Assembly (NCBI RefSeq): GCF_039641995.1
Contig: NZ_CP087714.1
Location: 124,001-188,000 of the forward strand
Reading direction: 5' to 3'
Source: Geoglobus acetivorans
GTDB taxonomy: Archaea > Halobacteriota > Archaeoglobi > Archaeoglobales > Archaeoglobaceae
DNA length: 64,000 bases
Made by a program: the position numbers and the translations under genes. The first letter of the stretch is position 1. The number at the start of each line of letters is the position of its first letter. Below are positions 1-64,000 of the stretch, one piece after another. The notes beneath the pieces are model-generated. The model worked only from the letters and a program-made list of their open reading frames with translations. It ran no database searches and was not told where the DNA came from.

Positions 1-386
1 CACATCTCGATCATGCTACGCACATCCTCGTAGCTCATGTCAAAGACTGAGAGTTTGGGATTTCTGAGGTGGAACCTCCCTCTGCTGTATTCCGCGTCGA
101 GGAACTGGGGGTGGATGTGGAGTTGCACGTCATGTCCCCGCTCGTGCATTTCCAGAATCTGCGTTGAGATTCTTTCACTGGGGCTGTAACCCAAGTCGTT
201 CACGAGGGCTTCATCATATTTCTCGAACTGTATGTACTCGCACATCTCGGCCATCACGGTTACCGGAACGTTGTGAGCTTCCGCTATTGATGCAATCCTG
301 CCCATCGGAATGATCATGTGCCTAATTACATCACCCCTCCCGTTTCCAAAGATCTCGTAATCTATTGTGATGATCAGGTTCAGCAT
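1..386 (-). CDS. Polysaccharide deacetylase-like protein (partial, C-terminus off the left edge)
   Basis: The first 128 residues are present; the gene runs off the left edge. The protein starts MLNLIITIDYEIFGNGRG and later has DVQLHIHPQF. The Asp near the N-terminus (ITIDYE) and the H-x-H segment fit the NodB/polysaccharide-deacetylase fold, in which Asp and two His bind the metal that removes N- or O-acetyl groups from sugars. The start ATG (386-384) overlaps the stop codon of the upstream sulfotransferase gene (ATGCTGA), so the two are probably translationally coupled. The substrate is unknown; the context points to a surface glycan. The family call is fairly secure, but the C-terminal half cannot be inspected. 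Confidence 0.7.
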   Translation of the reverse strand, partial: MLNLIITIDYEIFGNGRGDVIRHMIIPMGRIASIAEAHNVPVTVMAEMCEYIQFEKYDEALVNDLGYSPSERISTQILEMHERGHDVQLHIHPQFLDAEYSRGRFHLRNPKLSVFDMSYEDVRSMIEM

Positions 387-1318
387 GTTCGACACTTCCC
401 GTATCCAAGGTCACTCATCACATCCCCAAGCAACGCATCTATTAACATGCACTCCCACGGTTTTATCCTCTTCCTCCACAGGTGTGCACCGCGCGAGTCT
501 ATTCCCCTCCTCCTGACGTTTTCTATGCTCGACTCCTTACCAGTCGTGTACAGCATCCCGGACTCGAACGGGACACCTATGAACCTGCATACGGCCTTAA
601 GCATGGGAACAGGATTGGACAGCAAATCCTCGTACTTGACGACTCTGACGTTGTCCCTGTGCCTGTTTTTGACGCAGGTTCTGTAAAGCCAGCGGTATTC
701 GATGGACACTCTCAGTAAAGTTATAAAATCGTAAACGTGGTGGAGGGGTCTGGGCAACCTGCCCTTCAGCCATCTGGAGAACTCGTCGTTGGTCTTCGAC
801 AGGTAAACTGCCCGGGGATCACGGAACAGGAGGAGAACCTTGCAGTCCGGATAATGATTCTCCAGAAACTCGATGTTTGTGGCATACACCGGATTTTTTC
901 CGCCAAAAATTGGTTTATCTGTTCTCTCAAGATAGTCAAGCAGAACGAGGTTTACGACGTCCATGCAGGAAACCTCTCCAGATTGCTTCAGAATTTGCGA
1001 AGCCCGGCTCAGTACGCGGTCTTTGCTTATCCCATATCTATCAATTTTCTTCCAGAAGGCACCATAAAGCTTTTTGGAGAATAAAACTTCGACCAGCTTT
1101 TCGAGTTTCTTTTTTTCACGGATTTTACCGAATTTTTTGCAGAGTGTAACGGCGTCTTGTCTCCAGGGGTACGGGTTCCAGAGGTGGAGCTCTTCTGGAG
1201 CCATAGCTACGAACCTGCTTCTGTCCAGTATGTTTCTCAGCAATGTTGATCCGGTTCTGTAAATAGTCACAATGAAGACTGGACTATCAACCTCCACGCG
1301 CCCGCCTCGAATACCCAT
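380..1318 (-). CDS. PAPS-dependent sulfotransferase family protein
   Basis: A 312-residue protein with both PAPS-binding signatures of sulfotransferases: a 5'-phosphosulfate loop, YRTGSTLL (residues 20-27), and a 3'-phosphate motif, RDPRAVYLSK (166-175). The family transfers sulfate from PAPS to hydroxyl or amino groups, releasing pAp. No signal peptide or membrane segment is seen, so it probably acts in the cytoplasm on a lipid-linked glycan or precursor. It lies 43 nt downstream of the toroid gene and overlaps the deacetylase gene, which suggests one operon. A PAPS-producing operon (sat, cysC) lies about 10 kb away. The acceptor is unknown. Confidence 0.8.
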   Translation of the reverse strand: MGIRGGRVEVDSPVFIVTIYRTGSTLLRNILDRSRFVAMAPEELHLWNPYPWRQDAVTLCKKFGKIREKKKLEKLVEVLFSKKLYGAFWKKIDRYGISKDRVLSRASQILKQSGEVSCMDVVNLVLLDYLERTDKPIFGGKNPVYATNIEFLENHYPDCKVLLLFRDPRAVYLSKTNDEFSRWLKGRLPRPLHHVYDFITLLRVSIEYRWLYRTCVKNRHRDNVRVVKYEDLLSNPVPMLKAVCRFIGVPFESGMLYTTGKESSIENVRRRGIDSRGAHLWRKRIKPWECMLIDALLGDVMSDLGYGKCRTC

Positions 1319-1361
1319 CTGATCAGCTTTTTCTATTTTGCAGTTTTTATTGTTTCTCCCG

Positions 1362-2594
1362 TTAGTGCAATTTGTCTTGATGTGTTGTATAAAGATAATA
1401 AGACATGGCGAGCATAATCCAAGCCTGTGCCCACCTCATGTAAGGTATCTTGTTAACAAAACCCGGCCACTTGTGAGAATAAAAGTAGCCTGATGGGTCT
1501 CGCATGTTGTCAATCGTCCATTTAAGAATTTTTTCTGCCATCCTTAAATATTCAGCATCTCTAAAAAACCTGTACAGGTTCGCAAACGTTATTATTCCCT
1601 GAGCCTGGTTGTGGATGTTTATTGGGTACTTCAGAGGATACCGGTAGTAAAAATACCCCTCGGGACAAAGCTGCTTTTCCTGGAAGAATTCAACACCCTT
1701 CCTAATTGCCACCATGCACGATTTTTTAAGCTCACCGTCAACATACGGATAAAACGCCAGAAGTCCGTCAATTATAAACCCCTGATGATAATCCAGCTGC
1801 CAGTAATAGGACCTCTTTTCCAGATCATACGAGAACGGCCATGCCCCATCGCCCCTCTGATAATCGACCAGCAGTTTGACGACTTTATTTCCGATTGACA
1901 CCAGCTCAGGATTGTAGCTGTGTCGCAAAACCCCAGACATTGCCTCAAGCGCGAGTCCAGAGACATCAAAAACTATTCGGTTTTCCTCAAAAGGGGTGTA
2001 CTTGAAATACGTTCCCTGTTCTTTTTCGCATAATAGTGCCTTAACAAGACCCTTAATACCTTTTTTTGCCATGAGCAGATACTGTTTCCTGCCCAAGACC
2101 TCGTATGCTGCCACAGCCGATTTTATGAATTCGGTGATACATATTATGTCTGGAATCTCCGGAGAGAGCAAATGCTTTGGTGCTATGTATTTGAAATAAT
2201 AGCTGGAGCAGAGAAAAACATCTTTTTCAGCACCAATACTGTTTTTAAGTCGTTTGCCCTCTACCAATCTTAAGAGTTTCTCGGATTCCACTTTATATGC
2301 ATCTTCTTTTGTTACTGCAAAAAGGTACGAATATGCCCTGGAAAACAGAAGTAGAGATTTGTTGGTAATGTCCTTTCCTATTCCAAGCACTGGCCTGAAA
2401 TTTACCGGGGAATACAGATTAAACTGAATGGCGAGAACTCTTACTATCCAGCTTTCTGGCATAATTTCAGCCAAACGCCCGCTTAACGCATCATACGGAT
2501 CCCACCCAGCGTAGCGTTCCTTCCGTACCCAAGAACGCAGAGTTTCGATTGTTTTCCAAACCTGTTTCTCTGGGACATCACTAAGAGCACGCAT
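1362..2594 (-). CDS. Predicted alpha/alpha-toroid glycan-active protein, function unknown
   Basis: A 410-residue soluble protein made of repeated helical hairpins with the aromatic, Gly-rich turns usual in alpha/alpha toroids, such as QRGDGAWPFSYD, NIHNQAQGIITFAN, DPSGYFYSHK and YMRWAQAWIM. This architecture occurs in glycoside hydrolases, polysaccharide lyases and the catalytic domain of glucuronyl C5-epimerase. I cannot pick the enzyme class from sequence alone. It is the first gene of a leftward operon with a sulfotransferase and a deacetylase, so a role in trimming or epimerising a surface glycan is inferred. Its coding sequence is AT-rich compared with housekeeping genes in this window. 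Confidence 0.55.
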   Translation of the reverse strand: MRALSDVPEKQVWKTIETLRSWVRKERYAGWDPYDALSGRLAEIMPESWIVRVLAIQFNLYSPVNFRPVLGIGKDITNKSLLLFSRAYSYLFAVTKEDAYKVESEKLLRLVEGKRLKNSIGAEKDVFLCSSYYFKYIAPKHLLSPEIPDIICITEFIKSAVAAYEVLGRKQYLLMAKKGIKGLVKALLCEKEQGTYFKYTPFEENRIVFDVSGLALEAMSGVLRHSYNPELVSIGNKVVKLLVDYQRGDGAWPFSYDLEKRSYYWQLDYHQGFIIDGLLAFYPYVDGELKKSCMVAIRKGVEFFQEKQLCPEGYFYYRYPLKYPINIHNQAQGIITFANLYRFFRDAEYLRMAEKILKWTIDNMRDPSGYFYSHKWPGFVNKIPYMRWAQAWIMLAMSYYLYTTHQDKLH

Positions 2595-2778
2595 TACTAT
2601 CTACCCGCCCTGTAAAGCTCCACATTGTTATGTGCTGGAGACTTCTTGGCAGAATAGGAATATAAAACCATTTTGGCTACACTCAGGAACAGTGTCAGCA
2701 AAAACAATTTTAATAAGTCACAATCAATACTCGTAGGATATCAATTCGGTGAAAAAGTCGGAGTAAGGAGTAAGAAGC
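2595..2778. promoter_or_regulatory. Divergent promoter region between toroid gene and asnB
   Basis: This 184-nt gap separates head-to-head genes. A TATA-like TTTTAATAA lies at 2708-2716 for the rightward gene. GAATATAAAACC (2658-2669), read on the minus strand as TTTTATATTC, fits the leftward gene. A purine-rich GTAAGGAG ends 9 nt before the asnB ATG and would serve as its ribosome binding site. No clear operator palindrome is seen. Confidence 0.45.
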
Positions 2779-4758
2779 ATGTGTGGAATTGCTGGAATCG
2801 CTGGTAAGGACTTAAACAAACAGTGGATATTCACCATGGCAGAATCTTTAAAGCACAGGGGCCCTGACGACGAGGGGTACCTACTCGTAAATACCGACAA
2901 AAAAATATTCGAGGAACGTGGAGGGAGGGATTCAAAAATTCCCCTAAAATGCATCGAAGAGTCTGTTAATTTTGATGTAGATCTTGTTCTCGGTCATAGG
3001 AGGTTGTCAATACTCGATCCAACCCCTGCAGGGCATCAGCCAATGAAGTACGAGAAAGACCGAGTAGTCTGGATTGTCTACAACGGAGAGATTTACAATT
3101 ATCTGGAAATCAAAGAGGAACTGAAAAGAAAGGGATACGAATTTAAAACTGACTCGGATACTGAAGTCGTTCTGGCAGCGTATCTCGAATGGGGCTTCGA
3201 TTGCGTCAAGAAATTCAACGGAATGTGGGCATTCGTTATTTACGACCCAGAAAACAACATACTCTTCGGATCGCGAGACAGATTTGGAATAAAACCACTC
3301 TACTATACGAGGGGCAGAAATTTTTTCGTGTTCGCTTCAGAAATAAAAGCAATACTGGCACTTCCATTTATTAAGCGAACCGTTAACGAGAGTGTACTTT
3401 ACGACTACTTAATTTTCGGCGTCCTTGAGCATACGAATGAGACATTTTTCAGTGGAATTTACAAATTGCTGCCTTCCCACAGTTTCGTATACTACATAAA
3501 GAAAAATGAGCTGAAGATATTCAAGCATTACAGGCTGAAATACTGTTCAGAACTTTCTAAATTTTCAGAAAAAGAATTTAAAGAATACAGAGACAACGTA
3601 AAGAGCAGAATTTTCAGAGCCATAGAACTTAGACTTCGATCTGATGTCCCTGTGGGAACATGCCTGAGTGGAGGAATAGATTCCTCATCCATAGCAGTTG
3701 TGATTAACTCCATCTTAAAAAGAAAAAAAGTCCCCCAGATTGGAAAAAAACAGAAAGTCTTCACAGCCTACTACTCCGGAGAGCCAATGGACGAAAGCAA
3801 ATATGCCGAAAAAGTTGTTGAAAGCATCGGTGCCGAGTGGTACAGAGTTGCACCCACTGCAGAAGACTTGCTGAAAGACTTGCTGGACCTTGTATACTAC
3901 CAGGAAGAACCATTTATTTCAACCAGCATGTACAGTCAGTACCGAGTAATGAGGCTGGCAAAAGAGAACGGCATCAAAGTTCTCCTCGACGGCCAGGGGG
4001 GGGACGAGCTGTTTGCAGGCTACAAGATATTTTACGGAGCATATTTTCTGGATTTGCTGAAGAACTTGAAGATATGGACACTAATGAAAGAATTGAGAAA
4101 TTTGCGAAACTCACCCGTGGATCTAAAAGACCTCATCACGCAGGTGTCCAGAATAATTTTCGCGAAGGTGATTCCGTCCGCCCTCAAATGGACTATCGTG
4201 CGCCGAATGTATCCTGAAATGAAGTACATAAACAAAGATTTTCTGAGCAAGTTTAAATACAGGGACTACACGAGAGAGATCACCTCTACATCCTTGAACG
4301 AGATCTGTTACCAGTGGTTTACTAAACACAATTTACAGCAACTCCTCAGATACGAAGACAGGAACTCCATGGCCCACAGCATAGAGGCAAGAGTTCCTTT
4401 TTCCGATGACACCGAACTCATAGAGTATGTATTCATGATACCCGGCACATACAAAATACATCGCGGATGGAGCAAGTTTATTTTGAGAGAGGCACTATCT
4501 GATCTATTACCTGCGGAGATTAAGAAACGAACAGATAAGGTGGGATTCGAAACTCCCGAAAAAATCTGGTTATCAAAAATGAGCGACGAAATAAAGAAAT
4601 TAATAAACTACAAGAACCCATACATAGACACAGAAAAACTCGTTGCTGATTACGATACCCTCGTAGCCAACTTACCAAACAGAGGCCTAAACGCCCTGTG
4701 GAGGTTGATTAACACAATATTGTGGATGAAAGTTTTCAACGTTAAGCCACCACAGTAA
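2779..4758 (+). CDS. asnB: Glutamine-hydrolysing asparagine synthase-like amidotransferase
   Basis: 659 residues. Met1 is followed by the catalytic Cys2 of class II glutamine amidotransferases (MCGIAGIAG), and the C-terminal half has the ATP-pyrophosphatase loop SGGIDSS (297-303). The family forms an amide from a carboxylate using Gln and ATP. It is slightly longer than typical AsnB and sits directly before wecB-wecC, which make UDP-N-acetylmannosaminuronate. AsnB paralogues in surface-polysaccharide clusters (the WbpS type) are thought to amidate uronic acids, so uronate amidation is a reasonable alternative to asparagine synthesis. The start is fixed by the need for Cys2. Confidence 0.85.
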   Translation: MCGIAGIAGKDLNKQWIFTMAESLKHRGPDDEGYLLVNTDKKIFEERGGRDSKIPLKCIEESVNFDVDLVLGHRRLSILDPTPAGHQPMKYEKDRVVWIVYNGEIYNYLEIKEELKRKGYEFKTDSDTEVVLAAYLEWGFDCVKKFNGMWAFVIYDPENNILFGSRDRFGIKPLYYTRGRNFFVFASEIKAILALPFIKRTVNESVLYDYLIFGVLEHTNETFFSGIYKLLPSHSFVYYIKKNELKIFKHYRLKYCSELSKFSEKEFKEYRDNVKSRIFRAIELRLRSDVPVGTCLSGGIDSSSIAVVINSILKRKKVPQIGKKQKVFTAYYSGEPMDESKYAEKVVESIGAEWYRVAPTAEDLLKDLLDLVYYQEEPFISTSMYSQYRVMRLAKENGIKVLLDGQGGDELFAGYKIFYGAYFLDLLKNLKIWTLMKELRNLRNSPVDLKDLITQVSRIIFAKVIPSALKWTIVRRMYPEMKYINKDFLSKFKYRDYTREITSTSLNEICYQWFTKHNLQQLLRYEDRNSMAHSIEARVPFSDDTELIEYVFMIPGTYKIHRGWSKFILREALSDLLPAEIKKRTDKVGFETPEKIWLSKMSDEIKKLINYKNPYIDTEKLVADYDTLVANLPNRGLNALWRLINTILWMKVFNVKPPQ

Positions 4759-4877
4759 TTACCATTAAAATGAGAGCCATTTGTTTTGGCAGTTACGCAA
4801 TACATTTGTTTAATGAAAGTGGTCAGCGATAAAGAGGAGACAAAAAACTAAATATCCTTACTGATCTCATCGAGCTT

Positions 4878-5969
4878 GTGAAAATAGCAGTAATTCTTGG
4901 CACTCGTCCAGAGATAATCAAAATGAGCCCCGTGATAAGGGAGTGTGAAAAAAGAGGGGTCGAGTATTTTATCCTGCACACTGGACAGCATTACTCCCAC
5001 GAGATGGATAAAGTATTTTTCGAAGAATTAGAATTGCCCCAACCAAAATACAATCTGGACGTGGGCTCAGGAACGCATGCAGAGCAGACGGGCAAAATTA
5101 TGATAGGGGTTGAGAGAATTCTACTCCAAGAAAGGCCCGATGTCGTTTTAGTGCAGGGAGATACCAACACCGTTTTAGCGGGAGCCTTGGCGGCTACCAA
5201 ACTCCACATAAAGGTTGGACATGTCGAGGCGGGACTAAGGAGCTATGACAGAAGGATGCCGGAGGAAGTTAATAGAGTTCTGGCAGACCATGTATCAGAT
5301 TACCTCTTTGCCCCCACTGAAAATGCCAAGCAGAATTTAATGAAAGAAGGTATAGATGAAAACAAGATATTCGTCACAGGAAACACCATCGTCGATGCAG
5401 TCTACCAGAATTTGGAGATCGCTGAGAAAAAAGTGAACGTGTTAGAAGATTTGGGACTGAAACCCAGAGAATATTTTCTTGTAACCGCTCACAGGCAGGA
5501 AAACGTCGATGTTAAGGAGAGATTGAAAGGGATTTTGAAAGGTCTGGAGCTGATTCACACGGAGTTTTCGATACCGATAGTATTCCCAATGCATCCGAGA
5601 ACCCAGAAAAGGGTGAAAGAGTTCAAGCTCAGTTTAGACAGCATTAAAATTGTTAAACCATTGGGCTTTCTCGAATTTTTGCTGCTTGAAGCAAATGCAG
5701 GGTTGGTTTTGACGGATTCAGGAGGTGTGCAGGAGGAAACGTGTATCTTGGGCGTTCCGTGTGTCACGCTGAGAGACAATACAGAGAGGCCTGAAACACT
5801 GGAGGTTGGATCGAATATATTGGCAGGAACGATTCCCGAAAGAATTCTAAAGAGTGTAAAAATAATGCTCAGCAGAAGGGGTAGCTGGAGAAATCCATTC
5901 GGGGACGGGAGAGCTGGGGAGAGAATAGTTAATATACTGACTGGATATCATAACCAGAACTATGCCTAA
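4878..5969 (+). CDS. wecB: UDP-N-acetylglucosamine 2-epimerase (non-hydrolysing)
   Basis: 363 residues starting at GTG (VKIAVILGTRPE). Family landmarks are in order: GTRPEIIKMSPV at the N-terminus, QGDTNTVLAG, GHVEAGLRS, TAHRQENVD and TDSGGVQEE. The enzyme interconverts UDP-GlcNAc and UDP-ManNAc in the cytoplasm. The start is supported by the conserved N-terminal strand beginning at residue 2 and by a TATA-like TAAATATCC about 25 nt upstream, so the transcript may be nearly leaderless. It overlaps wecC by 8 nt. Together they supply UDP-ManNAcA for a surface glycan or N-glycan. Confidence 0.92.
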   Translation: MKIAVILGTRPEIIKMSPVIRECEKRGVEYFILHTGQHYSHEMDKVFFEELELPQPKYNLDVGSGTHAEQTGKIMIGVERILLQERPDVVLVQGDTNTVLAGALAATKLHIKVGHVEAGLRSYDRRMPEEVNRVLADHVSDYLFAPTENAKQNLMKEGIDENKIFVTGNTIVDAVYQNLEIAEKKVNVLEDLGLKPREYFLVTAHRQENVDVKERLKGILKGLELIHTEFSIPIVFPMHPRTQKRVKEFKLSLDSIKIVKPLGFLEFLLLEANAGLVLTDSGGVQEETCILGVPCVTLRDNTERPETLEVGSNILAGTIPERILKSVKIMLSRRGSWRNPFGDGRAGERIVNILTGYHNQNYA

Positions 5970-7218
5970 AAAGATTTGTGTACTTGGCTTGGGATATATA
6001 GGCCTCCCAACAGCATTACTTTTGGCCAATAGCGGTTATAGTGTGACCGGCGTCGACATAAACGAGAAAGTGGTCAAAACGCTGAATAGTGGTGAGCTAC
6101 CATTTAAAGAGCCAGGCTTGAGAGAACTGCTCGAAAATGCAGGCAAAAACTTTACCGCAAAAACGCAAGTTGAGAGGGCTGATGTTTTCATAGTGGCCGT
6201 CCCCACCCCTATTGAAAAGTTCACGAAAGTTTCTGATCTGAGTTATGTCAGACTGGCTTCTGAAATGATCGTCCCGGTTTTAAAGCAGAAAAATCTTGTC
6301 ATACTGGAATCTACAGTTCCCCCAGGCACGGGCGAAAGGCTCGTAATACCAATACTTGAAAAAAGCGGTTTGGAAATTGGTGATTTCTATTTCGCATATT
6401 GTCCGGAAAGGGCCATCCCCGGGAGAACCCTTTACGAAATGGTGCACAATGACCGAGTGGTTGGTGGATACGACCAATTGTCCGGAAAGCTGGCAAAAGA
6501 GGTATACGCTTCTTTTGTTAAGGGCGAAATACATATTACAGACTTAAAAACTGCAGAGTTCGTCAAATTAATAGAAAATACGTATCGGGATGTGAATATT
6601 GCGCTGGCAAATGAATTCGCATTGATTGCAGAAGAATGTGGTATAGATGTGTGGAAGGCTATTGAACTCGCCAACAGGCACCCGAGAGTGAATATCCTGA
6701 ATCCAGGACCTGGAGTAGGAGGGCATTGTATAGCTATCGATCCCTGGTTTCTAACCGAGCATACGACCAGAGGTAAGCTGGTATTAATGGCCAGAGATGT
6801 CAATGACTACATGCCAAATTATGTCCTTCAAAATGTCAGGAAAATGCTCGAAAGCATCAGGGATGCAACTATCACAGTGTTTGGTGTTGCATATAAAGGC
6901 AACGTGGATGATACGCGAGAGACTCCGGCATTAAAGTTCATCAGACTTGCAAAAAATGAGGGGTATGAAGTAAAGTGTTATGACCCCTATGTAAGCGAGT
7001 TCGAATTCGAGTTATGCTCTCTGGAAGACGCTGTAAGAGAGTCAGACTGCATAGTGGTCATGACTGACCACAGCGTGTTTAAGGAGATTGACCCAAATTA
7101 TGTTGGAAAATTTATGAGGCATAAACAAATACTGGACACCAGAAACATCGTAAACCGAGAAAAATGGAACAGAGCAGGGTTCAAAGTGAAGGTGTTAGGA
7201 GATGGCAGGAAAGTATGA
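5962..7218 (+). CDS. wecC: UDP-N-acetyl-D-mannosamine dehydrogenase
   Basis: 418 residues of the UDP-glucose/GDP-mannose dehydrogenase superfamily. The N-terminal Rossmann motif is GLGYIGLPTALLLA; ESTVPPGTGERL and the catalytic segment GPGVGGHCIAIDPW follow, with the thiol nucleophile at Cys256. It oxidises UDP-ManNAc to UDP-ManNAcA with two NAD+. The ATG overlaps the end of wecB, and the gene itself overlaps the DUF354 gene by 17 nt, so the three are co-translated. UDP-GlcNAc dehydrogenase activity cannot be excluded from sequence, but the WecB partner favours ManNAc. Confidence 0.92.
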   Translation: MPKKICVLGLGYIGLPTALLLANSGYSVTGVDINEKVVKTLNSGELPFKEPGLRELLENAGKNFTAKTQVERADVFIVAVPTPIEKFTKVSDLSYVRLASEMIVPVLKQKNLVILESTVPPGTGERLVIPILEKSGLEIGDFYFAYCPERAIPGRTLYEMVHNDRVVGGYDQLSGKLAKEVYASFVKGEIHITDLKTAEFVKLIENTYRDVNIALANEFALIAEECGIDVWKAIELANRHPRVNILNPGPGVGGHCIAIDPWFLTEHTTRGKLVLMARDVNDYMPNYVLQNVRKMLESIRDATITVFGVAYKGNVDDTRETPALKFIRLAKNEGYEVKCYDPYVSEFEFELCSLEDAVRESDCIVVMTDHSVFKEIDPNYVGKFMRHKQILDTRNIVNREKWNRAGFKVKVLGDGRKV

Positions 7219-8251
7219 TTTCTGGGTGGATATTACCTCCCCCCCTCAGGTCTTCTTTTTCACACCAATTATAAAAGAGCTCGTAAAAAAAGGTTATAGT
7301 GTATATGTTACCGTCAGAGATAGAGGAGAAACTGTAGCTCTCGCTAAAAAATATTTATCAAATTTCAGCATCACTGGATCAGATTCCCCACACAGCATAT
7401 TAAAAATCTCCAAAACGGTCGCCAGAACGCTGGCATTATCGCTTAAGGTTCCAGATTATGACATCTGCCTCTGCTCGGAGTTGCCGATGGGTGTTGCTGT
7501 ATCCAAAATCAAAAGGCGAAGGTCTCTGATATTTCTTGATAATGATTTAAAGGTATATGAGCCGGGGATGTTCCAAAAACTTGAAGTTAAAGTTAAAACT
7601 CTTTCAAACTATGTTATTGTCCCAAAAGTCGCCGTAAAAAGTTTCGGAAAGGTCGTCCCGGAAGAAAAAATAATACATTATGATGGATACAAAGAACACA
7701 TCTCAATCTCGATTTTCAGGCCGGATCCCTCAGAGTTGAACAACATTCCATTCTCGGAATTCGTAGTGATTAGACCAGAGGCACTCTCGGCGATGTATGT
7801 GCGAGAGAAAAAATCCATTGTACCCGATCTAATAAAAAGATTCTATCGAGAAAATGTAAATGTGGTCTATCTTCCAAGAAAGGGAGATTTTGAATACTTG
7901 AGCAAAAGTTTCATCAAAAAATACGATAACATCTTCATACCAGATGGTGCTGTAGATGGTCTAAATATTTCATATTATGCAAAAGCTGTATTAACCGGCT
8001 CTGGAACGATGGCCCGGGAAGCTTCGCTTTTGGGAACTACAGCGGTATCATTCTTTCCAAGTAAAAAACTTCTTGCAGTAGACATAGACCTGATTTCCAA
8101 AAAAAGACTGTTTCACTCCAGAGACGTAAATGAAATTATCAACCATGTTTTGTCAAATTGGAACAAAAAAAGATTGCCTGAATTTGATGTCTGTAAAAAA
8201 ATTGTAAAAAATCTGACTGAGGAGATAACAAACCATCTGGATGGTGCATGA
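7202..8251 (+). CDS. DUF354 family protein, glycosyltransferase-like
   Basis: 349 residues beginning MAGKYDFWVDITSPPQVFFF, the typical N-terminus of DUF354 proteins, which resemble GT-B glycosyltransferases and UDP-GlcNAc 2-epimerases. A central DGYKEH and the later SYYAKAVLTGSGTMAREAS loop look like the nucleotide-sugar binding end of the fold. The reaction is not established for the family. It overlaps wecC by 17 nt and is strongly AT-rich (many AAA and ATA codons), like the rest of the 1.3-8.3 kb region. A role in assembling a ManNAcA-containing glycan is inferred from context. Confidence 0.75.
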   Translation: MAGKYDFWVDITSPPQVFFFTPIIKELVKKGYSVYVTVRDRGETVALAKKYLSNFSITGSDSPHSILKISKTVARTLALSLKVPDYDICLCSELPMGVAVSKIKRRRSLIFLDNDLKVYEPGMFQKLEVKVKTLSNYVIVPKVAVKSFGKVVPEEKIIHYDGYKEHISISIFRPDPSELNNIPFSEFVVIRPEALSAMYVREKKSIVPDLIKRFYRENVNVVYLPRKGDFEYLSKSFIKKYDNIFIPDGAVDGLNISYYAKAVLTGSGTMAREASLLGTTAVSFFPSKKLLAVDIDLISKKRLFHSRDVNEIINHVLSNWNKKRLPEFDVCKKIVKNLTEEITNHLDGA

Positions 8252-8345
8252 CAGCGCATGGAGACCCAACACCCATCTCAAAAGCATGTGCAAACATCAA
8301 TTCCCGAAACAATAATCCTCTTTGCGGGTAAATTGAATGTGATGA

Positions 8346-8379
8346 AAAAATTTTTATCCCTCCCAACTTACCTCTGCCA
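8346..8379 (+). promoter_or_regulatory. TATA box and short 5' end of aglB
   Basis: AAAAATTTTTATCC, with TTTTTATCC at 8351-8359, is an archaeal TATA/BRE-like element whose centre lies about 26 nt before the aglB ATG at 8380. No Shine-Dalgarno sequence precedes the ATG, so a leaderless transcript is likely and aglB is probably transcribed on its own. Confidence 0.5.
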
Positions 8380-10899
8380 ATGAAAGAGAAAATGGAGAGG
8401 TACTGGCATGTTCCATTCCTCGTTCTCGCAATTATCACAGGCCTTTATTTGAGAATCATAAACCCCTGGGATGCAGTGTTTGTTTCATGGATGGAGGGAG
8501 CAAGGCTGAGCGGAAACGACCCATGGTATTATTTCAGACTCATAGACTCTGCAATCCAGAATTTTCCGAACAGAATTTGGTTCGACGCTTTCACTCATTA
8601 CCCCTACGGAACATACATTCATTTCGGACCGTTCCTCGTTTATCTTGGAGTATTGGCATCCATGATTGCTGGAGCGACGACTCCTGCAGAGATTAGAACA
8701 GTTGTAGCGTTTATACCAGCAGTCGGTGGAGCGCTCTTGGCAGTACCAACATATCTCCTAACAAAAGAAATCTTTGGAAAGAAGGCAGGAATCATTTCAG
8801 CGTTCGTTGTAGTGCTGATTCCGGGACAGTTGATGGCAAGAAGTGTCCTCAGTTTTAACGATCACCACATCTGGGAAGTATTCTGGCAGGTTGCGACCCT
8901 AGGAACATTCATCCTTGCATACAATAGATGGAAAGCGTACAGTGGCAATTTGAGAAACTCCAGAATGCTCGCATATCCTATTATTGCAGGGATATGTATG
9001 GGAATGTATTTTCTCGCCTGGGGTGCCGGGTTCATATCAGTCATAATGATTACCTTTTTTATTATTCTCTCCTCTCTGCTGAGAACCTACATACAGGTAG
9101 ACACTGTGGCACTTGCAAAAGTTTCCGTAATCTCATTTCTGGTGGCTTCAGTAATCTACCTGCCCTTTTCAAACAAATTCCCCAGTTTTGCAGTAACATA
9201 TTACTCTCCGTTTCAGCTTAGCGTGCTACTTGGAGCTGCAGCCATCGTCGCAGTATTATATATTGTTGAGACAAGAGTTATCAAGAACAATAAATTTGAG
9301 AGCAAATGGACATACCCAGTGTCTGCCGTTGCAATAATCGCGATCTCAACTATACTACTCTACATACTTTCACCCGAATTTATCAGAAATCTGCAGTTCA
9401 TACTAAGGGTTGTCCAGCCAAAAGGTGGACAATTAACCATAGCAGAAGTCCAACCATTCTTCAGTCTCGGAGGAAAATTCAGCTTTGAACCGGCATGGCA
9501 GAACTTCAGCATTACATTCTTCTTTGCCCTTCCTGCAATGTTCTACTACGCATTCAGAGCATTAAGGGACAGGAACGAAAGGTACCTGTACATATCCATC
9601 TGGGCCTTTGCAATGCTCATAGCTCTTATGGGGCAGAACAGATTCGCGTATTACTTCGGTGTTGTTTCGGCTGTATTTTCCTCCGCGATCGTTAGTGAAA
9701 TTCTTGGCAGAGTGAGGTTCTACGAATACCTCGAAGCAGCAATTAACAACAACCAGAAGAAAATGAAAAAAATCGGCATCAAGGCTGTGATTGCCGGTGT
9801 GCTTCTGCTTCTCGTACTCATATACCCCACATTTTCTCAGGCCAACTTCTACAGCAAGTGGTCTGCAGGGGGGATAAACAAGCAGTGGTATGATACGCTT
9901 GAGTGGATGAGGGACAACACTCCTGGCAAAGAGGTCTACGATGAATTTTACTATCAGCTGTATAAACCGCCAGAGAGTTCCGGAGACCGATATCCATACT
10001 ACCCGGATGGAGTTTACAGTATAATAAGCTGGTGGGATTACGGTCACTGGATTACGGCAATCGCACACCGCATACCTGTTGCGAATCCTTTCCAGCAGGG
10101 CATAGGCAATAAATACAACGATGTGCCCGGAGCAGCGCCGTTCTTCACCGCGTTCAATGAGAGCTACGCAGACAGGATTGCTGAAAAACTGGGTGTCAAA
10201 TACGTTGTCAGCGATGTAGAGATGGCGACAGGCAAATTCTACGCGATGGCGGTGTGGGCAGAAGGTGAGCTTGGCAAAGCCGAGAGAACATACTATGCCG
10301 GTGGGGGAATAGTATATGTTGATGCCAACGGAAATCTTGGACTCTCTCTTACAGGGCAGATACCAGCAGGAGGGAGAGTGATCACCCATGTGAGCATACC
10401 CCGTGAAGATTACTACAGAACCATGGAGGCAAAGTTCCACATATTCGATGGCAGTGGTCTGAAGCACTACAGAATGGTTTACGAGAGTGGATTCAGCACG
10501 AACACGCTATCCGGGCTCAATGAGCTTGTGTACAAGAACATCTACAATTCGATGTATGCAAACAAATTTGATTACGGCAGGATTCCGACAGCATATTCTG
10601 GTTACGTCAAGGTTTTCGAATTTGTTGAGGGTGCAAGGATTACGGGCAAGGCCAATGGAGACTATGTCATTGCAAAGGTCACCATTAAAACAAATCAGGG
10701 TAGAACCTTCGACTACATTCAGAAAGTGCCTGTTGTAAATGGAAAATACGAGCTTGTACTCCCGTACGCCCAGGATACGAGCTACCCCGTCAAACCGGTA
10801 ACAGCATACACCATAGAGAGTGGTGGAATCGCGAAGACACTCGAGCTTACAGAAAAGCAGGTGGAGAATGGAGAACTGCTAACACTCGATTTAACATAA
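8380..10899 (+). CDS. aglB: Dolichyl-phosphooligosaccharide-protein glycotransferase (archaeal oligosaccharyltransferase, AglB-L type)
   Basis: 839 residues of the STT3/AglB family, which transfer a lipid-linked oligosaccharide to Asn in N-x-S/T sequons on the outer face of the membrane. An N-terminal multi-pass region (about residues 10-490) carries the first acidic motif, GNDPWYYF with metal-binding Asp47. The soluble C-terminal part starts with the diagnostic WWDYGHW (551-557), which binds the sequon Ser/Thr. The length fits the long AglB form of Archaeoglobales rather than the short paralogues of about 590 residues. It stands between the nucleotide-sugar genes and the sulfate-activation operon, consistent with a sulfated or uronate-bearing N-glycan. 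Confidence 0.95.
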   Translation: MKEKMERYWHVPFLVLAIITGLYLRIINPWDAVFVSWMEGARLSGNDPWYYFRLIDSAIQNFPNRIWFDAFTHYPYGTYIHFGPFLVYLGVLASMIAGATTPAEIRTVVAFIPAVGGALLAVPTYLLTKEIFGKKAGIISAFVVVLIPGQLMARSVLSFNDHHIWEVFWQVATLGTFILAYNRWKAYSGNLRNSRMLAYPIIAGICMGMYFLAWGAGFISVIMITFFIILSSLLRTYIQVDTVALAKVSVISFLVASVIYLPFSNKFPSFAVTYYSPFQLSVLLGAAAIVAVLYIVETRVIKNNKFESKWTYPVSAVAIIAISTILLYILSPEFIRNLQFILRVVQPKGGQLTIAEVQPFFSLGGKFSFEPAWQNFSITFFFALPAMFYYAFRALRDRNERYLYISIWAFAMLIALMGQNRFAYYFGVVSAVFSSAIVSEILGRVRFYEYLEAAINNNQKKMKKIGIKAVIAGVLLLLVLIYPTFSQANFYSKWSAGGINKQWYDTLEWMRDNTPGKEVYDEFYYQLYKPPESSGDRYPYYPDGVYSIISWWDYGHWITAIAHRIPVANPFQQGIGNKYNDVPGAAPFFTAFNESYADRIAEKLGVKYVVSDVEMATGKFYAMAVWAEGELGKAERTYYAGGGIVYVDANGNLGLSLTGQIPAGGRVITHVSIPREDYYRTMEAKFHIFDGSGLKHYRMVYESGFSTNTLSGLNELVYKNIYNSMYANKFDYGRIPTAYSGYVKVFEFVEGARITGKANGDYVIAKVTIKTNQGRTFDYIQKVPVVNGKYELVLPYAQDTSYPVKPVTAYTIESGGIAKTLELTEKQVENGELLTLDLT

Positions 10900-10921
10900 A
10901 CTTCTTTCCATTTATTACAGC

Positions 10922-11671
10922 CTAAAGAAGGAGCAATAAGCCCATCAGCAAAATTAATACAGAAAGCATCATCCTCAAAGCCCTATCACCAACCTTAGGG
11001 CCAGCGTAAACCCCTACTACCACCCCAGGAACAGAGGAGAATATTAGAATAAGAGCTAAGTTGTAATCAACATTCCCCATCCTGGCGTGGATGATCGACG
11101 CAAAAAACGTCAGTGCAAAGCCAAAAAGAAGCTCCGTACCCACAATAACTCTGGAAACCATACCGGTGAACAGCAGAAGAAACAGAGTTACCAGAACACC
11201 GCTCCCAACAGACGTTAGCTGAACGAGCGCACCAACAACGAATCCGGTTAAGACGAGAGACAAATCATCAGGGGTCTTATCGGTCGATTTTAAGAAATAC
11301 GTCCTGTAAATCGTCGCAAGAGAAGATATCACAAGCACAAAAGCCAGAATCTGTGTTAAAAATCTGTTCAAAAATTCAACACCCCAGAAATTCTTTAGGA
11401 GAGTCATAAGATATGCTGAGACTAAGAGTCCGGGTATGGAGCCTGCCAAGAGAGTTGAAGAAACTTTGACGTTCACATTTCCCTTCCGGTAGTGCATTAG
11501 TGCTGCAAAGAACCTCGTTACAGCACTGTACAGCAGATCAGTCCCAACCGCAACCCTCGGCTGAACGCCAAGAAAAATTAATGCAGGGGTTAGAACGGCC
11601 CCACCACCCATCCCCGTTAGCCCAACAAGAAACCCGACAGCGAAGCCGAGAAAATAAACGATTTCCAACAC
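10922..11671 (-). CDS. TauE/SafE (DUF81) family sulfite/sulfate-type transporter
   Basis: 249 residues, almost entirely hydrophobic, in two related halves. Each half begins with the small-residue loop of the family: GLTGMGGGAVLTPAL near residue 18 and LTSVGSGVLVTLF near residue 152. About eight membrane helices are expected. The family exports or imports sulfur oxyanions and organosulfonates; direction cannot be read from sequence. It is the last gene of the sat-cysC operon and its GTG start abuts the cysC stop (CTGGAGGTGTAGTG). It could import sulfate for activation or remove sulfite. It is convergent with aglB, 22 nt apart. Confidence 0.82.
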   Translation of the reverse strand: MLEIVYFLGFAVGFLVGLTGMGGGAVLTPALIFLGVQPRVAVGTDLLYSAVTRFFAALMHYRKGNVNVKVSSTLLAGSIPGLLVSAYLMTLLKNFWGVEFLNRFLTQILAFVLVISSLATIYRTYFLKSTDKTPDDLSLVLTGFVVGALVQLTSVGSGVLVTLFLLLFTGMVSRVIVGTELLFGFALTFFASIIHARMGNVDYNLALILIFSSVPGVVVGVYAGPKVGDRALRMMLSVLILLMGLLLLL

Positions 11672-12195
11672 TACACCTCCAGATACCCCAGCTCCTCTGC
11701 CTTTTTCAGAACTTCTCTGACCTCTTCCTCAACGCTCATTCTGTGAGATTCAAGAACGACCTCGGGGTTTTCTGGCTCCTCGTAAACCCCATCATACCCC
11801 GTCAGCCCCTTGATCTCTCCTCTGAGCGCCTTTGCATAAAGTCCCTTGGGATCCCTCTCTATCCTCACTTCAAGTGGGCATTTCAGGTAAACCTCCACAA
11901 ACCTGCCAATCTCCCCTCTCGCCTTCATCCTGACAGACCTGTAAGGAGAAATCAGGGAGACGACTGCAACAATTCCGTTTCTCGATAAAAGCTTGGCCAT
12001 GTGTATCACAACGCGATTGTGCATTTCCCTCGCTTCCCTGCTGAAACCTATGTCAGGGTAGAGGGTTCTCCTGATCTCATCCCCGTCCAGCACCTCGACC
12101 TTCATCCCTCTTCCCTTAAGCTCCTTTTCGAGTGCTTTTGCGAGCGTAGTTTTGCCCGCACCGCTCGGACCTGTAAGCCATATCACAAAGCTCAT
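11671..12195 (-). CDS. cysC: Adenylylsulfate (APS) kinase
   Basis: 174 residues starting MSFVIWLTGPSGAGKTTLAK. Walker A is GPSGAGKT (9-16). LDGDEIRRTLYPDIGFS and SLISPYRSVR are the standard APS-kinase APS/ATP-binding segments. It phosphorylates APS to PAPS, the sulfate donor for sulfotransferases. Full length, single domain. The ATG overlaps the stop of the AlkP-family gene (ATGA). PAPS reductase is not seen in this window, so the PAPS made here is more likely used for sulfation (the sulfotransferase at 380-1318) than for assimilation; that is an inference. Confidence 0.93.
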   Translation of the reverse strand: MSFVIWLTGPSGAGKTTLAKALEKELKGRGMKVEVLDGDEIRRTLYPDIGFSREAREMHNRVVIHMAKLLSRNGIVAVVSLISPYRSVRMKARGEIGRFVEVYLKCPLEVRIERDPKGLYAKALRGEIKGLTGYDGVYEEPENPEVVLESHRMSVEEEVREVLKKAEELGYLEV

Positions 12196-13568
12196 ATTAC
12201 ATGCTCACCTCTCATTTCCACGTCAATGCCGTAAATTTTCAGGATTGTGGGTGCAAAATCGTAAATAGAGCAGTTCACATGCCTGCTGTCCAGTTCCGGA
12301 TGACTGAGCATGAACACGCCGTATTCTGAATGAACAGCGTCATCCGGTCCGGTGTCATTCTCGGCAAGGTAGTTCGTTCCATGCCCGAGAGTTCCCGCAG
12401 CCCTCCAGTAGAGATCATCAAAGTAAACCATCATATCCGGCTTATCGCCGAGAGCAACTGGGTAGATTTCCTCAGGATAAAAGATCTTTGTGTCCCATTT
12501 CTCGCCATCAGGTCCCCTTATGGACCTCAAATGATCTGCCAGCTCATCCCTGACTTTTTCGTATTCGGATTTGCCTACTGTTCCATTCTTCTCCCTTCCT
12601 TCCACGTTCAGGAAGATTCTCGAATAGTAACCACCCCATGCCCACGCAGTCGTTCTGCCCCAGTCCACATCGAGGTCCTCAAACTTCACAGCTCTGCCCT
12701 TTTCCAAAACCTCCGGGTTCCTTATTTTCAGAAAACCCTCGTCTATCAGCCACTGGTTGATGGCAAATGCGCCCTTCATCCTCTTGACACCGTGGTCCGA
12801 GACGATTGCAACAGCAACATCGTCATCCAGAAGCTCGAGAGTCTTTCCAATCTCTCTGTCAAGAAGCCTGTAATAGTCCCTTATCACGTTCCGGTATTTG
12901 CCGCCCTCCTCGTACAGGTGGTGTTCCCTGTCAAAGTACTTCCAGAATGCATGGTGTATTCTGTCAAGACCTATTTCCACAATCTGGAAGTAATCCCAGT
13001 CCTTTTCCTGAATGAGGTATCTCGCCACCTCAAACCTCTTTTCAGTCATTTCCCAGATTTTTTCCTTAACCTCGTCCCTGTCATCCTTCCTGAAGACCAC
13101 ATCGAAGATGTATTCACCCACGAGCCCCTCCACCTCATTCTTCAGTTCAGCCGGGTAAGTGTAGTCCACGCTCGCATCTGGAGTTATGAAACAGCTTATC
13201 AGCCAGCCGTTTACCTTTCTCGGAGGGTACGTTGGCGGTACACCAATGAGAGCGCTTTTCTTGCCTTCCATTGCAAGGTAATCCCATATAGCAGGTTCGG
13301 CGATTTTTCTGCTGTTCGCTAACCACATGTCGGTATAGCTACCAGCCTTCCTGTGTCTGAAACCGTAAAGTCCAAGCTCCCCCGGTGTTTTCCCGGTTGC
13401 CATCACCATCCAAGCCGGAATCGTTATTGCCGGGATGCAGCTTTTCATCGGGCCGTAAACCGCATTTTCCATCAGCTTCCTAATAGTGGGAAGCTCATCG
13501 ATGAACTCGCTGAAAAGCAGTTCCGGAGGAGCCGAATCAAGTCCAAAAACAATCACTCTTTCCACCAT
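12192..13568 (-). CDS. Alkaline-phosphatase-superfamily phosphodiesterase/nucleotide pyrophosphatase-like protein
   Basis: About 458 residues from the ATG at 13568, which has GGGTGGTT upstream; a GTG three codons earlier is possible. AlkP-superfamily metal ligands are present: FGLDSAPPELL (Asp11), nucleophile Thr49 in AITIPAW, VSDHGVKRMKG, and GTLGHGTNY near the C-terminus. Members hydrolyse phosphodiesters, pyrophosphates or sulfate esters. The Thr nucleophile argues for the phosphodiesterase/NPP branch and against formylglycine sulfatases, which need Cys or Ser. No signal peptide is seen. Lying between cysC and the DHH gene, it may act on APS, PAPS, pAp or a sugar nucleotide. Confidence 0.75.
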   Translation of the reverse strand: MVERVIVFGLDSAPPELLFSEFIDELPTIRKLMENAVYGPMKSCIPAITIPAWMVMATGKTPGELGLYGFRHRKAGSYTDMWLANSRKIAEPAIWDYLAMEGKKSALIGVPPTYPPRKVNGWLISCFITPDASVDYTYPAELKNEVEGLVGEYIFDVVFRKDDRDEVKEKIWEMTEKRFEVARYLIQEKDWDYFQIVEIGLDRIHHAFWKYFDREHHLYEEGGKYRNVIRDYYRLLDREIGKTLELLDDDVAVAIVSDHGVKRMKGAFAINQWLIDEGFLKIRNPEVLEKGRAVKFEDLDVDWGRTTAWAWGGYYSRIFLNVEGREKNGTVGKSEYEKVRDELADHLRSIRGPDGEKWDTKIFYPEEIYPVALGDKPDMMVYFDDLYWRAAGTLGHGTNYLAENDTGPDDAVHSEYGVFMLSHPELDSRHVNCSIYDFAPTILKIYGIDVEMRGEHVI

Positions 13569-14509
13569 AACAACCACCCGAAATGATCACCAACAATACT
13601 GAGGGCTTCATCAAGCCTCGTTTTTGCACAAATAATTCCCAGAACATCTGATTTTCCACCAGCGTTGAATCCAAGGCTTTTGAGTCTCCGGATGAGATCG
13701 GCAATCCCGAGTCTGTCCGCCAGTGCTTTATCGACCCTGATATAAATCTGAGCGTGGCCATTATAGTCCTCATTAACCACAATCGCGATCGGGAATTTGA
13801 GGTCCCACACGAGCCTTCTCGCAACAATAGATGTTACGTTATACCTGCTCGAGTATCTTGCATAAACAAAATCACCTTTATCCTCCGCCCTCTCAACTAT
13901 CTCTGCAATTTCACTTTCGAGGAGGTCGAGGTTGTTAGTCCATTCGTCATCGTTCAGCAGTTCCAACGGGTCAGAATGGGTTATCCTTTCAACCGCACCT
14001 TCCACACCATCCAGATCGCAGACCATGGATGGAGAGTTGATGAGTCTGGCGAGATGCAGAGCCTGATTCTCCGAAAGTCCATGTCTGTCAAGCAATTTCC
14101 TGACCCAGTCAAACTGGAAAGCACCTCTTCCCAGATCCCCGACCGCCCCAATGGCAGACTGCCAGCCCCAGTGGTTAAAGTAATCAGACACCACGTACGA
14201 AGCAGAAGGAGCAGGTTTTCCTTCAAGCAGGGGATTGACATGCGTGGCGTTTTCATTTTCAATTCTCCGCTGAATGTGATGGTCGAAGAAATAAAGTGGC
14301 TTCACTATCACCTCAGCTTCATCAACCATATTCACATCCACGATGTAGATCCGTTCAGCCTCGGCTATGTGACCCCTTATTCGCCCATCGAACTCGAAAA
14401 TCCCTGGAAAAAGAGATATGTTCTCAAATTCCTCGTCTTTAAGAGATTCCACCAGCAGTGCAGCAGAGCATATTCCATCTGTATCCCAGTGATGGATCAG
14501 CAGGTTCAT
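13553..14509 (-). CDS. DHH-family phosphoesterase, candidate pAp/oligonucleotide phosphatase
   Basis: 318 residues from the ATG at 14509; an upstream ATG at 14533 lies inside sat. The DHH signature motifs are HHWDTDG (residues 6-12), IVDVN with Asp58, FFDHH (74-78) and GDLGRG with Asp125. The C-terminal segment GFNAGGKSDVLG resembles a DHHA1 domain with GGK in place of the usual GGH. No OB fold or zinc finger is present, unlike RecJ. DHH-DHHA1 proteins such as NrnA dephosphorylate pAp, the by-product of PAPS-dependent sulfation, so the position between sat and cysC makes that role attractive. It is coupled to sat (TAG, one base, ATG). Confidence 0.78.
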   Translation of the reverse strand: MNLLIHHWDTDGICSAALLVESLKDEEFENISLFPGIFEFDGRIRGHIAEAERIYIVDVNMVDEAEVIVKPLYFFDHHIQRRIENENATHVNPLLEGKPAPSASYVVSDYFNHWGWQSAIGAVGDLGRGAFQFDWVRKLLDRHGLSENQALHLARLINSPSMVCDLDGVEGAVERITHSDPLELLNDDEWTNNLDLLESEIAEIVERAEDKGDFVYARYSSRYNVTSIVARRLVWDLKFPIAIVVNEDYNGHAQIYIRVDKALADRLGIADLIRRLKSLGFNAGGKSDVLGIICAKTRLDEALSIVGDHFGWLLWWKE

Positions 14510-14510
14510 G

Positions 14511-15650
14511 CTACTCAACAAACGGTTTTTCAAAGCTACTTATCACCTCAAAAACCTCAGGCCTCATGAGGTGCTCTGGAGGCTGTATACCTCCAGTTAT
14601 CATCCTCCTCAACCTCGTCCCGCTTATCTTCTCGTGATGTTCCCCACCATGAGGGCAGATTTTCGCGTTGACCATTCCGGCACACTTCCTGCAGTAGAAC
14701 GCCTCCCGGATGAACATCGGGGTTATGCCCAGGTCGGGAAACTCGTCAAATATTTTCCAGGCATCGTACGGGCCATAGTAATCTCCAACCCCTGCATGGT
14801 CCCTTCCCACAATGAAGTGGGTGCATCCGAAGTTCTTGCGCATTATTGCGTGGTGTATTGCCTCCCTCGGTCCGGCATACCTCATCTCGTATCTGACGGT
14901 TGCAAGGGTTGCGGCATCCTTTGGATAGTAATGTTCAAAAAGAACCTCATAGGCCTTAATTATTACCTCATCCCTGTAATCTCCGGGCTTTTTCTTTCCA
15001 AGAACGGGATTGATGAAAAGACCATCAACGAACGTCAGCGCAGCTTTCTGAACGTACTCATGTCCGGTGTGGGGAACGTTTCTCGTCTGGAACGCAACAA
15101 CCGTGTCCCACCCTCTCTCCCGGAACAGAACTCTTGTTTCCACCGGTCTGAGAGTGTATCTGCCAAACTCGTTCGGAATTTCGTTGAGAAGCTCGATTTC
15201 ACCACCCACAAGGTAATCATTCATCGAGTGAACCTTCATAACTCCCGGGTGTTCGGGATCGTCGGTTCCAAAGACCTTCAGGGCAAGGTGTCTCTTATCG
15301 TAACGATAGATGTCCTCAACATGCATCCTTGCAACCGGAGTGCCGGCATGGAAAAGAAGTATGGCATCCCCTTCAACAAACCCAGGTTCATCAGCATCCA
15401 GCAGGACCGGGATTGTCCAAGGTGTATCATCGCTCAACCTCATGTGGTCGAGGACGGATTCGTAGTCCTCCCCTGTAAGAAAGCCATCCAAAGGTGAGTA
15501 AACTCCGTGTGCTATGTTTTCGAGATCTATGGCCGTTCCCCGATCGATTGTTACTGCAGGATACTCGTGCTGCTCACCGACGATTCTCTCCCTCGTGTTA
15601 TCCGAGACTGTGCGTCTGACAAGCCTGCCTCCGTGAGGTCTGGATACCAT
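14511..15650 (-). CDS. sat: Sulfate adenylyltransferase (ATP sulfurylase)
   Basis: 379 residues, single domain, the usual size of archaeal and sulfur-prokaryote homo-oligomeric Sat. Motifs: substrate loop FQTRNVPHTGHEY, GRDHAGVGDYYGPYDA, and a C-terminal metal-binding cluster with CRKC and CPHG. It joins sulfate and ATP to give APS and pyrophosphate. In sulfate-reducing relatives sat feeds APS reductase, but no aprAB is present nearby; here the operon partner is APS kinase, so PAPS synthesis is the more likely use. It follows the ribbon-helix-helix gene by 15 nt and is followed by the DHH gene with almost no gap. Confidence 0.94.
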   Translation of the reverse strand: MVSRPHGGRLVRRTVSDNTRERIVGEQHEYPAVTIDRGTAIDLENIAHGVYSPLDGFLTGEDYESVLDHMRLSDDTPWTIPVLLDADEPGFVEGDAILLFHAGTPVARMHVEDIYRYDKRHLALKVFGTDDPEHPGVMKVHSMNDYLVGGEIELLNEIPNEFGRYTLRPVETRVLFRERGWDTVVAFQTRNVPHTGHEYVQKAALTFVDGLFINPVLGKKKPGDYRDEVIIKAYEVLFEHYYPKDAATLATVRYEMRYAGPREAIHHAIMRKNFGCTHFIVGRDHAGVGDYYGPYDAWKIFDEFPDLGITPMFIREAFYCRKCAGMVNAKICPHGGEHHEKISGTRLRRMITGGIQPPEHLMRPEVFEVISSFEKPFVE

Positions 15651-15665
15651 AAAGGGTCCCTGTAC

Positions 15666-15896
15666 TCAGTCCAGATATCCCAGAGCCCGCAACCTTTCCT
15701 TGACCTTCTCCTCTTCCTCCTTGCTGAAGACTTCCTCCTTTTCCTCTTCCTCAAGGCTGGCGAGGACTTCCCTCAGAACATATGTAACATAATCCGACAC
15801 AGACGTAAACCCCGTTCCCTCTATCCTCTGCTTGATCTTCTCATAAAGCTGCACCGGTATGCTCACGGTTGTGTATTTCCTCTTCTCATCGCTCAT
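15666..15896 (-). CDS. Ribbon-helix-helix (CopG-like) protein leading the sulfate-activation operon
   Basis: 76 residues from the ATG at 15896, preceded by AGGTGATGG. The segment KYTTVSIPVQLYEKIKQRI followed by a predicted Gly turn and the helix SVSDYVTYVLREVL is a ribbon-helix-helix fold, with the beta strand (TTVSIP) that would contact DNA. A very acidic, Glu-rich tail (EEEEKEE) follows and then RLRALGYLD. It is the first gene of the operon, and a perfect palindrome sits between its TATA box and start. Autoregulation of the sat operon is inferred. The acidic tail is unusual for a DNA-binding protein and could serve protein contacts. Confidence 0.8.
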   Translation of the reverse strand: MSDEKRKYTTVSIPVQLYEKIKQRIEGTGFTSVSDYVTYVLREVLASLEEEEKEEVFSKEEEEKVKERLRALGYLD

Positions 15897-15899
15897 CTC

Positions 15900-15940
15900 C
15901 ATCACCTAATTACATTTAATTAAATAGCATTAAAAAGTTT
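15900..15940 (-). promoter_or_regulatory. Promoter with palindromic operator for the sat-cysC operon
   Basis: On the minus strand a TATA-like TTTTTAATG (15929-15938) is followed by the perfect 12-bp palindrome ATTTAATTAAAT (15914-15925) and then AGGTGAT and the ATG at 15896. The palindrome covers the expected transcription start, the classical place for a repressor to block initiation. It is AT-only, so a chance palindrome is possible. Confidence 0.45.
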
Positions 15941-16002
15941 TTCGGAATTTAAATTAAAAGAAACAAAAGGATTTTGAAAGATAGCATTCTCTTTTAAAAG
16001 GA

Positions 16003-18078
16003 TCAAATGTTCCCTATCTTCGCAGCAAGCTTTGCGAGAACCTCTTTCCTTTTCGCCTGTATGAACTTCAGGCTTCCAACGACCAGATGTCCTCCTCCGT
16101 CCACTCCAGCATTTATTTCCTCCTCCAGCTCTTTCACAATCCTGGGTATGTCGAGGTTCACGCCCTCGCTCCTTATCACAGCAAAGTCCGGGCCATAGCC
16201 CACGGTTACAAGCCTGTCATACTGCCTCTTCAGCCTGTCATGCACCTCTCCGGTGAGCTTGCCGGGCGGCGGGAAGGTAAACTTCTTAGCATAGTTCTCC
16301 ACATCCAGGGCTGCGAGGGCTATCCCGTTGGGCAGCATCTGCACCCTGACACCATCCATCGCCGTTCTGACGTTGCCCTCGATGGCTTCCTTTGCGTGTG
16401 ACGAGAGAGTCCTGACAAGCTTCTGCATCCTGTCCTTTCTGCCGAAGCCCAGTATTTCGTGGACTATCTGGCTTGCAGGCCTGAATCTCAGGTAAAATCC
16501 CTCGAACTCCAAGGCCAGGCCTATGTCGTGCAGGTAATCCCTTTCATAGCCGGAAAGCTCTATGTATCTCTCAACCTCACCCTCAGCCCTGTCTGCAACC
16601 ACCGAAACCGCCGGCAAAATTTTCAGATCTCTGTCGGTTATCATCCTCGCTATCTCCGTGCATAAAACGCCTGAGGTGTAGCTGCTGTCTCCTCCCGCCT
16701 TGTATGGATTCACATGTATGAGCAGATACCTGTCAACCTCGTCATCCGGGAAGTGGTGGTCAACAGTTATGACATCAGCCCCAAAAATCAGCATCTGCTC
16801 TATCGCAGGAATATCCTCCTGCCCTGAGCCGTTATCAACGAGAACGACCAGCGGAATTTTATCACCAAATTTCGCCATGTCTTCAAGACTCTCATCGAGA
16901 TCCTTGACAACGTCCTCAAGCTCATAAAACGGCGCCCTTGAAACCTTCCTCCTAACAAGATAGTTCTTTGCATCCGGGTCCGGATGTACCCTCTCAATGT
17001 AATCCAGCAGGGCGATTTCCAGGGCCACACCACCGCAAACACCATCAGCATCCCAGTGGTGCCTCAGAATGATTGGTCTTGACTCGAGGACGGCTTTTTT
17101 AAGCTCCCTCGCAACGTTCATCATCTGATCCTTCAAATTCTCAAGAACCTCGCTCTCAATCAGAAATCCCCTGAATTCCGGCTCAGCCTTCCTTTCGATC
17201 TCCCTTTCGATGAGCCTTTCGATTTCACTTGCCTCCTTCCCGAGCAGCCTTTCCATCTCGAGAACTTCTATCTGAAGCTTGGAATCCCTCCTCTTCACAA
17301 TCCCGATGACCCTCACAACGTCATCAGCATTTATTTCAGGATATGCCCTCTCACCGGCCTCAAAAGCGGCACAGTTTACCAGTCCGGTTTCGTCTGCAAT
17401 CGTGAATATCGTTGGACCACCTGTGAGCTTGATGTGCTCCACCCTCCCCCTCACCTCGACCATTCTGCCGGTAGCTGATTCAAGCTGAGATATTTTCAGT
17501 AGTGGAGCTTCTTTTGACACCTCAACGATCAGATAATCCTTTCCTTCCGCAACAGCAAGATCAATCTCACCTGTGGGCCTGATGTTCTCAACCCTGACAA
17601 AAACATCGTCGTTTTCCTTAAGAGGGGTGTTTCTGAGGTTTCTCCTGTGAACCAACCCCCTGAGCCTTTTGTTCAGATTGACAAATGCTCCAATATCCGT
17701 AACGCTCGAGACCCTGCCCGCATATATCTTTCCCAGACGGACGTCCTCAAGGCCGCAGCTGTTCTTGAGCAGATAGGCGTGGGGTTTTCTCCTGCAGTCA
17801 GAACAGAGGTCGTGATTCCCCACAACCTTCTTTCCGCACACCCTGCATTTCCCTGCCTTCCCTGTACCCCTGCAATCCTGGCAGACCTCCATTCTTTTTT
17901 CCATACCTGTGCCTCCGCATACGCCGCATATACCCTGCATGAAAAGCTTTAGCTGCTCCTCTGAAAGCTCTGCAGTGATTTTGGGATCAAAGCTCTTCGA
18001 TTTTCCGGTGCCGGAACAGATCCTGCACTCCTGCTCGACCTCAATGTAGCCTTTACCATCACAGGTATCGCACTTCAT
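16003..18078 (-). CDS. Archaeal RecJ-like DHH protein with DnaJ-type zinc finger, S1 and OB domains (COG1107)
   Basis: 691 residues with an unusual domain order. Four CxxCxGxG repeats like the DnaJ zinc finger lie in residues 3-75, followed by a CRVCG/CSDC knuckle. An S1 RNA-binding domain begins about residue 118 (GKIYAGRVSSVTDIGAFVNL). An OB fold lies near 205-275 (VEVRGRVEHIKLTGGPTIFT). A DHH phosphoesterase core has RHHWDADGVCGG and ITVDHHFPDDE, with GVDGGGHLVVGS (DHHA1) near the C-terminus. This is the archaea-specific COG1107 architecture, presumed to be a nuclease on single-stranded RNA or DNA. It has its own TATA element (AAAATTTTTTAAG) about 25-35 nt upstream and looks leaderless. 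Confidence 0.88.
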   Translation of the reverse strand: MKCDTCDGKGYIEVEQECRICSGTGKSKSFDPKITAELSEEQLKLFMQGICGVCGGTGMEKRMEVCQDCRGTGKAGKCRVCGKKVVGNHDLCSDCRRKPHAYLLKNSCGLEDVRLGKIYAGRVSSVTDIGAFVNLNKRLRGLVHRRNLRNTPLKENDDVFVRVENIRPTGEIDLAVAEGKDYLIVEVSKEAPLLKISQLESATGRMVEVRGRVEHIKLTGGPTIFTIADETGLVNCAAFEAGERAYPEINADDVVRVIGIVKRRDSKLQIEVLEMERLLGKEASEIERLIEREIERKAEPEFRGFLIESEVLENLKDQMMNVARELKKAVLESRPIILRHHWDADGVCGGVALEIALLDYIERVHPDPDAKNYLVRRKVSRAPFYELEDVVKDLDESLEDMAKFGDKIPLVVLVDNGSGQEDIPAIEQMLIFGADVITVDHHFPDDEVDRYLLIHVNPYKAGGDSSYTSGVLCTEIARMITDRDLKILPAVSVVADRAEGEVERYIELSGYERDYLHDIGLALEFEGFYLRFRPASQIVHEILGFGRKDRMQKLVRTLSSHAKEAIEGNVRTAMDGVRVQMLPNGIALAALDVENYAKKFTFPPPGKLTGEVHDRLKRQYDRLVTVGYGPDFAVIRSEGVNLDIPRIVKELEEEINAGVDGGGHLVVGSLKFIQAKRKEVLAKLAAKIGNI

Positions 18079-18135
18079 CTGGTCTCAAACATGGAGATGC
18101 GTTCTTAAAAAATTTTATGAAGAGTGTTGACTTCA

Positions 18136-18942
18136 TTAACCTGAAAGTTTCAGCACAAGCCCGGTTTTTCTCGCCCTCTTCAGACTTATTTCTGCGGTGT
18201 AAAACAGAAGCACGAGGTAAACGAGAGACTCTGCAAATCCGATAAACAGTGGATTTCCAAATGCAGGCTGGTAGCCGTAAAAGGACCTGAAGTATTCCAG
18301 AAAGTGCGTGATGGGTATCAGGTAACCAGCAGTCCTGAAGGGCTCCGGGAGTATCTCAACGGGATAGTAAATTCCGCAGAAGATCATGACTATGGCTGCA
18401 AGGGTCCATGCAAAAATCTCCGCCCTCCTGCCAAAAACCAGAATGAAAATGCAGTTCACAAGTCCTATGATCAGAGCCCCGAGAAAAATCCCGAAAATGA
18501 ACAGGGCTGAGCTGAGAAGGGGCAAAGTGTACTCAAGACCAAAAAGCCCGGTACTCGAAATCACAAGCAGGACGTACGCCACAAATCCCCTCAGCACTCC
18601 AAAAAGCCACGCTCCGAGAACCATTTTCGAGAATGGTGCCGATGAGACTACCGAATACTCTAAACTCATACTCCACATGTCGTAAAGCATGACATAAGTT
18701 ACGTCAATCTGCACTATCTGGATCACGCTCAGGGCTATCACACCTATGAGAATGAAGGAAATTTCCTCGCTTTTCAGGGTTAAGAACTCCCCAAGAAGGC
18801 CGATCGTAAAAAGGCTGACCACCGGCCAGAAAAGCATTTCAAATAAAGCGTAAAACTCGTTTTTGGTAACCGCATAGTTTCTGTACGCAAAGGCAATTAG
18901 CTCCGCTACACTACTTCGCAAGCTCGATGAAGACATCCTCAA
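18136..18942 (-). CDS. ABC-2 type transporter permease
   Basis: 268 residues with six predicted membrane helices and the ABC2_membrane-like C-terminal pattern (CGIYYPVEILPEPFRTAGYL, then PITHFLEYFR). It forms the membrane part of an exporter with the ATPase encoded just upstream; the genes overlap by 32 nt on the minus strand. Drug or lipid/polysaccharide export is typical, but nothing here fixes the substrate. Confidence 0.85.
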   Translation of the reverse strand: MRMSSSSLRSSVAELIAFAYRNYAVTKNEFYALFEMLFWPVVSLFTIGLLGEFLTLKSEEISFILIGVIALSVIQIVQIDVTYVMLYDMWSMSLEYSVVSSAPFSKMVLGAWLFGVLRGFVAYVLLVISSTGLFGLEYTLPLLSSALFIFGIFLGALIIGLVNCIFILVFGRRAEIFAWTLAAIVMIFCGIYYPVEILPEPFRTAGYLIPITHFLEYFRSFYGYQPAFGNPLFIGFAESLVYLVLLFYTAEISLKRARKTGLVLKLSG

Positions 18943-19825
18943 GCGTAACCTCCTCCGTTTTAACGCTTTTTATCTCAAACCCAGCACGTTTTAGCCCAAA
19001 GACTATTTCTGCAAGCTCTTTTTCCGCACTTTCCGAATAGAAAACAATCCTGCTGCCGTCAATTTCGTAAGGGCGGCTCAGCGAAATCTCTCCAATCTCC
19101 GGATTTTCAACCTCAACGATTATCCTGTCTCTCGACCTCACGAACCTCTTCAGCTCATCCGAGGTGCCTTCGGCGACTATTTCACCGTTTTTGATAAAGG
19201 CTATTCTGTCTGCGAGCATTTCAGCCTCACCCATGTTGTGCGTTGTGAGGATGAGCGTAACGTTTCTCTCCTCCTTTATCCCAAGCACCATTTCCCTGAC
19301 TTTCCTTGCTATGTCCGGATCGAGATTTGCGGTCGGTTCGTCAAGAAACACGACCTCAGGATCGTTTATGAAAGCTCTTGCAAGATTGAGTTTCTGCCTG
19401 TTACCTGCAGAAAGCTCGTCAAACCTCAGATCTCTGTATTTCTCAAGCTCAAATTCTGCCAGCGCCCTGTCTACAACGTTCTTATCAGAGATGCCGTAGG
19501 CGAGAGCGTAAAACCTGAGGATCTCGTAAACCCTCATCCCCCACGGCAGCCTCGTTCCGCTCGATATGTTGATCCTTCTCCTGACCTCCTTTGTCTGCCG
19601 GAGGGCATCCATACCAAGAATCCTGACCTCTCCCCTTGTCGGGATCAGAATGGTCGAGAGAATCGAGATGAGAGTCGTTTTTCCCGCACCGTTCGGTCCG
19701 AGGATGCAGTAAACCTCTCCCTCGCCAATCTCAAGCGATATCCCCTTCAGCGCAGTAAACGGCTCCTCCATGAAGTTCCTGTAGACCATCCAGATATCTC
19801 TGCACTCTACAGCGTTCACCACCAC
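18911..19825 (-). CDS. ABC transporter ATP-binding protein (ABC-2 exporter type)
   Basis: 304 residues. Walker A GPNGAGKTT near residue 40, signature LSAGNRQKL, Walker B VVFLDEPTANLDP and the switch His in TTHNMGEAE are all intact. The C-terminal extension of about 80 residues is usual for DrrA/CcmA-type exporters. Start: three consecutive GTG codons (19825, 19822, 19819); a TATA-like GTTTAAAATCC about 20 nt upstream suggests a leaderless message, so the first GTG was kept. It pairs with the overlapping permease. Confidence 0.88.
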   Translation of the reverse strand: MVVNAVECRDIWMVYRNFMEEPFTALKGISLEIGEGEVYCILGPNGAGKTTLISILSTILIPTRGEVRILGMDALRQTKEVRRRINISSGTRLPWGMRVYEILRFYALAYGISDKNVVDRALAEFELEKYRDLRFDELSAGNRQKLNLARAFINDPEVVFLDEPTANLDPDIARKVREMVLGIKEERNVTLILTTHNMGEAEMLADRIAFIKNGEIVAEGTSDELKRFVRSRDRIIVEVENPEIGEISLSRPYEIDGSRIVFYSESAEKELAEIVFGLKRAGFEIKSVKTEEVTLEDVFIELAK

Positions 19826-20109
19826 TACTGGTTATCATGGATTTTAAACATTATTTGTCCATAGGTTGTGATTGTAGTAATGTAAAATCCATTTCTCAGC
19901 AGAAAGTAAAGCATCATCTCGATCAGATAAAGATGAGCTTATAGGCCAACCATTGAGACCAAGGCACGGGAGAAACAGAAAGACATACCCATATCATTCC
20001 GACACATTATCAGATCGTTGTATTTAGTGATTTTCTAGCAGATCACAATACTGAATCTTCATAAAACATATTCATGAGAAATAGAAATATTTTTCAATAG
20101 CACCTGGCT

Positions 20110-20826
20110 ATGAAGTACATGAATGTAGATGTTATAGAGAGATTGGTCAGAAAAAGTGAGGAAAGTGACAGAATGGTCCCATGGGCCCTGATGTTTGTTC
20201 CCCCGATCTTAATGTTCTTCGGAATCCTATTCATTCTAGGAGGGTTGAATGACCCCTCGTCATTGAGTTTTGGATTGATCCTGTTGGTTTTGGGCACGGT
20301 AGTCGGTGTTTACTTGTTCTATATTCTGATCTCTAGAAGAAATACACATTTCGAAAGGACAGCAGTGCTTTACGAATCAATATCAAATTATCTTAACTCA
20401 CACAGATTGAAAGACACAGTAATGAGGATGAAAAGTGAGCAGGGCGACGAAAAGAACCCAGTAATATGGATCGTTATATATTTCCTATCCAACATGATCC
20501 CATTCATCGGTCTGTTGGTAACGATATATATCTTCCACTTTTTAAATAGAGATTTTGTAAAGCATGACCGTAATGAAAGAATATTTCTTGAACAGCTCTC
20601 AGATATTTTACCAGTTGGAGATTCCATAAAGCTTTCAAAAATTGGAAAATTCCCCGAGAGAAATACCATAGTTTACACAGTACTAACAATCATAACTCTG
20701 GGTTTGTTTGAAATCTACTGGATATATACACTTATAAACGATCCCAACGAACATTTTAAAGACCATAGACTAGTAGAAATGAAGATACTTGAAACCCTGA
20801 AATACAGAGACCGCGATACCCCATAA
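20110..20826 (+). CDS. Four-helix membrane protein of unknown function
   Basis: 238 residues with two pairs of membrane helices: about residues 23-45 and 54-76, then 118-140 and 192-213. The last pair is followed by YWIYTLINDPNEHF, which resembles the DUF4234 pattern. I do not recognise a function. Start ATG at 20110, with an alternative ATG at 20119. It stands alone, flanked by AT-rich gaps of 284 and 237 nt, and is itself AT-rich, so it may be a recent arrival. Confidence 0.7.
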   Translation: MKYMNVDVIERLVRKSEESDRMVPWALMFVPPILMFFGILFILGGLNDPSSLSFGLILLVLGTVVGVYLFYILISRRNTHFERTAVLYESISNYLNSHRLKDTVMRMKSEQGDEKNPVIWIVIYFLSNMIPFIGLLVTIYIFHFLNRDFVKHDRNERIFLEQLSDILPVGDSIKLSKIGKFPERNTIVYTVLTIITLGLFEIYWIYTLINDPNEHFKDHRLVEMKILETLKYRDRDTP

Positions 20827-21063
20827 TTCATCATCACCTATTTTTTATGCAAATAAACAGAGGTGCAATCTTCGAGTATTTGCAGCCTCCAGAAAAAGTG
20901 TCAGATAAACAATGACCCAATAATAAAATTTTGCTACAAGAGCATACTTGAAGCTACTTCAAAGAATCTAGACAAATACTTAAAAAGTTTTTGACATTCT
21001 AACACAGAAAACTCAGCACTCAAGCAAAAATACTGCTGCAAGGAGTCGAACCAGAGGTGAAAG

Positions 21064-21138
21064 CGCCCGGGCCGGGATTTGAACCCGAGGCGCGGGCTCG
21101 ACAGGCCCGCATGTTAGGCCTGGCTACACCACCCGGGC
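21064..21138 (-). tRNA. tRNA-Asp (GTC anticodon)
   Basis: 75 nt, intronless. Acceptor stem GCCCGGG/CCCGGGC, discriminator G, D-stem GTGT/ACAT. The anticodon stem CGGGC/GCCCG encloses loop CTGTCGA, giving anticodon GTC (Asp, GAC/GAU). The T-stem is TCGGG/CCCGG with loop TTCAAAT. CCA is not encoded and must be added by the CCA enzyme, which is also in this window. Confidence 0.96.
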
Positions 21139-21168
21139 ATCAGAAGCTGTTTCTCTCTCAGTCAAGCA

Positions 21169-21182
21169 GGGTTTTTAAGCAT
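21169..21182 (-). promoter_or_regulatory. TATA box for tRNA-Asp
   Basis: Read on the minus strand, GCTTAAAAACCC lies 33-42 nt upstream of the mature tRNA 5' end at 21138, where the archaeal box A is expected with a short 5' leader removed by RNase P. Confidence 0.5.
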
Positions 21183-21237
21183 TTTGGTCAGCAGGCAGGC
21201 ATGCAGATGGGGGTAGAGGTTACAGAACTTAAGAGAC

Positions 21238-21900
21238 ATGCTGCCAGATCAGATTTTCGATTTGTTTAAATACAGCATTGCGGGAGTTTTATCCGTGATT
21301 GAACTCCAGATCAGAACAAAACTTCCCGAAAACTGCGCCCTTGGCGTTATAAAGGCCATGCAGAATGTGATAACAAAGGTGGAGGGTCTGACCGACGTTG
21401 GTGAGTCAATTAAAGGTCTATTCCAGATCAAGGGGCGAGACATCAGCAGATCCCTGTCGGAGCTTCCGGAAACATGCGACAGCATCGTCCTCTCGAAGGA
21501 TGAGGCAAAAATTCTGATAAAGGAGCACACATGCATGGTGGCACTGCCAATACTTCAGTCGGGATGCATTCTCAAAAACGTTGACGTTTCGGACAGTACG
21601 CTGATATGGGACCTCATCTGCGATGACGAGGCGTTCAAGTCCCTGATGTCAAAACTTGAGGACTACGGTGTGGAGTTCGACATCCTTTACAAGGGGAAGC
21701 CGTCCAAGACCGGAACCACCTACAGAGAGGAGGAAATCCTGAGATTCGCTCTGGAAAGGGGCTACTTCGACTTTCCGAAAAAGATCAGACTTGAAGAGAT
21801 AGCGGACCACTTCGGAATCGCCTCTTCAACCCTTTCGGAAATCCTGAGGAGGGGAATGAAAAAGGTTCTCGAAAGGCACTTCAAAGAAGGTTCAGAATGA
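21238..21900 (+). CDS. Bat-like HTH_10 transcriptional regulator
   Basis: 220 residues. The C-terminal part, [20 protein letters not shown] followed by [18 protein letters not shown], is the helix-turn-helix of the bacterio-opsin-activator (HTH_10) family common in euryarchaea. The N-terminal 150 residues would be the sensing domain and include three Cys (TCDSIV, HTCMVAL, SGCILK), so metal or redox sensing is possible. No partner operon is evident; it is tail-to-tail with cofD, overlapping by 20 nt. The ligand and targets are unknown. Confidence 0.82.
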
Positions 21901-22774
21901 ACTTCGCCAGGTTTACCGCATCTTTTCCTGTTTTCATGATGGTGTTGGTCTCGACGACCTCTGCTGAATCGCTCTTGAACCCGTCTCCATGCTGCACAAC
22001 AAACACATCTACCAACCCCTGGTAAAAATCCAGAACTCCTTCGGGAGAAACTTCGTAACCCAGAGCCTTCATGAATTTTCCCGCAGGTCCGCTTACAGGG
22101 TTTTTTCCGACTATCGGAGACACTGCTATGACCTTTTTATTCTCTAAAGCCTTCCTGATTTCGTTAATCATCAGAATTGGACCAATACTCGTAACAGGGT
22201 TGCTGGGTCCAATAATAACTGCTCTGCTTTCCGCTATCGTCTCCAGAACTCCTTCAGCAGGTTTTGCCTTGTCGATCCCCTCCACCTCTATGCCCACAAC
22301 CTCAGGTTCGCCTTTCCTTTTAACCCAGAACTCCTGAAAGTGCATTCTGCCTTCTTTAGTTATCACCTGCGTTGCCACATCCTCCTCGCACATTGGCAGG
22401 ACTTTCTGCTCCACACCCATAGCCCTGGCAAGCTTCCCGGTTACCTCTCTGAGGCTCAAGCCCCTTCTGAGCATCTCACTCCTGAAGACATGCGTAGCTC
22501 TGTCTGCATCTCCAATCATCATACCCTCATCGATTCCAAGCTCCTTCAGCCGGTTGTGTGTGTGGAAGGTGTCATCCTTTATGCCCCACCACTTTAAATC
22601 GTCTATAATGCCCGCAAGAGCGTAAATGACAGAATCTATGTCCGGGCAGATTTTATTTCCTGAAACCCACACATCCTCGGCTGTGTTCACCACGACAGCG
22701 AAGTCTCTTTCCACCTCCTTCATCCCGGCAAGGAGCTTCGGTGTTCCCGTCCCGCCAGAGAGAAAAGTCAGCAT
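21881..22774 (-). CDS. cofD: 2-phospho-L-lactate transferase (coenzyme F420 synthesis)
   Basis: 297 residues starting [18 protein letters not shown], the CofD N-terminus, followed by [18 protein letters not shown] and later [13 protein letters not shown], both conserved in the family. CofD attaches the phospholactyl (or phosphoenolpyruvyl) moiety to Fo in F420 synthesis. A TTTTTATTT element 20-30 nt upstream suggests a leaderless message. It is divergent from the FAH-family gene. No other cof genes are adjacent. Confidence 0.94.
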
Positions 22775-22854
22775 CAGAACGGGAATGCAGGAAGGAAATA
22801 AAAATGTTGAGTCATACAGAAACCAATATATTTTGTGAGCGGGAGGCTAAGTCA

Positions 22855-23583
22855 ATGATTGCATACGGGAGGTTTATTGCTGGAGGAGAGATTATCGAAG
22901 ATTACTTTGAAATTGTCAATGGGAAAATTTTTCTCGATTCATCCCATTTCAGCATCGACGATGTGAGGTTTCTGCCCCCCGTAACCCCCGAGAAAATAAT
23001 CGCCGTCGGGCTGAATTACAGAGACCACGCGGAAGAGCTGAACATGAGCATTCCCGACGAGCCGGTGCTTTTCATGAAATCACCTTCTTCAATAATTGGA
23101 GACGGAGATGCAATAATTCTGCCTGAAAAAAGCATGAGGGTGGACTACGAGGGTGAGCTTGCTGTGGTTATTGGAGAGAGGTGCAAGGACGTGACCGTGA
23201 AGGAGGCTGAAGAGGTTGTTCTCGGATACACATGCTTCAATGACGTAACCGCAAGAGACCTCCAGCAGAAGGGGTGGCAGTGGGGCATTGCCAAATCCTT
23301 CGACACATTCTCACCAATTGGCCCCTACATTGCCACAGACATAGAGCCAGACAACCTGAAAATAAAAACCGTTCTAAACGGGAAGGTCGTTCAGGAGTCG
23401 AACACGTCACACCTCATTTTCAGCGTTTTTGAGCTTGTGTCGTATGTATCCTCAATCATGACCCTGAAGGAAGGGGACGTCATATCCACCGGGACCCCCG
23501 CGGGTGTTGGAAAGCTCAGCAGTGGGGACGTGGTTACGGTTGAGATTGAAAATATCGGAAAGCTGACAAATCATGTGAGGTGA
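22855..23583 (+). CDS. Fumarylacetoacetate hydrolase (FAH) family protein
   Basis: 242 residues from the ATG at 22855, chosen because GGGAGGC lies 7 nt upstream; the frame is open for 38 codons further upstream but those lack family similarity. The core [28 protein letters not shown] and [12 protein letters not shown] match FAH-fold enzymes such as 2-hydroxyhepta-2,4-diene-1,7-dioate isomerase, acylpyruvases and oxaloacetate decarboxylase/tautomerase. The acidic metal ligands (Glu-x-Glu and Asp) are present. The substrate cannot be assigned. It is followed by valS after 4 nt. Confidence 0.87.
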
Positions 23584-23587
23584 TCGA

Positions 23588-26188
23588 ATGGAAATGGAGA
23601 AAGAATACAACGCTCATAAGGTCGAGGAGAAATGGGTTGAGCAGTGGAAGGATGAAATGTATTATTTTGACTGGAATTCCAAAAAGCCTCATTTCATCAT
23701 AGACACACCTCCCCCATACCCCACGGGGACGTTCCACATTGGCAACACCCTCAACTGGTGCTATATTGACTTTATAGCAAGATACAGGAGAATGAAGGGT
23801 TACGAGGTCATGTTTCCTCAGGGGTGGGACTGCCACGGACTGCCAACAGAGGTGAAGGTTGAGGAGAAATACGGAATAAAGAAAAACGATGTTCCGAGAG
23901 AGAAGTTCAGAGAACTGTGCGTGGAGTTTACAGAGGGCAACATAGAGAAGATGAGAAAAACGATGCGCAGGGTGGGGTTCAGCATTGACTGGAGCAAGGA
24001 ATACATAACCATGTACCCCGAATACTACAGAAAGACGCAGGTCAGCTTCGTAAGAATGTACAGCAGGGGGCTTATCTACAGGGGAGAGCACCCCGTGATC
24101 CACTGTCCGAGGTGTGAAACCACCATAGCTCTTGCCGAAATCGAATACAAGAGCGGTAAGACCAAGCTCAACTACATAAAGTTCGATGAGGATGTGATCA
24201 TCGCAACAACCCGACCGGAACTCATACCGGCGTGTGTGGCAGTAGCCGTCCATCCCGAAGACGAACGCTACAGGGACGTCGTGGGCAAAACCGTGAGAGT
24301 GCCCGGAACGGGGCATGAGGTGAAGGTCATTGCCGACGAGGACGTCGATCCGGAATACGGTACGGGAATGGTGATGATCTGTACCTTTGGAGACAGACAG
24401 GACGTTAGATGGTGGAAGAAGCACAGGCTTGAGCTTAGAGACGTTCTGACAAGAGACGGGAGGCTGAATGAAAAAGCCGGGAAATATGCAGGGCTGAGTG
24501 TCAGGGAAGCGAGAGAGAAGATCCTCGAAGACATGGAAAAGGAGGGCAGACTGATAAAGCAGGAAGAGGTGGACCATAACGTTGGAGTCTGCTGGAGGTG
24601 CAAGACCCCCGTAGAGATTGTGCCCGAGAAACAGTGGTTCGTCAAAATCGAGAAGGAAAAGATACTGGAGGCTGCAAGGAAGGTGAGGTGGGTCCCGGAA
24701 CACATGCTCTCCAGACTCGAAAGCTGGGTGGAGAGCATGGACTGGGACTGGGTCATAAGCAGGCAGAGAGTTTTCGCAACACCCATTCCCGTATGGTACT
24801 GCAGGAACTGTGGAGAGGTTGTTGTTGCGAAGGAGGAGTGGTTGCCTGTAGACCCAACACGGGACAAGCCCAGAGAATCGTGTCCGAATTGCGGTGGAAG
24901 CGAGTTCGATGGGGAGGACGATGTACTGGACACCTGGATGGACTCGAGCATAACCTCGCTCGCAATCACCGGGTGGCCGGATGACCAGAAGGAATATCCC
25001 ACTCATCTGAGGCCCCAGGGCCACGACATAATCAGAACATGGGCATTCTACACCATACTGAGGAGCATTGCACTTGTTGGAGAGATACCCTGGCATGAAA
25101 TCGTGATAAACGGAATGGTTCTCGGGGAAGATGGCAGGAAAATGAGCAAGAGTCTCGGAAACGTCATTTCTCCTGAAGAGGTTATAGAAAAGTACGGTGC
25201 AGATGCGCTGAGACAGTGGGCGGCAATAGGCGGAATCATGGGTACAGACGTCATCTTCAGCTGGAAGGAAGTCGTTGCGGCGTCAAGATTCCAGCAGAAG
25301 TTCTGGAGCATTCTGAGATTCGGAATGATGCACCTTGAAGGCTATGAGCCGGACGAAACCCACAGAGAACTGCTGAGAGATGCGGACAGATGGATCCTCT
25401 CAAAGCTGAACAGGCTCATTATCGAGGTTGACAGGAGCATGGAGGAGTACAACTTCAGCAACGCCCTGAAGGCAATAAGGAGCTTCACCTGGTACGAGCT
25501 TGCAGACAACTACATTGAAATCGTGAAGAACAGGCTGTATTCCGGCAGCGACGAGGAGAAAATCCCCGCCAAATACACGCTCCACAGGATTCTCTCTGCC
25601 CTGATAAGATTGATTGCTCCAATAACACCCTTTATGGCGGAGGAATGCTGGCAGGTGTTCTCCGGAGACGGAAGCGTGCATCTTCAGAGGTATCCTGAGG
25701 CAGATGAAACCCTGATTGATGAAGCTGCAGAGAAAAAGGGCGAGATGATAAAGGAGATCGTGGAGGCAATAAGGAGGTACAAGCACGACAGTGGGCTTGC
25801 CCTGAACGCCCCCATGGGCAGAATCGGCATATTTGTGAAGGAGAGCATAGATACAAGAGATATTGCGGGGGCCGTGAATGCCGAAGTCGAGATCATTGAA
25901 GAGATGCCTGAAATCCAGATGAGGATTGCGGAGGTTAAACCGAAATTCAGCATAATCGGTCCAAAGTTCAGAGACAGAGCTGGAGCGGTCATAAATGCAG
26001 TAAAACAGATGAGCGAGGCAGAAATCCTAAAGTTTATAAATGAGGGACGAGTTACTTTAAGCATAAACGGCGAGGAATACGAGCTGGAAAGCGAGTGGTT
26101 CGAGTTCAAGTTTGAGAAATCGATAAGCGGCAAAAACGTCGATGTTGTCGAAACATCCTCCGCAGTAATAATAATCGAGAAAAGGTGA
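23588..26188 (+). CDS. valS: Valyl-tRNA synthetase
   Basis: 866 residues of class I architecture. The HIGH motif is seen as [10 protein letters not shown] (about residues 46-55) and KMSKS as [10 protein letters not shown] (about 515-524). The editing CP1 domain includes [17 protein letters not shown] zinc knuckle (CPRCET, CWRCKT) and a second Cys pair (CRNCG, CPNCGG) lie in the insertion. [13 protein letters not shown] in the anticodon domain fits ValRS. It attaches Val to tRNA-Val. It probably forms an operon with the FAH-family gene and the downstream TrmB-like gene. Confidence 0.96.
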
Positions 26189-26193
26189 TTGAG

Positions 26194-26571
26194 ATGGATG
26201 AGGAAAAGCTCAGAGAGTTGTTTTCCAGTGAAACAACCTTTCAAAATATTTTAAAATGCATTCTAAACCTGACTCCGTCAGAGATAGAGGTGTACCTCGC
26301 CCTCCACGAGCATCCGAACACCGGCGTTGATGAGCTTGCAGAGATAATAGGAAAGGACAGGAGTGGAGTTTACAGAAGCCTCCACTCACTTATGGAAAAG
26401 GGCCTCGTTGAGAGAGAATACAGGATACTGAAACACGGGGGATACAAGTATCTCTACGTCCCCATCCCCATCGACGTTCTGAAGGACAGACTGAAAGCCG
26501 AGCTTGAAAACTGGTTCAACAAGCTGAATGAGGTTGTGGAGAAGTTCTCGCTCCATCAGGCTCAGAGCTGA
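26194..26571 (+). CDS. TrmB-like winged-helix transcriptional regulator
   Basis: 125 residues from the ATG at 26194, preceded by AAGGTGATT; a GTG three codons upstream overlaps valS. LTPSEIEVYLALHEHPNTGV, then DELAEIIGKDRSGVYRSLHS and LMEKGLVERE, form a TrmB-type HTH with a wing, followed by a helical C-terminus likely to dimerise. The sugar-binding domain of full-length TrmB proteins is absent. It is co-transcribed with valS; the target is unknown. Its end overlaps the opposite-strand endonuclease IV-like gene by 10 nt. Confidence 0.82.
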   Translation: MDEEKLRELFSSETTFQNILKCILNLTPSEIEVYLALHEHPNTGVDELAEIIGKDRSGVYRSLHSLMEKGLVEREYRILKHGGYKYLYVPIPIDVLKDRLKAELENWFNKLNEVVEKFSLHQAQS

Positions 26572-27377
26572 GAATACAGTTCCTTAAGCATAGCAGCATC
26601 TTCTTCGAGGTTCGGGCTTTCGCACACAACCAGCCCGCCCGCCGAAAAGTCCTTAAGAGCCTTTAAAAACTCCACATACTTGAAGTCAGATTCTCTCAGG
26701 TTGAGGTGTCTGACCTCACCCTTCGCACCATAATCTATTCCACTCACGTGAACATGCAAGTTTCTGATAGCCTCTTTGCCGAGCAGGGATTCCACAACCT
26801 CCAGCAGTTCTGAGAACTCTTCGTAGCTGTTGTAAGCCATGGTTCTGGCATGGATGTGGCTTATGTCGATGCATGGAAGCGTGTTCTCCACCTCGGAACA
26901 TAGGTTGAGTATCTCCTCAAGCTCCCCAAACTGCTCTCTCCTTCCCGAAGTTTCAGGCCTCAAAATCACGCCCATTTCTGCAACAGCGTCAGAAACTTCA
27001 ACCAGAGCGTCCCTGATTCTCCTGTAGGCCTCATCTCTCGGCCTCCTCATGTAGTATCCGGGATGAAAAACTATGCTTCTGGCACCCATCAGGCTACCGA
27101 TCCTTGCCGAGTCCATGAGCCTCTGAAGACTCTGCCTCACCTTAACCTCGCTGTCCGCATTGAGGTTAATGTAATAGGGGGCATGAACACTCAGCCTTAT
27201 GCCAAGTGACTCTGCCAGCAGGCCTACATTTCTGGCAGTGTCATCTCTCATCCTCACTCCCCTGACAAACTGGACCTCCATGCAATCCAGCCCAAGCTCT
27301 TTGATGGCTTTGATTCCATCCAGGGTGCTTCTCCCTGCAGAGGTGTTTGGCACACCGGCAGTTCCGAAAAACATCAC
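26562..27377 (-). CDS. Endonuclease IV-like / xylose isomerase-like TIM-barrel protein
   Basis: 271 residues. MMFFGTAGVPNTSAGRSTLD, SVHAPYYINLNA, VFHPGYYMRR, LRPETSGRR, CIDISHIHART and LHVHVSGIDYGAKG carry the His/Glu/Asp metal ligands of the AP-endonuclease-2 family (endonuclease IV). Endonuclease IV cuts at abasic sites with a tri-zinc centre. The spacing and ligands fit an archaeal Nfo-type enzyme, but sugar-isomerase-like homologues share the fold. It appears monocistronic. Confidence 0.83.
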   Translation of the reverse strand: MMFFGTAGVPNTSAGRSTLDGIKAIKELGLDCMEVQFVRGVRMRDDTARNVGLLAESLGIRLSVHAPYYINLNADSEVKVRQSLQRLMDSARIGSLMGARSIVFHPGYYMRRPRDEAYRRIRDALVEVSDAVAEMGVILRPETSGRREQFGELEEILNLCSEVENTLPCIDISHIHARTMAYNSYEEFSELLEVVESLLGKEAIRNLHVHVSGIDYGAKGEVRHLNLRESDFKYVEFLKALKDFSAGGLVVCESPNLEEDAAMLKELYSQL

Positions 27378-27415
27378 TCACATAATGGTCGGGAAAATTA
27401 AAAAATTTTACAGGT

Positions 27416-27805
27416 TCACTCATCAAGCACAAATTTCGTGCCATAGTAGATTATTCCATCCTCCCCTTCTTCACCGTACTTTCTGAAGACTGCCCTAACC
27501 CTCGACCCTATTTCGACCCTTTCAGGGTCCTCAACAATCTGGGCAGTAACTCTGGCACCGCTGTCAAGCTCCACAATTCCAACCACATAGGGCTTCATCA
27601 GCTTGCTGCTTTCAGGCACATCGTGGATTACGGTGTAGGTCACCACCCTGCCCCTTTCACCAAGCTCAACCTCGACCATCCTGCTCTTTCTTCTGCACTC
27701 CGGGCAGATGTTTCTGGGAGGATAGTAAATGCTGCCACAGTTCTCACATTTCGTCCCCACGAGGTTGTACCGGTACTTTATCTTCCTCCAGAATCTGGGA
27801 AGCAT
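27416..27805 (-). CDS. DUF35 zinc-ribbon/OB-fold protein of the HMG-CoA synthase complex
   Basis: 129 residues from the ATG at 27805, preceded by AGGAGGTGA; the frame also has an in-frame GTG three codons earlier. A rubredoxin-like zinc ribbon (CENCG, CPEC) near residues 17-36 is followed by an OB fold. In archaea DUF35 proteins scaffold thiolase and HMG-CoA synthase, passing acetoacetyl-CoA between them without release. The thiolase and synthase genes lie immediately upstream with overlapping ends, so the complex is encoded whole. Confidence 0.9.
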   Translation of the reverse strand: MLPRFWRKIKYRYNLVGTKCENCGSIYYPPRNICPECRRKSRMVEVELGERGRVVTYTVIHDVPESSKLMKPYVVGIVELDSGARVTAQIVEDPERVEIGSRVRAVFRKYGEEGEDGIIYYGTKFVLDE

Positions 27806-27810
27806 GATTT

Positions 27811-28971
27811 TCACCTCCTGAATACAGAAGTCACGGCTGTTGCTCCTGTACCTCCAATATTCACGGCCATGCCAGTCTCAGCATCAACCTGTCTCTTTCC
27901 AGCATCCCCTCTCAGCTGATAGACTATTTCCACGGCCTGCCTTATTCCAGTGGCACCCACAGCATGCCCGCAGGCTTTCAACCCTCCAGAAGGGTTCACC
28001 GGGTTGCTTCCTCCAAGCTCAACCACGCCCTCTCTGATGGCCTCATGACCCTTGCCCCTCTCAGCGATGCCCACGTTCTCATAGAGGAGCATCTCAGCAA
28101 TTGTAAACGAGTCGTGAAGCTCGAAAACACCCACATCGTCAAGGCTGCAGCCAGCAAGCTTCAGTGCCTTTCTTGTAGCTGTTTTAACTGCCCTCATTTC
28201 AAGGATGTCCCTCCGGTTCTGCAGTGCAAGGTAATCGCTGGACTGAACAACCGCATCAAGAAATACGGGCGTATCCGTGTACTTCCTGGCCACATCCTCA
28301 CTCGCAAGTATCAGAACGGCGGCTCCATCACTTATCGGTGCTGAATCGAGAACCTTGAGCGGTTCGGCAACGTATGGTGAATTGAGAACGCTTTCAACAG
28401 TGATTTCTCTTCTGAACTGTGCTTTGGGATTGTTTACGGCATTTTTATGATTCTTAACACTTATTCTGGCGAGGTCTTCCTCACTGCTGCCATACTCGTG
28501 CATGTGGAGTCTTGCCATCATTGCAAACAGCCCTGCAAGGGTTGCACCGTTGAACGCCTCCCATTCCTTGTCTATGGATGAATCCATTATTTCACTCGAC
28601 GAGCCGACATCCGTAACCTTCTCCACCCCCGCAGCGATGACAATATCGTGAATACCCGACGCAACGGCTATGTACGCCTCCTTCAGAGCAACTCCACCGC
28701 TCGCATCACCTGCTTCGACCCTTATTGCAGGAATGTTGATGGACGCAAGGCCCGAATAATCTGCGATGAGGGCCGAAACGTGCTCCTGAGCTATGAATCT
28801 TCCGGCACTCATGTTCCCCACATACATCGCCTCGATCTCCCTGCCTTCAAGATTTGCATCTTCGAGAGCCTCAAGCCCTGCGGAGATCACAATATCCCTG
28901 AAGCTCATGTTCCAGAGCTCTCCAAATCTCGACATTCCGGCCCCTATGACCGCCACTCTCTTCAATTTCAT
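27811..28971 (-). CDS. Acetyl-CoA C-acetyltransferase (thiolase) of the mevalonate pathway
   Basis: 386 residues from the ATG at 28971, with a GTG at 28974 as alternative. AGDASGGVALKEAY holds the thiolase-like nucleophile region; here it reads EAGDASG without the usual Cys, as in the archaeal SCP-x-like thiolase family. ELHDSFTIAEM, NPSGGLKACGHAVGATG and the C-terminal GGTGATAV are further landmarks; the C-G-H motif is intact. It condenses two acetyl-CoA to acetoacetyl-CoA. The start overlaps the HMG-CoA synthase stop and the gene is followed by DUF35 in the same operon. Confidence 0.88.
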   Translation of the reverse strand: MKLKRVAVIGAGMSRFGELWNMSFRDIVISAGLEALEDANLEGREIEAMYVGNMSAGRFIAQEHVSALIADYSGLASINIPAIRVEAGDASGGVALKEAYIAVASGIHDIVIAAGVEKVTDVGSSSEIMDSSIDKEWEAFNGATLAGLFAMMARLHMHEYGSSEEDLARISVKNHKNAVNNPKAQFRREITVESVLNSPYVAEPLKVLDSAPISDGAAVLILASEDVARKYTDTPVFLDAVVQSSDYLALQNRRDILEMRAVKTATRKALKLAGCSLDDVGVFELHDSFTIAEMLLYENVGIAERGKGHEAIREGVVELGGSNPVNPSGGLKACGHAVGATGIRQAVEIVYQLRGDAGKRQVDAETGMAVNIGGTGATAVTSVFRR

Positions 28972-30008
28972 CACCCCATCCTTATCTTCCTTCTCAGCTT
29001 CGCATACGTGCCGTAGTCTATGTAAACTCCTTTTCTTATCTTCTCCCAGACCTCAGGCTTTCTTTCGATGCTTTCAATGTTGTCGGTAATCTCAAAAACG
29101 AATGCGTCGCTGCCTGCTCCACTTCCGAATGAAACAAGGAGGATCCTGTCTCCAGGCTTCGCGATATCGAGAACTGCAGAAAAACCGAGCAGAGATGAGC
29201 CGGAGTAGGTGTTACCTATGTATCTGACCACAAGACCCTGCTCTATCTGTTTTCCGGTAAAGCCCAGCATCCTCGCCACCCTGACAGGAAACTTTCCGTT
29301 GGGCATGTGGAAAACCGCATAGCTGAAATCCTCTGGCGATAACCCATTCCTTTCCATGATGCGCTTTGCAGCGGTTGATACATGCCTGAAGTACGCCGGC
29401 TCTCCTGTGAACCTTCCCCCATGACTCGGATAGGGCTGCCCCTCCCTTCTCCAGAAGTCGGGGGTGTCGGTGGTAAAGCTGAGTGTGTCCTTAAGCTCGG
29501 CTATAACGTTATCTTTTCCGACCAGAAAAGCAGCACCTCCCGCTGCTGCTGAGTATTCCAAAGGGTCGCCGGGGGCGCCCTGGCTCGTGTCCGTACCGAT
29601 GGCCAGACCGTACCTTATCATTCCCGCGTTCACCATGGCAACACAGTTCTGGATTCCTGCAGTTCCTGCCTTACAGGCAAATTCAAGGTCCGCGGCGTGG
29701 AAAAAGCTGTTCAAATTCAGTGCCTCACCAACTATTGTTGCAGTGGGCTTTACAGCATAGGGGTGACTTTCGGAGCCCACAAAAACCGCTCCAATGTAAT
29801 TTCGGTCGATATCTGCTCTTCTCACTGCTTCCCTTGCACACTCAACGGCTATTGTGGCCGCATCCTCATCTATGCTGGGAACGCTCTTTTCATAAACTCC
29901 AAGGCCGTTCTTTATCGTTTCAGGATTTTCACCCCAGATTCTCGCTATTTCCTCGACCTTTATTCTGAATTTTGGAATGTACGTCCCGTAAGACACCAGC
30001 CCGACCAT
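28971..30008 (-). CDS. Hydroxymethylglutaryl-CoA synthase
   Basis: About 345 residues from the ATG at 30008, chosen because GGAGGTG ends 5 nt upstream; GTG 30014 and ATG 30011 are alternatives. [20 protein letters not shown] is the archaeal HMGS N-terminus, [17 protein letters not shown] carries the catalytic Cys, [10 protein letters not shown] the catalytic His region, and [10 protein letters not shown] the late Asn loop. It condenses acetyl-CoA with acetoacetyl-CoA to HMG-CoA, the second step towards archaeal isoprenoid lipids. It forms an operon with an upstream HTH regulator and downstream thiolase and DUF35. Confidence 0.94.
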
Positions 30009-30010
30009 CA

Positions 30011-30709
30011 TCACACCTCCAGCTGCTTCAACCTCTCAACAAGCTCATCCCTCTCAACATCGCTTGCAATCAGGTCTATTCCCTCAATTTCAGCAATTCT
30101 GACTGCCAGTCTGTCCACATTTTCACCGTTAATTGGATTCAGAACTACGACAGAGGGTTTGAGGTTGGCGACCCTCACGGCGACCATCGGGGATCTTCCG
30201 GTGGTAACACCGGTGAAAATCAAAGCCCTCTCGCTCGTAAGGCCGTAAAGCTTGTAAAAGTCATAGCTGCTCAGGGACAGTATTGCCCTAAGGCTGTCAA
30301 CAACCGTATGGCCCATCGCCATTCTGCCAAAATCGGTTATCAGCTCACCGTCAATGATTTCGGCAAGCCTCTTTGACGGTACCGGTCCGGAGTACTCCGT
30401 TATATCCTGAATAACGTCAAACTCCACACCCAGTAAATCCTTATACCTGGAGACGGTCTTCCAGCCCCTCTCCCTGTCTATGTCAAGGAGAGACTCAACA
30501 AGCTTTTTGATAAAACTCATGCCCGGAGATTTTCTTCTTCCAGCCTCATAATCGCTTATAACGGATGGAGTTATACCAAGCCTCTCTGCAAGTTCCTTCT
30601 GTGAGACCTCAAACAGAGCCCTCCACTTCTTTATGGACTCACCATAATTTTCAGAAAAAACTATATTTCCAGCAATGATCTCTGCAAATCGTCTGGCTAT
30701 CAGTTCCAT
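30011..30709 (-). CDS. XRE-type HTH regulator leading the mevalonate operon
   Basis: 232 residues. The cro/XRE helix-turn-helix ([20 protein letters not shown]) lies at about residues 35-54. It is followed by a domain of about 150 residues that includes [20 protein letters not shown], a possible ligand-binding region. A TATA box (TTTATAAAG, 30731-30739) lies 22-30 nt before the ATG, so the message is probably leaderless. The stop codon touches the HMGS start. A regulator fused to the front of isoprenoid genes suggests control of mevalonate flux, perhaps by a pathway metabolite; this is inferred from position only. Confidence 0.85.
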
Positions 30710-30754
30710 GTGGCAAGTGTAGAAATGAACTTTATAAATTCTTCGATTGGCGAA

Positions 30755-30973
30755 CTATGTTTCGTCCAACAACGATTTGGTGCCGGAGTAAATCACCTCG
30801 CCGAGAAGAGATACAGTCTCCCTGGCATCATCATGAAACCCCATGTCGATCTGAGCCGCTATCTTCCCCAGAACTTTGAGCAATTCGTGGAAAAACTCCT
30901 TTTTTATGCAGACTCTGCCATCAATCAATTCAAATTCTGCAAGAATCCCGCCAATTTCCTCAATCTCTTTCAC
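30755..30973 (-). CDS. Small acidic protein of unknown function
   Basis: 72 residues from a GTG: helical, acidic, with a central VCIKKEFFHELLKVLG and a later SLLGEVIYSGTKSLL. No family is recognised. The opposite strand is also open over part of this stretch, but its translation is richer in Phe/Asn/Gln and looks like a shadow. A TTTTAATT element about 25-35 nt upstream of the GTG would give a leaderless transcript, divergent from ino1. Moderately convincing as a gene. Confidence 0.5.
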   Translation of the reverse strand: MKEIEEIGGILAEFELIDGRVCIKKEFFHELLKVLGKIAAQIDMGFHDDARETVSLLGEVIYSGTKSLLDET

Positions 30974-30975
30974 AA

Positions 30976-31035
30976 AAATTTTTAAACCTTTCCGAATTAA
31001 AACTTTTCAGATTCACACTTATGGGAGGTGATGCT
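30976..31035 (+). promoter_or_regulatory. Promoter and ribosome binding site of ino1
   Basis: The TATA-like TTTTTAAACC at 30979-30988 and a strong Shine-Dalgarno GGAGGTGAT at 31024-31032 lie before the ATG at 31036. An earlier in-frame ATG at 31021 contains the Shine-Dalgarno itself and so is unlikely to be the start. Confidence 0.6.
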
Positions 31036-32214
31036 ATGAGAATCTGGTTCATCGGTGCTTATGGTATTGTTTCTACTACTGCAATGGCTGGTGGAAAGCT
31101 CATAGAGCAGGGCAGGATAGATACCACGGGACTCGTCAGTTCACTTCCTCAGTTTGAAGGAATAGAAAAATACGCTCCACTCAACTTCGAGTTTGGAGGT
31201 CATGAGGTAAGAAAGGCGGACAATGCCTACGTGGCAGCACTCCAGCACTGGGAGCAGAACAGGCACTTCGAGAAAGAACACCTTGAAGAAGTTAGAAGTG
31301 AGCTTGAGCAGATCAGAGCGAGCAGGGGAACTGCCATAAACTGCGGCAGTGGAGTTCAAGCTCTTGGCGAGCTTGACATCCTGGAAAACGAGAAAAAAAC
31401 CCTTGCAGAGATAGTGGAACAGCTGGAGAAAGACCTCAAATCCTTCGCAGACGATGACACGGTTGTCATCAACTCGGCCTCCACAGAGCCGCTGCTCAAT
31501 TACAGCGAAAAATATCATGGGTCCCTCGACGGTTTTGAAGAGATGATCGAAAACGATGTCAAGGAGCATGCAAGCGCAAGCATACTCTATGCCTACGTTG
31601 CGCTGAAGAACCGCATCCCCTACGGGAACTTCACTCCAAGCGCAGGCTCATCAATCCCTGCACTCAAGGAGCTTGCAATTGAGAAAAAGGTACCGCATGC
31701 CGGCAACGACGGCAAGACCGGAGAGACACTGGTAAAAACAACCCTCGCACCCATGTTTGCCTACAGGAATCTGAAGGTGCTGGGCTGGATGAGCTACAAC
31801 ATCCTGGGAGACCTCGACGGCCTTGTGCTGAGCCACAGGGAGAACAAGGAGAGCAAGGTCATAAGCAAAGACAAGGTTCTCGAAAAGATTTACGGCTATT
31901 CACCTTTCAGCATCACCCAGATAGAGTACTTCCCGTCGCTGGTGGACAACAAGACCGCCTTTGACTTCATACACTTCCAGGGATTCATGGGAACGCAGAT
32001 GAAGTTCTACTTCATCTGGGATGCGATCGATGCCATTGTCGCGGCACCGCTCACCATAGACATCGCCAGATTTCTGCTGTTCGCCAAGAAGAAAGGCCTC
32101 TACGGAGTCATAAAAGAAATGGGATTCTTCTTCAAGAGTCCGATGGACACGAACAACGTGAATACCCATTCTCAGTTCGTTGAGCTGGTCGAGTGGTTCA
32201 GAGAAAACATCTAA
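31036..32214 (+). CDS. ino1: myo-Inositol-1-phosphate synthase
   Basis: 392 residues from the ATG at 31036. The N-terminal Rossmann loop is FIGAYGIVSTTAMAGGKLI. Later segments INSASTEPLL, FTPSAGSSIPAL, GNDGKTGETLVKTTLAP and GWMSYNILGDLDGLVL are standard for the family. It converts glucose-6-phosphate to L-myo-inositol-1-phosphate with bound NAD+. In hyperthermophilic Archaeoglobales this feeds both inositol lipids and the heat-stress solute di-myo-inositol phosphate. It appears monocistronic and convergent with the TsaA-like gene. Confidence 0.95.
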   Translation: MRIWFIGAYGIVSTTAMAGGKLIEQGRIDTTGLVSSLPQFEGIEKYAPLNFEFGGHEVRKADNAYVAALQHWEQNRHFEKEHLEEVRSELEQIRASRGTAINCGSGVQALGELDILENEKKTLAEIVEQLEKDLKSFADDDTVVINSASTEPLLNYSEKYHGSLDGFEEMIENDVKEHASASILYAYVALKNRIPYGNFTPSAGSSIPALKELAIEKKVPHAGNDGKTGETLVKTTLAPMFAYRNLKVLGWMSYNILGDLDGLVLSHRENKESKVISKDKVLEKIYGYSPFSITQIEYFPSLVDNKTAFDFIHFQGFMGTQMKFYFIWDAIDAIVAAPLTIDIARFLLFAKKKGLYGVIKEMGFFFKSPMDTNNVNTHSQFVELVEWFRENI

Positions 32215-32272
32215 CCCTGCATCATTCAACACGCTTTCCACTTTTTTCCATGGATCGGTGGCCTTGCAGTAT

Positions 32273-32683
32273 TCAGTAACAGTCGATCTCCATAAAAAAC
32301 GGTTTTATGTCAATAACAGGAGTTCCCGTTACCGCATCGAGATTCCTGACCACCAGCACATTATTCTCGATTCCAAGAAGCTCAACGACCGAAAGTCCAA
32401 TCGGATTTGGTCTCTCCGGAGACCTTATTGAAAACACACCCCTGACACCATCTGTCCAGGATGGTTTCACCTTCAAAACATCTCTCCTGGAGAGGTGGAA
32501 CCAGTACAGAACGATAATTCTGTCAAACCCTTCAAGCCCCTCCAGACCGTCTGAAAACTCGTCGTAGATTTTTATTCTCGATACTTTATCGCCAAAGATA
32601 CCCTGTCTCGGGGCAGATTCCGTGCTGGGATAGCCTTCCACAACCTCGCCTATTGGAGTAAGTCTCATACGCCCGGACCCCAT
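32273..32683 (-). CDS. TsaA/TrmO-like protein (predicted tRNA N6-methyltransferase family)
   Basis: 136 residues from ATG 32683; ATG 32668 (MRLTPIGEV) fits the family's N-terminus equally well. Landmarks: TPIGEVVEG, SAPRQGIFGD, FDRIIVLYWFHLS, RSPERPNPIGLSVVEL and DAVTGTPVIDIKPF. The family (TsaA, YaeB, VirR) uses AdoMet; TrmO methylates t6A37 in tRNA-Thr, while archaeal members are less studied. It directly follows vapC (stop and ATG adjacent) but is probably unrelated to it. Confidence 0.85.
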   Translation of the reverse strand: MGSGRMRLTPIGEVVEGYPSTESAPRQGIFGDKVSRIKIYDEFSDGLEGLEGFDRIIVLYWFHLSRRDVLKVKPSWTDGVRGVFSIRSPERPNPIGLSVVELLGIENNVLVVRNLDAVTGTPVIDIKPFFMEIDCY

Positions 32684-33094
32684 TCATTTCAGAAGATTCT
32701 CGACAAATTCTTCCGGAGTGTGAACATCGCCGATCCATTTGAAGTCAGACAGATTGTACGTAAGGAGTGTCCCCTTTCTGTTTTTAACTGTAGCACCTAT
32801 GAAATAATCCCTAATCCTGCTTTTTTCGTTGCAGTATTTTGAGGCAAGTTCAACATCCTCCTTCGTTAATGGAACTATCTCAAATTCATATTTTTTCAGT
32901 ATATTTTCGTATTTTTCAACCTCGCCCCCATACAACGAAAATCCCCAGAGTATCTCGAAATGTACTATGCAGGACATTTTAAAGGTGAAATTATTCACCT
33001 TTATTTTTGCGAGGCTTTTTATCGTATCTTTGTAACCTTCTTCTCTGTTTAACACCCTTACCAGAACATTAGTATCTAAAAACACATCAGACAT
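32684..33094 (-). CDS. vapC: PIN-domain toxin ribonuclease, VapC family
   Basis: 136 residues from the ATG at 33094, which overlaps the antitoxin stop by 8 nt; an upstream TTG is less likely. The PIN acidic residues are visible: FLDTNVLVRVL with Asp near residue 7, Glu in HFEILWG, and the C-terminal RIRDYFIGAT followed by LTYNLSDFKWIG. PIN toxins cut tRNA or mRNA with Mg2+. Placed directly downstream of an AbrB-type antitoxin. Confidence 0.87.
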   Translation of the reverse strand: MSDVFLDTNVLVRVLNREEGYKDTIKSLAKIKVNNFTFKMSCIVHFEILWGFSLYGGEVEKYENILKKYEFEIVPLTKEDVELASKYCNEKSRIRDYFIGATVKNRKGTLLTYNLSDFKWIGDVHTPEEFVENLLK

Positions 33095-33332
33095 CAAAAC
33101 TCTCCCCAATAGTTTCCTGAAGTTTCTTCAACTTTTCTTTATTCATTTTTAGCGAACCTGCAGCATCCTCAAGAATCTCGATATACTCACCTAAGTCTCT
33201 TCCAACTTTTCTCAGCACAAACTCCCCTCTTTCATTTCTGACTATCTCGACTCTATCTCCAATTTTTATATTGAGTGACTTTCTAACCTCCGGTGGAATC
33301 GTTATCTGATACTTCCTTGTTACAACACCCAT
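33087..33332 (-). CDS. vapB: AbrB/SpoVT-type antitoxin, VapB family
   Basis: 81 residues. The first 45, including GVVTRKYQITIPPEVRKSL and GDRVEIV, form the swapped-hairpin AbrB DNA-binding fold; the charged helical tail would wrap the toxin. Stop overlaps the vapC start. An inverted repeat directly before the ATG is a likely autoregulatory operator. Confidence 0.88.
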   Translation of the reverse strand: MGVVTRKYQITIPPEVRKSLNIKIGDRVEIVRNERGEFVLRKVGRDLGEYIEILEDAAGSLKMNKEKLKKLQETIGESFDV

Positions 33333-33363
33333 GTACTACAGTTTGTCGGTAGTACTTAATAAA
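33333..33363 (-). promoter_or_regulatory. VapB operator/promoter
   Basis: GTACTAC (33333-33339) and GTAGTAC (33349-33355) form a 7-bp inverted repeat with a 9-nt centre, immediately before the vapB ATG. TTTATTAAG just beyond (to about 33363) is the TATA element. The repeat overlaps the expected transcription start, consistent with AbrB-type autorepression. Confidence 0.55.
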
Positions 33364-33430
33364 TCTTATCAGTCCAGCATAAAACAGCCAATCCCGCAGA
33401 GGTTACAGAAATGCTGACCCGAAGAATAAG

Positions 33431-33505
33431 CGGGCCCGGCGGGATTCGAACCCGCGATCTGCAGCTTAGGAGGCTGCCGCCTTATCCTAGCTAGGCTACG
33501 GGCCC
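33431..33505 (-). tRNA. tRNA-Arg (CCT anticodon)
   Basis: 75 nt, intronless. Acceptor GGGCCCG/CGGGCCC, discriminator G. Anticodon stem GCAGC/GCTGC encloses loop CTCCTAA, giving anticodon CCT (Arg, AGG). T-stem GCGGG/CCCGC with loop TTCGAAT. CCA is not encoded. A TATA-like CTTTTATATT lies about 36-43 nt upstream (33540-33550). Confidence 0.95.
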
Positions 33506-33618
33506 TGAAAACATTACTTTAAGAAGGGGCCACCAAGGGAATATAAAAGTTATGGCAGAGCGCCAAATGGTAATGAAAATTAATGCAAAAAGTTAAAACC
33601 CGTGAGCCGTTCAATCCC

Positions 33619-33744
33619 TCAGGATATCCTCATACCCTTAGGAAGAGCGCTCGTGTTCCCACATGATCTGCAGACGTAATACGAAAACCTCTCATCCTCA
33701 GACATGTAGGAAAACCTTCCATCACCGCAGTTGAGACACACCAT
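33619..33744 (-). CDS. 41-residue zinc-ribbon protein
   Basis: A short gene below usual ORF cut-offs. Translation starts MVCLNCGDGRFSYMSEDERF and ends ALPKGMRIS. Two CxxC pairs (Cys3/Cys6 and Cys25/Cys28) are spaced as in a minimal treble-clef or zinc ribbon. A ribosome binding site GGGTGAT lies 4 nt before the ATG, and a TATA-like ATTTTTAAATC lies at 33778-33790, giving a complete expression unit. No function is recognised; small archaeal zinc ribbons often bind RNA polymerase, ribosomes or other proteins. Confidence 0.75.
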   Translation of the reverse strand: MVCLNCGDGRFSYMSEDERFSYYVCRSCGNTSALPKGMRIS

Positions 33745-33899
33745 TTCAATCACCCTTATTAAATGATAAATAGTTAAGATTTAAAAATCTTTCGTTATTA
33801 ATCATTATGTATGCTCAAAATCCAATGAACCCACGACATTGAAAAAACAGATATGGTGGCAGAATACCGGACAAAAATGAAGATGCTAAAAAGGCAGAG

Positions 33900-34958
33900 C
33901 TAAACAAACATCTGTTTTGGAGGTTGTTTCGACGGTTTGGACACTCTGCTTATGGACATTATGAAGTCCTCGGTGTTCAGCACGTCCTTGCCCTCGACGA
34001 TGGCACGATGGAGAGAGGCTTTGATCACCTTTTCAACAAGGTCCCTTCCGGAGAAACCTTCAGTGACCCTTGCTATCTCATTCAGATCAGCGTTGACAGA
34101 AACCGGAAAGTCCGAAAGGTTCTTCTCAAGTATTTTCTGCCTCTCCTCAAGACCCGGCAATCTGAACTCTATCTCTTCCTCAAATCTGCTCCGGATGGAT
34201 GCGTCAAGCATATCTATTCTGTTTGTGGCCGCAATTGTGCAGATACCATCGTTCATCTCTATTCCATCAAGCTCGGTGAGAAGGGCGTTCACGACCTCGC
34301 TCACATCGCCCCTCAGGTCCTGATAGCTCCTGTCAAGGGCAATGCTGTCAAATTCATCGAGGAAAACAATGCACGGGGAGAGCTGCCTCGCCCTTTCATA
34401 CAGCTCATGAATTCTCCTCGCACCATCCCCAACATGCTCGCCTATGAGCTTGGTGGATTTCACAGAGAGAAACGGGACGTGAGCCTCGTTTGCGAGGGCT
34501 TTTGCTGTCATGGTCTTTCCGGTCCCGGGAGGACCGTAAAATAGGACGTTCTTCGGAGCCCATTTTCCAAACTTCTTTGGATTTTTGAGATATTCGAGAA
34601 TTATCCTTGCCTTCTTCTTCGCCTCATCCTGGCCAACAACATCCTCAAGCCCCACATCCACAACAAGCTCGGTAGTTATATCGTTTGATTTGCTCTCCAC
34701 GAGAAATATCGTGCCGTCACCGATCATACCCTCTTCCGGCTCGCAGTTAACAACCTCGAAGGCAAAATCCGGAAACATTCTAACGTCGAATAGCATCTTT
34801 CCCTTAAAGATATACTCTCCCTTCCACTGGTCTTTTGCATAGCGGTCAAATACCTTCAGGTTGTCCACCTTGGGATACTCATGATAGCTCGCCTTGAGCG
34901 GATAACCAAGAGGTTTGAGTATGACGTATCTGACCTCTCCTCTACTCTTGCCAGTCAT
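33900..34958 (-). CDS. AAA+ ATPase with N-terminal beta domain (AMA/CDC48-like family)
   Basis: 352 residues with a single AAA module. Walker A is GPPGTGKT (about residues 142-149), Walker B IVFLDEFDSIA, sensor 1 AATNR, arginine fingers near DASIRSRFEEE, and sensor 2 FSGRDLV. The first 110 residues are beta-rich and not homologous to proteasome-activating nucleotidases (no coiled coil, no HbYX tail). This fits the archaeal AMA group, found in Archaeoglobus and methanogens, thought to unfold or remodel proteins as hexamers. The gene is divergent from thpR. Confidence 0.83.
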   Translation of the reverse strand: MTGKSRGEVRYVILKPLGYPLKASYHEYPKVDNLKVFDRYAKDQWKGEYIFKGKMLFDVRMFPDFAFEVVNCEPEEGMIGDGTIFLVESKSNDITTELVVDVGLEDVVGQDEAKKKARIILEYLKNPKKFGKWAPKNVLFYGPPGTGKTMTAKALANEAHVPFLSVKSTKLIGEHVGDGARRIHELYERARQLSPCIVFLDEFDSIALDRSYQDLRGDVSEVVNALLTELDGIEMNDGICTIAATNRIDMLDASIRSRFEEEIEFRLPGLEERQKILEKNLSDFPVSVNADLNEIARVTEGFSGRDLVEKVIKASLHRAIVEGKDVLNTEDFIMSISRVSKPSKQPPKQMFV

Positions 34959-35002
34959 TCAAACCGAAAAACTATTTGAACTTATTAATAATCTTTGCCC
35001 TT

Positions 35003-35545
35003 ATGAGACTGTTTGTTGCCATCGATATCAGCGAAGACATCAGAAAAGAGCTTTTACCACTTCTATCCCTTCTGTCAGGTTACAGAGGAATAAAACCCGT
35101 AGAACCGGAGAACCTCCACATCACACTGAAGTTTCTCGGAGAGGTCAATGACGCAAAGGCTGAGCTGATAAGGGACAGGCTGAGGCAGATTCAACTCGAG
35201 CCATTTAAAATAAGATTCAGAGGTATCGGGTTCTTCCCGAATTCAAATTACCTGAGGGTTATATGGATAGGAGTTGAAGGAGACGGGATTTACAGCCTTG
35301 CAAAGGACGTGGAGGAAAGCATGAGGAAGCTCGGGTTCAAGAAAGACAAGGACTTCAAGGCACACCTCACAGTCGGCAGAGTTAAAAGGATCGGACCCCA
35401 GGACAAGGCCAAGCTCCTGAAAGAGCTGGAAACGTACAGCAGAGAGTATGGAGAGATGGTGGTGGATAACTTCAGGCTGAAGAAGTCAACTCTCACACCT
35501 AAGGGACCGATTTACGAGGACGTTGAGGTCTTCGGGGGGTTGTAG
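35003..35545 (+). CDS. thpR: RNA 2',3'-cyclic phosphodiesterase (2H family, LigT/ThpR)
   Basis: 180 residues from the ATG at 35003 (MRLFVAIDISEDIRKEL); the frame extends upstream but similarity begins here. The two HxT motifs of the 2H phosphoesterase family are intact: ENLHITLKFLGE near residue 40 and KAHLTVGRVKR near residue 120. The enzyme hydrolyses 2',3'-cyclic phosphates at RNA ends, and relatives show reversible 2'-5' RNA ligase activity. It lies 4 nt before cca, in an RNA-end processing operon. Confidence 0.9.
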   Translation: MRLFVAIDISEDIRKELLPLLSLLSGYRGIKPVEPENLHITLKFLGEVNDAKAELIRDRLRQIQLEPFKIRFRGIGFFPNSNYLRVIWIGVEGDGIYSLAKDVEESMRKLGFKKDKDFKAHLTVGRVKRIGPQDKAKLLKELETYSREYGEMVVDNFRLKKSTLTPKGPIYEDVEVFGGL

Positions 35546-35549
35546 AGAG

Positions 35550-36878
35550 ATGACAGATGTTGCAGAGGTCATTCAGAGGGTCATTCCCAACGTCATTCCC
35601 GATGAGAACCTTGTCAGAAAGGCAAAATCGGTTGAAGAGACCATCAAAAGCAGGCTTGAAACAATACTCGGAAATTATCCTGAAATCGAGTACAGATTCC
35701 TCGGGAGTTATGCAAGAAACACCTGGCTCCCGGAAGGGCTTGAAATTGACGTTTTTCTGCTTTTTCCCGAAAGCTACAGCTTTGAAGAGCTGGAAAAGGT
35801 CGGAATAGAGATCGGAAAGCAGATTGTGGACAGCTACGAATTGAGGTATGCGGCACATCCCTACGTCCACGGGACTGTGGATGGAGTCGAGATTGACGTC
35901 GTGCCGTGTTACAGGCTGAAAAGCCCCGAAAGAATTAAGAGTGCGGTAGACAGAACCCCGTTTCACCACGAGTGGCTTAAAGACAGAATCAAAGGAAAGG
36001 AGAACGAGGTCAGGCTCCTGAAGAGATTCCTCAAAGCCGGCGGGATTTACGGTGCGGAATACAGGGTCAGGGGTTTTTCTGGCTATCTGTGCGAGCTTCT
36101 TATTGTTTTTTACGGCTCTTTTGAAAACCTTGTAAGGAATGCGTCCCGCTGGAGAAGGGATCTCGTCATAGATGTCGAGAACGAAGAGGTCAGGGTGAAG
36201 AAAGGTCTTCAGAACGTTCTCGTTATAGACCCTGTTGACAGAAAGAGAAACGTCGCCGCAAACCTGAGCGTTGACAGCCTTGCAAAGTTCATAGAGCGGT
36301 GCAGGCTCTTCCTTGAGGAGCCTTCCGAGGAGTTTTTCATAGCAAGAGAGAGTCCAGTCAGTGCGGAGAGACTAAATTACGAGCTTGAAAACAGGTTTGT
36401 TTACGTGGTTGTTTTTGAGAGACCGCCAATAGTTGAGGACAACCTCTACACACAGCTTGAGAGGGCAGAGAAGAGAATAAAAAAGCTGCTCGAGGAGAAC
36501 GAGTTTCAGGTGATGAGAACGGGACACCACGCTGGGCAGAATTGCTACCTGCTCTTTGAAACCCTTTCTGGAGAGGTTTCCGGAGTTAAAAAGCATTATG
36601 GCCCCAAGATAGAGAGCTACGAGAATTCAATGAGGTTTATCAGAAAGAACAGAGAATACAGCCGGTTTTTCGAGAACGGCAGATACGTCACATACAGAAC
36701 GAGGAGACTGAAAAAGGTGGAGCAGGTGATAGAGCACGCCATAAGAACCCAGCACGAGTCGATGGGAAAGGACGTCTCTGACTACATAAGATACGGATCC
36801 GTGTATTCTGGGAGGGAAATACTGAAGCTCGACGACCTTCTCCACACCCTGGCTGACTTTCTGGGGGTGAAAGAATGA
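35550..36878 (+). CDS. cca: CCA tRNA nucleotidyltransferase (archaeal class I)
   Basis: 442 residues from the ATG at 35550. The nucleotidyltransferase signature FLGSYARNTWLPEGLEIDVF carries GS and the catalytic acidic pair, and a third acidic residue lies in VDGVEIDVVPCY. HEWLKDRIKGKENEVRLLKR is the central domain and RGFSGYLCELL is typical of the class I enzyme. It adds CCA to tRNA 3' ends without a template. This is essential here because both tRNAs in the window lack an encoded CCA. The stop overlaps the MBL-fold gene (ATGA). Confidence 0.94.
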   Translation: MTDVAEVIQRVIPNVIPDENLVRKAKSVEETIKSRLETILGNYPEIEYRFLGSYARNTWLPEGLEIDVFLLFPESYSFEELEKVGIEIGKQIVDSYELRYAAHPYVHGTVDGVEIDVVPCYRLKSPERIKSAVDRTPFHHEWLKDRIKGKENEVRLLKRFLKAGGIYGAEYRVRGFSGYLCELLIVFYGSFENLVRNASRWRRDLVIDVENEEVRVKKGLQNVLVIDPVDRKRNVAANLSVDSLAKFIERCRLFLEEPSEEFFIARESPVSAERLNYELENRFVYVVVFERPPIVEDNLYTQLERAEKRIKKLLEENEFQVMRTGHHAGQNCYLLFETLSGEVSGVKKHYGPKIESYENSMRFIRKNREYSRFFENGRYVTYRTRRLKKVEQVIEHAIRTQHESMGKDVSDYIRYGSVYSGREILKLDDLLHTLADFLGVKE

Positions 36879-37585
36879 AAATAACCTTCCTCGGTACGGG
36901 TGTTGCGGTGAGCCTCGCCGGAAAGGCGCAGCAGTCTATTCTGATAGAGGACGATAAGCTCGTGCTTGTGGACTGCGGATTCGGAACAATGCTCAGACTC
37001 CAGCAGGCAGGGTATGATGCAACAGACATTGACGCAATCGTTCTCACCCATTTTCATCTCGACCACTGCGGAGAGCTGATGGGAATTCTGAAGGCGAGGT
37101 GGCTAAACGGTGCGAAGAAAATCGACATCCACGCCCCGGAAGGCGCCAGAAACTTCATGGACAGCTTTTTCTCAGCATCTCCATATCTAATCGGAAAACC
37201 TGACTTCAGAGTTTACGAGGTTTCTGACGGAGATATCTTTTCAATCGGACACCTGAAATTCGAGGCGAGGAAAACGATACACTCTCTGGAGAGCTTGGGA
37301 TATGCAGTGAATGATGTGCTGATTTCAGGGGACACGTCAGCATTTTCAGGGCTTTACCACGATGTCGATACGGTGATTCATGAAATGTCCCTGGACTTCG
37401 GCGGAAAGCCAGACTTCCACACCTCACCCGAGAACTTCGCAGAAAACGCCGGAAACATCAGGAAGGCGTACTTCATACACCTCTACCCCCCAGCGTACGG
37501 GAACAGGAAAAATATTGCAGCGTTTCTCGAAAAGAAAGGAGTCAGAGCTGAGTATCCGAACGATCTCGAAGTTTTGATGCTGTGA
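36875..37585 (+). CDS. MBL-fold metallohydrolase, RNase Z-like
   Basis: 236 residues. Metal motif THFHLDHCGE near residue 59, SGDTSAFSG in the middle, and a late His in HLYPP. The N-terminal FLGTGVAVSLAGKAQQSILI resembles RNase Z/ElaC-type proteins, but the exosite arm is short. Translationally coupled to cca, so a role in tRNA 3' end maturation is attractive but not proven; generic metallo-hydrolase activity is the safe call. Confidence 0.8.
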   Translation: MKITFLGTGVAVSLAGKAQQSILIEDDKLVLVDCGFGTMLRLQQAGYDATDIDAIVLTHFHLDHCGELMGILKARWLNGAKKIDIHAPEGARNFMDSFFSASPYLIGKPDFRVYEVSDGDIFSIGHLKFEARKTIHSLESLGYAVNDVLISGDTSAFSGLYHDVDTVIHEMSLDFGGKPDFHTSPENFAENAGNIRKAYFIHLYPPAYGNRKNIAAFLEKKGVRAEYPNDLEVLML

Positions 37586-37679
37586 TTTAGCAAAGCAGAG
37601 AACACATCACAGATAGAGAAACTAATCCACGTTTAGCTTAGATAGTCACAGATCCATAATGCGTGATAGTTCCTTCCAG

Positions 37680-38382
37680 TTTTTAACCCAATACCGGTCT
37701 GATTTTAACAAATACGGAGGTGATTGAATTGTTTAGGAAGGGTACTTTCAATCCCTTAAAGGTCTGATTTCAACTTAAAAAGAAAGTATCTTCAAAATTC
37801 AGAAAGTATGCTTTCAATCCCTTAAAGGTCTGATTTCAACCCTCATGTTAGGAATATCTTGCCAATTATTGCCGAAATCTTTCAATCCCTTAAAGGTCTG
37901 ATTTCAACATCCACCTCTCCACTAACTTGTACAGTGTGTCTGCTCTTTCAATCCCTTAAAGGTCTGATTTCAACGCCACTACGCCCACCCCCTCACTTAT
38001 ACACTATAAACTTTCAATCCCTTAAAGGTCTGATTTCAACCAGACTAGCTATATCTCAGACTCGACGTTGATTGAGATCTTTCAATCCCTTAAAGGTCTG
38101 ATTTCAACGTAGTGTGATCGTCTTATCATCAATTATTTTCCCACCTACCTTTCAATCCCTTAAAGGTCTGATTTCAACTCTCTGCAATGTTGGTAGTCCC
38201 CGTGATTTCAATTTCTCTTTCAATCCCTTAAAGGTCTGATTTCAACGTGTAATTGAGTAGGTGGAGTTTAGTCAAAAATAGATCCTTTCAATCCCTTAAA
38301 GGTCTGATTTCAACGTTGGAGACCACGGGTCGAGGAAGTACCCGGTTTGGAACTTTCAATCCCTTAAAGGTCTGATTTCAAC
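37680..38382 (-). CRISPR. CRISPR array: 10 identical 30-nt repeats plus one degenerate terminal repeat
   Basis: Repeat CTTTCAATCCCTTAAAGGTC TGATTTCAAC (30 nt, split here) begins at 37745, 37811, 37879, 37945, 38011, 38079, 38149, 38217, 38285 and 38353. The nine spacers between them are 36-40 nt and all differ. A decayed copy (22 of 30 matches) lies at 37680-37709, followed by a 35-nt spacer. Read on the minus strand each repeat ends in ATTGAAAG, the usual archaeal type I/III crRNA 5' handle, and the decayed copy is then at the distal end. Transcription therefore runs leftward from a leader at 38383 and beyond. No cas gene is in the window. Confidence 0.97.
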
Positions 38383-38463
38383 CTCCGCTAATATACCCTT
38401 AAAATCCTTTAAAAAGCTTTCTTCTCGCTTCTTTCATTTAAATACTGCAGCAAACCCCCAGTG
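38383..38463 (-). promoter_or_regulatory. Probable CRISPR leader with TATA box
   Basis: This AT-rich segment adjoins the newest repeat (38353-38382). Read on the minus strand it contains TATTTAAA at 38437-38444, placing the expected transcript start about 30 nt before the first repeat, and two A-rich tracts. It fits a short archaeal CRISPR leader. Confidence 0.55.
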
Positions 38464-38928
38464 ATGCAGGTCATTTATAACGTTATGCGACTTTTATTCC
38501 GGAGTTTGTTTTTGAATTCGGGTTATTTAGAAGGTTCTATTCTGAAATTGATTAATTCTGTCTGGGGAGAGAAGGGAGATAAAAATAATCTGGCCCGAAT
38601 TCTGGAAAGAAGGAAGTGAAAATTAAAAGGTTTTACTATAAAAATGATGGATTAAAAGATTTGCGACTCAATTTAAACGGCAATTTTCCCGATTGAGAGG
38701 CAGCACAGAACCAGAATCAGTAAAGAAGCCATACTGGCTGGGATTTACTGGAAAACAACCGTGTTTGCCTGAGGCACAACTCGACTCACCGGAAGAAAAA
38801 CTGCGTCCAGGCCGGAGGGCTTGACCACACCTATGCTCCGTCCACGTTCCGGATTTCCAGGAGAGCAGCATTGCAGGAATGACCGGGAATGTCGAAAACT
38901 TTAAAGCCTTCCCGTATTTTTAGCCCCC
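38464..38928. other. Long intergenic region with a GC-richer island, no confident gene
   Basis: Between the CRISPR leader and thrS there is no convincing gene. A 51-codon frame (38464-38619, plus) lacks a ribosome binding site. The stretch from about 38690 to 38880 is markedly richer in G and C than the flanking AT-rich sequence and shows short inverted pairs such as CCAGGCCGGAGGGCTTGACC. It could be an untranslated RNA or decayed gene; I cannot decide. CTTTAAAG at about 38898-38905 is a likely TATA box for thrS, about 26 nt before its ATG, so thrS may be leaderless. Confidence 0.4.
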
Positions 38929-40785
38929 ATGAAAATACTCCTGCTTCACTCGGACTACATCGAGTATGAGGTCAAGAAGAAGACCAGACTTGCCGAACCA
39001 TTTGAGGGCAAGGGTGAGAGGGTAGATGAGGCCCTTGTGGTTTTCATTTCTGTCGAAAAAGGAGATACGGAAGATACAGCATTAAAAGCCGTTGAGGAAA
39101 TATCTGAAGTCGCAAAAAAGGTTAATGCCGAAAAGGTTGTTCTCTATCCTTACGCTCACCTTTCGTCAAATCTTGCCGATCCAGAAACTGCCGTAAAGCT
39201 ACTGAAATTCATGGAAGAGAAACTCTCCTCCAGCTTCGAGGTTCATCGCTCGCCGTTTGGATGGTACAAAGCCTTCAAAATCTCATGCAAGGGACACCCT
39301 CTCAGCGAGCTTTCCAGGGAGATCAAAGGTGAGGATATTGAGGTAACCCAGGCGTTGAGGGATGAGGAGAAGGCCAAAAGCTACTGGTACATCCTCACGC
39401 CGGAAAAGGAGCTTGCCCAGGTTGAAGATTTTGACTTCAGTCAGTACCCAAACCTGAAGAAGTTCGTGGACTATGAGATATCAAAGAGGAGAGCCGTGGA
39501 CAGGGTTCCTCCGCACGTTGAGCTTATGAAAAGGCTCGAAATCGCAGATTACGAGGAAGCATCAGACAGCGGACACATGCGCTACTATCCCAACGGCAGA
39601 CTGATAAAGAGCCTTCTCGAGATGTTTGTAACAGAGAAGTGCATTGAGTACGGGGCGATGGAGGTAGAGACCCCAATAATGTACGATAGGGCCCATCCAA
39701 CCCTGAGGAAGTACTTGGAAAGGTTCCCGGCCAGGCAGTACATAATCAAGGGCGACAAGAGGGATTTCTTCCTGAGGTTCGCCGCCTGTTTCGGCCAGTT
39801 TTTAATGACGTCTCAGGCCACGATAACCTACAGGCACCTGCCTTTGAAAATGTACGAACTCACTCGATACTCATTCAGGAAAGAGCAGAGAGGCGAGCTT
39901 GTAGGACTGAGAAGGCTGAGAGCGTTCACCATGCCCGACATGCACACAATAGTCAGAGACATTGAAGAGGCAAAGGAGGAGTTCTATAACCAGTACAAGC
40001 TGTCGGTCGAGGTGCTGAGAGAAATAGGCCTTGAGCCTGAGGACTATGAAGTTGCTATCAGGATAACCAAGGACTTCTATGAAGAAAATAAGGAGTTCAT
40101 CCACTCGATAGCCGAAGTCCTGAACAAGCCCATACTCATCGAGATGTGGGACAGGAGGTTCTTCTACTTCGTGCTGAAGTTCGAGTTCAATTTCGTTGAT
40201 GCACTTGACAAAGCCTCTGCTCTCTCAACAGTTCAGATTGACGTGGAGAACGCGGAGAGATATGGCATTACTTACGTGGATTCTGACGGTAAGGAAAAAC
40301 ACCCGCTCATCCTGCACTGCTCTGCAAGTGGTGCAATAGAGAGAGTGATGTACTCTCTGCTTGAAAAGGAGTACATGAAAGCGGAGGAGGGCAAACTCCC
40401 CATGCTGCCCGTATGGCTCTCCCCAACACAGGTCAGGATAATTCCGATAGCCGAAAGGCATCTCGAAAAAGCCATTGAAATCGCAGAAGTTCTCAGAGCA
40501 AACAGAATAAGGGCAGATGTCGATGACAGGGAGGAAACCACAGGAAAGAAGGTGAGGGATGCTGCAACCCAGTGGGTCCCGTATGTGGTCGTTGTGGGAG
40601 ACCGGGAGCTGGAGAGCGGAAAGCTGAGCGTTACCGTTAGAAAGGAATCCACCAAGGAAAAGCAGAAGAAGGTTGAAATGACCGTTGACGAGCTGATCGA
40701 AGAAGTTAAAAAGGAGTGCGAAGGTAGACCGTACAAGCCGCTCCCCATGCCCGTACTGCTATCTAAAAGACCATCTATGAGGTGA
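38929..40785 (+). CDS. thrS: Threonyl-tRNA synthetase (archaeal type)
   Basis: 618 residues. The N-terminal 145 residues ([20 protein letters not shown] onwards) are the archaea-specific D-aminoacyl-deacylase-like editing domain. Class II motifs follow: motif 2 around [20 protein letters not shown] with Arg, and motif 3 in [15 protein letters not shown]. The anticodon-binding domain carries [19 protein letters not shown]. It charges tRNA-Thr and edits mischarged Ser. The editing domain makes it distinct from bacterial ThrRS. The next gene starts 4 nt downstream with a good ribosome binding site. Confidence 0.95.
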
Positions 40786-40789
40786 TGAT

Positions 40790-41044
40790 ATGGAAAAAAA
40801 TCTTCTGAAAACGTTTGTGCCGCTGATTGTTGGTCTGGTTGCCGGAGTGCTGTCGTACTTCGTCACGGGCGACCTCCGTACAAGGGATCCCGTGGGGATT
40901 ATAGTGCTCGTTTTCTTCATCTATCTCCACAAGCTCATACTTCCGAAGTATGGCGTTGAAATCGAATCAAAGGACTGGGTGGGGATAGGCTTTCTGACAC
41001 TCGCAACCTGGTACATCTCCTGGACGATTCTGCTGAACATGTGA
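40790..41044 (+). CDS. Small three-helix membrane protein, EMC6-like
   Basis: 84 residues with three membrane helices: about residues 7-24, 35-51 and 63-82. A short cytoplasmic loop holds GDLRTRDPVG, and a charged stretch GVEIESKDWVG precedes the last helix. The size and topology resemble the archaeal EMC6-like family, relatives of a subunit of the eukaryotic membrane-protein insertase; that assignment is tentative. It is preceded by GAGGTGATG and sits between thrS and the ribosome-recycling factor ABCE1, so a link to translation or membrane insertion is plausible. Confidence 0.6.
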   Translation: MEKNLLKTFVPLIVGLVAGVLSYFVTGDLRTRDPVGIIVLVFFIYLHKLILPKYGVEIESKDWVGIGFLTLATWYISWTILLNM

Positions 41045-41104
41045 ACATTCCCCAATTTAATTCCCTTCAGTCATAACTCCAGAGGTCGGCAGGTATTCCC
41101 GGAA

Positions 41105-41137
41105 CCCTTATATTCAGCCCAATTTTCCAACAACCGG
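41105..41137 (+). promoter_or_regulatory. TATA box of abce1
   Basis: TTATATT at 41108-41114 lies 24-30 nt before the ATG at 41138, with no Shine-Dalgarno, so the transcript is probably leaderless. Confidence 0.5.
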
Positions 41138-42907
41138 ATGAGCCTGAGGATCGCTGTTGTTGACAGGGAGCGATGTCAGCCCAAGAAGTGCGGGCAGGAG
41201 TGTCTGAAGTACTGCCCCGTTGTAAGAACGGGAGGAGAGGCAATAGTTATCGAGGAAAAAGCCATCATAAGCGAGGAGCTCTGCCAGGGATGCGGCATAT
41301 GTGTCAAAAAATGCCCGTTCGGGGCGATAACGATAGTCGGCCTGCCATCCCAGCTTGAGGGTCATGAGGTTCATCGCTACGGTAAAAACGGTTTTGTTCT
41401 GTACAATCTGCCCATACCGAGAAAGGGACATGTTGTCGGCATTCTCGGCCCGAATGGAACGGGTAAGAGTACGGCTCTGAAAATCCTCTCAGGTCAGCTC
41501 ATACCCAACCTCGGAAAGGAGAAAGCAGACTGGGATGAGGTTCTTGACAGATTCCAGGGGACCGAGCTTTTTGACTACCTTAAATCTCTCGCAGACGGTG
41601 GTGTGAGGGTCAGCGTTAAACCCCAGTACATTGAGGGCATCCCCAAGGTATACAGGGGAAAGGCAATTGACCTGCTCTCCAAGGTTGATGAAAGAGGCGA
41701 ACTTGACGAATACATAGGCAAGCTGAACCTGACAAACGCCGTGAACAGAGACATAAAGGATCTGAGCGGCGGAGAGCTACAGAGGGTGGCGATAGCTGCA
41801 TGTCTGCTGAGAGATGCTGATTTCTACTTCTTGGATGAGATAACATCGTATCTCGACATATACCAGAGGATAGAGTCGGCAAAGGTTGTCAGAGAGGTGG
41901 CGGAAAAGAGACCGGTGATGATAGTTGAGCATGACCTTGCCATACTTGACATGCTTGCAGATTATGTCCACATAAGCTACGGCGAGCCAGCAGTCTACGG
42001 CGTCATAACAAACGCAAAGGGCGTCAGGGTGGGAATCAACCAGTACCTCAGAGGGCATCTGGCCGAGGAAAACATAAGAATCAGGGAAAAAGAGATAGAA
42101 TTCGAGATATTCCAGCCGTCAGAGGGTGTTCAGGAAGATATCCTCATCGAATATCCGGCATTCAGAAAAAGCTTCGAGAACTTCACGCTCGAGGCTGAGA
42201 AAGGAGATTTCAGGGTTGGAGAGGTTGTGGGCGTTCTGGGTCCAAACGCAACCGGTAAAAGTACGTTCGTGAAGGTTCTTGCCGGAGTGCTTGAGGATGA
42301 CGAGAAGAAGGTCGATCTGGACGTGAAGGTGTCCTATAAACCCCAGTACGTGAAAGGAGACATCTCAATGCCTGTCATAAGCTTTCTGAGAAGCATAAAC
42401 CCGATGGTCGAGTCATCGTACTACAGAACAGAATACATAAAGCCCCTTCAGCTTGAGAAGATTCTCGAAAAGAATATTGATGAATTGAGCGGCGGAGAGC
42501 TGCAGAGGGTGGCGATAGCTGCATGTCTGCTGAGAGATGCTGATTTCTACCTCCTCGACGAGCCTTCAGCCCACCTCGATGTCGAGCAGAGAACAGAGGT
42601 TGCAAGAATTCTGAAAAGATTTGCCATGAATAACAGCAAAACCGTGCTCGTGGTTGACCACGACATATACCTTGTGGACATGCTTTCGGACAGAGTTATG
42701 GTCTTCGAGGGCGAGCCTGGAAAGAGGGGCGTGGCAAGAAAGCCCGCCAGTCTGAGGGACGGGATGAACAGATTCCTCAGGAACCTCGACATAACGTTCA
42801 GAAGGGATGAAGAGACCAAAAGGCCGAGAATAAACAAACCGGAGTCAAGACTTGACAGAGAGCAGAAAACTGCTGGCGAGTATTACTACTACGTGAGGGA
42901 AAACTGA
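41138..42907 (+). CDS. Ribosome-recycling ATPase ABCE1 (RNase L inhibitor homologue)
   Basis: 589 residues. Two N-terminal [4Fe-4S] clusters: CQPKKCGQECLKYCP and CQGCGICVKKCP with neighbouring CP. Two ABC ATPase domains follow, with Walker A GPNGTGKST and GPNATGKST, each with signature LSGGELQRVAIAAC and Walker B FYFLDE or FYLLDE. ABCE1 splits the ribosome after termination, with aRF1 or aPelota. The two signature segments are nearly identical at DNA level (41763-41827 and 42486-42550, 64 of 65 bases). It is essential in archaea and lies close to thrS and S3Ae. Confidence 0.96.
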   Translation: MSLRIAVVDRERCQPKKCGQECLKYCPVVRTGGEAIVIEEKAIISEELCQGCGICVKKCPFGAITIVGLPSQLEGHEVHRYGKNGFVLYNLPIPRKGHVVGILGPNGTGKSTALKILSGQLIPNLGKEKADWDEVLDRFQGTELFDYLKSLADGGVRVSVKPQYIEGIPKVYRGKAIDLLSKVDERGELDEYIGKLNLTNAVNRDIKDLSGGELQRVAIAACLLRDADFYFLDEITSYLDIYQRIESAKVVREVAEKRPVMIVEHDLAILDMLADYVHISYGEPAVYGVITNAKGVRVGINQYLRGHLAEENIRIREKEIEFEIFQPSEGVQEDILIEYPAFRKSFENFTLEAEKGDFRVGEVVGVLGPNATGKSTFVKVLAGVLEDDEKKVDLDVKVSYKPQYVKGDISMPVISFLRSINPMVESSYYRTEYIKPLQLEKILEKNIDELSGGELQRVAIAACLLRDADFYLLDEPSAHLDVEQRTEVARILKRFAMNNSKTVLVVDHDIYLVDMLSDRVMVFEGEPGKRGVARKPASLRDGMNRFLRNLDITFRRDEETKRPRINKPESRLDREQKTAGEYYYYVREN

Positions 42908-42944
42908 AACGGATGAAACACGCCCAAATTCGTATCAATTCTTT

Positions 42945-42970
42945 AATTTAAAATCGAAAAATAAAATAGT
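42945..42970 (-). terminator. T-rich terminator of the S3Ae gene
   Basis: Read on the minus strand, just past the S3Ae stop, CTATTTTATTTTTCGATTTT is a T-run of the type that ends archaeal transcripts. The gap is shared with the convergent abce1 gene. Confidence 0.4.
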
Positions 42971-42973
42971 GGA

Positions 42974-43621
42974 TTACTGAGCTTCTGCCTCAACCTTCTC
43001 CCCGGACTTTGCCAGGCTTTCGGCGGTAACCTTTGGTTCCTTCAGCAGTTCGATCTTCCTGATCTCGACCCTTCTTAGCGGGTAAACCTTCTTTGCCTCC
43101 CTGTAAATCTCGGATGGTATCTTTCCGAGGATTGCCTCCTGCAGGAACTGGACGAAGTTGAGCTTTGAGGCCTTATCCTTGACGATCTCGTTCATGACCT
43201 TCCTGATGACTCTCTTCTGAGAGCTCTGGCACCTCTTGACCGTGAATGCAACAGTCTTAACTCTGATGATGTAACCATCGGCTGTCCGAACATCCACGAT
43301 GTCCTCTATCTTGCTCGTCCTCCTCCTTGTGAGGCTGTTCAGATAGTCTCTGGTAAGCTCAAACCTGTGGAACTTGGTGTATGCATTCTCTCCCGCAACC
43401 CTGTAAACCTTGAATACGAGCTTTTTGTACGGGTTCTGGTTTGAGTAGTCGTTGGTGAGTTCTGCCAGCGTAACCTCCACCGTCCTGTTGAGGACCTTGT
43501 TCTCGTCATCCGCTGGCGTGTAACCTACTTCCGCCATTCCAAAGTATTCCGGAGCGATGAGCGTAAACCATTTCTTCATCGTCCACTTGTCCTTAACTCT
43601 TGCCTGTCTCCTCCTCGCCAT
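42974..43621 (-). CDS. rps3ae: Small-subunit ribosomal protein S3Ae (eS1)
   Basis: 215 residues from the ATG at 43621 (MARRRQARVKDKWTMKKW). The open frame runs 73 codons further upstream but the family begins here, after GGGGTGTTAAG. FTLIAPEYFGMAEVGYTPA, FELTRDYLNSLTRRRTSKIE and IPSEIYREAKKVYPLRRVEI match eS1 of archaea and eukaryotes. It lies at the mRNA exit side of the 30S subunit. A TATA-like GTTTATTAATAG lies about 40 nt upstream. Confidence 0.95.
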   Translation of the reverse strand: MARRRQARVKDKWTMKKWFTLIAPEYFGMAEVGYTPADDENKVLNRTVEVTLAELTNDYSNQNPYKKLVFKVYRVAGENAYTKFHRFELTRDYLNSLTRRRTSKIEDIVDVRTADGYIIRVKTVAFTVKRCQSSQKRVIRKVMNEIVKDKASKLNFVQFLQEAILGKIPSEIYREAKKVYPLRRVEIRKIELLKEPKVTAESLAKSGEKVEAEAQ

Positions 43622-43995
43622 CTTAACACCCCTTAACCTCTGGAAACCTGACGCTATTAATAAACTTTTTGTGCTTCCAGTGTACAGTTCCGGAGGTTTC
43701 TTCAGGCCGTACCATAAAACCTCCGATGACAGTATGCAGGATGACGAAACAGCATTCCCGTGCAGCCCTGACCAGTAGCCCGCATAACCAACGGGATGAA
43801 AAACATTACACCAGAAACAGAAACCATATCGTTTCTGCACCTGTAAAAAAGAACCTCACATCCCAAATACCCATCATGAACCATCCCCTCCCCAGGTAAA
43901 CCGTTCTGAAACATCTCCTCCCCATTCCACACCTCGTTTTCACCCCCAAGACCTATTGCCTCTGAGCACATACTAATGCTCAGAGGTGATGTGAG
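43622..43995. promoter_or_regulatory. Structured intergenic region between rps3ae and the Met-rich operon
   Basis: This 374-nt gap has no convincing gene. It holds several repeats: an inverted repeat CGGAGGTTT/AAACCTCCG (43691-43699 with 43717-43725); two direct copies of CATCyCCTCCCC exactly 30 bp apart (43882-43893 and 43912-43923); and a 10-bp hairpin CCTCTGAGCA/TGCTCAGAGG (43959-43968 with 43977-43986) reaching the ribosome binding site of the next gene. The plus strand is C-rich from about 43850 to 43950. A minus-strand frame (43702-43971) has no recognisable protein character. Confidence 0.6.
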
Positions 43996-44505
43996 ATGAA
44001 GAAGAGTGGTTTGATAGCGGGTGTGGTTGTAGGCCTGATGGCCCTTGCGGTGTATACAGCTTCAGCCCACATGGGTGGGTTTGGATATGGATTTGGCATG
44101 CCGGGCATGATGGGACCCATGATGGGTTACGGCTATGGATATCCCATGATGGGCGGGTATGACGGAGATGAGGGATACGTCCCTTACGCCTACGGAAACC
44201 AGGGACAGGCTGAGCTGGTCGATGTCAGTGGAAAGGTGTCGACCGTATACCCCATGGGAGTGGTGCTGGACAGTGGAAAGTACGTGACGATGCCATGGTG
44301 GTTTGCAGCCAATCTTGGAATAAAGCAGGGAGATGAGGTCAAGGTTAAGGGCCTGGAATACGGGAACTCGATAATTCCTGTGTACATCGAGGTTAATGGT
44401 CAGAGCCTTGGAGATGAGAACTCGAACATTCCAGTATGGATGCAGGGAGTTCAGGGCTTCTCACCTGGATACGGCTACGCCCACTGCCCCATGATGGGGT
44501 GGTAG
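43996..44505 (+). CDS. Secreted Met/Gly/Tyr-rich protein of unknown function
   Basis: 169 residues. A signal peptide (MKKSGLIAGVVVGLMALAVY, then TASA) is followed by a low-complexity stretch of Met, Gly, Tyr and Phe (about residues 25-60, with MGGFGYGFGMPGMMGPMMGY). A beta-rich domain of about 75 residues follows (VDVSGKVSTVYPMGVVLDSG onwards), and the C-terminus ends HCPMMGW. Met-rich motifs with His and Cys are used by periplasmic copper or silver chaperones, so metal binding is inferred. The ribosome binding site AGAGGTGATG is partly inside the hairpin at 43959-43986. Followed 34 nt on by a related gene. Confidence 0.75.
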   Translation: MKKSGLIAGVVVGLMALAVYTASAHMGGFGYGFGMPGMMGPMMGYGYGYPMMGGYDGDEGYVPYAYGNQGQAELVDVSGKVSTVYPMGVVLDSGKYVTMPWWFAANLGIKQGDEVKVKGLEYGNSIIPVYIEVNGQSLGDENSNIPVWMQGVQGFSPGYGYAHCPMMGW

Positions 44506-44539
44506 TATTTCTCAAATTTTTAACGGAGGTGGATGTGAA

Positions 44540-44803
44540 ATGATGGGTTACGGTGGAATGATGGGTGGCTACGGGTTCGACGGCATGGGCTATGGCTATG
44601 GCCTTGGATTCATCTGGCAGATAATCTGGCTGGTGGTGATCATAGCAGTAATTTATCTGGTGATAAATGCTCTCAGCCAGAACAGGGGCGGTTCAAGCTC
44701 TGGAGAGGAAAGCAGAGCGCTCAGAATTCTTGACGAGAGGTTTGCAAGGGGAGAGATAAGTGCTGAGGAGTACAGGAAGCTCAAAGAAGAACTTTTGAGG
44801 TAG
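44540..44803 (+). CDS. Met/Gly-rich membrane protein with C-terminal SHOCT domain
   Basis: 87 residues. The N-terminus (MMGYGGMMGGYGFDGMGYGY) repeats the Met/Gly/Tyr composition of the upstream secreted protein. One membrane helix follows (about residues 28-50, IWQIIWLVVIIAVIYLVI), and the C-terminal RALRILDERFARGEISAEEY is a SHOCT domain, a short helical hairpin often at protein C-termini. The ribosome binding site is GGAGGTG. Probably in an operon with 43996-44505; a shared metal-handling or membrane-stress role is inferred. The two start codons ATG-ATG at 44540 and 44543 are equivalent. Confidence 0.8.
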   Translation: MMGYGGMMGGYGFDGMGYGYGLGFIWQIIWLVVIIAVIYLVINALSQNRGGSSSGEESRALRILDERFARGEISAEEYRKLKEELLR

Positions 44804-44943
44804 CCTCATACCAACAGGGGTTTTCCTCGCCCTCTTAATGCTATTTATCAGAGTTAAATACATCTCAATCGATTTCTCCTTGCGTAATGTGATTGTGTCG
44901 CTTGAACAAAACCTTTTTCTGTATTCCATTCAAATAAAAAATC

Positions 44944-45714
44944 ATGAAAATCGCTGTACACGGCGCAGCAGGGAGAATGGGAAAACTTGTGATAAAGAAC
45001 GCAGTTGAAGAGGGCTTTGAGGTTGTTCAGGCTTTTGACGTATCAAGGATAGGGGAAGATGCTGGAGAAGTTGCCGGGATTGGAAATATTGGCGTTCCTG
45101 TTTCAGATAATGTGGAAGAGCTTTCATGCGACGTCGTGATTGACTTCTCGGTCCCATCTGCGACCATGAAACTGCTCGAGGTGTGTGCTGAGAAGGGCGT
45201 AAAGGCAGTTGTAGGGACAACCGGTTTGAGTGAGGAGCAGAAGAAGAGAATCGAAGTAATTGCCAGTAAAATTCCTGTTGTTCTCTCGCCTAACTTCAGC
45301 GTTGGCGTGAACATATTCTGGAAGGCACTGGAGATGCTGGCTGAGAAGCTTTCCGACTATGACATGGAAATCTTTGAGATCCACCACCGTTTTAAGAGAG
45401 ATGCACCAAGCGGGACTGCGCTGAGAGCAGGAGAGATTTTAAGAGAAGCATCGGGCAAAAACCTGAGGTTTGTGTTCGGCAGAGAGGGTGAGAGCCTCAG
45501 GAGTGATGAAGAGATCGGCGTGTTTGCAGTCAGAGGCGGAGATGTGGTTGGGGAGCACACGGTATTTTTCATAGGATTCGGGGAGAGAATCGAGCTGACT
45601 CACAGGGCCTGGAACAGAGAAGCGTTTTCGAGAGGGGCCGTGAAGGCTGCAGGCTGGATTGCGGGTGTTGATGAGCCGGGCCTTTACTCCATGAAGGACG
45701 TTCTTGGCATTTAA
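44944..45714 (+). CDS. dapB: 4-hydroxy-tetrahydrodipicolinate reductase
   Basis: 256 residues. MKIAVHGAAGRMGKLVIKNA is the N-terminal dinucleotide loop. DFSVPSATMKLLE, VVGTTGLSEEQ, SPNFSVGVNIFWK and EIHHRFKRDAPSGTAL follow, including the catalytic HHxxKxDAPSGTA-type motif. It reduces the DapA product with NAD(P)H in lysine synthesis. No other lysine gene is adjacent, and it is 48 nt from fumA. Confidence 0.94.
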   Translation: MKIAVHGAAGRMGKLVIKNAVEEGFEVVQAFDVSRIGEDAGEVAGIGNIGVPVSDNVEELSCDVVIDFSVPSATMKLLEVCAEKGVKAVVGTTGLSEEQKKRIEVIASKIPVVLSPNFSVGVNIFWKALEMLAEKLSDYDMEIFEIHHRFKRDAPSGTALRAGEILREASGKNLRFVFGREGESLRSDEEIGVFAVRGGDVVGEHTVFFIGFGERIELTHRAWNREAFSRGAVKAAGWIAGVDEPGLYSMKDVLGI

Positions 45715-45762
45715 TTTCGAAGCCTTTATCTTTTTTCCCGCCAACCTTTCGGGGGGATGGTC

Positions 45763-46584
45763 ATGGTATCCTTTGAAGAGGTTGCTGAGACTGTTGTTGA
45801 GCTTTTCAGGAAGGCCGAAACCGAGCTGCCCGAAGATGTTATTCAGGCTTTGAAAAATGCATACGAGCAGGAAGACAATGAGGTGGCGAGGAATACGATT
45901 GGAGCAATTCTGAGGAACATAGAGGCCGCAAGGGGTTTGAAGGTGCCCATGTGCCAGGACACCGGCCTTCCAATAATATTCGCTGAGATTGGGAGGGACT
46001 TCAGCCTGGACTTCAATCTGAGAGATGCGATAATTGAGGGTGTAAGAAGAGCTACAAAAGAGGTTCCACTCAGACCGAATGCCGTTCATCCGCTCACGAG
46101 AGAGAATCCGGGAACAAACATCGGCCCTCATGTGCCTCTGATAACGGTGGATGTTGTGGAGGGAGATACTCTCAAACTCACGGTAATGCCCAAGGGTGCC
46201 GGAAGTGAGAACGTCTCCGCCCTGAAGATGCTCCTTCCCAGTCAGGTCGGTAACGTGGAGAGGTTCATAATCGAGGTTGTGAAGAACGCTGGGGGAAAAC
46301 CCTGCCCGCCCATAATTGTCGGAGTAGGGATTGGCACCACCTTTGATGGGGCAGCAAAACTTGCCAAAAAAGCTCTTCTCAGAAACGTTACCAGCATGGA
46401 CGAATTTGAGAGGGGGTTGCTGGAGAAAATAAACAGCCTCGGTATCGGTCCGGGTGGACTTGGTGGAAAAACAACCGCTCTGGCAGTGCTGGTTGAAACC
46501 GGGTACTGCCACACCGCATCTTTACCGGTAGCGGTAAACATCCAGTGCTGGGCAAACAGAAGAGCTTCAGCTGTACTGAGGTGA
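45763..46584 (+). CDS. Fumarate hydratase class I, alpha subunit
   Basis: 273 residues from ATG 45763; ATG 45757 is equally open but lies within the GGGGGGATGG that looks like the ribosome binding site. [16 protein letters not shown] carries a cluster Cys; further Cys lie in [20 protein letters not shown] and near the C-terminus ([20 protein letters not shown]). This is the [4Fe-4S] two-subunit fumarase of archaea, converting fumarate and malate. The stop overlaps the beta-subunit start region. Confidence 0.93.
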
Positions 46585-46589
46585 TGGTG

Positions 46590-47180
46590 ATGGCGGAACA
46601 CTGGTTAAAGACTCCGATTGGTAAGAACGAGATTCTGAATCTGAAAGTCGGTGACGTGGTTTACATAACCGGCACAATGATTACAGCAAGAGATGAGGCC
46701 CATGTCAGAATGCTGGAGTACTTTGATGAGGGGAGGGAGCTGCCATTCAGGATTGAAGACGTGGTAATCTATCACTGTGGTCCCATAATTGTAGAGGATG
46801 GTGGAAAATACAGGACGATCTCCGCCGGCCCAACCACCTCTGCCAGAATGAATCCTCTGACACCAAGGGTTCTTGAGAAGGTTGACAGAATGGTTATTGT
46901 CGGCAAGGGTGGCATGAACGAGGATGTTGTAAACGCTCTGAAGGGCAAGGGAGTGTATCTTGCGTACACCGGAGGGGCAGGGGCGCTTGCAGCACAGACC
47001 GTAAAAACAGTCAGGGACGTTTACTGGAAGGATCTTGGGATGCCTGAAGCCGCCTGGGTTTTTGAGGTGGAGAATTTTGGACCATGCATAGTTGGAATAG
47101 ACTCCAGGGGTAACAGTCTTTACAAGGAGGTGGAAAAAAAGGTTGAAGAAAATTTCAGGAAAATCCTTTCTCAGCCATAA
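46590..47180 (+). CDS. Fumarate hydratase class I, beta subunit
   Basis: 196 residues from the ATG at 46590, chosen because GAGGTGAT ends 4 nt before it; ATG 46584 overlaps the alpha stop. [57 protein letters not shown] and VGKGGM are the C-terminal half of class I fumarases. It joins the alpha subunit to form the active dimer. Confidence 0.93.
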
Positions 47181-47194
47181 CTTCATCAACTATT

Positions 47195-47968
47195 TTATTG
47201 AACTGGGCATCCTCTGCATTGTCCCAGGAGGTACGTGAACAGGTACTCGCACCATGTTATGAATCTCTTGTCCTCAGAAACATAGAACCTGTCAACCCTG
47301 TCATTTAACTGCAGAATCGCAAACTCACCATCGATAACTCCAAGCTGTATCGGAGTGTCGAAAACCTTCACGTGTACCTTGCGTTTTACCAGTTCGTATT
47401 CGTCTTTTGTGAGGTCCATATCCTGGAGAACTTTTCTGAAAGTGGAACCTCTACCATAGAGGGTTTCGCGGTTTGAGATGACTCTTTCTTCCACACCCTG
47501 CAGGTTTTTCTCCACCATTAGTTTGTAAACGTCGTAGCTTATGACCTTGTCAACATAAAGGCCGTACTCCTTCGCTTCAGCAATTCTTTCAACACCGAGC
47601 TTCAGCGCACTTTCAATGTCCATTACCTCCGCTCTTCTCAGATTGTGTATTCCCGCCAGGAACCCTGGTGGAAGAAGCTCAACAAACTCTGGAACACCGT
47701 TAATGTCGTCTTTGAATTCATATACTGCCTTTATAACGTCAATAACTTTCAGAAATGCCAGTCCCGCTCCGGTAAGACAGTATTTCTCGCCCTCCCTTCT
47801 CACAAGACCCTCGTCTTCAAAAATTGTGAGGGTTCTTGATAGTGTGGAAGGAGCGTAGCCGTTAATATTGAGAATCTCTCTGAAACTGCAGGGTTTATCC
47901 ATCAAACTTTCAAGAATTCGAACCTTATCCTCCTTTACGAGTTCCTTAGATATACTATCAAATCCCAT
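47195..47968 (-). CDS. FilR1-like (DUF1724) winged-helix regulator
   Basis: 257 residues from the ATG at 47968; the open frame extends 42 codons further upstream, into nth, but without family character. The first 80 residues are a winged HTH (LESLMDKPCSFREILNINGY and LSRTLTIFEDEGLVRREGEK). The rest matches the effector domain known from the methanogen regulator FilR1: VISYDVYKLMVEKNLQGVEE, then LGVIDGEFAILQLNDRVDRF. It ends with a CRGCPVQ tail, unusual and possibly redox-active. The ligand is unknown. It follows nth by 7 nt. Confidence 0.8.
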   Translation of the reverse strand: MGFDSISKELVKEDKVRILESLMDKPCSFREILNINGYAPSTLSRTLTIFEDEGLVRREGEKYCLTGAGLAFLKVIDVIKAVYEFKDDINGVPEFVELLPPGFLAGIHNLRRAEVMDIESALKLGVERIAEAKEYGLYVDKVISYDVYKLMVEKNLQGVEERVISNRETLYGRGSTFRKVLQDMDLTKDEYELVKRKVHVKVFDTPIQLGVIDGEFAILQLNDRVDRFYVSEDKRFITWCEYLFTYLLGQCRGCPVQ

Positions 47969-47975
47969 GTTATAT

Positions 47976-48626
47976 TCAATCGGCTCTCGGAGATATATTT
48001 TTCTCTTTTCGATAATATCTGCAGTGAATGGAAATCCTGCACTCATCGCACAGGGGCCTGAGAGGTTTGCATACCGTCTGACCGTAACCCACAAATGCCC
48101 TGTTCACTTTTCTCCAGAGCTTTTCAGGAATCCTCTTCTTAAGCTCGATTTCTGTTTCCTCGGGGGTTTTTGTTTCAACAATGCCGATTCTGTTGGCAAT
48201 TCTGTGGACATGTGTGTCGACGGCTATGGTTTCGACGCCGAAGACCTCAGAAAGGACGATATTTGCAACCTTTCTCCCAACACCAGGGAGCTTCAGGAGA
48301 CCTTCAAGTGTTGAGGGTATCTCTTTTCCGTCAAGCTCTTCAGCAAGCTTTTTCAGAATTTTGGCCTTGTTTCTGTAAAACCCAACACCTTTCAGGAGGT
48401 CTTCGAGTTCACGGATTTCCATGTTTTTCAGGTCTGAAAAATCACTCACCCTCTGAAACAGCCTGTCTGCAACACTCACGGTCTGTTCGTCTCTTGTTCT
48501 TGTGGAGAGTATTGCGGAAATAAGCACTTTAAATGGGTCGGATGTCCTCTCTTTCAGCGTGTAAACCGGTGCATTTCGCCTCTTTGCCTCGTCTTCCATA
48601 ACGTCGAGAATTCTATCAATGCTCAT
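47976..48626 (-). CDS. nth: Endonuclease III
   Basis: 216 residues. LLKLPGVGRKVANIVLSEVF is the helix-hairpin-helix, VDTHVHRIANRIGI holds the catalytic Asp, and the C-terminus has the C-x6-C-x2-C-x5-C [4Fe-4S] cluster (CKPLRPLCDECRISIHC). It removes oxidised pyrimidines from DNA and nicks the abasic site. Overlaps the HAD gene by 11 nt and precedes the FilR1-like regulator. Confidence 0.93.
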   Translation of the reverse strand: MSIDRILDVMEDEAKRRNAPVYTLKERTSDPFKVLISAILSTRTRDEQTVSVADRLFQRVSDFSDLKNMEIRELEDLLKGVGFYRNKAKILKKLAEELDGKEIPSTLEGLLKLPGVGRKVANIVLSEVFGVETIAVDTHVHRIANRIGIVETKTPEETEIELKKRIPEKLWRKVNRAFVGYGQTVCKPLRPLCDECRISIHCRYYRKEKNISPRAD

Positions 48627-49197
48627 TGAACCTCCTCTCCAGGGTTTTCAAGAGATCTGCATGGGACCTGAATGTGAAATCTGGCGTGAACCGGAACCTT
48701 TCTGCAAGGTCACTATTTCGCCCGTTTTCAAAGAACCAGAATTCAATACCGGCGTTTCTGGCAGTGAGATAGTCATATATGTAATCTCCAACCATGGCCG
48801 TCTCACTTTTGTCCACCCCAACATCTTCCATGGCGTAAATCACGGGCAGGGGAGAGGGTTTGATGTCATCCTCTCTCGTAAACACAAAATCGAATTCGAG
48901 CCCGTGCCTTTCGAGATTTACCCTCACACTTTTCATTGAGTTTCTTGTGTACAGGGCGGTGTAAACACCTCTCCTGTCAAGATACTCAAGAAGATCTTTC
49001 ACACCGGGATAAAGCCTTGATTTTTTTGCACACTCAAGTTCATAGCTTTCCAGAACCTTCAGCATTTCCCTGCCTTTTTCACTTCTGATGATCTCCTCAA
49101 GAATGGGTCCATTTATTCCGAGAACGCTTTTTATTCTGTCAACCGGAATGTTGAATTCCACCAAGGTACCGTCAAGGTCGAAGATTATCAGCTTCAC
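48616..49197 (-). CDS. HAD-superfamily phosphatase
   Basis: 193 residues from a GTG. Motif I is IIFDLDGTLVEF (nucleophile Asp8), motif II lies near YTRNSMK, and motif III/IV is GDYIYDYLTARNAG. The cap domain between residues 15 and 75 suggests phosphoglycolate phosphatase or a similar small-molecule phosphatase. TTTTTAAT upstream is a probable TATA element. Genes nth and FilR1-like follow on the same strand. Confidence 0.85.
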   Translation of the reverse strand: MKLIIFDLDGTLVEFNIPVDRIKSVLGINGPILEEIIRSEKGREMLKVLESYELECAKKSRLYPGVKDLLEYLDRRGVYTALYTRNSMKSVRVNLERHGLEFDFVFTREDDIKPSPLPVIYAMEDVGVDKSETAMVGDYIYDYLTARNAGIEFWFFENGRNSDLAERFRFTPDFTFRSHADLLKTLERRFNEH

Positions 49198-49224
49198 AGC
49201 AAAAAGAGATTTTGTGTTGGAGTA

Positions 49225-50196
49225 TTAAAAAGCTATGTCGAGGGGATAGTGACAGGCAAAGCCATGTTTTCCTTCGGTAATCTCCGGTTCCTCCTTTCTG
49301 CATTTGTCCTTCGCAAACGGGCAGCGTGGATGGAACCTGCAGCCCTTGGGTATGTCTATCGGGTTGGCAATGTCGCCCTTTATGTCCACTCTATCCCTTC
49401 GCCTGACGAAGCTTGGGACTGATGACAGCAGAGCAGCCGTGTATGGGTGCCTCGGGTTGTGGATGACCTCGTCAATATCCCCGATCTCGACGATCTTGCC
49501 CAGATACATCACTGCAATCCTGTCGCTTACGATCTTGCCTACTGATATATCGTGAGTGATGAACAGCATGCTCAGGTCGTAGTCTCTCTTGAACTCCATC
49601 AGAAGCTGAAGGATTGACGCTCTCAGACTGACGTCAATCATGGAAACTGCTTCATCAGCAACAACAAACTCAGGTTTCAGAATCATCGCTCTCGCAATCA
49701 CGACTCGCTGCCTCTGCCCACCTGAAAGCTGGTGCGGCATTCTGCTGTAAAATTCTTCTCCTGGAAGTCCAACCCTGTCCAGCATCTTCATGGCAATTTC
49801 TACTGCCTCATTTTTCTCTGCCAGTCCATGAATGAGCAGAGGGTCAATGAGGTGATCCCCTATCCTCATTCTTGGATTGAGGGATGCATAGGGATCCTGG
49901 AATATCATCTGGATTTTTCTCCTTATTGCCCTGTACTCTCCGCCTTTCAGCAGGGTAATATCTTTTCCGGCGTAGAATATGCTGCCTTCTGTCGGGTTTT
50001 CAAGCCCGACAATCATTCTCCCGGTTGTCGTTTTACCGCAACCACTTTCACCAACAAGCGAAAGGACTTCTCCTTTCCCCATGCTGAAGGATATCCCATC
50101 AACTGCCCTGATGTACTCTCTCTTCCTCGAAAGCATGGCTTCAATGGCCGATTTCTGAACCGGGTAGTATTTCTTCAGATTTTTTACTTGGATCAT
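49225..50196 (-). CDS. dppF: Oligopeptide/dipeptide ABC transporter ATP-binding protein (DppF/OppF)
   Basis: 323 residues from the ATG at 50196 (MIQVKNLKKYYPVQKSAIEA); the open frame runs 89 codons upstream across dppD but is a shadow there. Walker A is GESGCGKTT, signature LSGGQRQRV, Walker B FVVADEAVSMID, and the C-terminal oligo_HPY domain has CRFHPRCPFAKDKCRKEEPE. The start overlaps the dppD stop (ATGA). It energises peptide import with the permeases DppB and DppC. Confidence 0.92.
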   Translation of the reverse strand: MIQVKNLKKYYPVQKSAIEAMLSRKREYIRAVDGISFSMGKGEVLSLVGESGCGKTTTGRMIVGLENPTEGSIFYAGKDITLLKGGEYRAIRRKIQMIFQDPYASLNPRMRIGDHLIDPLLIHGLAEKNEAVEIAMKMLDRVGLPGEEFYSRMPHQLSGGQRQRVVIARAMILKPEFVVADEAVSMIDVSLRASILQLLMEFKRDYDLSMLFITHDISVGKIVSDRIAVMYLGKIVEIGDIDEVIHNPRHPYTAALLSSVPSFVRRRDRVDIKGDIANPIDIPKGCRFHPRCPFAKDKCRKEEPEITEGKHGFACHYPLDIAF

Positions 50197-51144
50197 TCTC
50201 CCACCTCGTAAAGCCAGCACTTCACAACCCTGCCGTCCACAACCGTGCTGGGTGGCTCTTTCCTGCAGACCTCCTTTGCAAACCTGCATCTCGGTCTGAA
50301 CCTGCATCCTTCGGGAGGATTCGAGAGGTCGGGAGGTGAGCCGGGGAGAGGTTTGATTTCTCTGTCTATCCAGAGGTCCGGAACAGACTGAATAAGTCCT
50401 TTTGAGTAGGGATGCAGTGGCTCGTTCACGAGCTTTTCTGCACTGCCGTATTCCACGAGCCATCCGGCGTACATCACAGCAATTCTATCGCTCCTCTCAG
50501 ATGCAAGGGCGAAGTCGTGCGTTATGAGCATTATTGCCTTTCCCTCACTTTTGAGATCATCCAGCAAATCCATAATCTTTTCCTGAACTATAACGTCCAG
50601 TGCTGTTGTCGGCTCGTCGGCTATCAGGAGCTTGGGATTGAGCATCACAGCCATGGCGATCATGATTCGCTGCCTCTGCCCACCTGAAAGCTGGTGCGGA
50701 TAGTAATTTAGCCTGTTCCTGGGCAATCCGACCTTTTCAAGCATGTCTCCGGCAAGCTCTCTGGCATCGTTTCTATCCATGTCTTTGTGGGCAAGAATTG
50801 TTTCAATCATCTGGTCGCCTATTCTCTCGAGAGGATCGAGGCTGGTCATCGGGTCCTGGAACACCATCCCGATTTCCTTCCCCCTGAGGTCTCTCATCGC
50901 TTCCTCGCTGAGACTGAGTAGGTCTCTACCGTCAAATCTGACAGCACCTCCTGTTATTCTCCCGGGGGGGGGAGATCAAGCGCATTATTGAGTATGCGAG
51001 TGTCGATTTTCCACAGCCACTTTCACCAACAACAGATATGAATTCTCCGGAATCGAACGACATCGTAACCCGGTCAACTGCCTTTACGACTCCTTTTCTC
51101 GAGATGAAATGGGTCTCCAGATTTTTGATCTCTATGAGCATCAT
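50193..51144 (-). pseudogene. dppD: DppD/OppD ATP-binding protein gene split by a +1 frameshift in a C9 tract
   Basis: The 5' part (51144 to about 50960) encodes MMLIEIKNLETHFISRKG and Walker A GESGCGKST, ending in LISPP. The 3' part encodes GRITGG, MVFQDPMTSLDPLE, LSGGQRQRI, LLIADEPTTALD and the oligo_HPY tail CRFRPRCRFAKEVCRKEPP. The frames join at nine G on the plus strand (50964-50972). Removing one base restores LISPPGRITGG, the normal family sequence, over a full length of 317 codons. All other motifs are intact and the neighbours are undamaged. A sequencing error is the simplest cause; a genuine or slippage-prone frameshift cannot be excluded. Confidence 0.9.
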
Positions 51145-51998
51145 CTCTCCCTCCTCGGAGCGTAAACTTCGCTGAGACCTTCTCCAATCAGGGCGAAACC
51201 CAGTGATAGGAGCATGACCATAAGTCCGGGGAACGTGATCATCCACCAGTAACCTGCCGGCAGGTAGGGTCTTCCGGACCCCAGTTCAAATCCCCAGTCC
51301 GGTGTGGGAGCGCTGACGATAAAGCCCAGGAAGCTCAGACCCGCTTCAGTCAGAATTGCATCGGCAATATTCAGAGAGAACACGACGACAAGAGTAGGAA
51401 CTATGTTGGGCAGAATGTACTTTCTGAGAATTCTCGCATCGTTCGCCCCTATGGTTTTTGCGGCTTCAACAAACAGCCTCGTCTTCAGGCTCAACACCTG
51501 CCCCCTGATCATTCTGAAGTATGTCGGGACGTAAACCACCGAAATTGCGATTACCGCATTAATAACGCTTGGGCCGAGGACAGCTGCGATTGCAATTGCC
51601 AGAATCAGACTCGGGAAGGCATACATGGAATCCATGATCATGGAAAGAGCCCGGTCGAGCTTTCCTCCATAATATCCGGATATCAGACCGAGAGGGACAC
51701 CTATGATCATGGAAAACAAACCTGCAGTGAACACAACCATGAGGACGATCCTTGAGCCGTGAATTATTCTCGAAAAGACGTCCCTACCGAGGTTGTCAGT
51801 GCCCATAAGGTGCTTGGCACTTGGCGGCTGAAGCACATCGTTGGTCATCTGTACGGGGTCGTAGGGGGCGATCAGGTCTGCGAACACTGCCATGAACACG
51901 ATTGAGAGAACTATTGCGAGCCCCGCTATGACCATGTACCTGCCTTCGTACTTGGGTATGAATCCGAAGATCACCCTGGCGAGATTTTTTGCCTCCAT
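51141..51998 (-). CDS. dppC: Oligopeptide/dipeptide ABC transporter permease DppC
   Basis: 285 residues with an N-terminal helix, then PSAKHLMGTDNLGRDVFSRI, the conserved DppC periplasmic motif, and about five further helices. The EAA loop that contacts the ATPases is seen in EAAKTIGANDARILRKYILP. Stop overlaps the dppD start. It lies 9 nt downstream of dppB. Confidence 0.92.
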   Translation of the reverse strand: MEAKNLARVIFGFIPKYEGRYMVIAGLAIVLSIVFMAVFADLIAPYDPVQMTNDVLQPPSAKHLMGTDNLGRDVFSRIIHGSRIVLMVVFTAGLFSMIIGVPLGLISGYYGGKLDRALSMIMDSMYAFPSLILAIAIAAVLGPSVINAVIAISVVYVPTYFRMIRGQVLSLKTRLFVEAAKTIGANDARILRKYILPNIVPTLVVVFSLNIADAILTEAGLSFLGFIVSAPTPDWGFELGSGRPYLPAGYWWMITFPGLMVMLLSLGFALIGEGLSEVYAPRRER

Positions 51999-52007
51999 TT
52001 CACCACC

Positions 52008-53018
52008 TCAGTACCTAATTCTGGGGTCAAGCAGTGCGTAAATGACATCCACTATCAGGCTTATCAGGGCAACAAACACCGCATAGAATACAATTGCCCC
52101 CTGAACTGCGTTGTAGTCTCTGTATTCAATTCTTTCAAGCAGGAATGTGCCCATACCAGGCCATGAAAATGTCGATTCCGTAAGCACAGCTCCTGCAAGC
52201 AGTATTGCGAACTGCAAGCCCATCAGTGTTACAACGGGTATAAACGCATTTTTCATCGCATGCTTAACGACCTTCCACTCTCTGACTCCTCTTGCCCTGT
52301 ATGCGACAATGAAGTCCTGGCTCAGCACATCTATCAGGTTGTTTCTCAGAATTCTTGTGTATGCTCCCGACAGAACAATGCCGAGGGTCATGGATGGGAG
52401 GAAGAGGTACAGAAGTGAGGTCTCCAGGGACTCAAGATTGAGGGTGAGAATCGAATCAAGGACATAAAGACCAGTAATGTGGTCCGGAGCGAGACCGGGA
52501 GTTATTCTCCCGCCTATAGGCAGGATTTTCAGGTAAACGCCAAAAAACATCTGGAGAAGCATTCCAAACCACGGGATGAAGAGCGTGTATGCAACAACGC
52601 TGTATATTCTCATTCCTGTGTCGGCTTTGCTACCTCTCCTGAATGCCGCGATTGAACCCGTCAGTACGCCGAGAAGCACACTTATTGTGAATCCGAATAT
52701 TGTCAGCTCGAGTGTTGCTGGAAAACGGTCCATTATTTCCTCCATGACAGGCCTTCTTCCCCAGATCATGGAATTGCCGAGGTCTCCCGTGAACACGCCT
52801 TTCAGATAGTCTATGTACTGGATCACGAGAGGCTTGTTCAACCCTGCCTCTTCTCTCATCCTTTCGAGGACTTCTGCAGGCACCTTCTGACCGACCATGG
52901 CTGAAATCGGATCCCCTGGCAGGATCCTCATGATAAAGAAAACAAGAGTCAGAAGGATAAGAACGGTGGGGATTACCATCAGCGTCCTCGTTACTATATA
53001 TGCTTTGAGGGAGGACAT
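52008..53018 (-). CDS. dppB: Oligopeptide/dipeptide ABC transporter permease DppB
   Basis: 336 residues with six membrane helices. The N-terminal FFIMRILPGDPISAMVG is the family hallmark, and the cytoplasmic EAA loop reads RARGVREWKVVKHAMKN. It is separated from dppA by a T-rich gap and followed closely by dppC. Confidence 0.92.
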   Translation of the reverse strand: MSSLKAYIVTRTLMVIPTVLILLTLVFFIMRILPGDPISAMVGQKVPAEVLERMREEAGLNKPLVIQYIDYLKGVFTGDLGNSMIWGRRPVMEEIMDRFPATLELTIFGFTISVLLGVLTGSIAAFRRGSKADTGMRIYSVVAYTLFIPWFGMLLQMFFGVYLKILPIGGRITPGLAPDHITGLYVLDSILTLNLESLETSLLYLFLPSMTLGIVLSGAYTRILRNNLIDVLSQDFIVAYRARGVREWKVVKHAMKNAFIPVVTLMGLQFAILLAGAVLTESTFSWPGMGTFLLERIEYRDYNAVQGAIVFYAVFVALISLIVDVIYALLDPRIRY

Positions 53019-53052
53019 GGCTCTGATTCAAAAAGGCAACATAAAAAGCTAT

Positions 53053-53077
53053 TTGTTAATAAAAAATAATAAAAAAT
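53053..53077 (-). terminator. T-rich attenuator between dppA and dppB
   Basis: Read on the minus strand directly after the dppA stop TAA: ATTTTTTATTATTTTTTATT. A strong T-run here would release part of the transcripts and keep the binding protein in excess over the membrane genes, as is common for ABC importers. Confidence 0.5.
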
Positions 53078-54640
53078 TTAGGATATGTCAAGCAGGTAGT
53101 ACCTGAAGATCATTGTCGGGTCGAGGGTGATGCCCTGAATGTTGCTCTTTGCCACAACTGTCAGTTTGCCCTGAACCAGTGGTATTATTGGCGCATCCTC
53201 TGCAAGCTTCTCCTGAATCTGTTTGTAAAGCTCCTCTCTTTCCTGCGTTGACGTTGCCTTCGAAGCTTTCTCAATCAGCTTGTCCATCTCTTCATCGGCA
53301 TACGGATATCCGAGCCAGTTGTTGGCTGTGCTCTTGAGGAATGGTGCAGTATAGTCATCGGGATCGAGATAGTCTGGGTACCATCCGAAGAGCGAGAGCA
53401 TCATTGCGGACTTTCTCGCATAGTCGGTGTAAGTGGACCACTCTGCGCTCTTAAGCTCGACTTCGATCATTCCCGTCTTCTCAAGCTGAGCCTTTAGGAT
53501 CTGAGCTACATCCTTCTCGGTATCTCCGTAGTGTGTTGGGGTCCACCAGAGTTCGAGCTTGAGCTTGTTGCTCTCGCTGTAGCCAGCCTGGCTGAGAAGC
53601 TGCTTGGCGAGTTCAATGTTGCCATCGCCGTACTTGTCCTTGAATGCGTCAATGTGGCTCCACATTCCGTTTGGAACGAGTGAGTAGAGCGGCTCCATCG
53701 TGCCCATGAACACCTTGTCAATAATTTCCTGCCTGTCTATTGCTGCAGCTATTGCCTGTCTCACGAGTTTGTCCTTGGTTGGGTACTCTGTGTCCTTGTT
53801 TGCGTTGAGGACCAGGTATCTGATGAAACCACCGGGGGCCTCAATAACCTGCAATCCCTCCTTGCCCTTCAGGGACTGGATGTCGACAGGTGATAGGGTT
53901 CTCCAGGCGATATCGATCTCTCCCTTTTCGAGAGCAAGCCTCAGGGTTGTTGCATCCTTGTAGAATTTCACCACAATCCTGTCAACCTTTGGCTTCTCTC
54001 CGAAGAAGTTCTCGTTCGTTTCGAGAATCAGTTCCTGATCTCTGACCCAGCTTGCTATCTTGTACGGGCCTACTCCACCTGCAGTCTGGTCAGGATCGAT
54101 TGCATCAGGCTTGTAGTTGGGGTGCACGGGGAAGTAGGGTGGTGTTGCAGTAAGTGCTAGGAAATACGAGATCGGCTCCTTCAGCGTGAATTTTACAGTG
54201 TAGTCATCCACAGCCTCAACCTTATCGACGAACTCTGTAACAAGCCATGATGGATCTCCCTGGAGTTCCATTACTCTCTTTATGCTCCTGACGACATCTT
54301 CTGCCGTGCATGGTGTGCCGTCAGCGAACTTCAGGTCCTTCCTCAGGTGGAAGATGTATACCTTGCCACCATCCTGCACCTCATAGCTTTCGGCCAAGAA
54401 GGGCTCAAGCTCGGTCGTTCCGGGTTTGTATCTCATCAGTCCGCCCATGATGTTGTTCATTACCTCCCAGGTGTAAAAGTCGTAGGCGTTGGCTGGATCA
54501 AGTTCTGTAATTTTGTCCGTGACTCCGATTGTTATCGTTTTCACTTCCGCTTTTGGAGCCTCCTGCTTCTCTCCGGCACAGCCGAAAAACAGCACTGCAA
54601 GAAGCAAGAGGCCCACTACCAGGACCTTATGTTTTGCCAT
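53078..54640 (-). CDS. dppA: Peptide ABC transporter substrate-binding lipoprotein (SBP family 5)
   Basis: 520 residues. The N-terminal signal MAKHKVLVVGLLLLAVLFFG ends at the lipobox Cys21 (FFGCAGEK), so it is anchored outside the membrane. Family 5 landmarks include LDPANAYDFYTWEVMNNIMG, FHLRKDLKFADGTPCTAEDV, YFPVHPNYK and ILNLN-like hinge segments near PTHYGDTEKDVAQILKAQLE. It delivers peptides or other ligands to DppBC. The specificity is not evident. A TATA element AAATATATTTAA (54659-54670) suggests a leaderless operon start. Confidence 0.92.
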   Translation of the reverse strand: MAKHKVLVVGLLLLAVLFFGCAGEKQEAPKAEVKTITIGVTDKITELDPANAYDFYTWEVMNNIMGGLMRYKPGTTELEPFLAESYEVQDGGKVYIFHLRKDLKFADGTPCTAEDVVRSIKRVMELQGDPSWLVTEFVDKVEAVDDYTVKFTLKEPISYFLALTATPPYFPVHPNYKPDAIDPDQTAGGVGPYKIASWVRDQELILETNENFFGEKPKVDRIVVKFYKDATTLRLALEKGEIDIAWRTLSPVDIQSLKGKEGLQVIEAPGGFIRYLVLNANKDTEYPTKDKLVRQAIAAAIDRQEIIDKVFMGTMEPLYSLVPNGMWSHIDAFKDKYGDGNIELAKQLLSQAGYSESNKLKLELWWTPTHYGDTEKDVAQILKAQLEKTGMIEVELKSAEWSTYTDYARKSAMMLSLFGWYPDYLDPDDYTAPFLKSTANNWLGYPYADEEMDKLIEKASKATSTQEREELYKQIQEKLAEDAPIIPLVQGKLTVVAKSNIQGITLDPTMIFRYYLLDIS

Positions 54641-54740
54641 GGCATAACGTAAACTGACAAATATATTTAATTTACTCTAAAATTGGGCAGAGGGTCAAAT
54701 GCGAAAAAGTGGTAAATGTCCGGGCAGCTAAAGCAAAACG

Positions 54741-55910
54741 CTAAACTCTCTTTCTGAATTCAGCCGGTAACTTCAGAATGCTTGCGAGTCCAATGAGGTT
54801 TTCTTTGCTTATGAGACCGTCTGCGACCTCCTTTAGAGCCTGTTTTGCATTGAATGCAATACCAAGTCCAGCCTTCTCGATCATAATTCTGTCGTTTGCG
54901 CCATCCCCTATTGCGACGATGTTCTCTTTTTTTATTCCCTCTTTTCTCGCAATCTCCTCGATAATTCTCGCCTTTTCCTCAGCGTTGATGATTTTACCCT
55001 TTATTTTTCCTGTAAGCTTTCCGTTCTCGATTTCAAGCTCGTTTCCAAAGGCATAGTCAAGCCCCAGCTCGTTTTTCAGCTTATCTGTGAAGTATGTGAA
55101 ACCACCGCTGACAAGAGCAACCTTGTAGCCCGCCTTTTTAAGAGATTCTATCAGCTCTTTGGCCCCCTCTGTGAGCCTTATGTTTTCGTAAATTTTTTCC
55201 ATCACCTCCACTGGCAACCCCGCAAGCAGCTTTACTCTCTCTCTTAAAGCAGTTTCAAAATCGATCTCACCACTCATTGCCTTTTCTGTCAGCTTTTTGA
55301 CCTCCCCCTCCACCCCTGCAACCTTTGCAAGCTCATCGATGATTTCCATGTCTATAAGGGTGGAGTCCATGTCGAAGACGATCAGCTTTTTCTCTTCCTT
55401 TGCAACGCTGTATGGCTGTATGACGACATCTAGTCCCGTCTTTTCAATCTCCTCTTTCAGCTTGTTTTTTACTTCCTGAACATCGGCCTCGCCCATATCC
55501 ACCACTATTGAGATGGATATTAGCTGATCTCTTGCCGTCAGTGATGTCCTCTCTATGTTGGCCCCGTAGGAGAACAGTATTTCTGAAACATCCCTGACTA
55601 TGCCGACCCTATCTTTTCCAATGACTGTAACGATGTATCTGTTTTTCCCCCCAATCCTGATTCTCTCGAATGGAGAGAGATGGTAATGGACCCCAATTTC
55701 ACGGGAAATTCTGTCAAGTTCGGCTTTAAGCTCGTCTATACTCAACTCCGCCCTGGTGGCGTCACCAACGATAAACATTGTGAAAATACCCTGCAGAACA
55801 TTCTGCTCAATATCCACTATGTTTACATTGGCTCTGGCAAGCAGATCAGTAATTCTGAAAACTATTCCGGGTTTGTCAATTCCGAATATCGAAAGAGCGA
55901 GCAGTTCCAC
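54741..55910 (-). CDS. serB: Phosphoserine phosphatase with two N-terminal ACT domains
   Basis: 389 residues from a GTG. Two ACT domains (residues 2-77 and about 92-167) precede a HAD phosphatase with VFDMDSTLID (nucleophile Asp180, acid Asp182), LVSGGFTYF and AIGDGANDRIM. It makes serine from phosphoserine in the last step of the phosphorylated pathway. ACT domains usually bind amino acids, so serine feedback is likely. Archaeal SerB often lacks such domains; the bidomain form is less common. It is divergent from hdrA. Confidence 0.93.
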   Translation of the reverse strand: MELLALSIFGIDKPGIVFRITDLLARANVNIVDIEQNVLQGIFTMFIVGDATRAELSIDELKAELDRISREIGVHYHLSPFERIRIGGKNRYIVTVIGKDRVGIVRDVSEILFSYGANIERTSLTARDQLISISIVVDMGEADVQEVKNKLKEEIEKTGLDVVIQPYSVAKEEKKLIVFDMDSTLIDMEIIDELAKVAGVEGEVKKLTEKAMSGEIDFETALRERVKLLAGLPVEVMEKIYENIRLTEGAKELIESLKKAGYKVALVSGGFTYFTDKLKNELGLDYAFGNELEIENGKLTGKIKGKIINAEEKARIIEEIARKEGIKKENIVAIGDGANDRIMIEKAGLGIAFNAKQALKEVADGLISKENLIGLASILKLPAEFRKRV

Positions 55911-56025
55911 GATTTCATCTGGAAAAAATTGTTAATAAGAGTTTTGAAAAATGCTGTCAAATACAAGAAAGATTAAAAATTAGCTTCTTACTATCAATTA
56001 CAAAAGATCACATCATGGTGACTGT
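55911..56025. promoter_or_regulatory. Divergent promoter between serB and hdrA
   Basis: ATTAAAAATTAG near 55972-55983 is the TATA candidate for hdrA, and GGTGACT lies 5 nt before its ATG. On the minus strand, TTATTAACAATTTTTTCC precedes the serB GTG by about 15-30 nt. No shared operator is evident. Confidence 0.4.
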
Positions 56026-58365
56026 ATGAAGATCGGCGTATTTGTGTGTCACTGCGGTCTAAATATCGCAAGGGTTGTTGACGTTAATGAAGTCGTTGAA
56101 TACGTGAAAAATCTTCCGGATGTCGTTTATGTGAATGACATAAAATACAGCTGCTCTGATAGCGGCCAGGAGGAGATAATTCAGGCCATAAGGGAGTTCA
56201 ACCTCGATGCGATTGTGGTTGCAGCGTGCAGTCCAAAGCTGCACGAGGTTACATTCAGAAGGGCTGCAATGCGGGCTGGCCTGAATCCCTACATGGTTGT
56301 GATGGCGAATATAAGAGAACAGTGTTCATGGGTCCACCAGGAAAGGCCCAAAGCAGCAACGGCCAAGGCAAAAGACCTTATTCGAATGGCAGTTGCAAGT
56401 GCGAGGGCGCTCGAACCCCTTTCAAGAAGACATACTGAAGTGAAGCAGGCTGTGGCTGTTATTGGGGGTGGAGTTGCCGGGATTGAGGCTGCCCTGAACA
56501 TAGCCGATGCTGGAATACAGGTTTACCTGATAGAGAAAGCCCCGACCATTGGCGGTCACATGGCGACCCTTAATGAGGTCTTCCCCACAAACGACTGCTC
56601 GATCTGCATTCTCGCGCCGAAAATGAGTGAAGCCCTGAACCATGAGAATATCGAGGTGATAACCAACGCTGAGCTTAAGGATTTTGAGGGACACGTGGGC
56701 AACTTCAGGCTCAAAGTTATAAGACACCCGCGATATGTTGATGAAGGCAAGTGCAAGGGATGCATTGATGACTGCAGCTCTGTATGTCCGGTAGAGGTTC
56801 CAAACGAGTTCGATTATACTATCGGGACGAGAAAGGCAATTTACCTGCCTATACCTCAATCAACACCGCTCTATGCTGCAATAGACTGGCAGCACTGCAT
56901 TGGATGCAGGCTATGTGAGAAAGCATGTGAGCCTGAGGCAATAGATTTCAGCCAGAATCCAGAGGAGATCGAAATTGAGGTTGGGGCGGTTATTGTTGCC
57001 ACGGGCTTCAGGCCGTTTGACGCCCGGAGGAAGGAAGAATACGGGTATGGCATATACAGAAACGTCATCACCTCACTCGAACTGGAAAGATTGCTCTCAG
57101 CCTCCGGACCCACACTGGGCGAACTTTTGAGACCTTCAGATTCGAGTATCCCCAAGAAAATCGCATTCATTCAGTGTGTTGGTAGCAGAGACGAGAAAAC
57201 CAACAGATACTGCTCAAGAGTTTGCTGCATGTCGAGTTTAAAGAACGCATTTGCCATAAAGGAGCGTTATCCTGATTCAGAGGTTACTGTATTTTATATT
57301 GACATCAGAGCTTACGGAAGAATGTACGAAGAATTTTATGCAAGAACGCAGGAGAAAGGCATCAGGTTCATCCGGGGCAGGGTTGGAGAAATTTATGAAA
57401 CGAATGATGGCAGCCTGATTCTGAGTTATGAGAATACACTGCTTGGAGAGGTTGTTGAGGAGGAATTCGACCTCGTGGTTCTGTCGATAGGGATGGAGGG
57501 CAACACCGAGGTTGCGAGAAAGCTCGGAATATCTGTTGGGGAGGACGGGTTTTACGAGGTGGCGCATCCAAAACTCAGGCCGGCAGAAACCGATGTGAAG
57601 GGCATATTTCTTGCAGGCACTGCAAGCGGTCCGAAGGACATTCAGGACAGTGTCGCCTCGGCAGGCCTTGCTGCTGCAAAAGCGATGGAGCTGATCGTGA
57701 GCGGTCAGGCAGAATTTGACCCTTACAATGCTTATGTGAATCCTGACAAATGCATTGGGTGCGGACTCTGTGTCAGCGTGTGCAACTTCAGCGCTGCATT
57801 CATGGAGGGCAAGAAAGCAAGGATCGATCCGAATTCGTGTGTTATGTGCGGGGTGTGCGTCGCTTCATGTCCTGCAGATGCGATAGACATGGGATTTTTC
57901 AACGAAAAATCCATAATCTCGGCCATAGATGCGCTGGCTGAAGAAAAGAGTGCTGAACCCTTAATTCTCATGTTTGCATGCCATTTCTGCAGCTATGGTG
58001 CCCTTGACCTTGCGGGAACAACGAAGGTGCAGTATGAGCCAAATGTGAGAGTCATCAGAACCCTCTGTTCCGGCAGAGTCGATCCTGAATGGATCTTGAG
58101 GGCGTTGAAGAACGGCATAGACGGGATCATGATATCGGGATGCAGGCCGGGAGAGTGCCATTTCAAGGTCGGCAACTATCATGCACAGGACAGAGTTAAT
58201 GCCATCAGGGAGGCGCTCAGAGAGGTTGGAATAAATCCTGAAAGGGTAACGACAAGCTGGCACTCAGCTGGAGAGGCAGGAGGGATTGCGGAGGACATCA
58301 GCAGGTTTGTGGAGACCCTGAAGGAGATTGGGCCAATTGAAAGTGAGGTGAACAGAGATGGTTGA
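56026..58365 (+). CDS. hdrA: HdrA-type flavin/iron-sulfur protein fused to MvhD
   Basis: 779 residues. The N-terminal HdrA-specific Cys region (Cys8, Cys10, Cys43, Cys68, Cys100) precedes the FAD-binding GGGVAGIEAALNIADAG (147-163). Two [4Fe-4S] clusters lie at Cys243/246/250/254 and Cys291/294/297/301, and two more at CIGCGLCVSVC and CVMCGVCVASC. The last about 140 residues are MvhD-like, with CHFCSY, TLCSGRVDPEW and SGCRPGECHFKVGN for a [2Fe-2S] centre. HdrA performs flavin-based electron bifurcation; MvhD receives electrons from a hydrogenase or other donor. No hdrBC is adjacent; the start of the polyferredoxin gene overlaps the stop. Confidence 0.93.
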   Translation: MKIGVFVCHCGLNIARVVDVNEVVEYVKNLPDVVYVNDIKYSCSDSGQEEIIQAIREFNLDAIVVAACSPKLHEVTFRRAAMRAGLNPYMVVMANIREQCSWVHQERPKAATAKAKDLIRMAVASARALEPLSRRHTEVKQAVAVIGGGVAGIEAALNIADAGIQVYLIEKAPTIGGHMATLNEVFPTNDCSICILAPKMSEALNHENIEVITNAELKDFEGHVGNFRLKVIRHPRYVDEGKCKGCIDDCSSVCPVEVPNEFDYTIGTRKAIYLPIPQSTPLYAAIDWQHCIGCRLCEKACEPEAIDFSQNPEEIEIEVGAVIVATGFRPFDARRKEEYGYGIYRNVITSLELERLLSASGPTLGELLRPSDSSIPKKIAFIQCVGSRDEKTNRYCSRVCCMSSLKNAFAIKERYPDSEVTVFYIDIRAYGRMYEEFYARTQEKGIRFIRGRVGEIYETNDGSLILSYENTLLGEVVEEEFDLVVLSIGMEGNTEVARKLGISVGEDGFYEVAHPKLRPAETDVKGIFLAGTASGPKDIQDSVASAGLAAAKAMELIVSGQAEFDPYNAYVNPDKCIGCGLCVSVCNFSAAFMEGKKARIDPNSCVMCGVCVASCPADAIDMGFFNEKSIISAIDALAEEKSAEPLILMFACHFCSYGALDLAGTTKVQYEPNVRVIRTLCSGRVDPEWILRALKNGIDGIMISGCRPGECHFKVGNYHAQDRVNAIREALREVGINPERVTTSWHSAGEAGGIAEDISRFVETLKEIGPIESEVNRDG

Positions 58366-59659
58366 TGTTGAGCGTGACATAGACATGGCTGGAGAAACCA
58401 AATTCAAGTACATCCAGAGAGCGGGAAAGGAGGTCAGGGAGCTTGTTTATGATTACAAAATCTGCAACGGATGCGGGATATGTGTTTATGCCTGCCCCGT
58501 AAATGCGATTGAGCTTGGTCCCGTGCATGACATAGCCATAGGGCTTGAAATGCCTCCAGTAACCATAGATCACACAAAATGTGCGTACTGCGGGATATGC
58601 TATGCATTCTGCCCGTTCAATGCCTATGAATTCTACGTAAATGGAAATAAAGTCGAAAAAGAGGATCTTCCTCTCTCTCCTGTCGGATTCACCGAGATTG
58701 ATTACGGGAAGTGCATGGACTGCACACTCTGTTACAGGGTGTGTCCGGAGGATGCCATTACGAGGGAGATAAAGATAACGAGAGATGCGATTTCGGAAAA
58801 AAATGAAGGTGTAAATGGCAAGGTGATCATAGACAGGGAAAAATGCAACCTGTGCGGGATCTGTGCTGAATTCTGTCCGGTTTTCAAGATGGTTGAGCGA
58901 GAACCAGGCCCAACCAATCCGATGCCCTATGAGGATATTCTGCTTGACGAATCTACATGCGATTACTGCGTGCTTTGTGAAGATGTGTGTCCTGAAGAGG
59001 CGATAAAAGTCGAGGATGGGAGAAGAATCGAGTTCAGGCTTGAAAAGCTTGCCATCATTTCTGTTGATAATGAAAAATGCTCCAACTGCGCATACTGTGA
59101 GGTTGTCTGCCCCTACGATGCCATAAAAACCACGAAGCCCATGGAAGGGGAATTATTCCTTTACGAGCCGAGAATGTATCGCTGCGATCCGGTGGGATGT
59201 GGAGCGTGCATTAAGATATGCCAGCACAACAGGGTGTGGTACGTTTCTGAGGACAAGGGGAGGGTTCACTTCAATGAGGATCACTGCATTTACTGCGGAG
59301 CCTGCGAGAATGCCTGTCCGTATGATCTCATAGGGGTCAGGCGGGAGAGCTATTACACCAAGGAGAATGTTTCATGGGAGCCATGGGTGGAATCGTGGCA
59401 TCAGGCTCTGAGCAGAATAATTGAGAAGAGAAGAACCACTGAGCCTGAAAGAAAGCTGTACCGGGAGGAACTGGGAGGGATAATTGCTGAAGAGGATATC
59501 ATCGTCAGGAAAGTTGATGAGCGTGTGAGAGCAGAGCTTGAAGAGAAATTGAGGGCCGTTGAAGCGTTGTTGAAACGACCGTATTATCGAAGGGTCATCG
59601 AAAAGGGCAATACGGAAGCCTTTATAAACGGATTGAGAAAGGAGCTAAGCGAAGGGTGA
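58358..59659 (+). CDS. Polyferredoxin with eight [4Fe-4S] cluster motifs (FwdF-like)
   Basis: 433 residues with eight tandem 4Fe-4S motifs: CNGCGICVYAC, CAYCGICYAFC, CMDCTLCYRVC, CNLCGICAEFC, CDYCVLCEDVC, CSNCAYCEVVC, a variant CDPVGCGACIKIC, and CIYCGACENAC. That gives up to 32 cysteines and resembles FwdF, the electron wire of formylmethanofuran dehydrogenase. The C-terminal 80 residues are charged and helical without cysteines. It overlaps hdrA by 8 nt, so it probably carries electrons to or from the HdrA-MvhD flavoprotein. The terminal partner is not in the window. Confidence 0.9.
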   Translation: MVDVERDIDMAGETKFKYIQRAGKEVRELVYDYKICNGCGICVYACPVNAIELGPVHDIAIGLEMPPVTIDHTKCAYCGICYAFCPFNAYEFYVNGNKVEKEDLPLSPVGFTEIDYGKCMDCTLCYRVCPEDAITREIKITRDAISEKNEGVNGKVIIDREKCNLCGICAEFCPVFKMVEREPGPTNPMPYEDILLDESTCDYCVLCEDVCPEEAIKVEDGRRIEFRLEKLAIISVDNEKCSNCAYCEVVCPYDAIKTTKPMEGELFLYEPRMYRCDPVGCGACIKICQHNRVWYVSEDKGRVHFNEDHCIYCGACENACPYDLIGVRRESYYTKENVSWEPWVESWHQALSRIIEKRRTTEPERKLYREELGGIIAEEDIIVRKVDERVRAELEEKLRAVEALLKRPYYRRVIEKGNTEAFINGLRKELSEG

Positions 59660-59663
59660 ACCT

Positions 59664-60866
59664 ATGCATCTCGAAAGAATAAAGGGGAGTAAAAGCGGAA
59701 AACTGACAGGCAAAAAGATCGTTCTTGGAGTTACTGGAAGCATCGCCGCAATCGAGGCTGTCAAACTTGCGAGAGAGCTTGTGAGGAGAGGGGCTGAAGT
59801 TCATGCAGTGATGAGTGGGGCTGCTAAAAACATAATACATCCGTACGCTCTGGAATTTGCAACCGACAACAGAGTTATAACGGAGATCACGGGCGCAATA
59901 GAGCATGTGGAATTCTTTGGAGAGGGAGGAACTGCGGATCTTTTCCTCATAGCTCCCGCAACCGCAAATACGATTGCCAAAATTGCGGCAGGAATCGACG
60001 ACACTCCTGTAACCACAATGGCCACAACAGCGATAGGGACCGGAAAACCCGTTATGATAGCTCCGGCGATGCATGAGACGATGATGAATCACCCTTCTGT
60101 CAGAGAGGCAATTGAAAAACTCAAAAAAATGGGTATTGAATTTGTGGAGCCAAAATACGAAGAGGGAAAGGCAAAGTTTGCCGAGATCGAAAAGATCTGT
60201 CTTCAGGTTGAAAGAAAGCTCCACAGAAAAGATCTCGAAGGCATGAAGATTGTGGTTACTTCGGGCCCGACAATGGAGTTTCTCGATCCGATAAGGTACA
60301 TTACCAACAGGAGCAGCGGAAAGTTTGGATATGAGATCGCTCTCGAGTTCTGGAGAAGGGGAGCAAAAATTGATCTGATCACGTCCAGACCCCCTGAATT
60401 TGATTTACCTGACTTTACAGTGAGAAAGGTTGTCTCGGTGGGAGATATGCTTTCAGAAAGTCTGAAAGCAATTGAGAATGCAGACGTTTTTGTATCCGCA
60501 GCGGCAGCCGCTGACTTTACCACGCCAAGAAAGGAGAGCAAAATTAAATCCGATGAGAAGCTCATTCTCGAACTGGAAATAGCGCCCAAGGTTCTTAGAG
60601 AGGTGAGGAAGGTTTTCGATGGAAAGGTCATAGCTTTCAAAGCTGAAACGGGTATTGATGATGAGGAACTTGAGAGAATAGCCATAGACAAGATGAAAAC
60701 CGACAGGGCAGAAATGATAGTTGCAAACGATGTTCTGGAGAGAGGTATGGGAACAGAGGATACGAGAGTCCTCGTCATAACTCCCGACAGAAAGGTTTGG
60801 CTTGAGGGCAGGAAACAGGAAGTGGCGGAGAGAATAGTCGAGTACTTCGTTCAGGACTGCTTATGA
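59664..60866 (+). CDS. coaBC: Bifunctional phosphopantothenoylcysteine decarboxylase / phosphopantothenate-cysteine ligase
   Basis: 400 residues. The CoaC half has VLGVTGSIAAIEAVKLAREL, IAPATANTIAKIAAGI and the catalytic PAMHETMM. The CoaB half has TSGPTMEFLDPIRYITNRSS, VSAAAAADFTTPR, and KMKTDRAEMIVANDV. It joins phosphopantothenate and cysteine and decarboxylates the product for coenzyme A. The stop overlaps the pantoate kinase start (ATGA), so the two CoA genes are coupled. Confidence 0.95.
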   Translation: MHLERIKGSKSGKLTGKKIVLGVTGSIAAIEAVKLARELVRRGAEVHAVMSGAAKNIIHPYALEFATDNRVITEITGAIEHVEFFGEGGTADLFLIAPATANTIAKIAAGIDDTPVTTMATTAIGTGKPVMIAPAMHETMMNHPSVREAIEKLKKMGIEFVEPKYEEGKAKFAEIEKICLQVERKLHRKDLEGMKIVVTSGPTMEFLDPIRYITNRSSGKFGYEIALEFWRRGAKIDLITSRPPEFDLPDFTVRKVVSVGDMLSESLKAIENADVFVSAAAAADFTTPRKESKIKSDEKLILELEIAPKVLREVRKVFDGKVIAFKAETGIDDEELERIAIDKMKTDRAEMIVANDVLERGMGTEDTRVLVITPDRKVWLEGRKQEVAERIVEYFVQDCL

Positions 60867-61675
60867 CGTTTGTTTCCGCAAGCATCACCGCATTTTTTTC
60901 ATCAAAAATTTCGGATTCCCCGGAGACTACCGGGTCTTATGGTGTGGGGTTCACGATAGACAAGGGGGTCAGGGCTGAAATATCGGAAAAGGAAGGTGTG
61001 TATCTGAATGGGGAGAGGGTGGACTTTCCAACCGTCAGCTACGTTCTTGAAAAACTTGGTGGACGTGGTGTGGAACTTTTTTCAGATGTTCCCATTTCGT
61101 CTGGGTTCGGAGTCAGTGGTGCCAGCGCTCTGGCAACAGCCATTGAAGTCAGCATGGGAAAAAATCTGGGCCATTCGTTTCTGGAGCTTGCAGATCTGGC
61201 ACATGAGGCAGAGGTAGTAAATCTGACGGGTCTCGGGGATGTCGTAACCCAGAGTCATGGCGGCATCGTTGTGAGGATAAGTCCGGGCTGCCCGTCAAGG
61301 GCAAAGGTGGTGAGATATCTCCATAGGGCAGACGTAAAGTTCCTTGTCATGGGGACGCTCCCCACGAGAGACATACTCTCGGATGAGATAAAGCGAAAGA
61401 ACATCAACAGACTCGGAAAGAGCCTTCTGAAAGATTTTTTGAAGAAGCCACTGATGGATTGCGTTTTCGAGCTGTCGAAAAAGTTTGCAGTCGAGAGTGG
61501 GCTCGCAGATGAGGACGTGATTGACGCAATTGAAGCTGTGGAGAGTGCAGGTGGGAAGGCCGGCATGGTCATGCTCGGAAAGACCGTTTTCGCAATGGAC
61601 GATTCAGGAGTCCTTGAAGAATTTCGGGGTGAAACTTTCACGGCCAGAATTGCCTCATGCGGCCTATCCGTTTAA
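60863..61675 (+). CDS. Pantoate kinase (archaeal, GHMP family)
   Basis: 270 residues. GHMP phosphate loop PISSGFGVSGASALATAIEV near residues 79-98, and LTGLGDVVTQSHGGIVVR, are typical of archaeal pantoate kinase. It phosphorylates pantoate before condensation with beta-alanine, the archaeal alternative to the bacterial order. Translational coupling to coaBC supports this assignment. The N-terminus MTFVSASITAFFSSKISDSP is conserved in the family. Confidence 0.9.
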   Translation: MTFVSASITAFFSSKISDSPETTGSYGVGFTIDKGVRAEISEKEGVYLNGERVDFPTVSYVLEKLGGRGVELFSDVPISSGFGVSGASALATAIEVSMGKNLGHSFLELADLAHEAEVVNLTGLGDVVTQSHGGIVVRISPGCPSRAKVVRYLHRADVKFLVMGTLPTRDILSDEIKRKNINRLGKSLLKDFLKKPLMDCVFELSKKFAVESGLADEDVIDAIEAVESAGGKAGMVMLGKTVFAMDDSGVLEEFRGETFTARIASCGLSV

Positions 61676-61705
61676 TTTATATTCTTTGCGGTTGAAAATA
61701 GCTGT

Positions 61706-62392
61706 GTGAAAATTCTTTCCACCGGAATAACACTGCTGGATAAAAGACTTGGTGGAGGCGTCCCAGCTGGCTCTATGGTCTGCGTTTATGCAAACCCCAT
61801 AAGCATGCCTGAAGCCTTTCTTTATCAGTTTGCAAGCAGCACAGTTTCGTATTACTTCACAACATCAAGATTACCCAAGTTCATACTTGAGGATATGGAA
61901 AGTCTGGCTCTTGAAGTCAGAAATGTGAATTTTATTGACGTTTACAGCCGTTACTATCTCTCCGATACAGGAGGATTTATCGTCGAGGACCAGTACAGAG
62001 ACAGGGACATTTTTGATTTCATTGATGAAAAGCTGTCGTCGATCGATACTGACGAATGTGCCATAATCTTCGACAACCTATCTTTTTTCCTCAACCTTCA
62101 CGTACCTCCGGGATTAAAGGAGTGGCTTGTGAACAAAATCTACCATACGACGAAGAACCTCAATGCTGTGGCGTACTGCTACATGATAAAGGGCAGCCAT
62201 CCGAAGGAGATAGAGAACATGGTGATAAATCTCTCTGACGTGGTTTTTGACATCGACTCGGAAAAGGCCGGGGACAAGATGGTCAACAGGCTTGGGATTC
62301 CGAAGATGAGAAAGATGAAGCCGATAGACGAGACGTTCAGATACTACATCAGCGAGGGAGTGCAGATAGACACCTCCAAGGACATTGCATGA
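61706..62392 (+). CDS. KaiC/RecA-like ATPase homologue with degenerate Walker A (HTR-like)
   Basis: 228 residues from a GTG. The start KILSTGITLLDKRLGGGVPA is the usual RecA/KaiC opening, but the next segment reads GSMVCVYANPISMPE, so the expected GxxGxGK[ST] phosphate loop is missing. CAIIFDNLSFFLNL occupies the Walker B position, with Asp but no catalytic Glu. It probably cannot hydrolyse ATP and may act as a regulatory or scaffold protein. Such HTR-like proteins are common in euryarchaea with unknown roles. It stands between pantoate kinase and a double-ACT protein. Confidence 0.75.
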   Translation: MKILSTGITLLDKRLGGGVPAGSMVCVYANPISMPEAFLYQFASSTVSYYFTTSRLPKFILEDMESLALEVRNVNFIDVYSRYYLSDTGGFIVEDQYRDRDIFDFIDEKLSSIDTDECAIIFDNLSFFLNLHVPPGLKEWLVNKIYHTTKNLNAVAYCYMIKGSHPKEIENMVINLSDVVFDIDSEKAGDKMVNRLGIPKMRKMKPIDETFRYYISEGVQIDTSKDIA

Positions 62393-62426
62393 CAAAGCTT
62401 TTATTTTTCTCCGCATATCCCCTTTC

Positions 62427-62855
62427 ATGAGGGAGGAGAGGGTAATAAAACAGCTCTCAGTTTTTGCAGAAAATAAGCCCGGAAAGCTCGCAACAATAAC
62501 CGGGAAGCTTTTTCAGAATAACGTTAACATAAGGGCCTTCACAATCGCCGAAGCGGGAGACTTCGGGATCATCAGAATGGTGGTGGATAACACGGATCTC
62601 GCTTATCAGGTGTTAAGGGAAGCTGGATTCACCGTTTCGCTGACGGAGGTTCTTGCGGTGGAGGTGGCGGATGAGCCGGGAAGTCTTTACAAGATAGCTA
62701 AGGTGCTTGGGGATGCGGGTGTCAACATAGAATACGTTTACGCTTTCACGTCAGAAAAGCACAGGGCGCTGATAATCCTGAGGGTGGACGACATCGAAAA
62801 CGCTATAAAGGTTCTGGAGCGTGAAGGGGTGCTCTTTAAAGGTGAGATTGATTAA
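62427..62855 (+). CDS. Double-ACT-domain regulatory protein
   Basis: 142 residues from the ATG at 62427; the frame opens 14 codons earlier but similarity starts at MREERVIKQLSVFAENKPGK. Two ACT domains (about 5-68 and 73-140) each start with an ENKPGKL or ADEPGSL turn. Stand-alone ACT pairs bind amino acids or regulate partner enzymes. The closest known type is an acetolactate-synthase-like or archaeal amino-acid-binding protein. A TTTTATTTTTC about 30 nt upstream suggests a leaderless message. Confidence 0.85.
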   Translation: MREERVIKQLSVFAENKPGKLATITGKLFQNNVNIRAFTIAEAGDFGIIRMVVDNTDLAYQVLREAGFTVSLTEVLAVEVADEPGSLYKIAKVLGDAGVNIEYVYAFTSEKHRALIILRVDDIENAIKVLEREGVLFKGEID

Positions 62856-62867
62856 TTTCACTTTTCG

Positions 62868-62903
62868 TTAAGTTTATAAATACATATAAATCATGACAGT
62901 TGA
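62868..62903 (+). promoter_or_regulatory. Promoter of the terminal flavoprotein gene
   Basis: TTTATAAATA at 62873-62882 lies 22-31 nt before the ATG at 62904, with no Shine-Dalgarno, so the transcript is probably leaderless. A short frame ATGACAGTTGAATGA starting at 62893 ends across this ATG and is unlikely to be translated. Confidence 0.55.
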
Positions 62904-64000
62904 ATGATTCCCGAAGAAGATGTAAAGGTTGCGATTATTGGCGGTGGAGCCGGAGGAATGGCTGCGGCCTCGAGAATTAAGAGATTGAGGCCGGACTGGA
63001 GAGTGGACGTTTTTGAAAAAACATCCTACGTGAGTCACGCTCCGTGTGGGATACCCTTTTACCTGTCGGGAATGGTTGAGTCTATTTCGGAACTATGCGC
63101 CTACGATGTGAACTTCTTCAGGGAAAAAAGAGGAATTAATGTGCACCTCAATTCAGAAGTTGTTAAGGTGGAGGACGGCAGAGTAGAGGTCCTTGAAAGG
63201 GGAAAAGTACAGGAATATGAGTGGGACCGGCTTGTTTTTGCAACTGGGGCAAAGGCAAAAAGACTGAATGTCAGGTGCATGGAGCTTGATGGAGTTCTCT
63301 GTGTGAGTGGCATAGAAAGGGCGCCGATCATAAGGGAAATAGCGTCGAAGTACGATAACATCGTGATAATCGGAAGCGGATACATAGGCGTTGAGGTGGC
63401 AGATGCTCTCTCGAGGAAGAAACGAATTACGGTGATAGAGCAGGAATCACATCCAATGCCGGGCTACGATCATGAGATTTCTGACATACTATTGGGTGAG
63501 ATGCGTCAGAGGGTCAACCTGAGACTCGGGGAGAGAGTACTTGAAATCAGTGGGAGCGGGAGAGTCGAAAAGGTGGTTACCAGCGCAGATGAATACCGGG
63601 CAGACCTCGTCATACTCGCAATAGGTGTCGAACCCAATGTAAAGCTCGCTCTGGAGTATGGCATCGAAATGGGACAGAGCGGAGCGATAAAGACGAACGA
63701 GTACATGGAGACAAGCAAGAATGGCGTTTATGCTGTCGGAGATTGTGCCGAGACGACCAACATCATTACCGGGAAACCGGACTGGATACCTCTGGCAGCT
63801 CCTGCGAACAAAATGGGTTATGTTGCTGGCTCGAATATTGCAGGAATTCGCATGAAGTTTCCGGGAGCCATGAAGAGTCAGATCACGTCATTCTACGACC
63901 TTGAGATAGGGAAAGCTGGTTTGAGTGAAAAGGAGGCTGTAAGACATGGTTATGATGCGGTCTCTGTTACCATCACCACGAGAAGCAGGGCGAAGTATAT
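62904..64000 (+). CDS. CoA-disulfide reductase / NADH oxidase-like flavoprotein (partial, runs off the right edge)
   Basis: The first 365 residues are present. MIPEEDVKVAIIGGGAGGMA gives the FAD loop. YVSHAPCGIPFYLSG holds the single redox Cys (residue 48) of CoA-disulfide reductases and NADH oxidases. VIIGSGYIGVEVADALS is the NAD(P)H site and NGVYAVGDCAETT the second FAD motif. In Archaeoglobales such Nox enzymes reduce oxygen, CoA disulfides or polysulfide. The C-terminal dimerisation domain is cut by the window end. Upstream TATA supports ATG 62904. Confidence 0.9.
   Translation, partial: MIPEEDVKVAIIGGGAGGMAAASRIKRLRPDWRVDVFEKTSYVSHAPCGIPFYLSGMVESISELCAYDVNFFREKRGINVHLNSEVVKVEDGRVEVLERGKVQEYEWDRLVFATGAKAKRLNVRCMELDGVLCVSGIERAPIIREIASKYDNIVIIGSGYIGVEVADALSRKKRITVIEQESHPMPGYDHEISDILLGEMRQRVNLRLGERVLEISGSGRVEKVVTSADEYRADLVILAIGVEPNVKLALEYGIEMGQSGAIKTNEYMETSKNGVYAVGDCAETTNIITGKPDWIPLAAPANKMGYVAGSNIAGIRMKFPGAMKSQITSFYDLEIGKAGLSEKEAVRHGYDAVSVTITTRSRAKY

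Follow-up and report, generated by a model that had tools for sequence, protein, structure and literature searches.

The window analysed here is a stretch of 64,000 nucleotides from Geoglobus acetivorans (positions 124,001 to 188,000 of contig NZ_CP087714.1). It contains a gene for an HdrA with a C-terminal MvhD domain (HdrA2), followed directly by a gene for a polyferredoxin (Pfd) and by two genes related to coenzyme A synthesis. In window coordinates, the features are:

56026-58365, plus strand: hdrA2, HdrA with C-terminal MvhD domain, 779 aa (NCBIfam NF040770, 1263 bits; PDB HdrA chains, E 1e-223)
57964-58332, plus strand: MvhD/FlpD domain of HdrA2, residues 647-769 (PF02662, 164.5 bits, E 1.3e-48)
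58345-58351, plus strand: GAGGTGA, resembling a Shine-Dalgarno sequence, ahead of pfd and within the 3' end of hdrA2 (read from the sequence)
58358-59659, plus strand: pfd, eight-cluster FwdF-like polyferredoxin, 433 aa, with 32 invariant cysteines and a C-terminal helical extension
59664-60866, plus strand: coaBC-like gene for CoA biosynthesis, separated from pfd by 4 bp (sequence; syntenic in most Archaeoglobi)
60863-61675, plus strand: pantoate-kinase-like gene, overlapping coaBC by 4 bp (sequence; synteny in most Archaeoglobi)

The open reading frames of hdrA2 and pfd share 8 bp. The coaBC gene probably belongs to the same operon, and it is a conserved neighbour outside the redox unit. The order pfd, coaBC, pantoate kinase (window 58358-61675) is kept in most Archaeoglobi. 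Neither fwd nor hdrCB genes were found near the hdrA2–pfd pair in this genome, and the locus differs from a canonical HdrABC-MvhADG locus in that hdrBC and mvhAG do not adjoin it. A preliminary description had presented the locus as an HdrA-MvhD fusion with four 4Fe-4S motifs and an overlapping gene for an eight-cluster polyferredoxin, which the reading frames, the PF02662 match and the 32 cysteines bear out. Its statement that HdrBC and hydrogenase are lacking holds for the neighbourhood but not for the genome, in which a hdrA-C-B-mvhD-G-A cluster and an unlinked hdrC–hdrB pair are encoded.

Against the NCBIfam model for HdrA2 (NF040770), the fusion scored 1263.2 bits over residues 2-774, above the cut-off of 1100, and the solved HdrA chains aligned to residues 2-641. 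Four ferredoxin-type motifs are present, at residues 243, 291, 576 and 605. On alignment with 5odc, the non-ferredoxin cluster of HdrA was found to have its residues as well (C384/396/400/401, equivalent to C386/399/403/404), and C194 is the counterpart of C197, which is said to complete the N-terminal cluster from the partner subunit (PMC9012536). Since these residues are kept together with the four motifs, the HdrA part probably carries six 4Fe-4S clusters and the MvhD part one 2Fe-2S cluster; the earlier count of four is correct for the ferredoxin-type motifs and probably leaves out two further clusters. The cysteines of the MvhD 2Fe-2S cluster (C652, C655, C681, C706 and C711) do not vary across 15 fused HdrAs. 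The residues discussed as bifurcation residues of HdrA, E356 and K409 in 5odc (PMC12054007), align with E354 and K406, and these two residues and all cluster cysteines (those of the ferredoxin motifs, C384/396/400/401 and those of MvhD) are invariant in the 15 fused homologs. A 2025 survey designated HdrA–MvhD fusions "type Ia" (PMC12054007), and such a fusion had been noted earlier in the Archaeoglobi MAG Ca. Polytropus marinifundus (PMC6474303). Assignment of HdrA2 as QmoA or QmoB was rejected; when the genome was searched with HdrA2 (E 1e-5), only one other HdrA and no QmoA/B-like reading frame came up.

Pfd contains exactly 32 cysteines, which make up eight 4Fe-4S motifs; one motif has C-x4-C spacing. 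All 32 cysteines are invariant across 14 homologs. It is the best FwdF-like protein of the genome, with 238 bits as compared with 177 for its only paralog; its score of 238.1 bits against the FwdF model is nonetheless below the cut-off of 375. The AlphaFold model has a pLDDT of 86.8 and its best PDB matches are all FwdF or FmdF, which are the closest solved relatives by sequence as well as by fold. In the tree, Pfd falls with Methanosarcina pfd in a clade of its own (support 96/93), for which other Methanosarcina were sampled and the M. acetivorans genome itself was left out. As judged from these sequences, this clade is sister to FwdF/FmdF. The model cut-off and the tree placement rule out a true FwdF, and MvhB was rejected on its weaker matches (1e-27 vs 1e-54 for FwdF). 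Pfd is thus not classed as FwdF, yet by its modelled fold it would work like one. Another polyferredoxin, 374 aa long and matching the motif ten times, is encoded at genome positions 1532200-1533324; it has homologs in other Archaeoglobi genera and no evident partner.

The genome consists of a single contig of 1,903,522 bp, and the sole HdrA paralog of HdrA2 in it (41% identical) belongs to the hydrogenase-linked hdrA-C-B-mvhD-G-A cluster, which lies at about 1.811-1.817 Mb, separate from hdrA2–pfd. The unlinked hdrC–hdrB pair is found at 1603957-1605224. Its HdrB keeps both CCG motifs, and the hydrogenase-linked HdrB only the first. The latter protein (locus L014, positions 7763-8563) has lost the second motif and keeps only one CC pair, so that perhaps just one noncubane cluster is bound. 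The closest Methanosarcina relatives of the unlinked hdrC–hdrB are likewise unlinked hdrCB pairs, with 42-45% identity. A candidate HdrC2B2 partner is therefore encoded in the genome, the HdrB tree being only partly resolved and not settling strict orthology; by sequence, the pair appears to mirror the hdrC2B2 of M. acetivorans. The fwdDBAC run lies at about 1.495-1.499 Mb and contains no fwdF, and Pfd is not encoded in a fwd operon. The only FrhB-domain protein of the genome adjoins a ferredoxin-type subunit and, judging by its sequence and family, looks like FqoF.

The distribution of the two genes was followed in 59 Archaeoglobi genomes, 43 of them of good quality. In this sample, Pfd goes together with full-length fusions of HdrA2, which show 50-96% identity: a Pfd match was found in 40 of the 43 good-quality genomes, and in the other three (G015, G017 and G057) HdrA2 gave no match at E 1e-200 either. 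Nine Archaeoglobi genera (g1, g3, g5, g7, g8, g11, g12, g14 and g15) have hdrA2 and pfd side by side; in four others (g2, g6, g9 and g13) the two are separated, and pfd keeps coaBC and pantoate kinase as neighbours. Neighbouring hdrA2 and pfd genes were likewise seen in Methanosarcinaceae, Methanotrichaceae, family f28 and Ca. Methanolliviera. The names given to the methanogen families f4 and f17 and to the Methanomicrobiales families are our assumption, drawn in part from gene content and literature, and the label "A. fulgidus-type", used below for some Archaeoglobi genomes, is likewise a presumed one. The HdrA2 and Pfd trees alike split Archaeoglobi from Methanosarcinales and Methanolliviera, and the two distance matrices are strongly correlated (Mantel r 0.947, a value reached in 0 of 5000 permutations), although relatedness alone also lifts such an r. 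The GC content of the pair (0.490) is inside the range of the window (0.473 ± 0.024), and no close relative of hdrA2–pfd was found in the plasmid collections searched. Neither patchy or incongruent spread, nor plasmid carriage, nor odd composition, the marks of mobile cargo, was observed.

Orthologs of hdrC2B2 were found in six Archaeoglobi genera only (g1, g7, g8, g10, g14 and g15). Others, including g2, g3, g6, g9 and g13, keep HdrA2 and Pfd and either lack the orphan-HdrB ortholog at E 1e-25 or have only paralogs of 33-41% identity. Hence, with HdrA2 and Pfd in nearly all Archaeoglobi, the partnership with HdrC2B2 is not obligate; in the genera without it, either other HdrB/HdrD proteins stand in or HdrA2–Pfd acts alone. 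The unlinked hdrC–hdrB ortholog is present in Geoglobus and a few other genera, presumably including Ferroglobus, and not in A. fulgidus-type genomes; its presence may track the loss of sulfate reduction.

Gene neighbourhoods in relatives bear on the partners of the pair. In Methanotrichaceae, hdrA2, pfd, hdrC and hdrB form a single run. In several Methanosarcinaceae, a divergent fwdG/E-like–fwdB–fwdD group lies close to hdrA2–pfd; in A. fulgidus-type genomes, fwdB2–fwdD2 is located about 4 kb downstream of pfd; and in Methanomicrobiales, the order is polyferredoxin–hdrC–hdrB–hdrA–mvhD–fwdDBAC, with mvhD unfused. FmdF was reported to bind the inserted ferredoxin domain of HdrA in M. hungatei (PMC12350162), and by analogy Pfd may dock at the same domain of HdrA2 as a low-potential wire, which would most probably lead to Fwd. 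Some Archaeoglobi carry a second HdrA-MvhD fusion directly upstream of fwdA-fwdC (L162, 295-10412, in genome G020; L163, 1867-10242, in G034), together with two polyferredoxin-like genes and a divergent hdrC-hdrB, and with fwdB nearby in L162. These loci represent an Hdr-Fwd cluster in Archaeoglobi, and their HdrA groups with that of the Methanomicrobiales fwd operons (support 95/91).

On this evidence, the locus is best regarded as the Archaeoglobi version of the Methanosarcina hdrA2-polyferredoxin operon, with HdrC2B2 as partner and Pfd as a wire to Fwd or ferredoxin, a reading to which we assign a probability of about 0.6. In the mechanism proposed, HdrA2, identified as such by its family, domains and conserved residues, carries the bifurcating FAD and would join the HdrC2B2 encoded at the unlinked site. 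MvhD would take in electrons from F420H2 or a different mid-potential donor, and these, as in the homologs, would be split between a disulfide at HdrB and a low-potential exit, or confurcated in the reverse direction. The exit would be the inserted ferredoxin domain of HdrA2, and Pfd, docked there as FmdF is in M. hungatei, would exchange low-potential electrons with formylmethanofuran dehydrogenase or with free ferredoxin. For Geoglobus, the use would lie in CO2 fixation or, with the C1 pathway running in reverse, in the oxidation of acetate and fatty acids. What the preliminary description suggested, a bifurcating core of HdrA and MvhD wired by a polyferredoxin of the FwdF type, is supported by sequence, and its "distant partners" are most readily understood as HdrC2B2 at one end and formylmethanofuran dehydrogenase at the other.

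It is unlikely, but deserves weighing, that HdrA2-Pfd acts without HdrBC in Archaeoglobi, either as an oxidoreductase between F420H2 (or another donor) and ferredoxin or polyferredoxin, or as an adaptor borrowing HdrB/HdrD-type partners of other complexes. The close co-occurrence of the two proteins and the many genera that keep them without an orphan-HdrB ortholog would agree with this; the window genome, however, encodes hdrC2B2 with both CCG motifs present, and hdrCB stands in the same run as hdrA2-pfd in Methanotrichaceae. A broader formulation, in which HdrA2-Pfd of non-methanogenic Archaeoglobi is an Hdr-Fwd bifurcating or confurcating assembly that links F420 to the oxidation of formylmethanofuran or the reduction of CO2, and an HdrBC-free unit in genera without hdrC2B2, is speculative and rather improbable.

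The wire may also lead to a low-potential enzyme other than Fwd, such as CO dehydrogenase/acetyl-CoA synthase, pyruvate:ferredoxin oxidoreductase or a membrane complex. The pfd gene of Geoglobus does not adjoin fwd, and the transcript of the M. acetivorans hdrA–pfd operon was found to be higher on acetate, and a link to Rnf was proposed (PMC2838876). CODH/ACS, however, reaches HdrA2B2C2 without need of Pfd (PMC5296606), fwd genes recur as neighbours in relatives and FwdF is the closest solved relative in sequence and fold, so that this destination is doubtful. Very improbable indeed is the earlier suggestion of a mobile module gained for Fe(III) or sulfur-oxyanion respiration. In the window genome, hdrBC, fwd and hydrogenase genes do lie elsewhere, but the class-wide presence of the pair, the congruent trees and distances, its ordinary GC content and the lack of close plasmid relatives lead to a vertical, non-mobile reading, and the synteny with the CoA genes is conserved. 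Methanogens and A. fulgidus-type sulfate reducers carry the same pair, which speaks against a specific link to either kind of respiration. From the sequence comparisons, hdrA2–pfd is an old, vertically inherited unit common to Archaeoglobi, Methanosarcinales and Ca. Methanolliviera.

These comparisons connect an anonymous Geoglobus operon with the HdrA2B2C2 system, which has been characterised; for its lineage, the pair is commonplace and no new mobile device. The neighbours of pfd in relatives, which point to formylmethanofuran dehydrogenase, narrow the question of what the polyferredoxin does.

The HdrA2B2C2 of M. acetivorans is encoded by two operons, MA2867–2868 (polyferredoxin and HdrA2) and MA4236–4237 (HdrC2B2) (PMC9963511); co-transcription of hdrA–pfd and the unlinked hdrCB had been reported in 2010 under other gene numbers (PMC2838876). 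The purified complex uses ferredoxin and F420H2, and it was not stimulated by recombinant polyferredoxin, which could be obtained only with incomplete clusters (PMC5296606). The window pair has the same order of homologous genes as MA2868-MA2867, a fused HdrA-MvhD and then directly an eight-cluster polyferredoxin, with 53-54% identity to the Methanosarcina homologs for HdrA2 and about 40-42% for Pfd, and its hdrC-hdrB is likewise located elsewhere. Unlike in M. acetivorans, the host is of the non-methanogenic Geoglobus type, and coaBC and pantoate kinase come after pfd. The Hdr-Fmd(Fwd) supercomplex of M. hungatei (PDB 7bkb), relatives of which carry hdrCBA-mvhD-fwd operons, similarly combines HdrA with a FwdF-type polyferredoxin; however, the related Methanomicrobiales operons have a gene of its own for MvhD, which is fused in the window, FmdF belongs to a different clade from Pfd, and no fwd gene adjoins the window pair. 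With canonical HdrABC-MvhADG, the fusion shares the HdrA domain architecture, the cluster ligands and the bifurcation residues, and it differs in having MvhD fused within HdrA2 and hydrogenase and HdrBC encoded apart from it.
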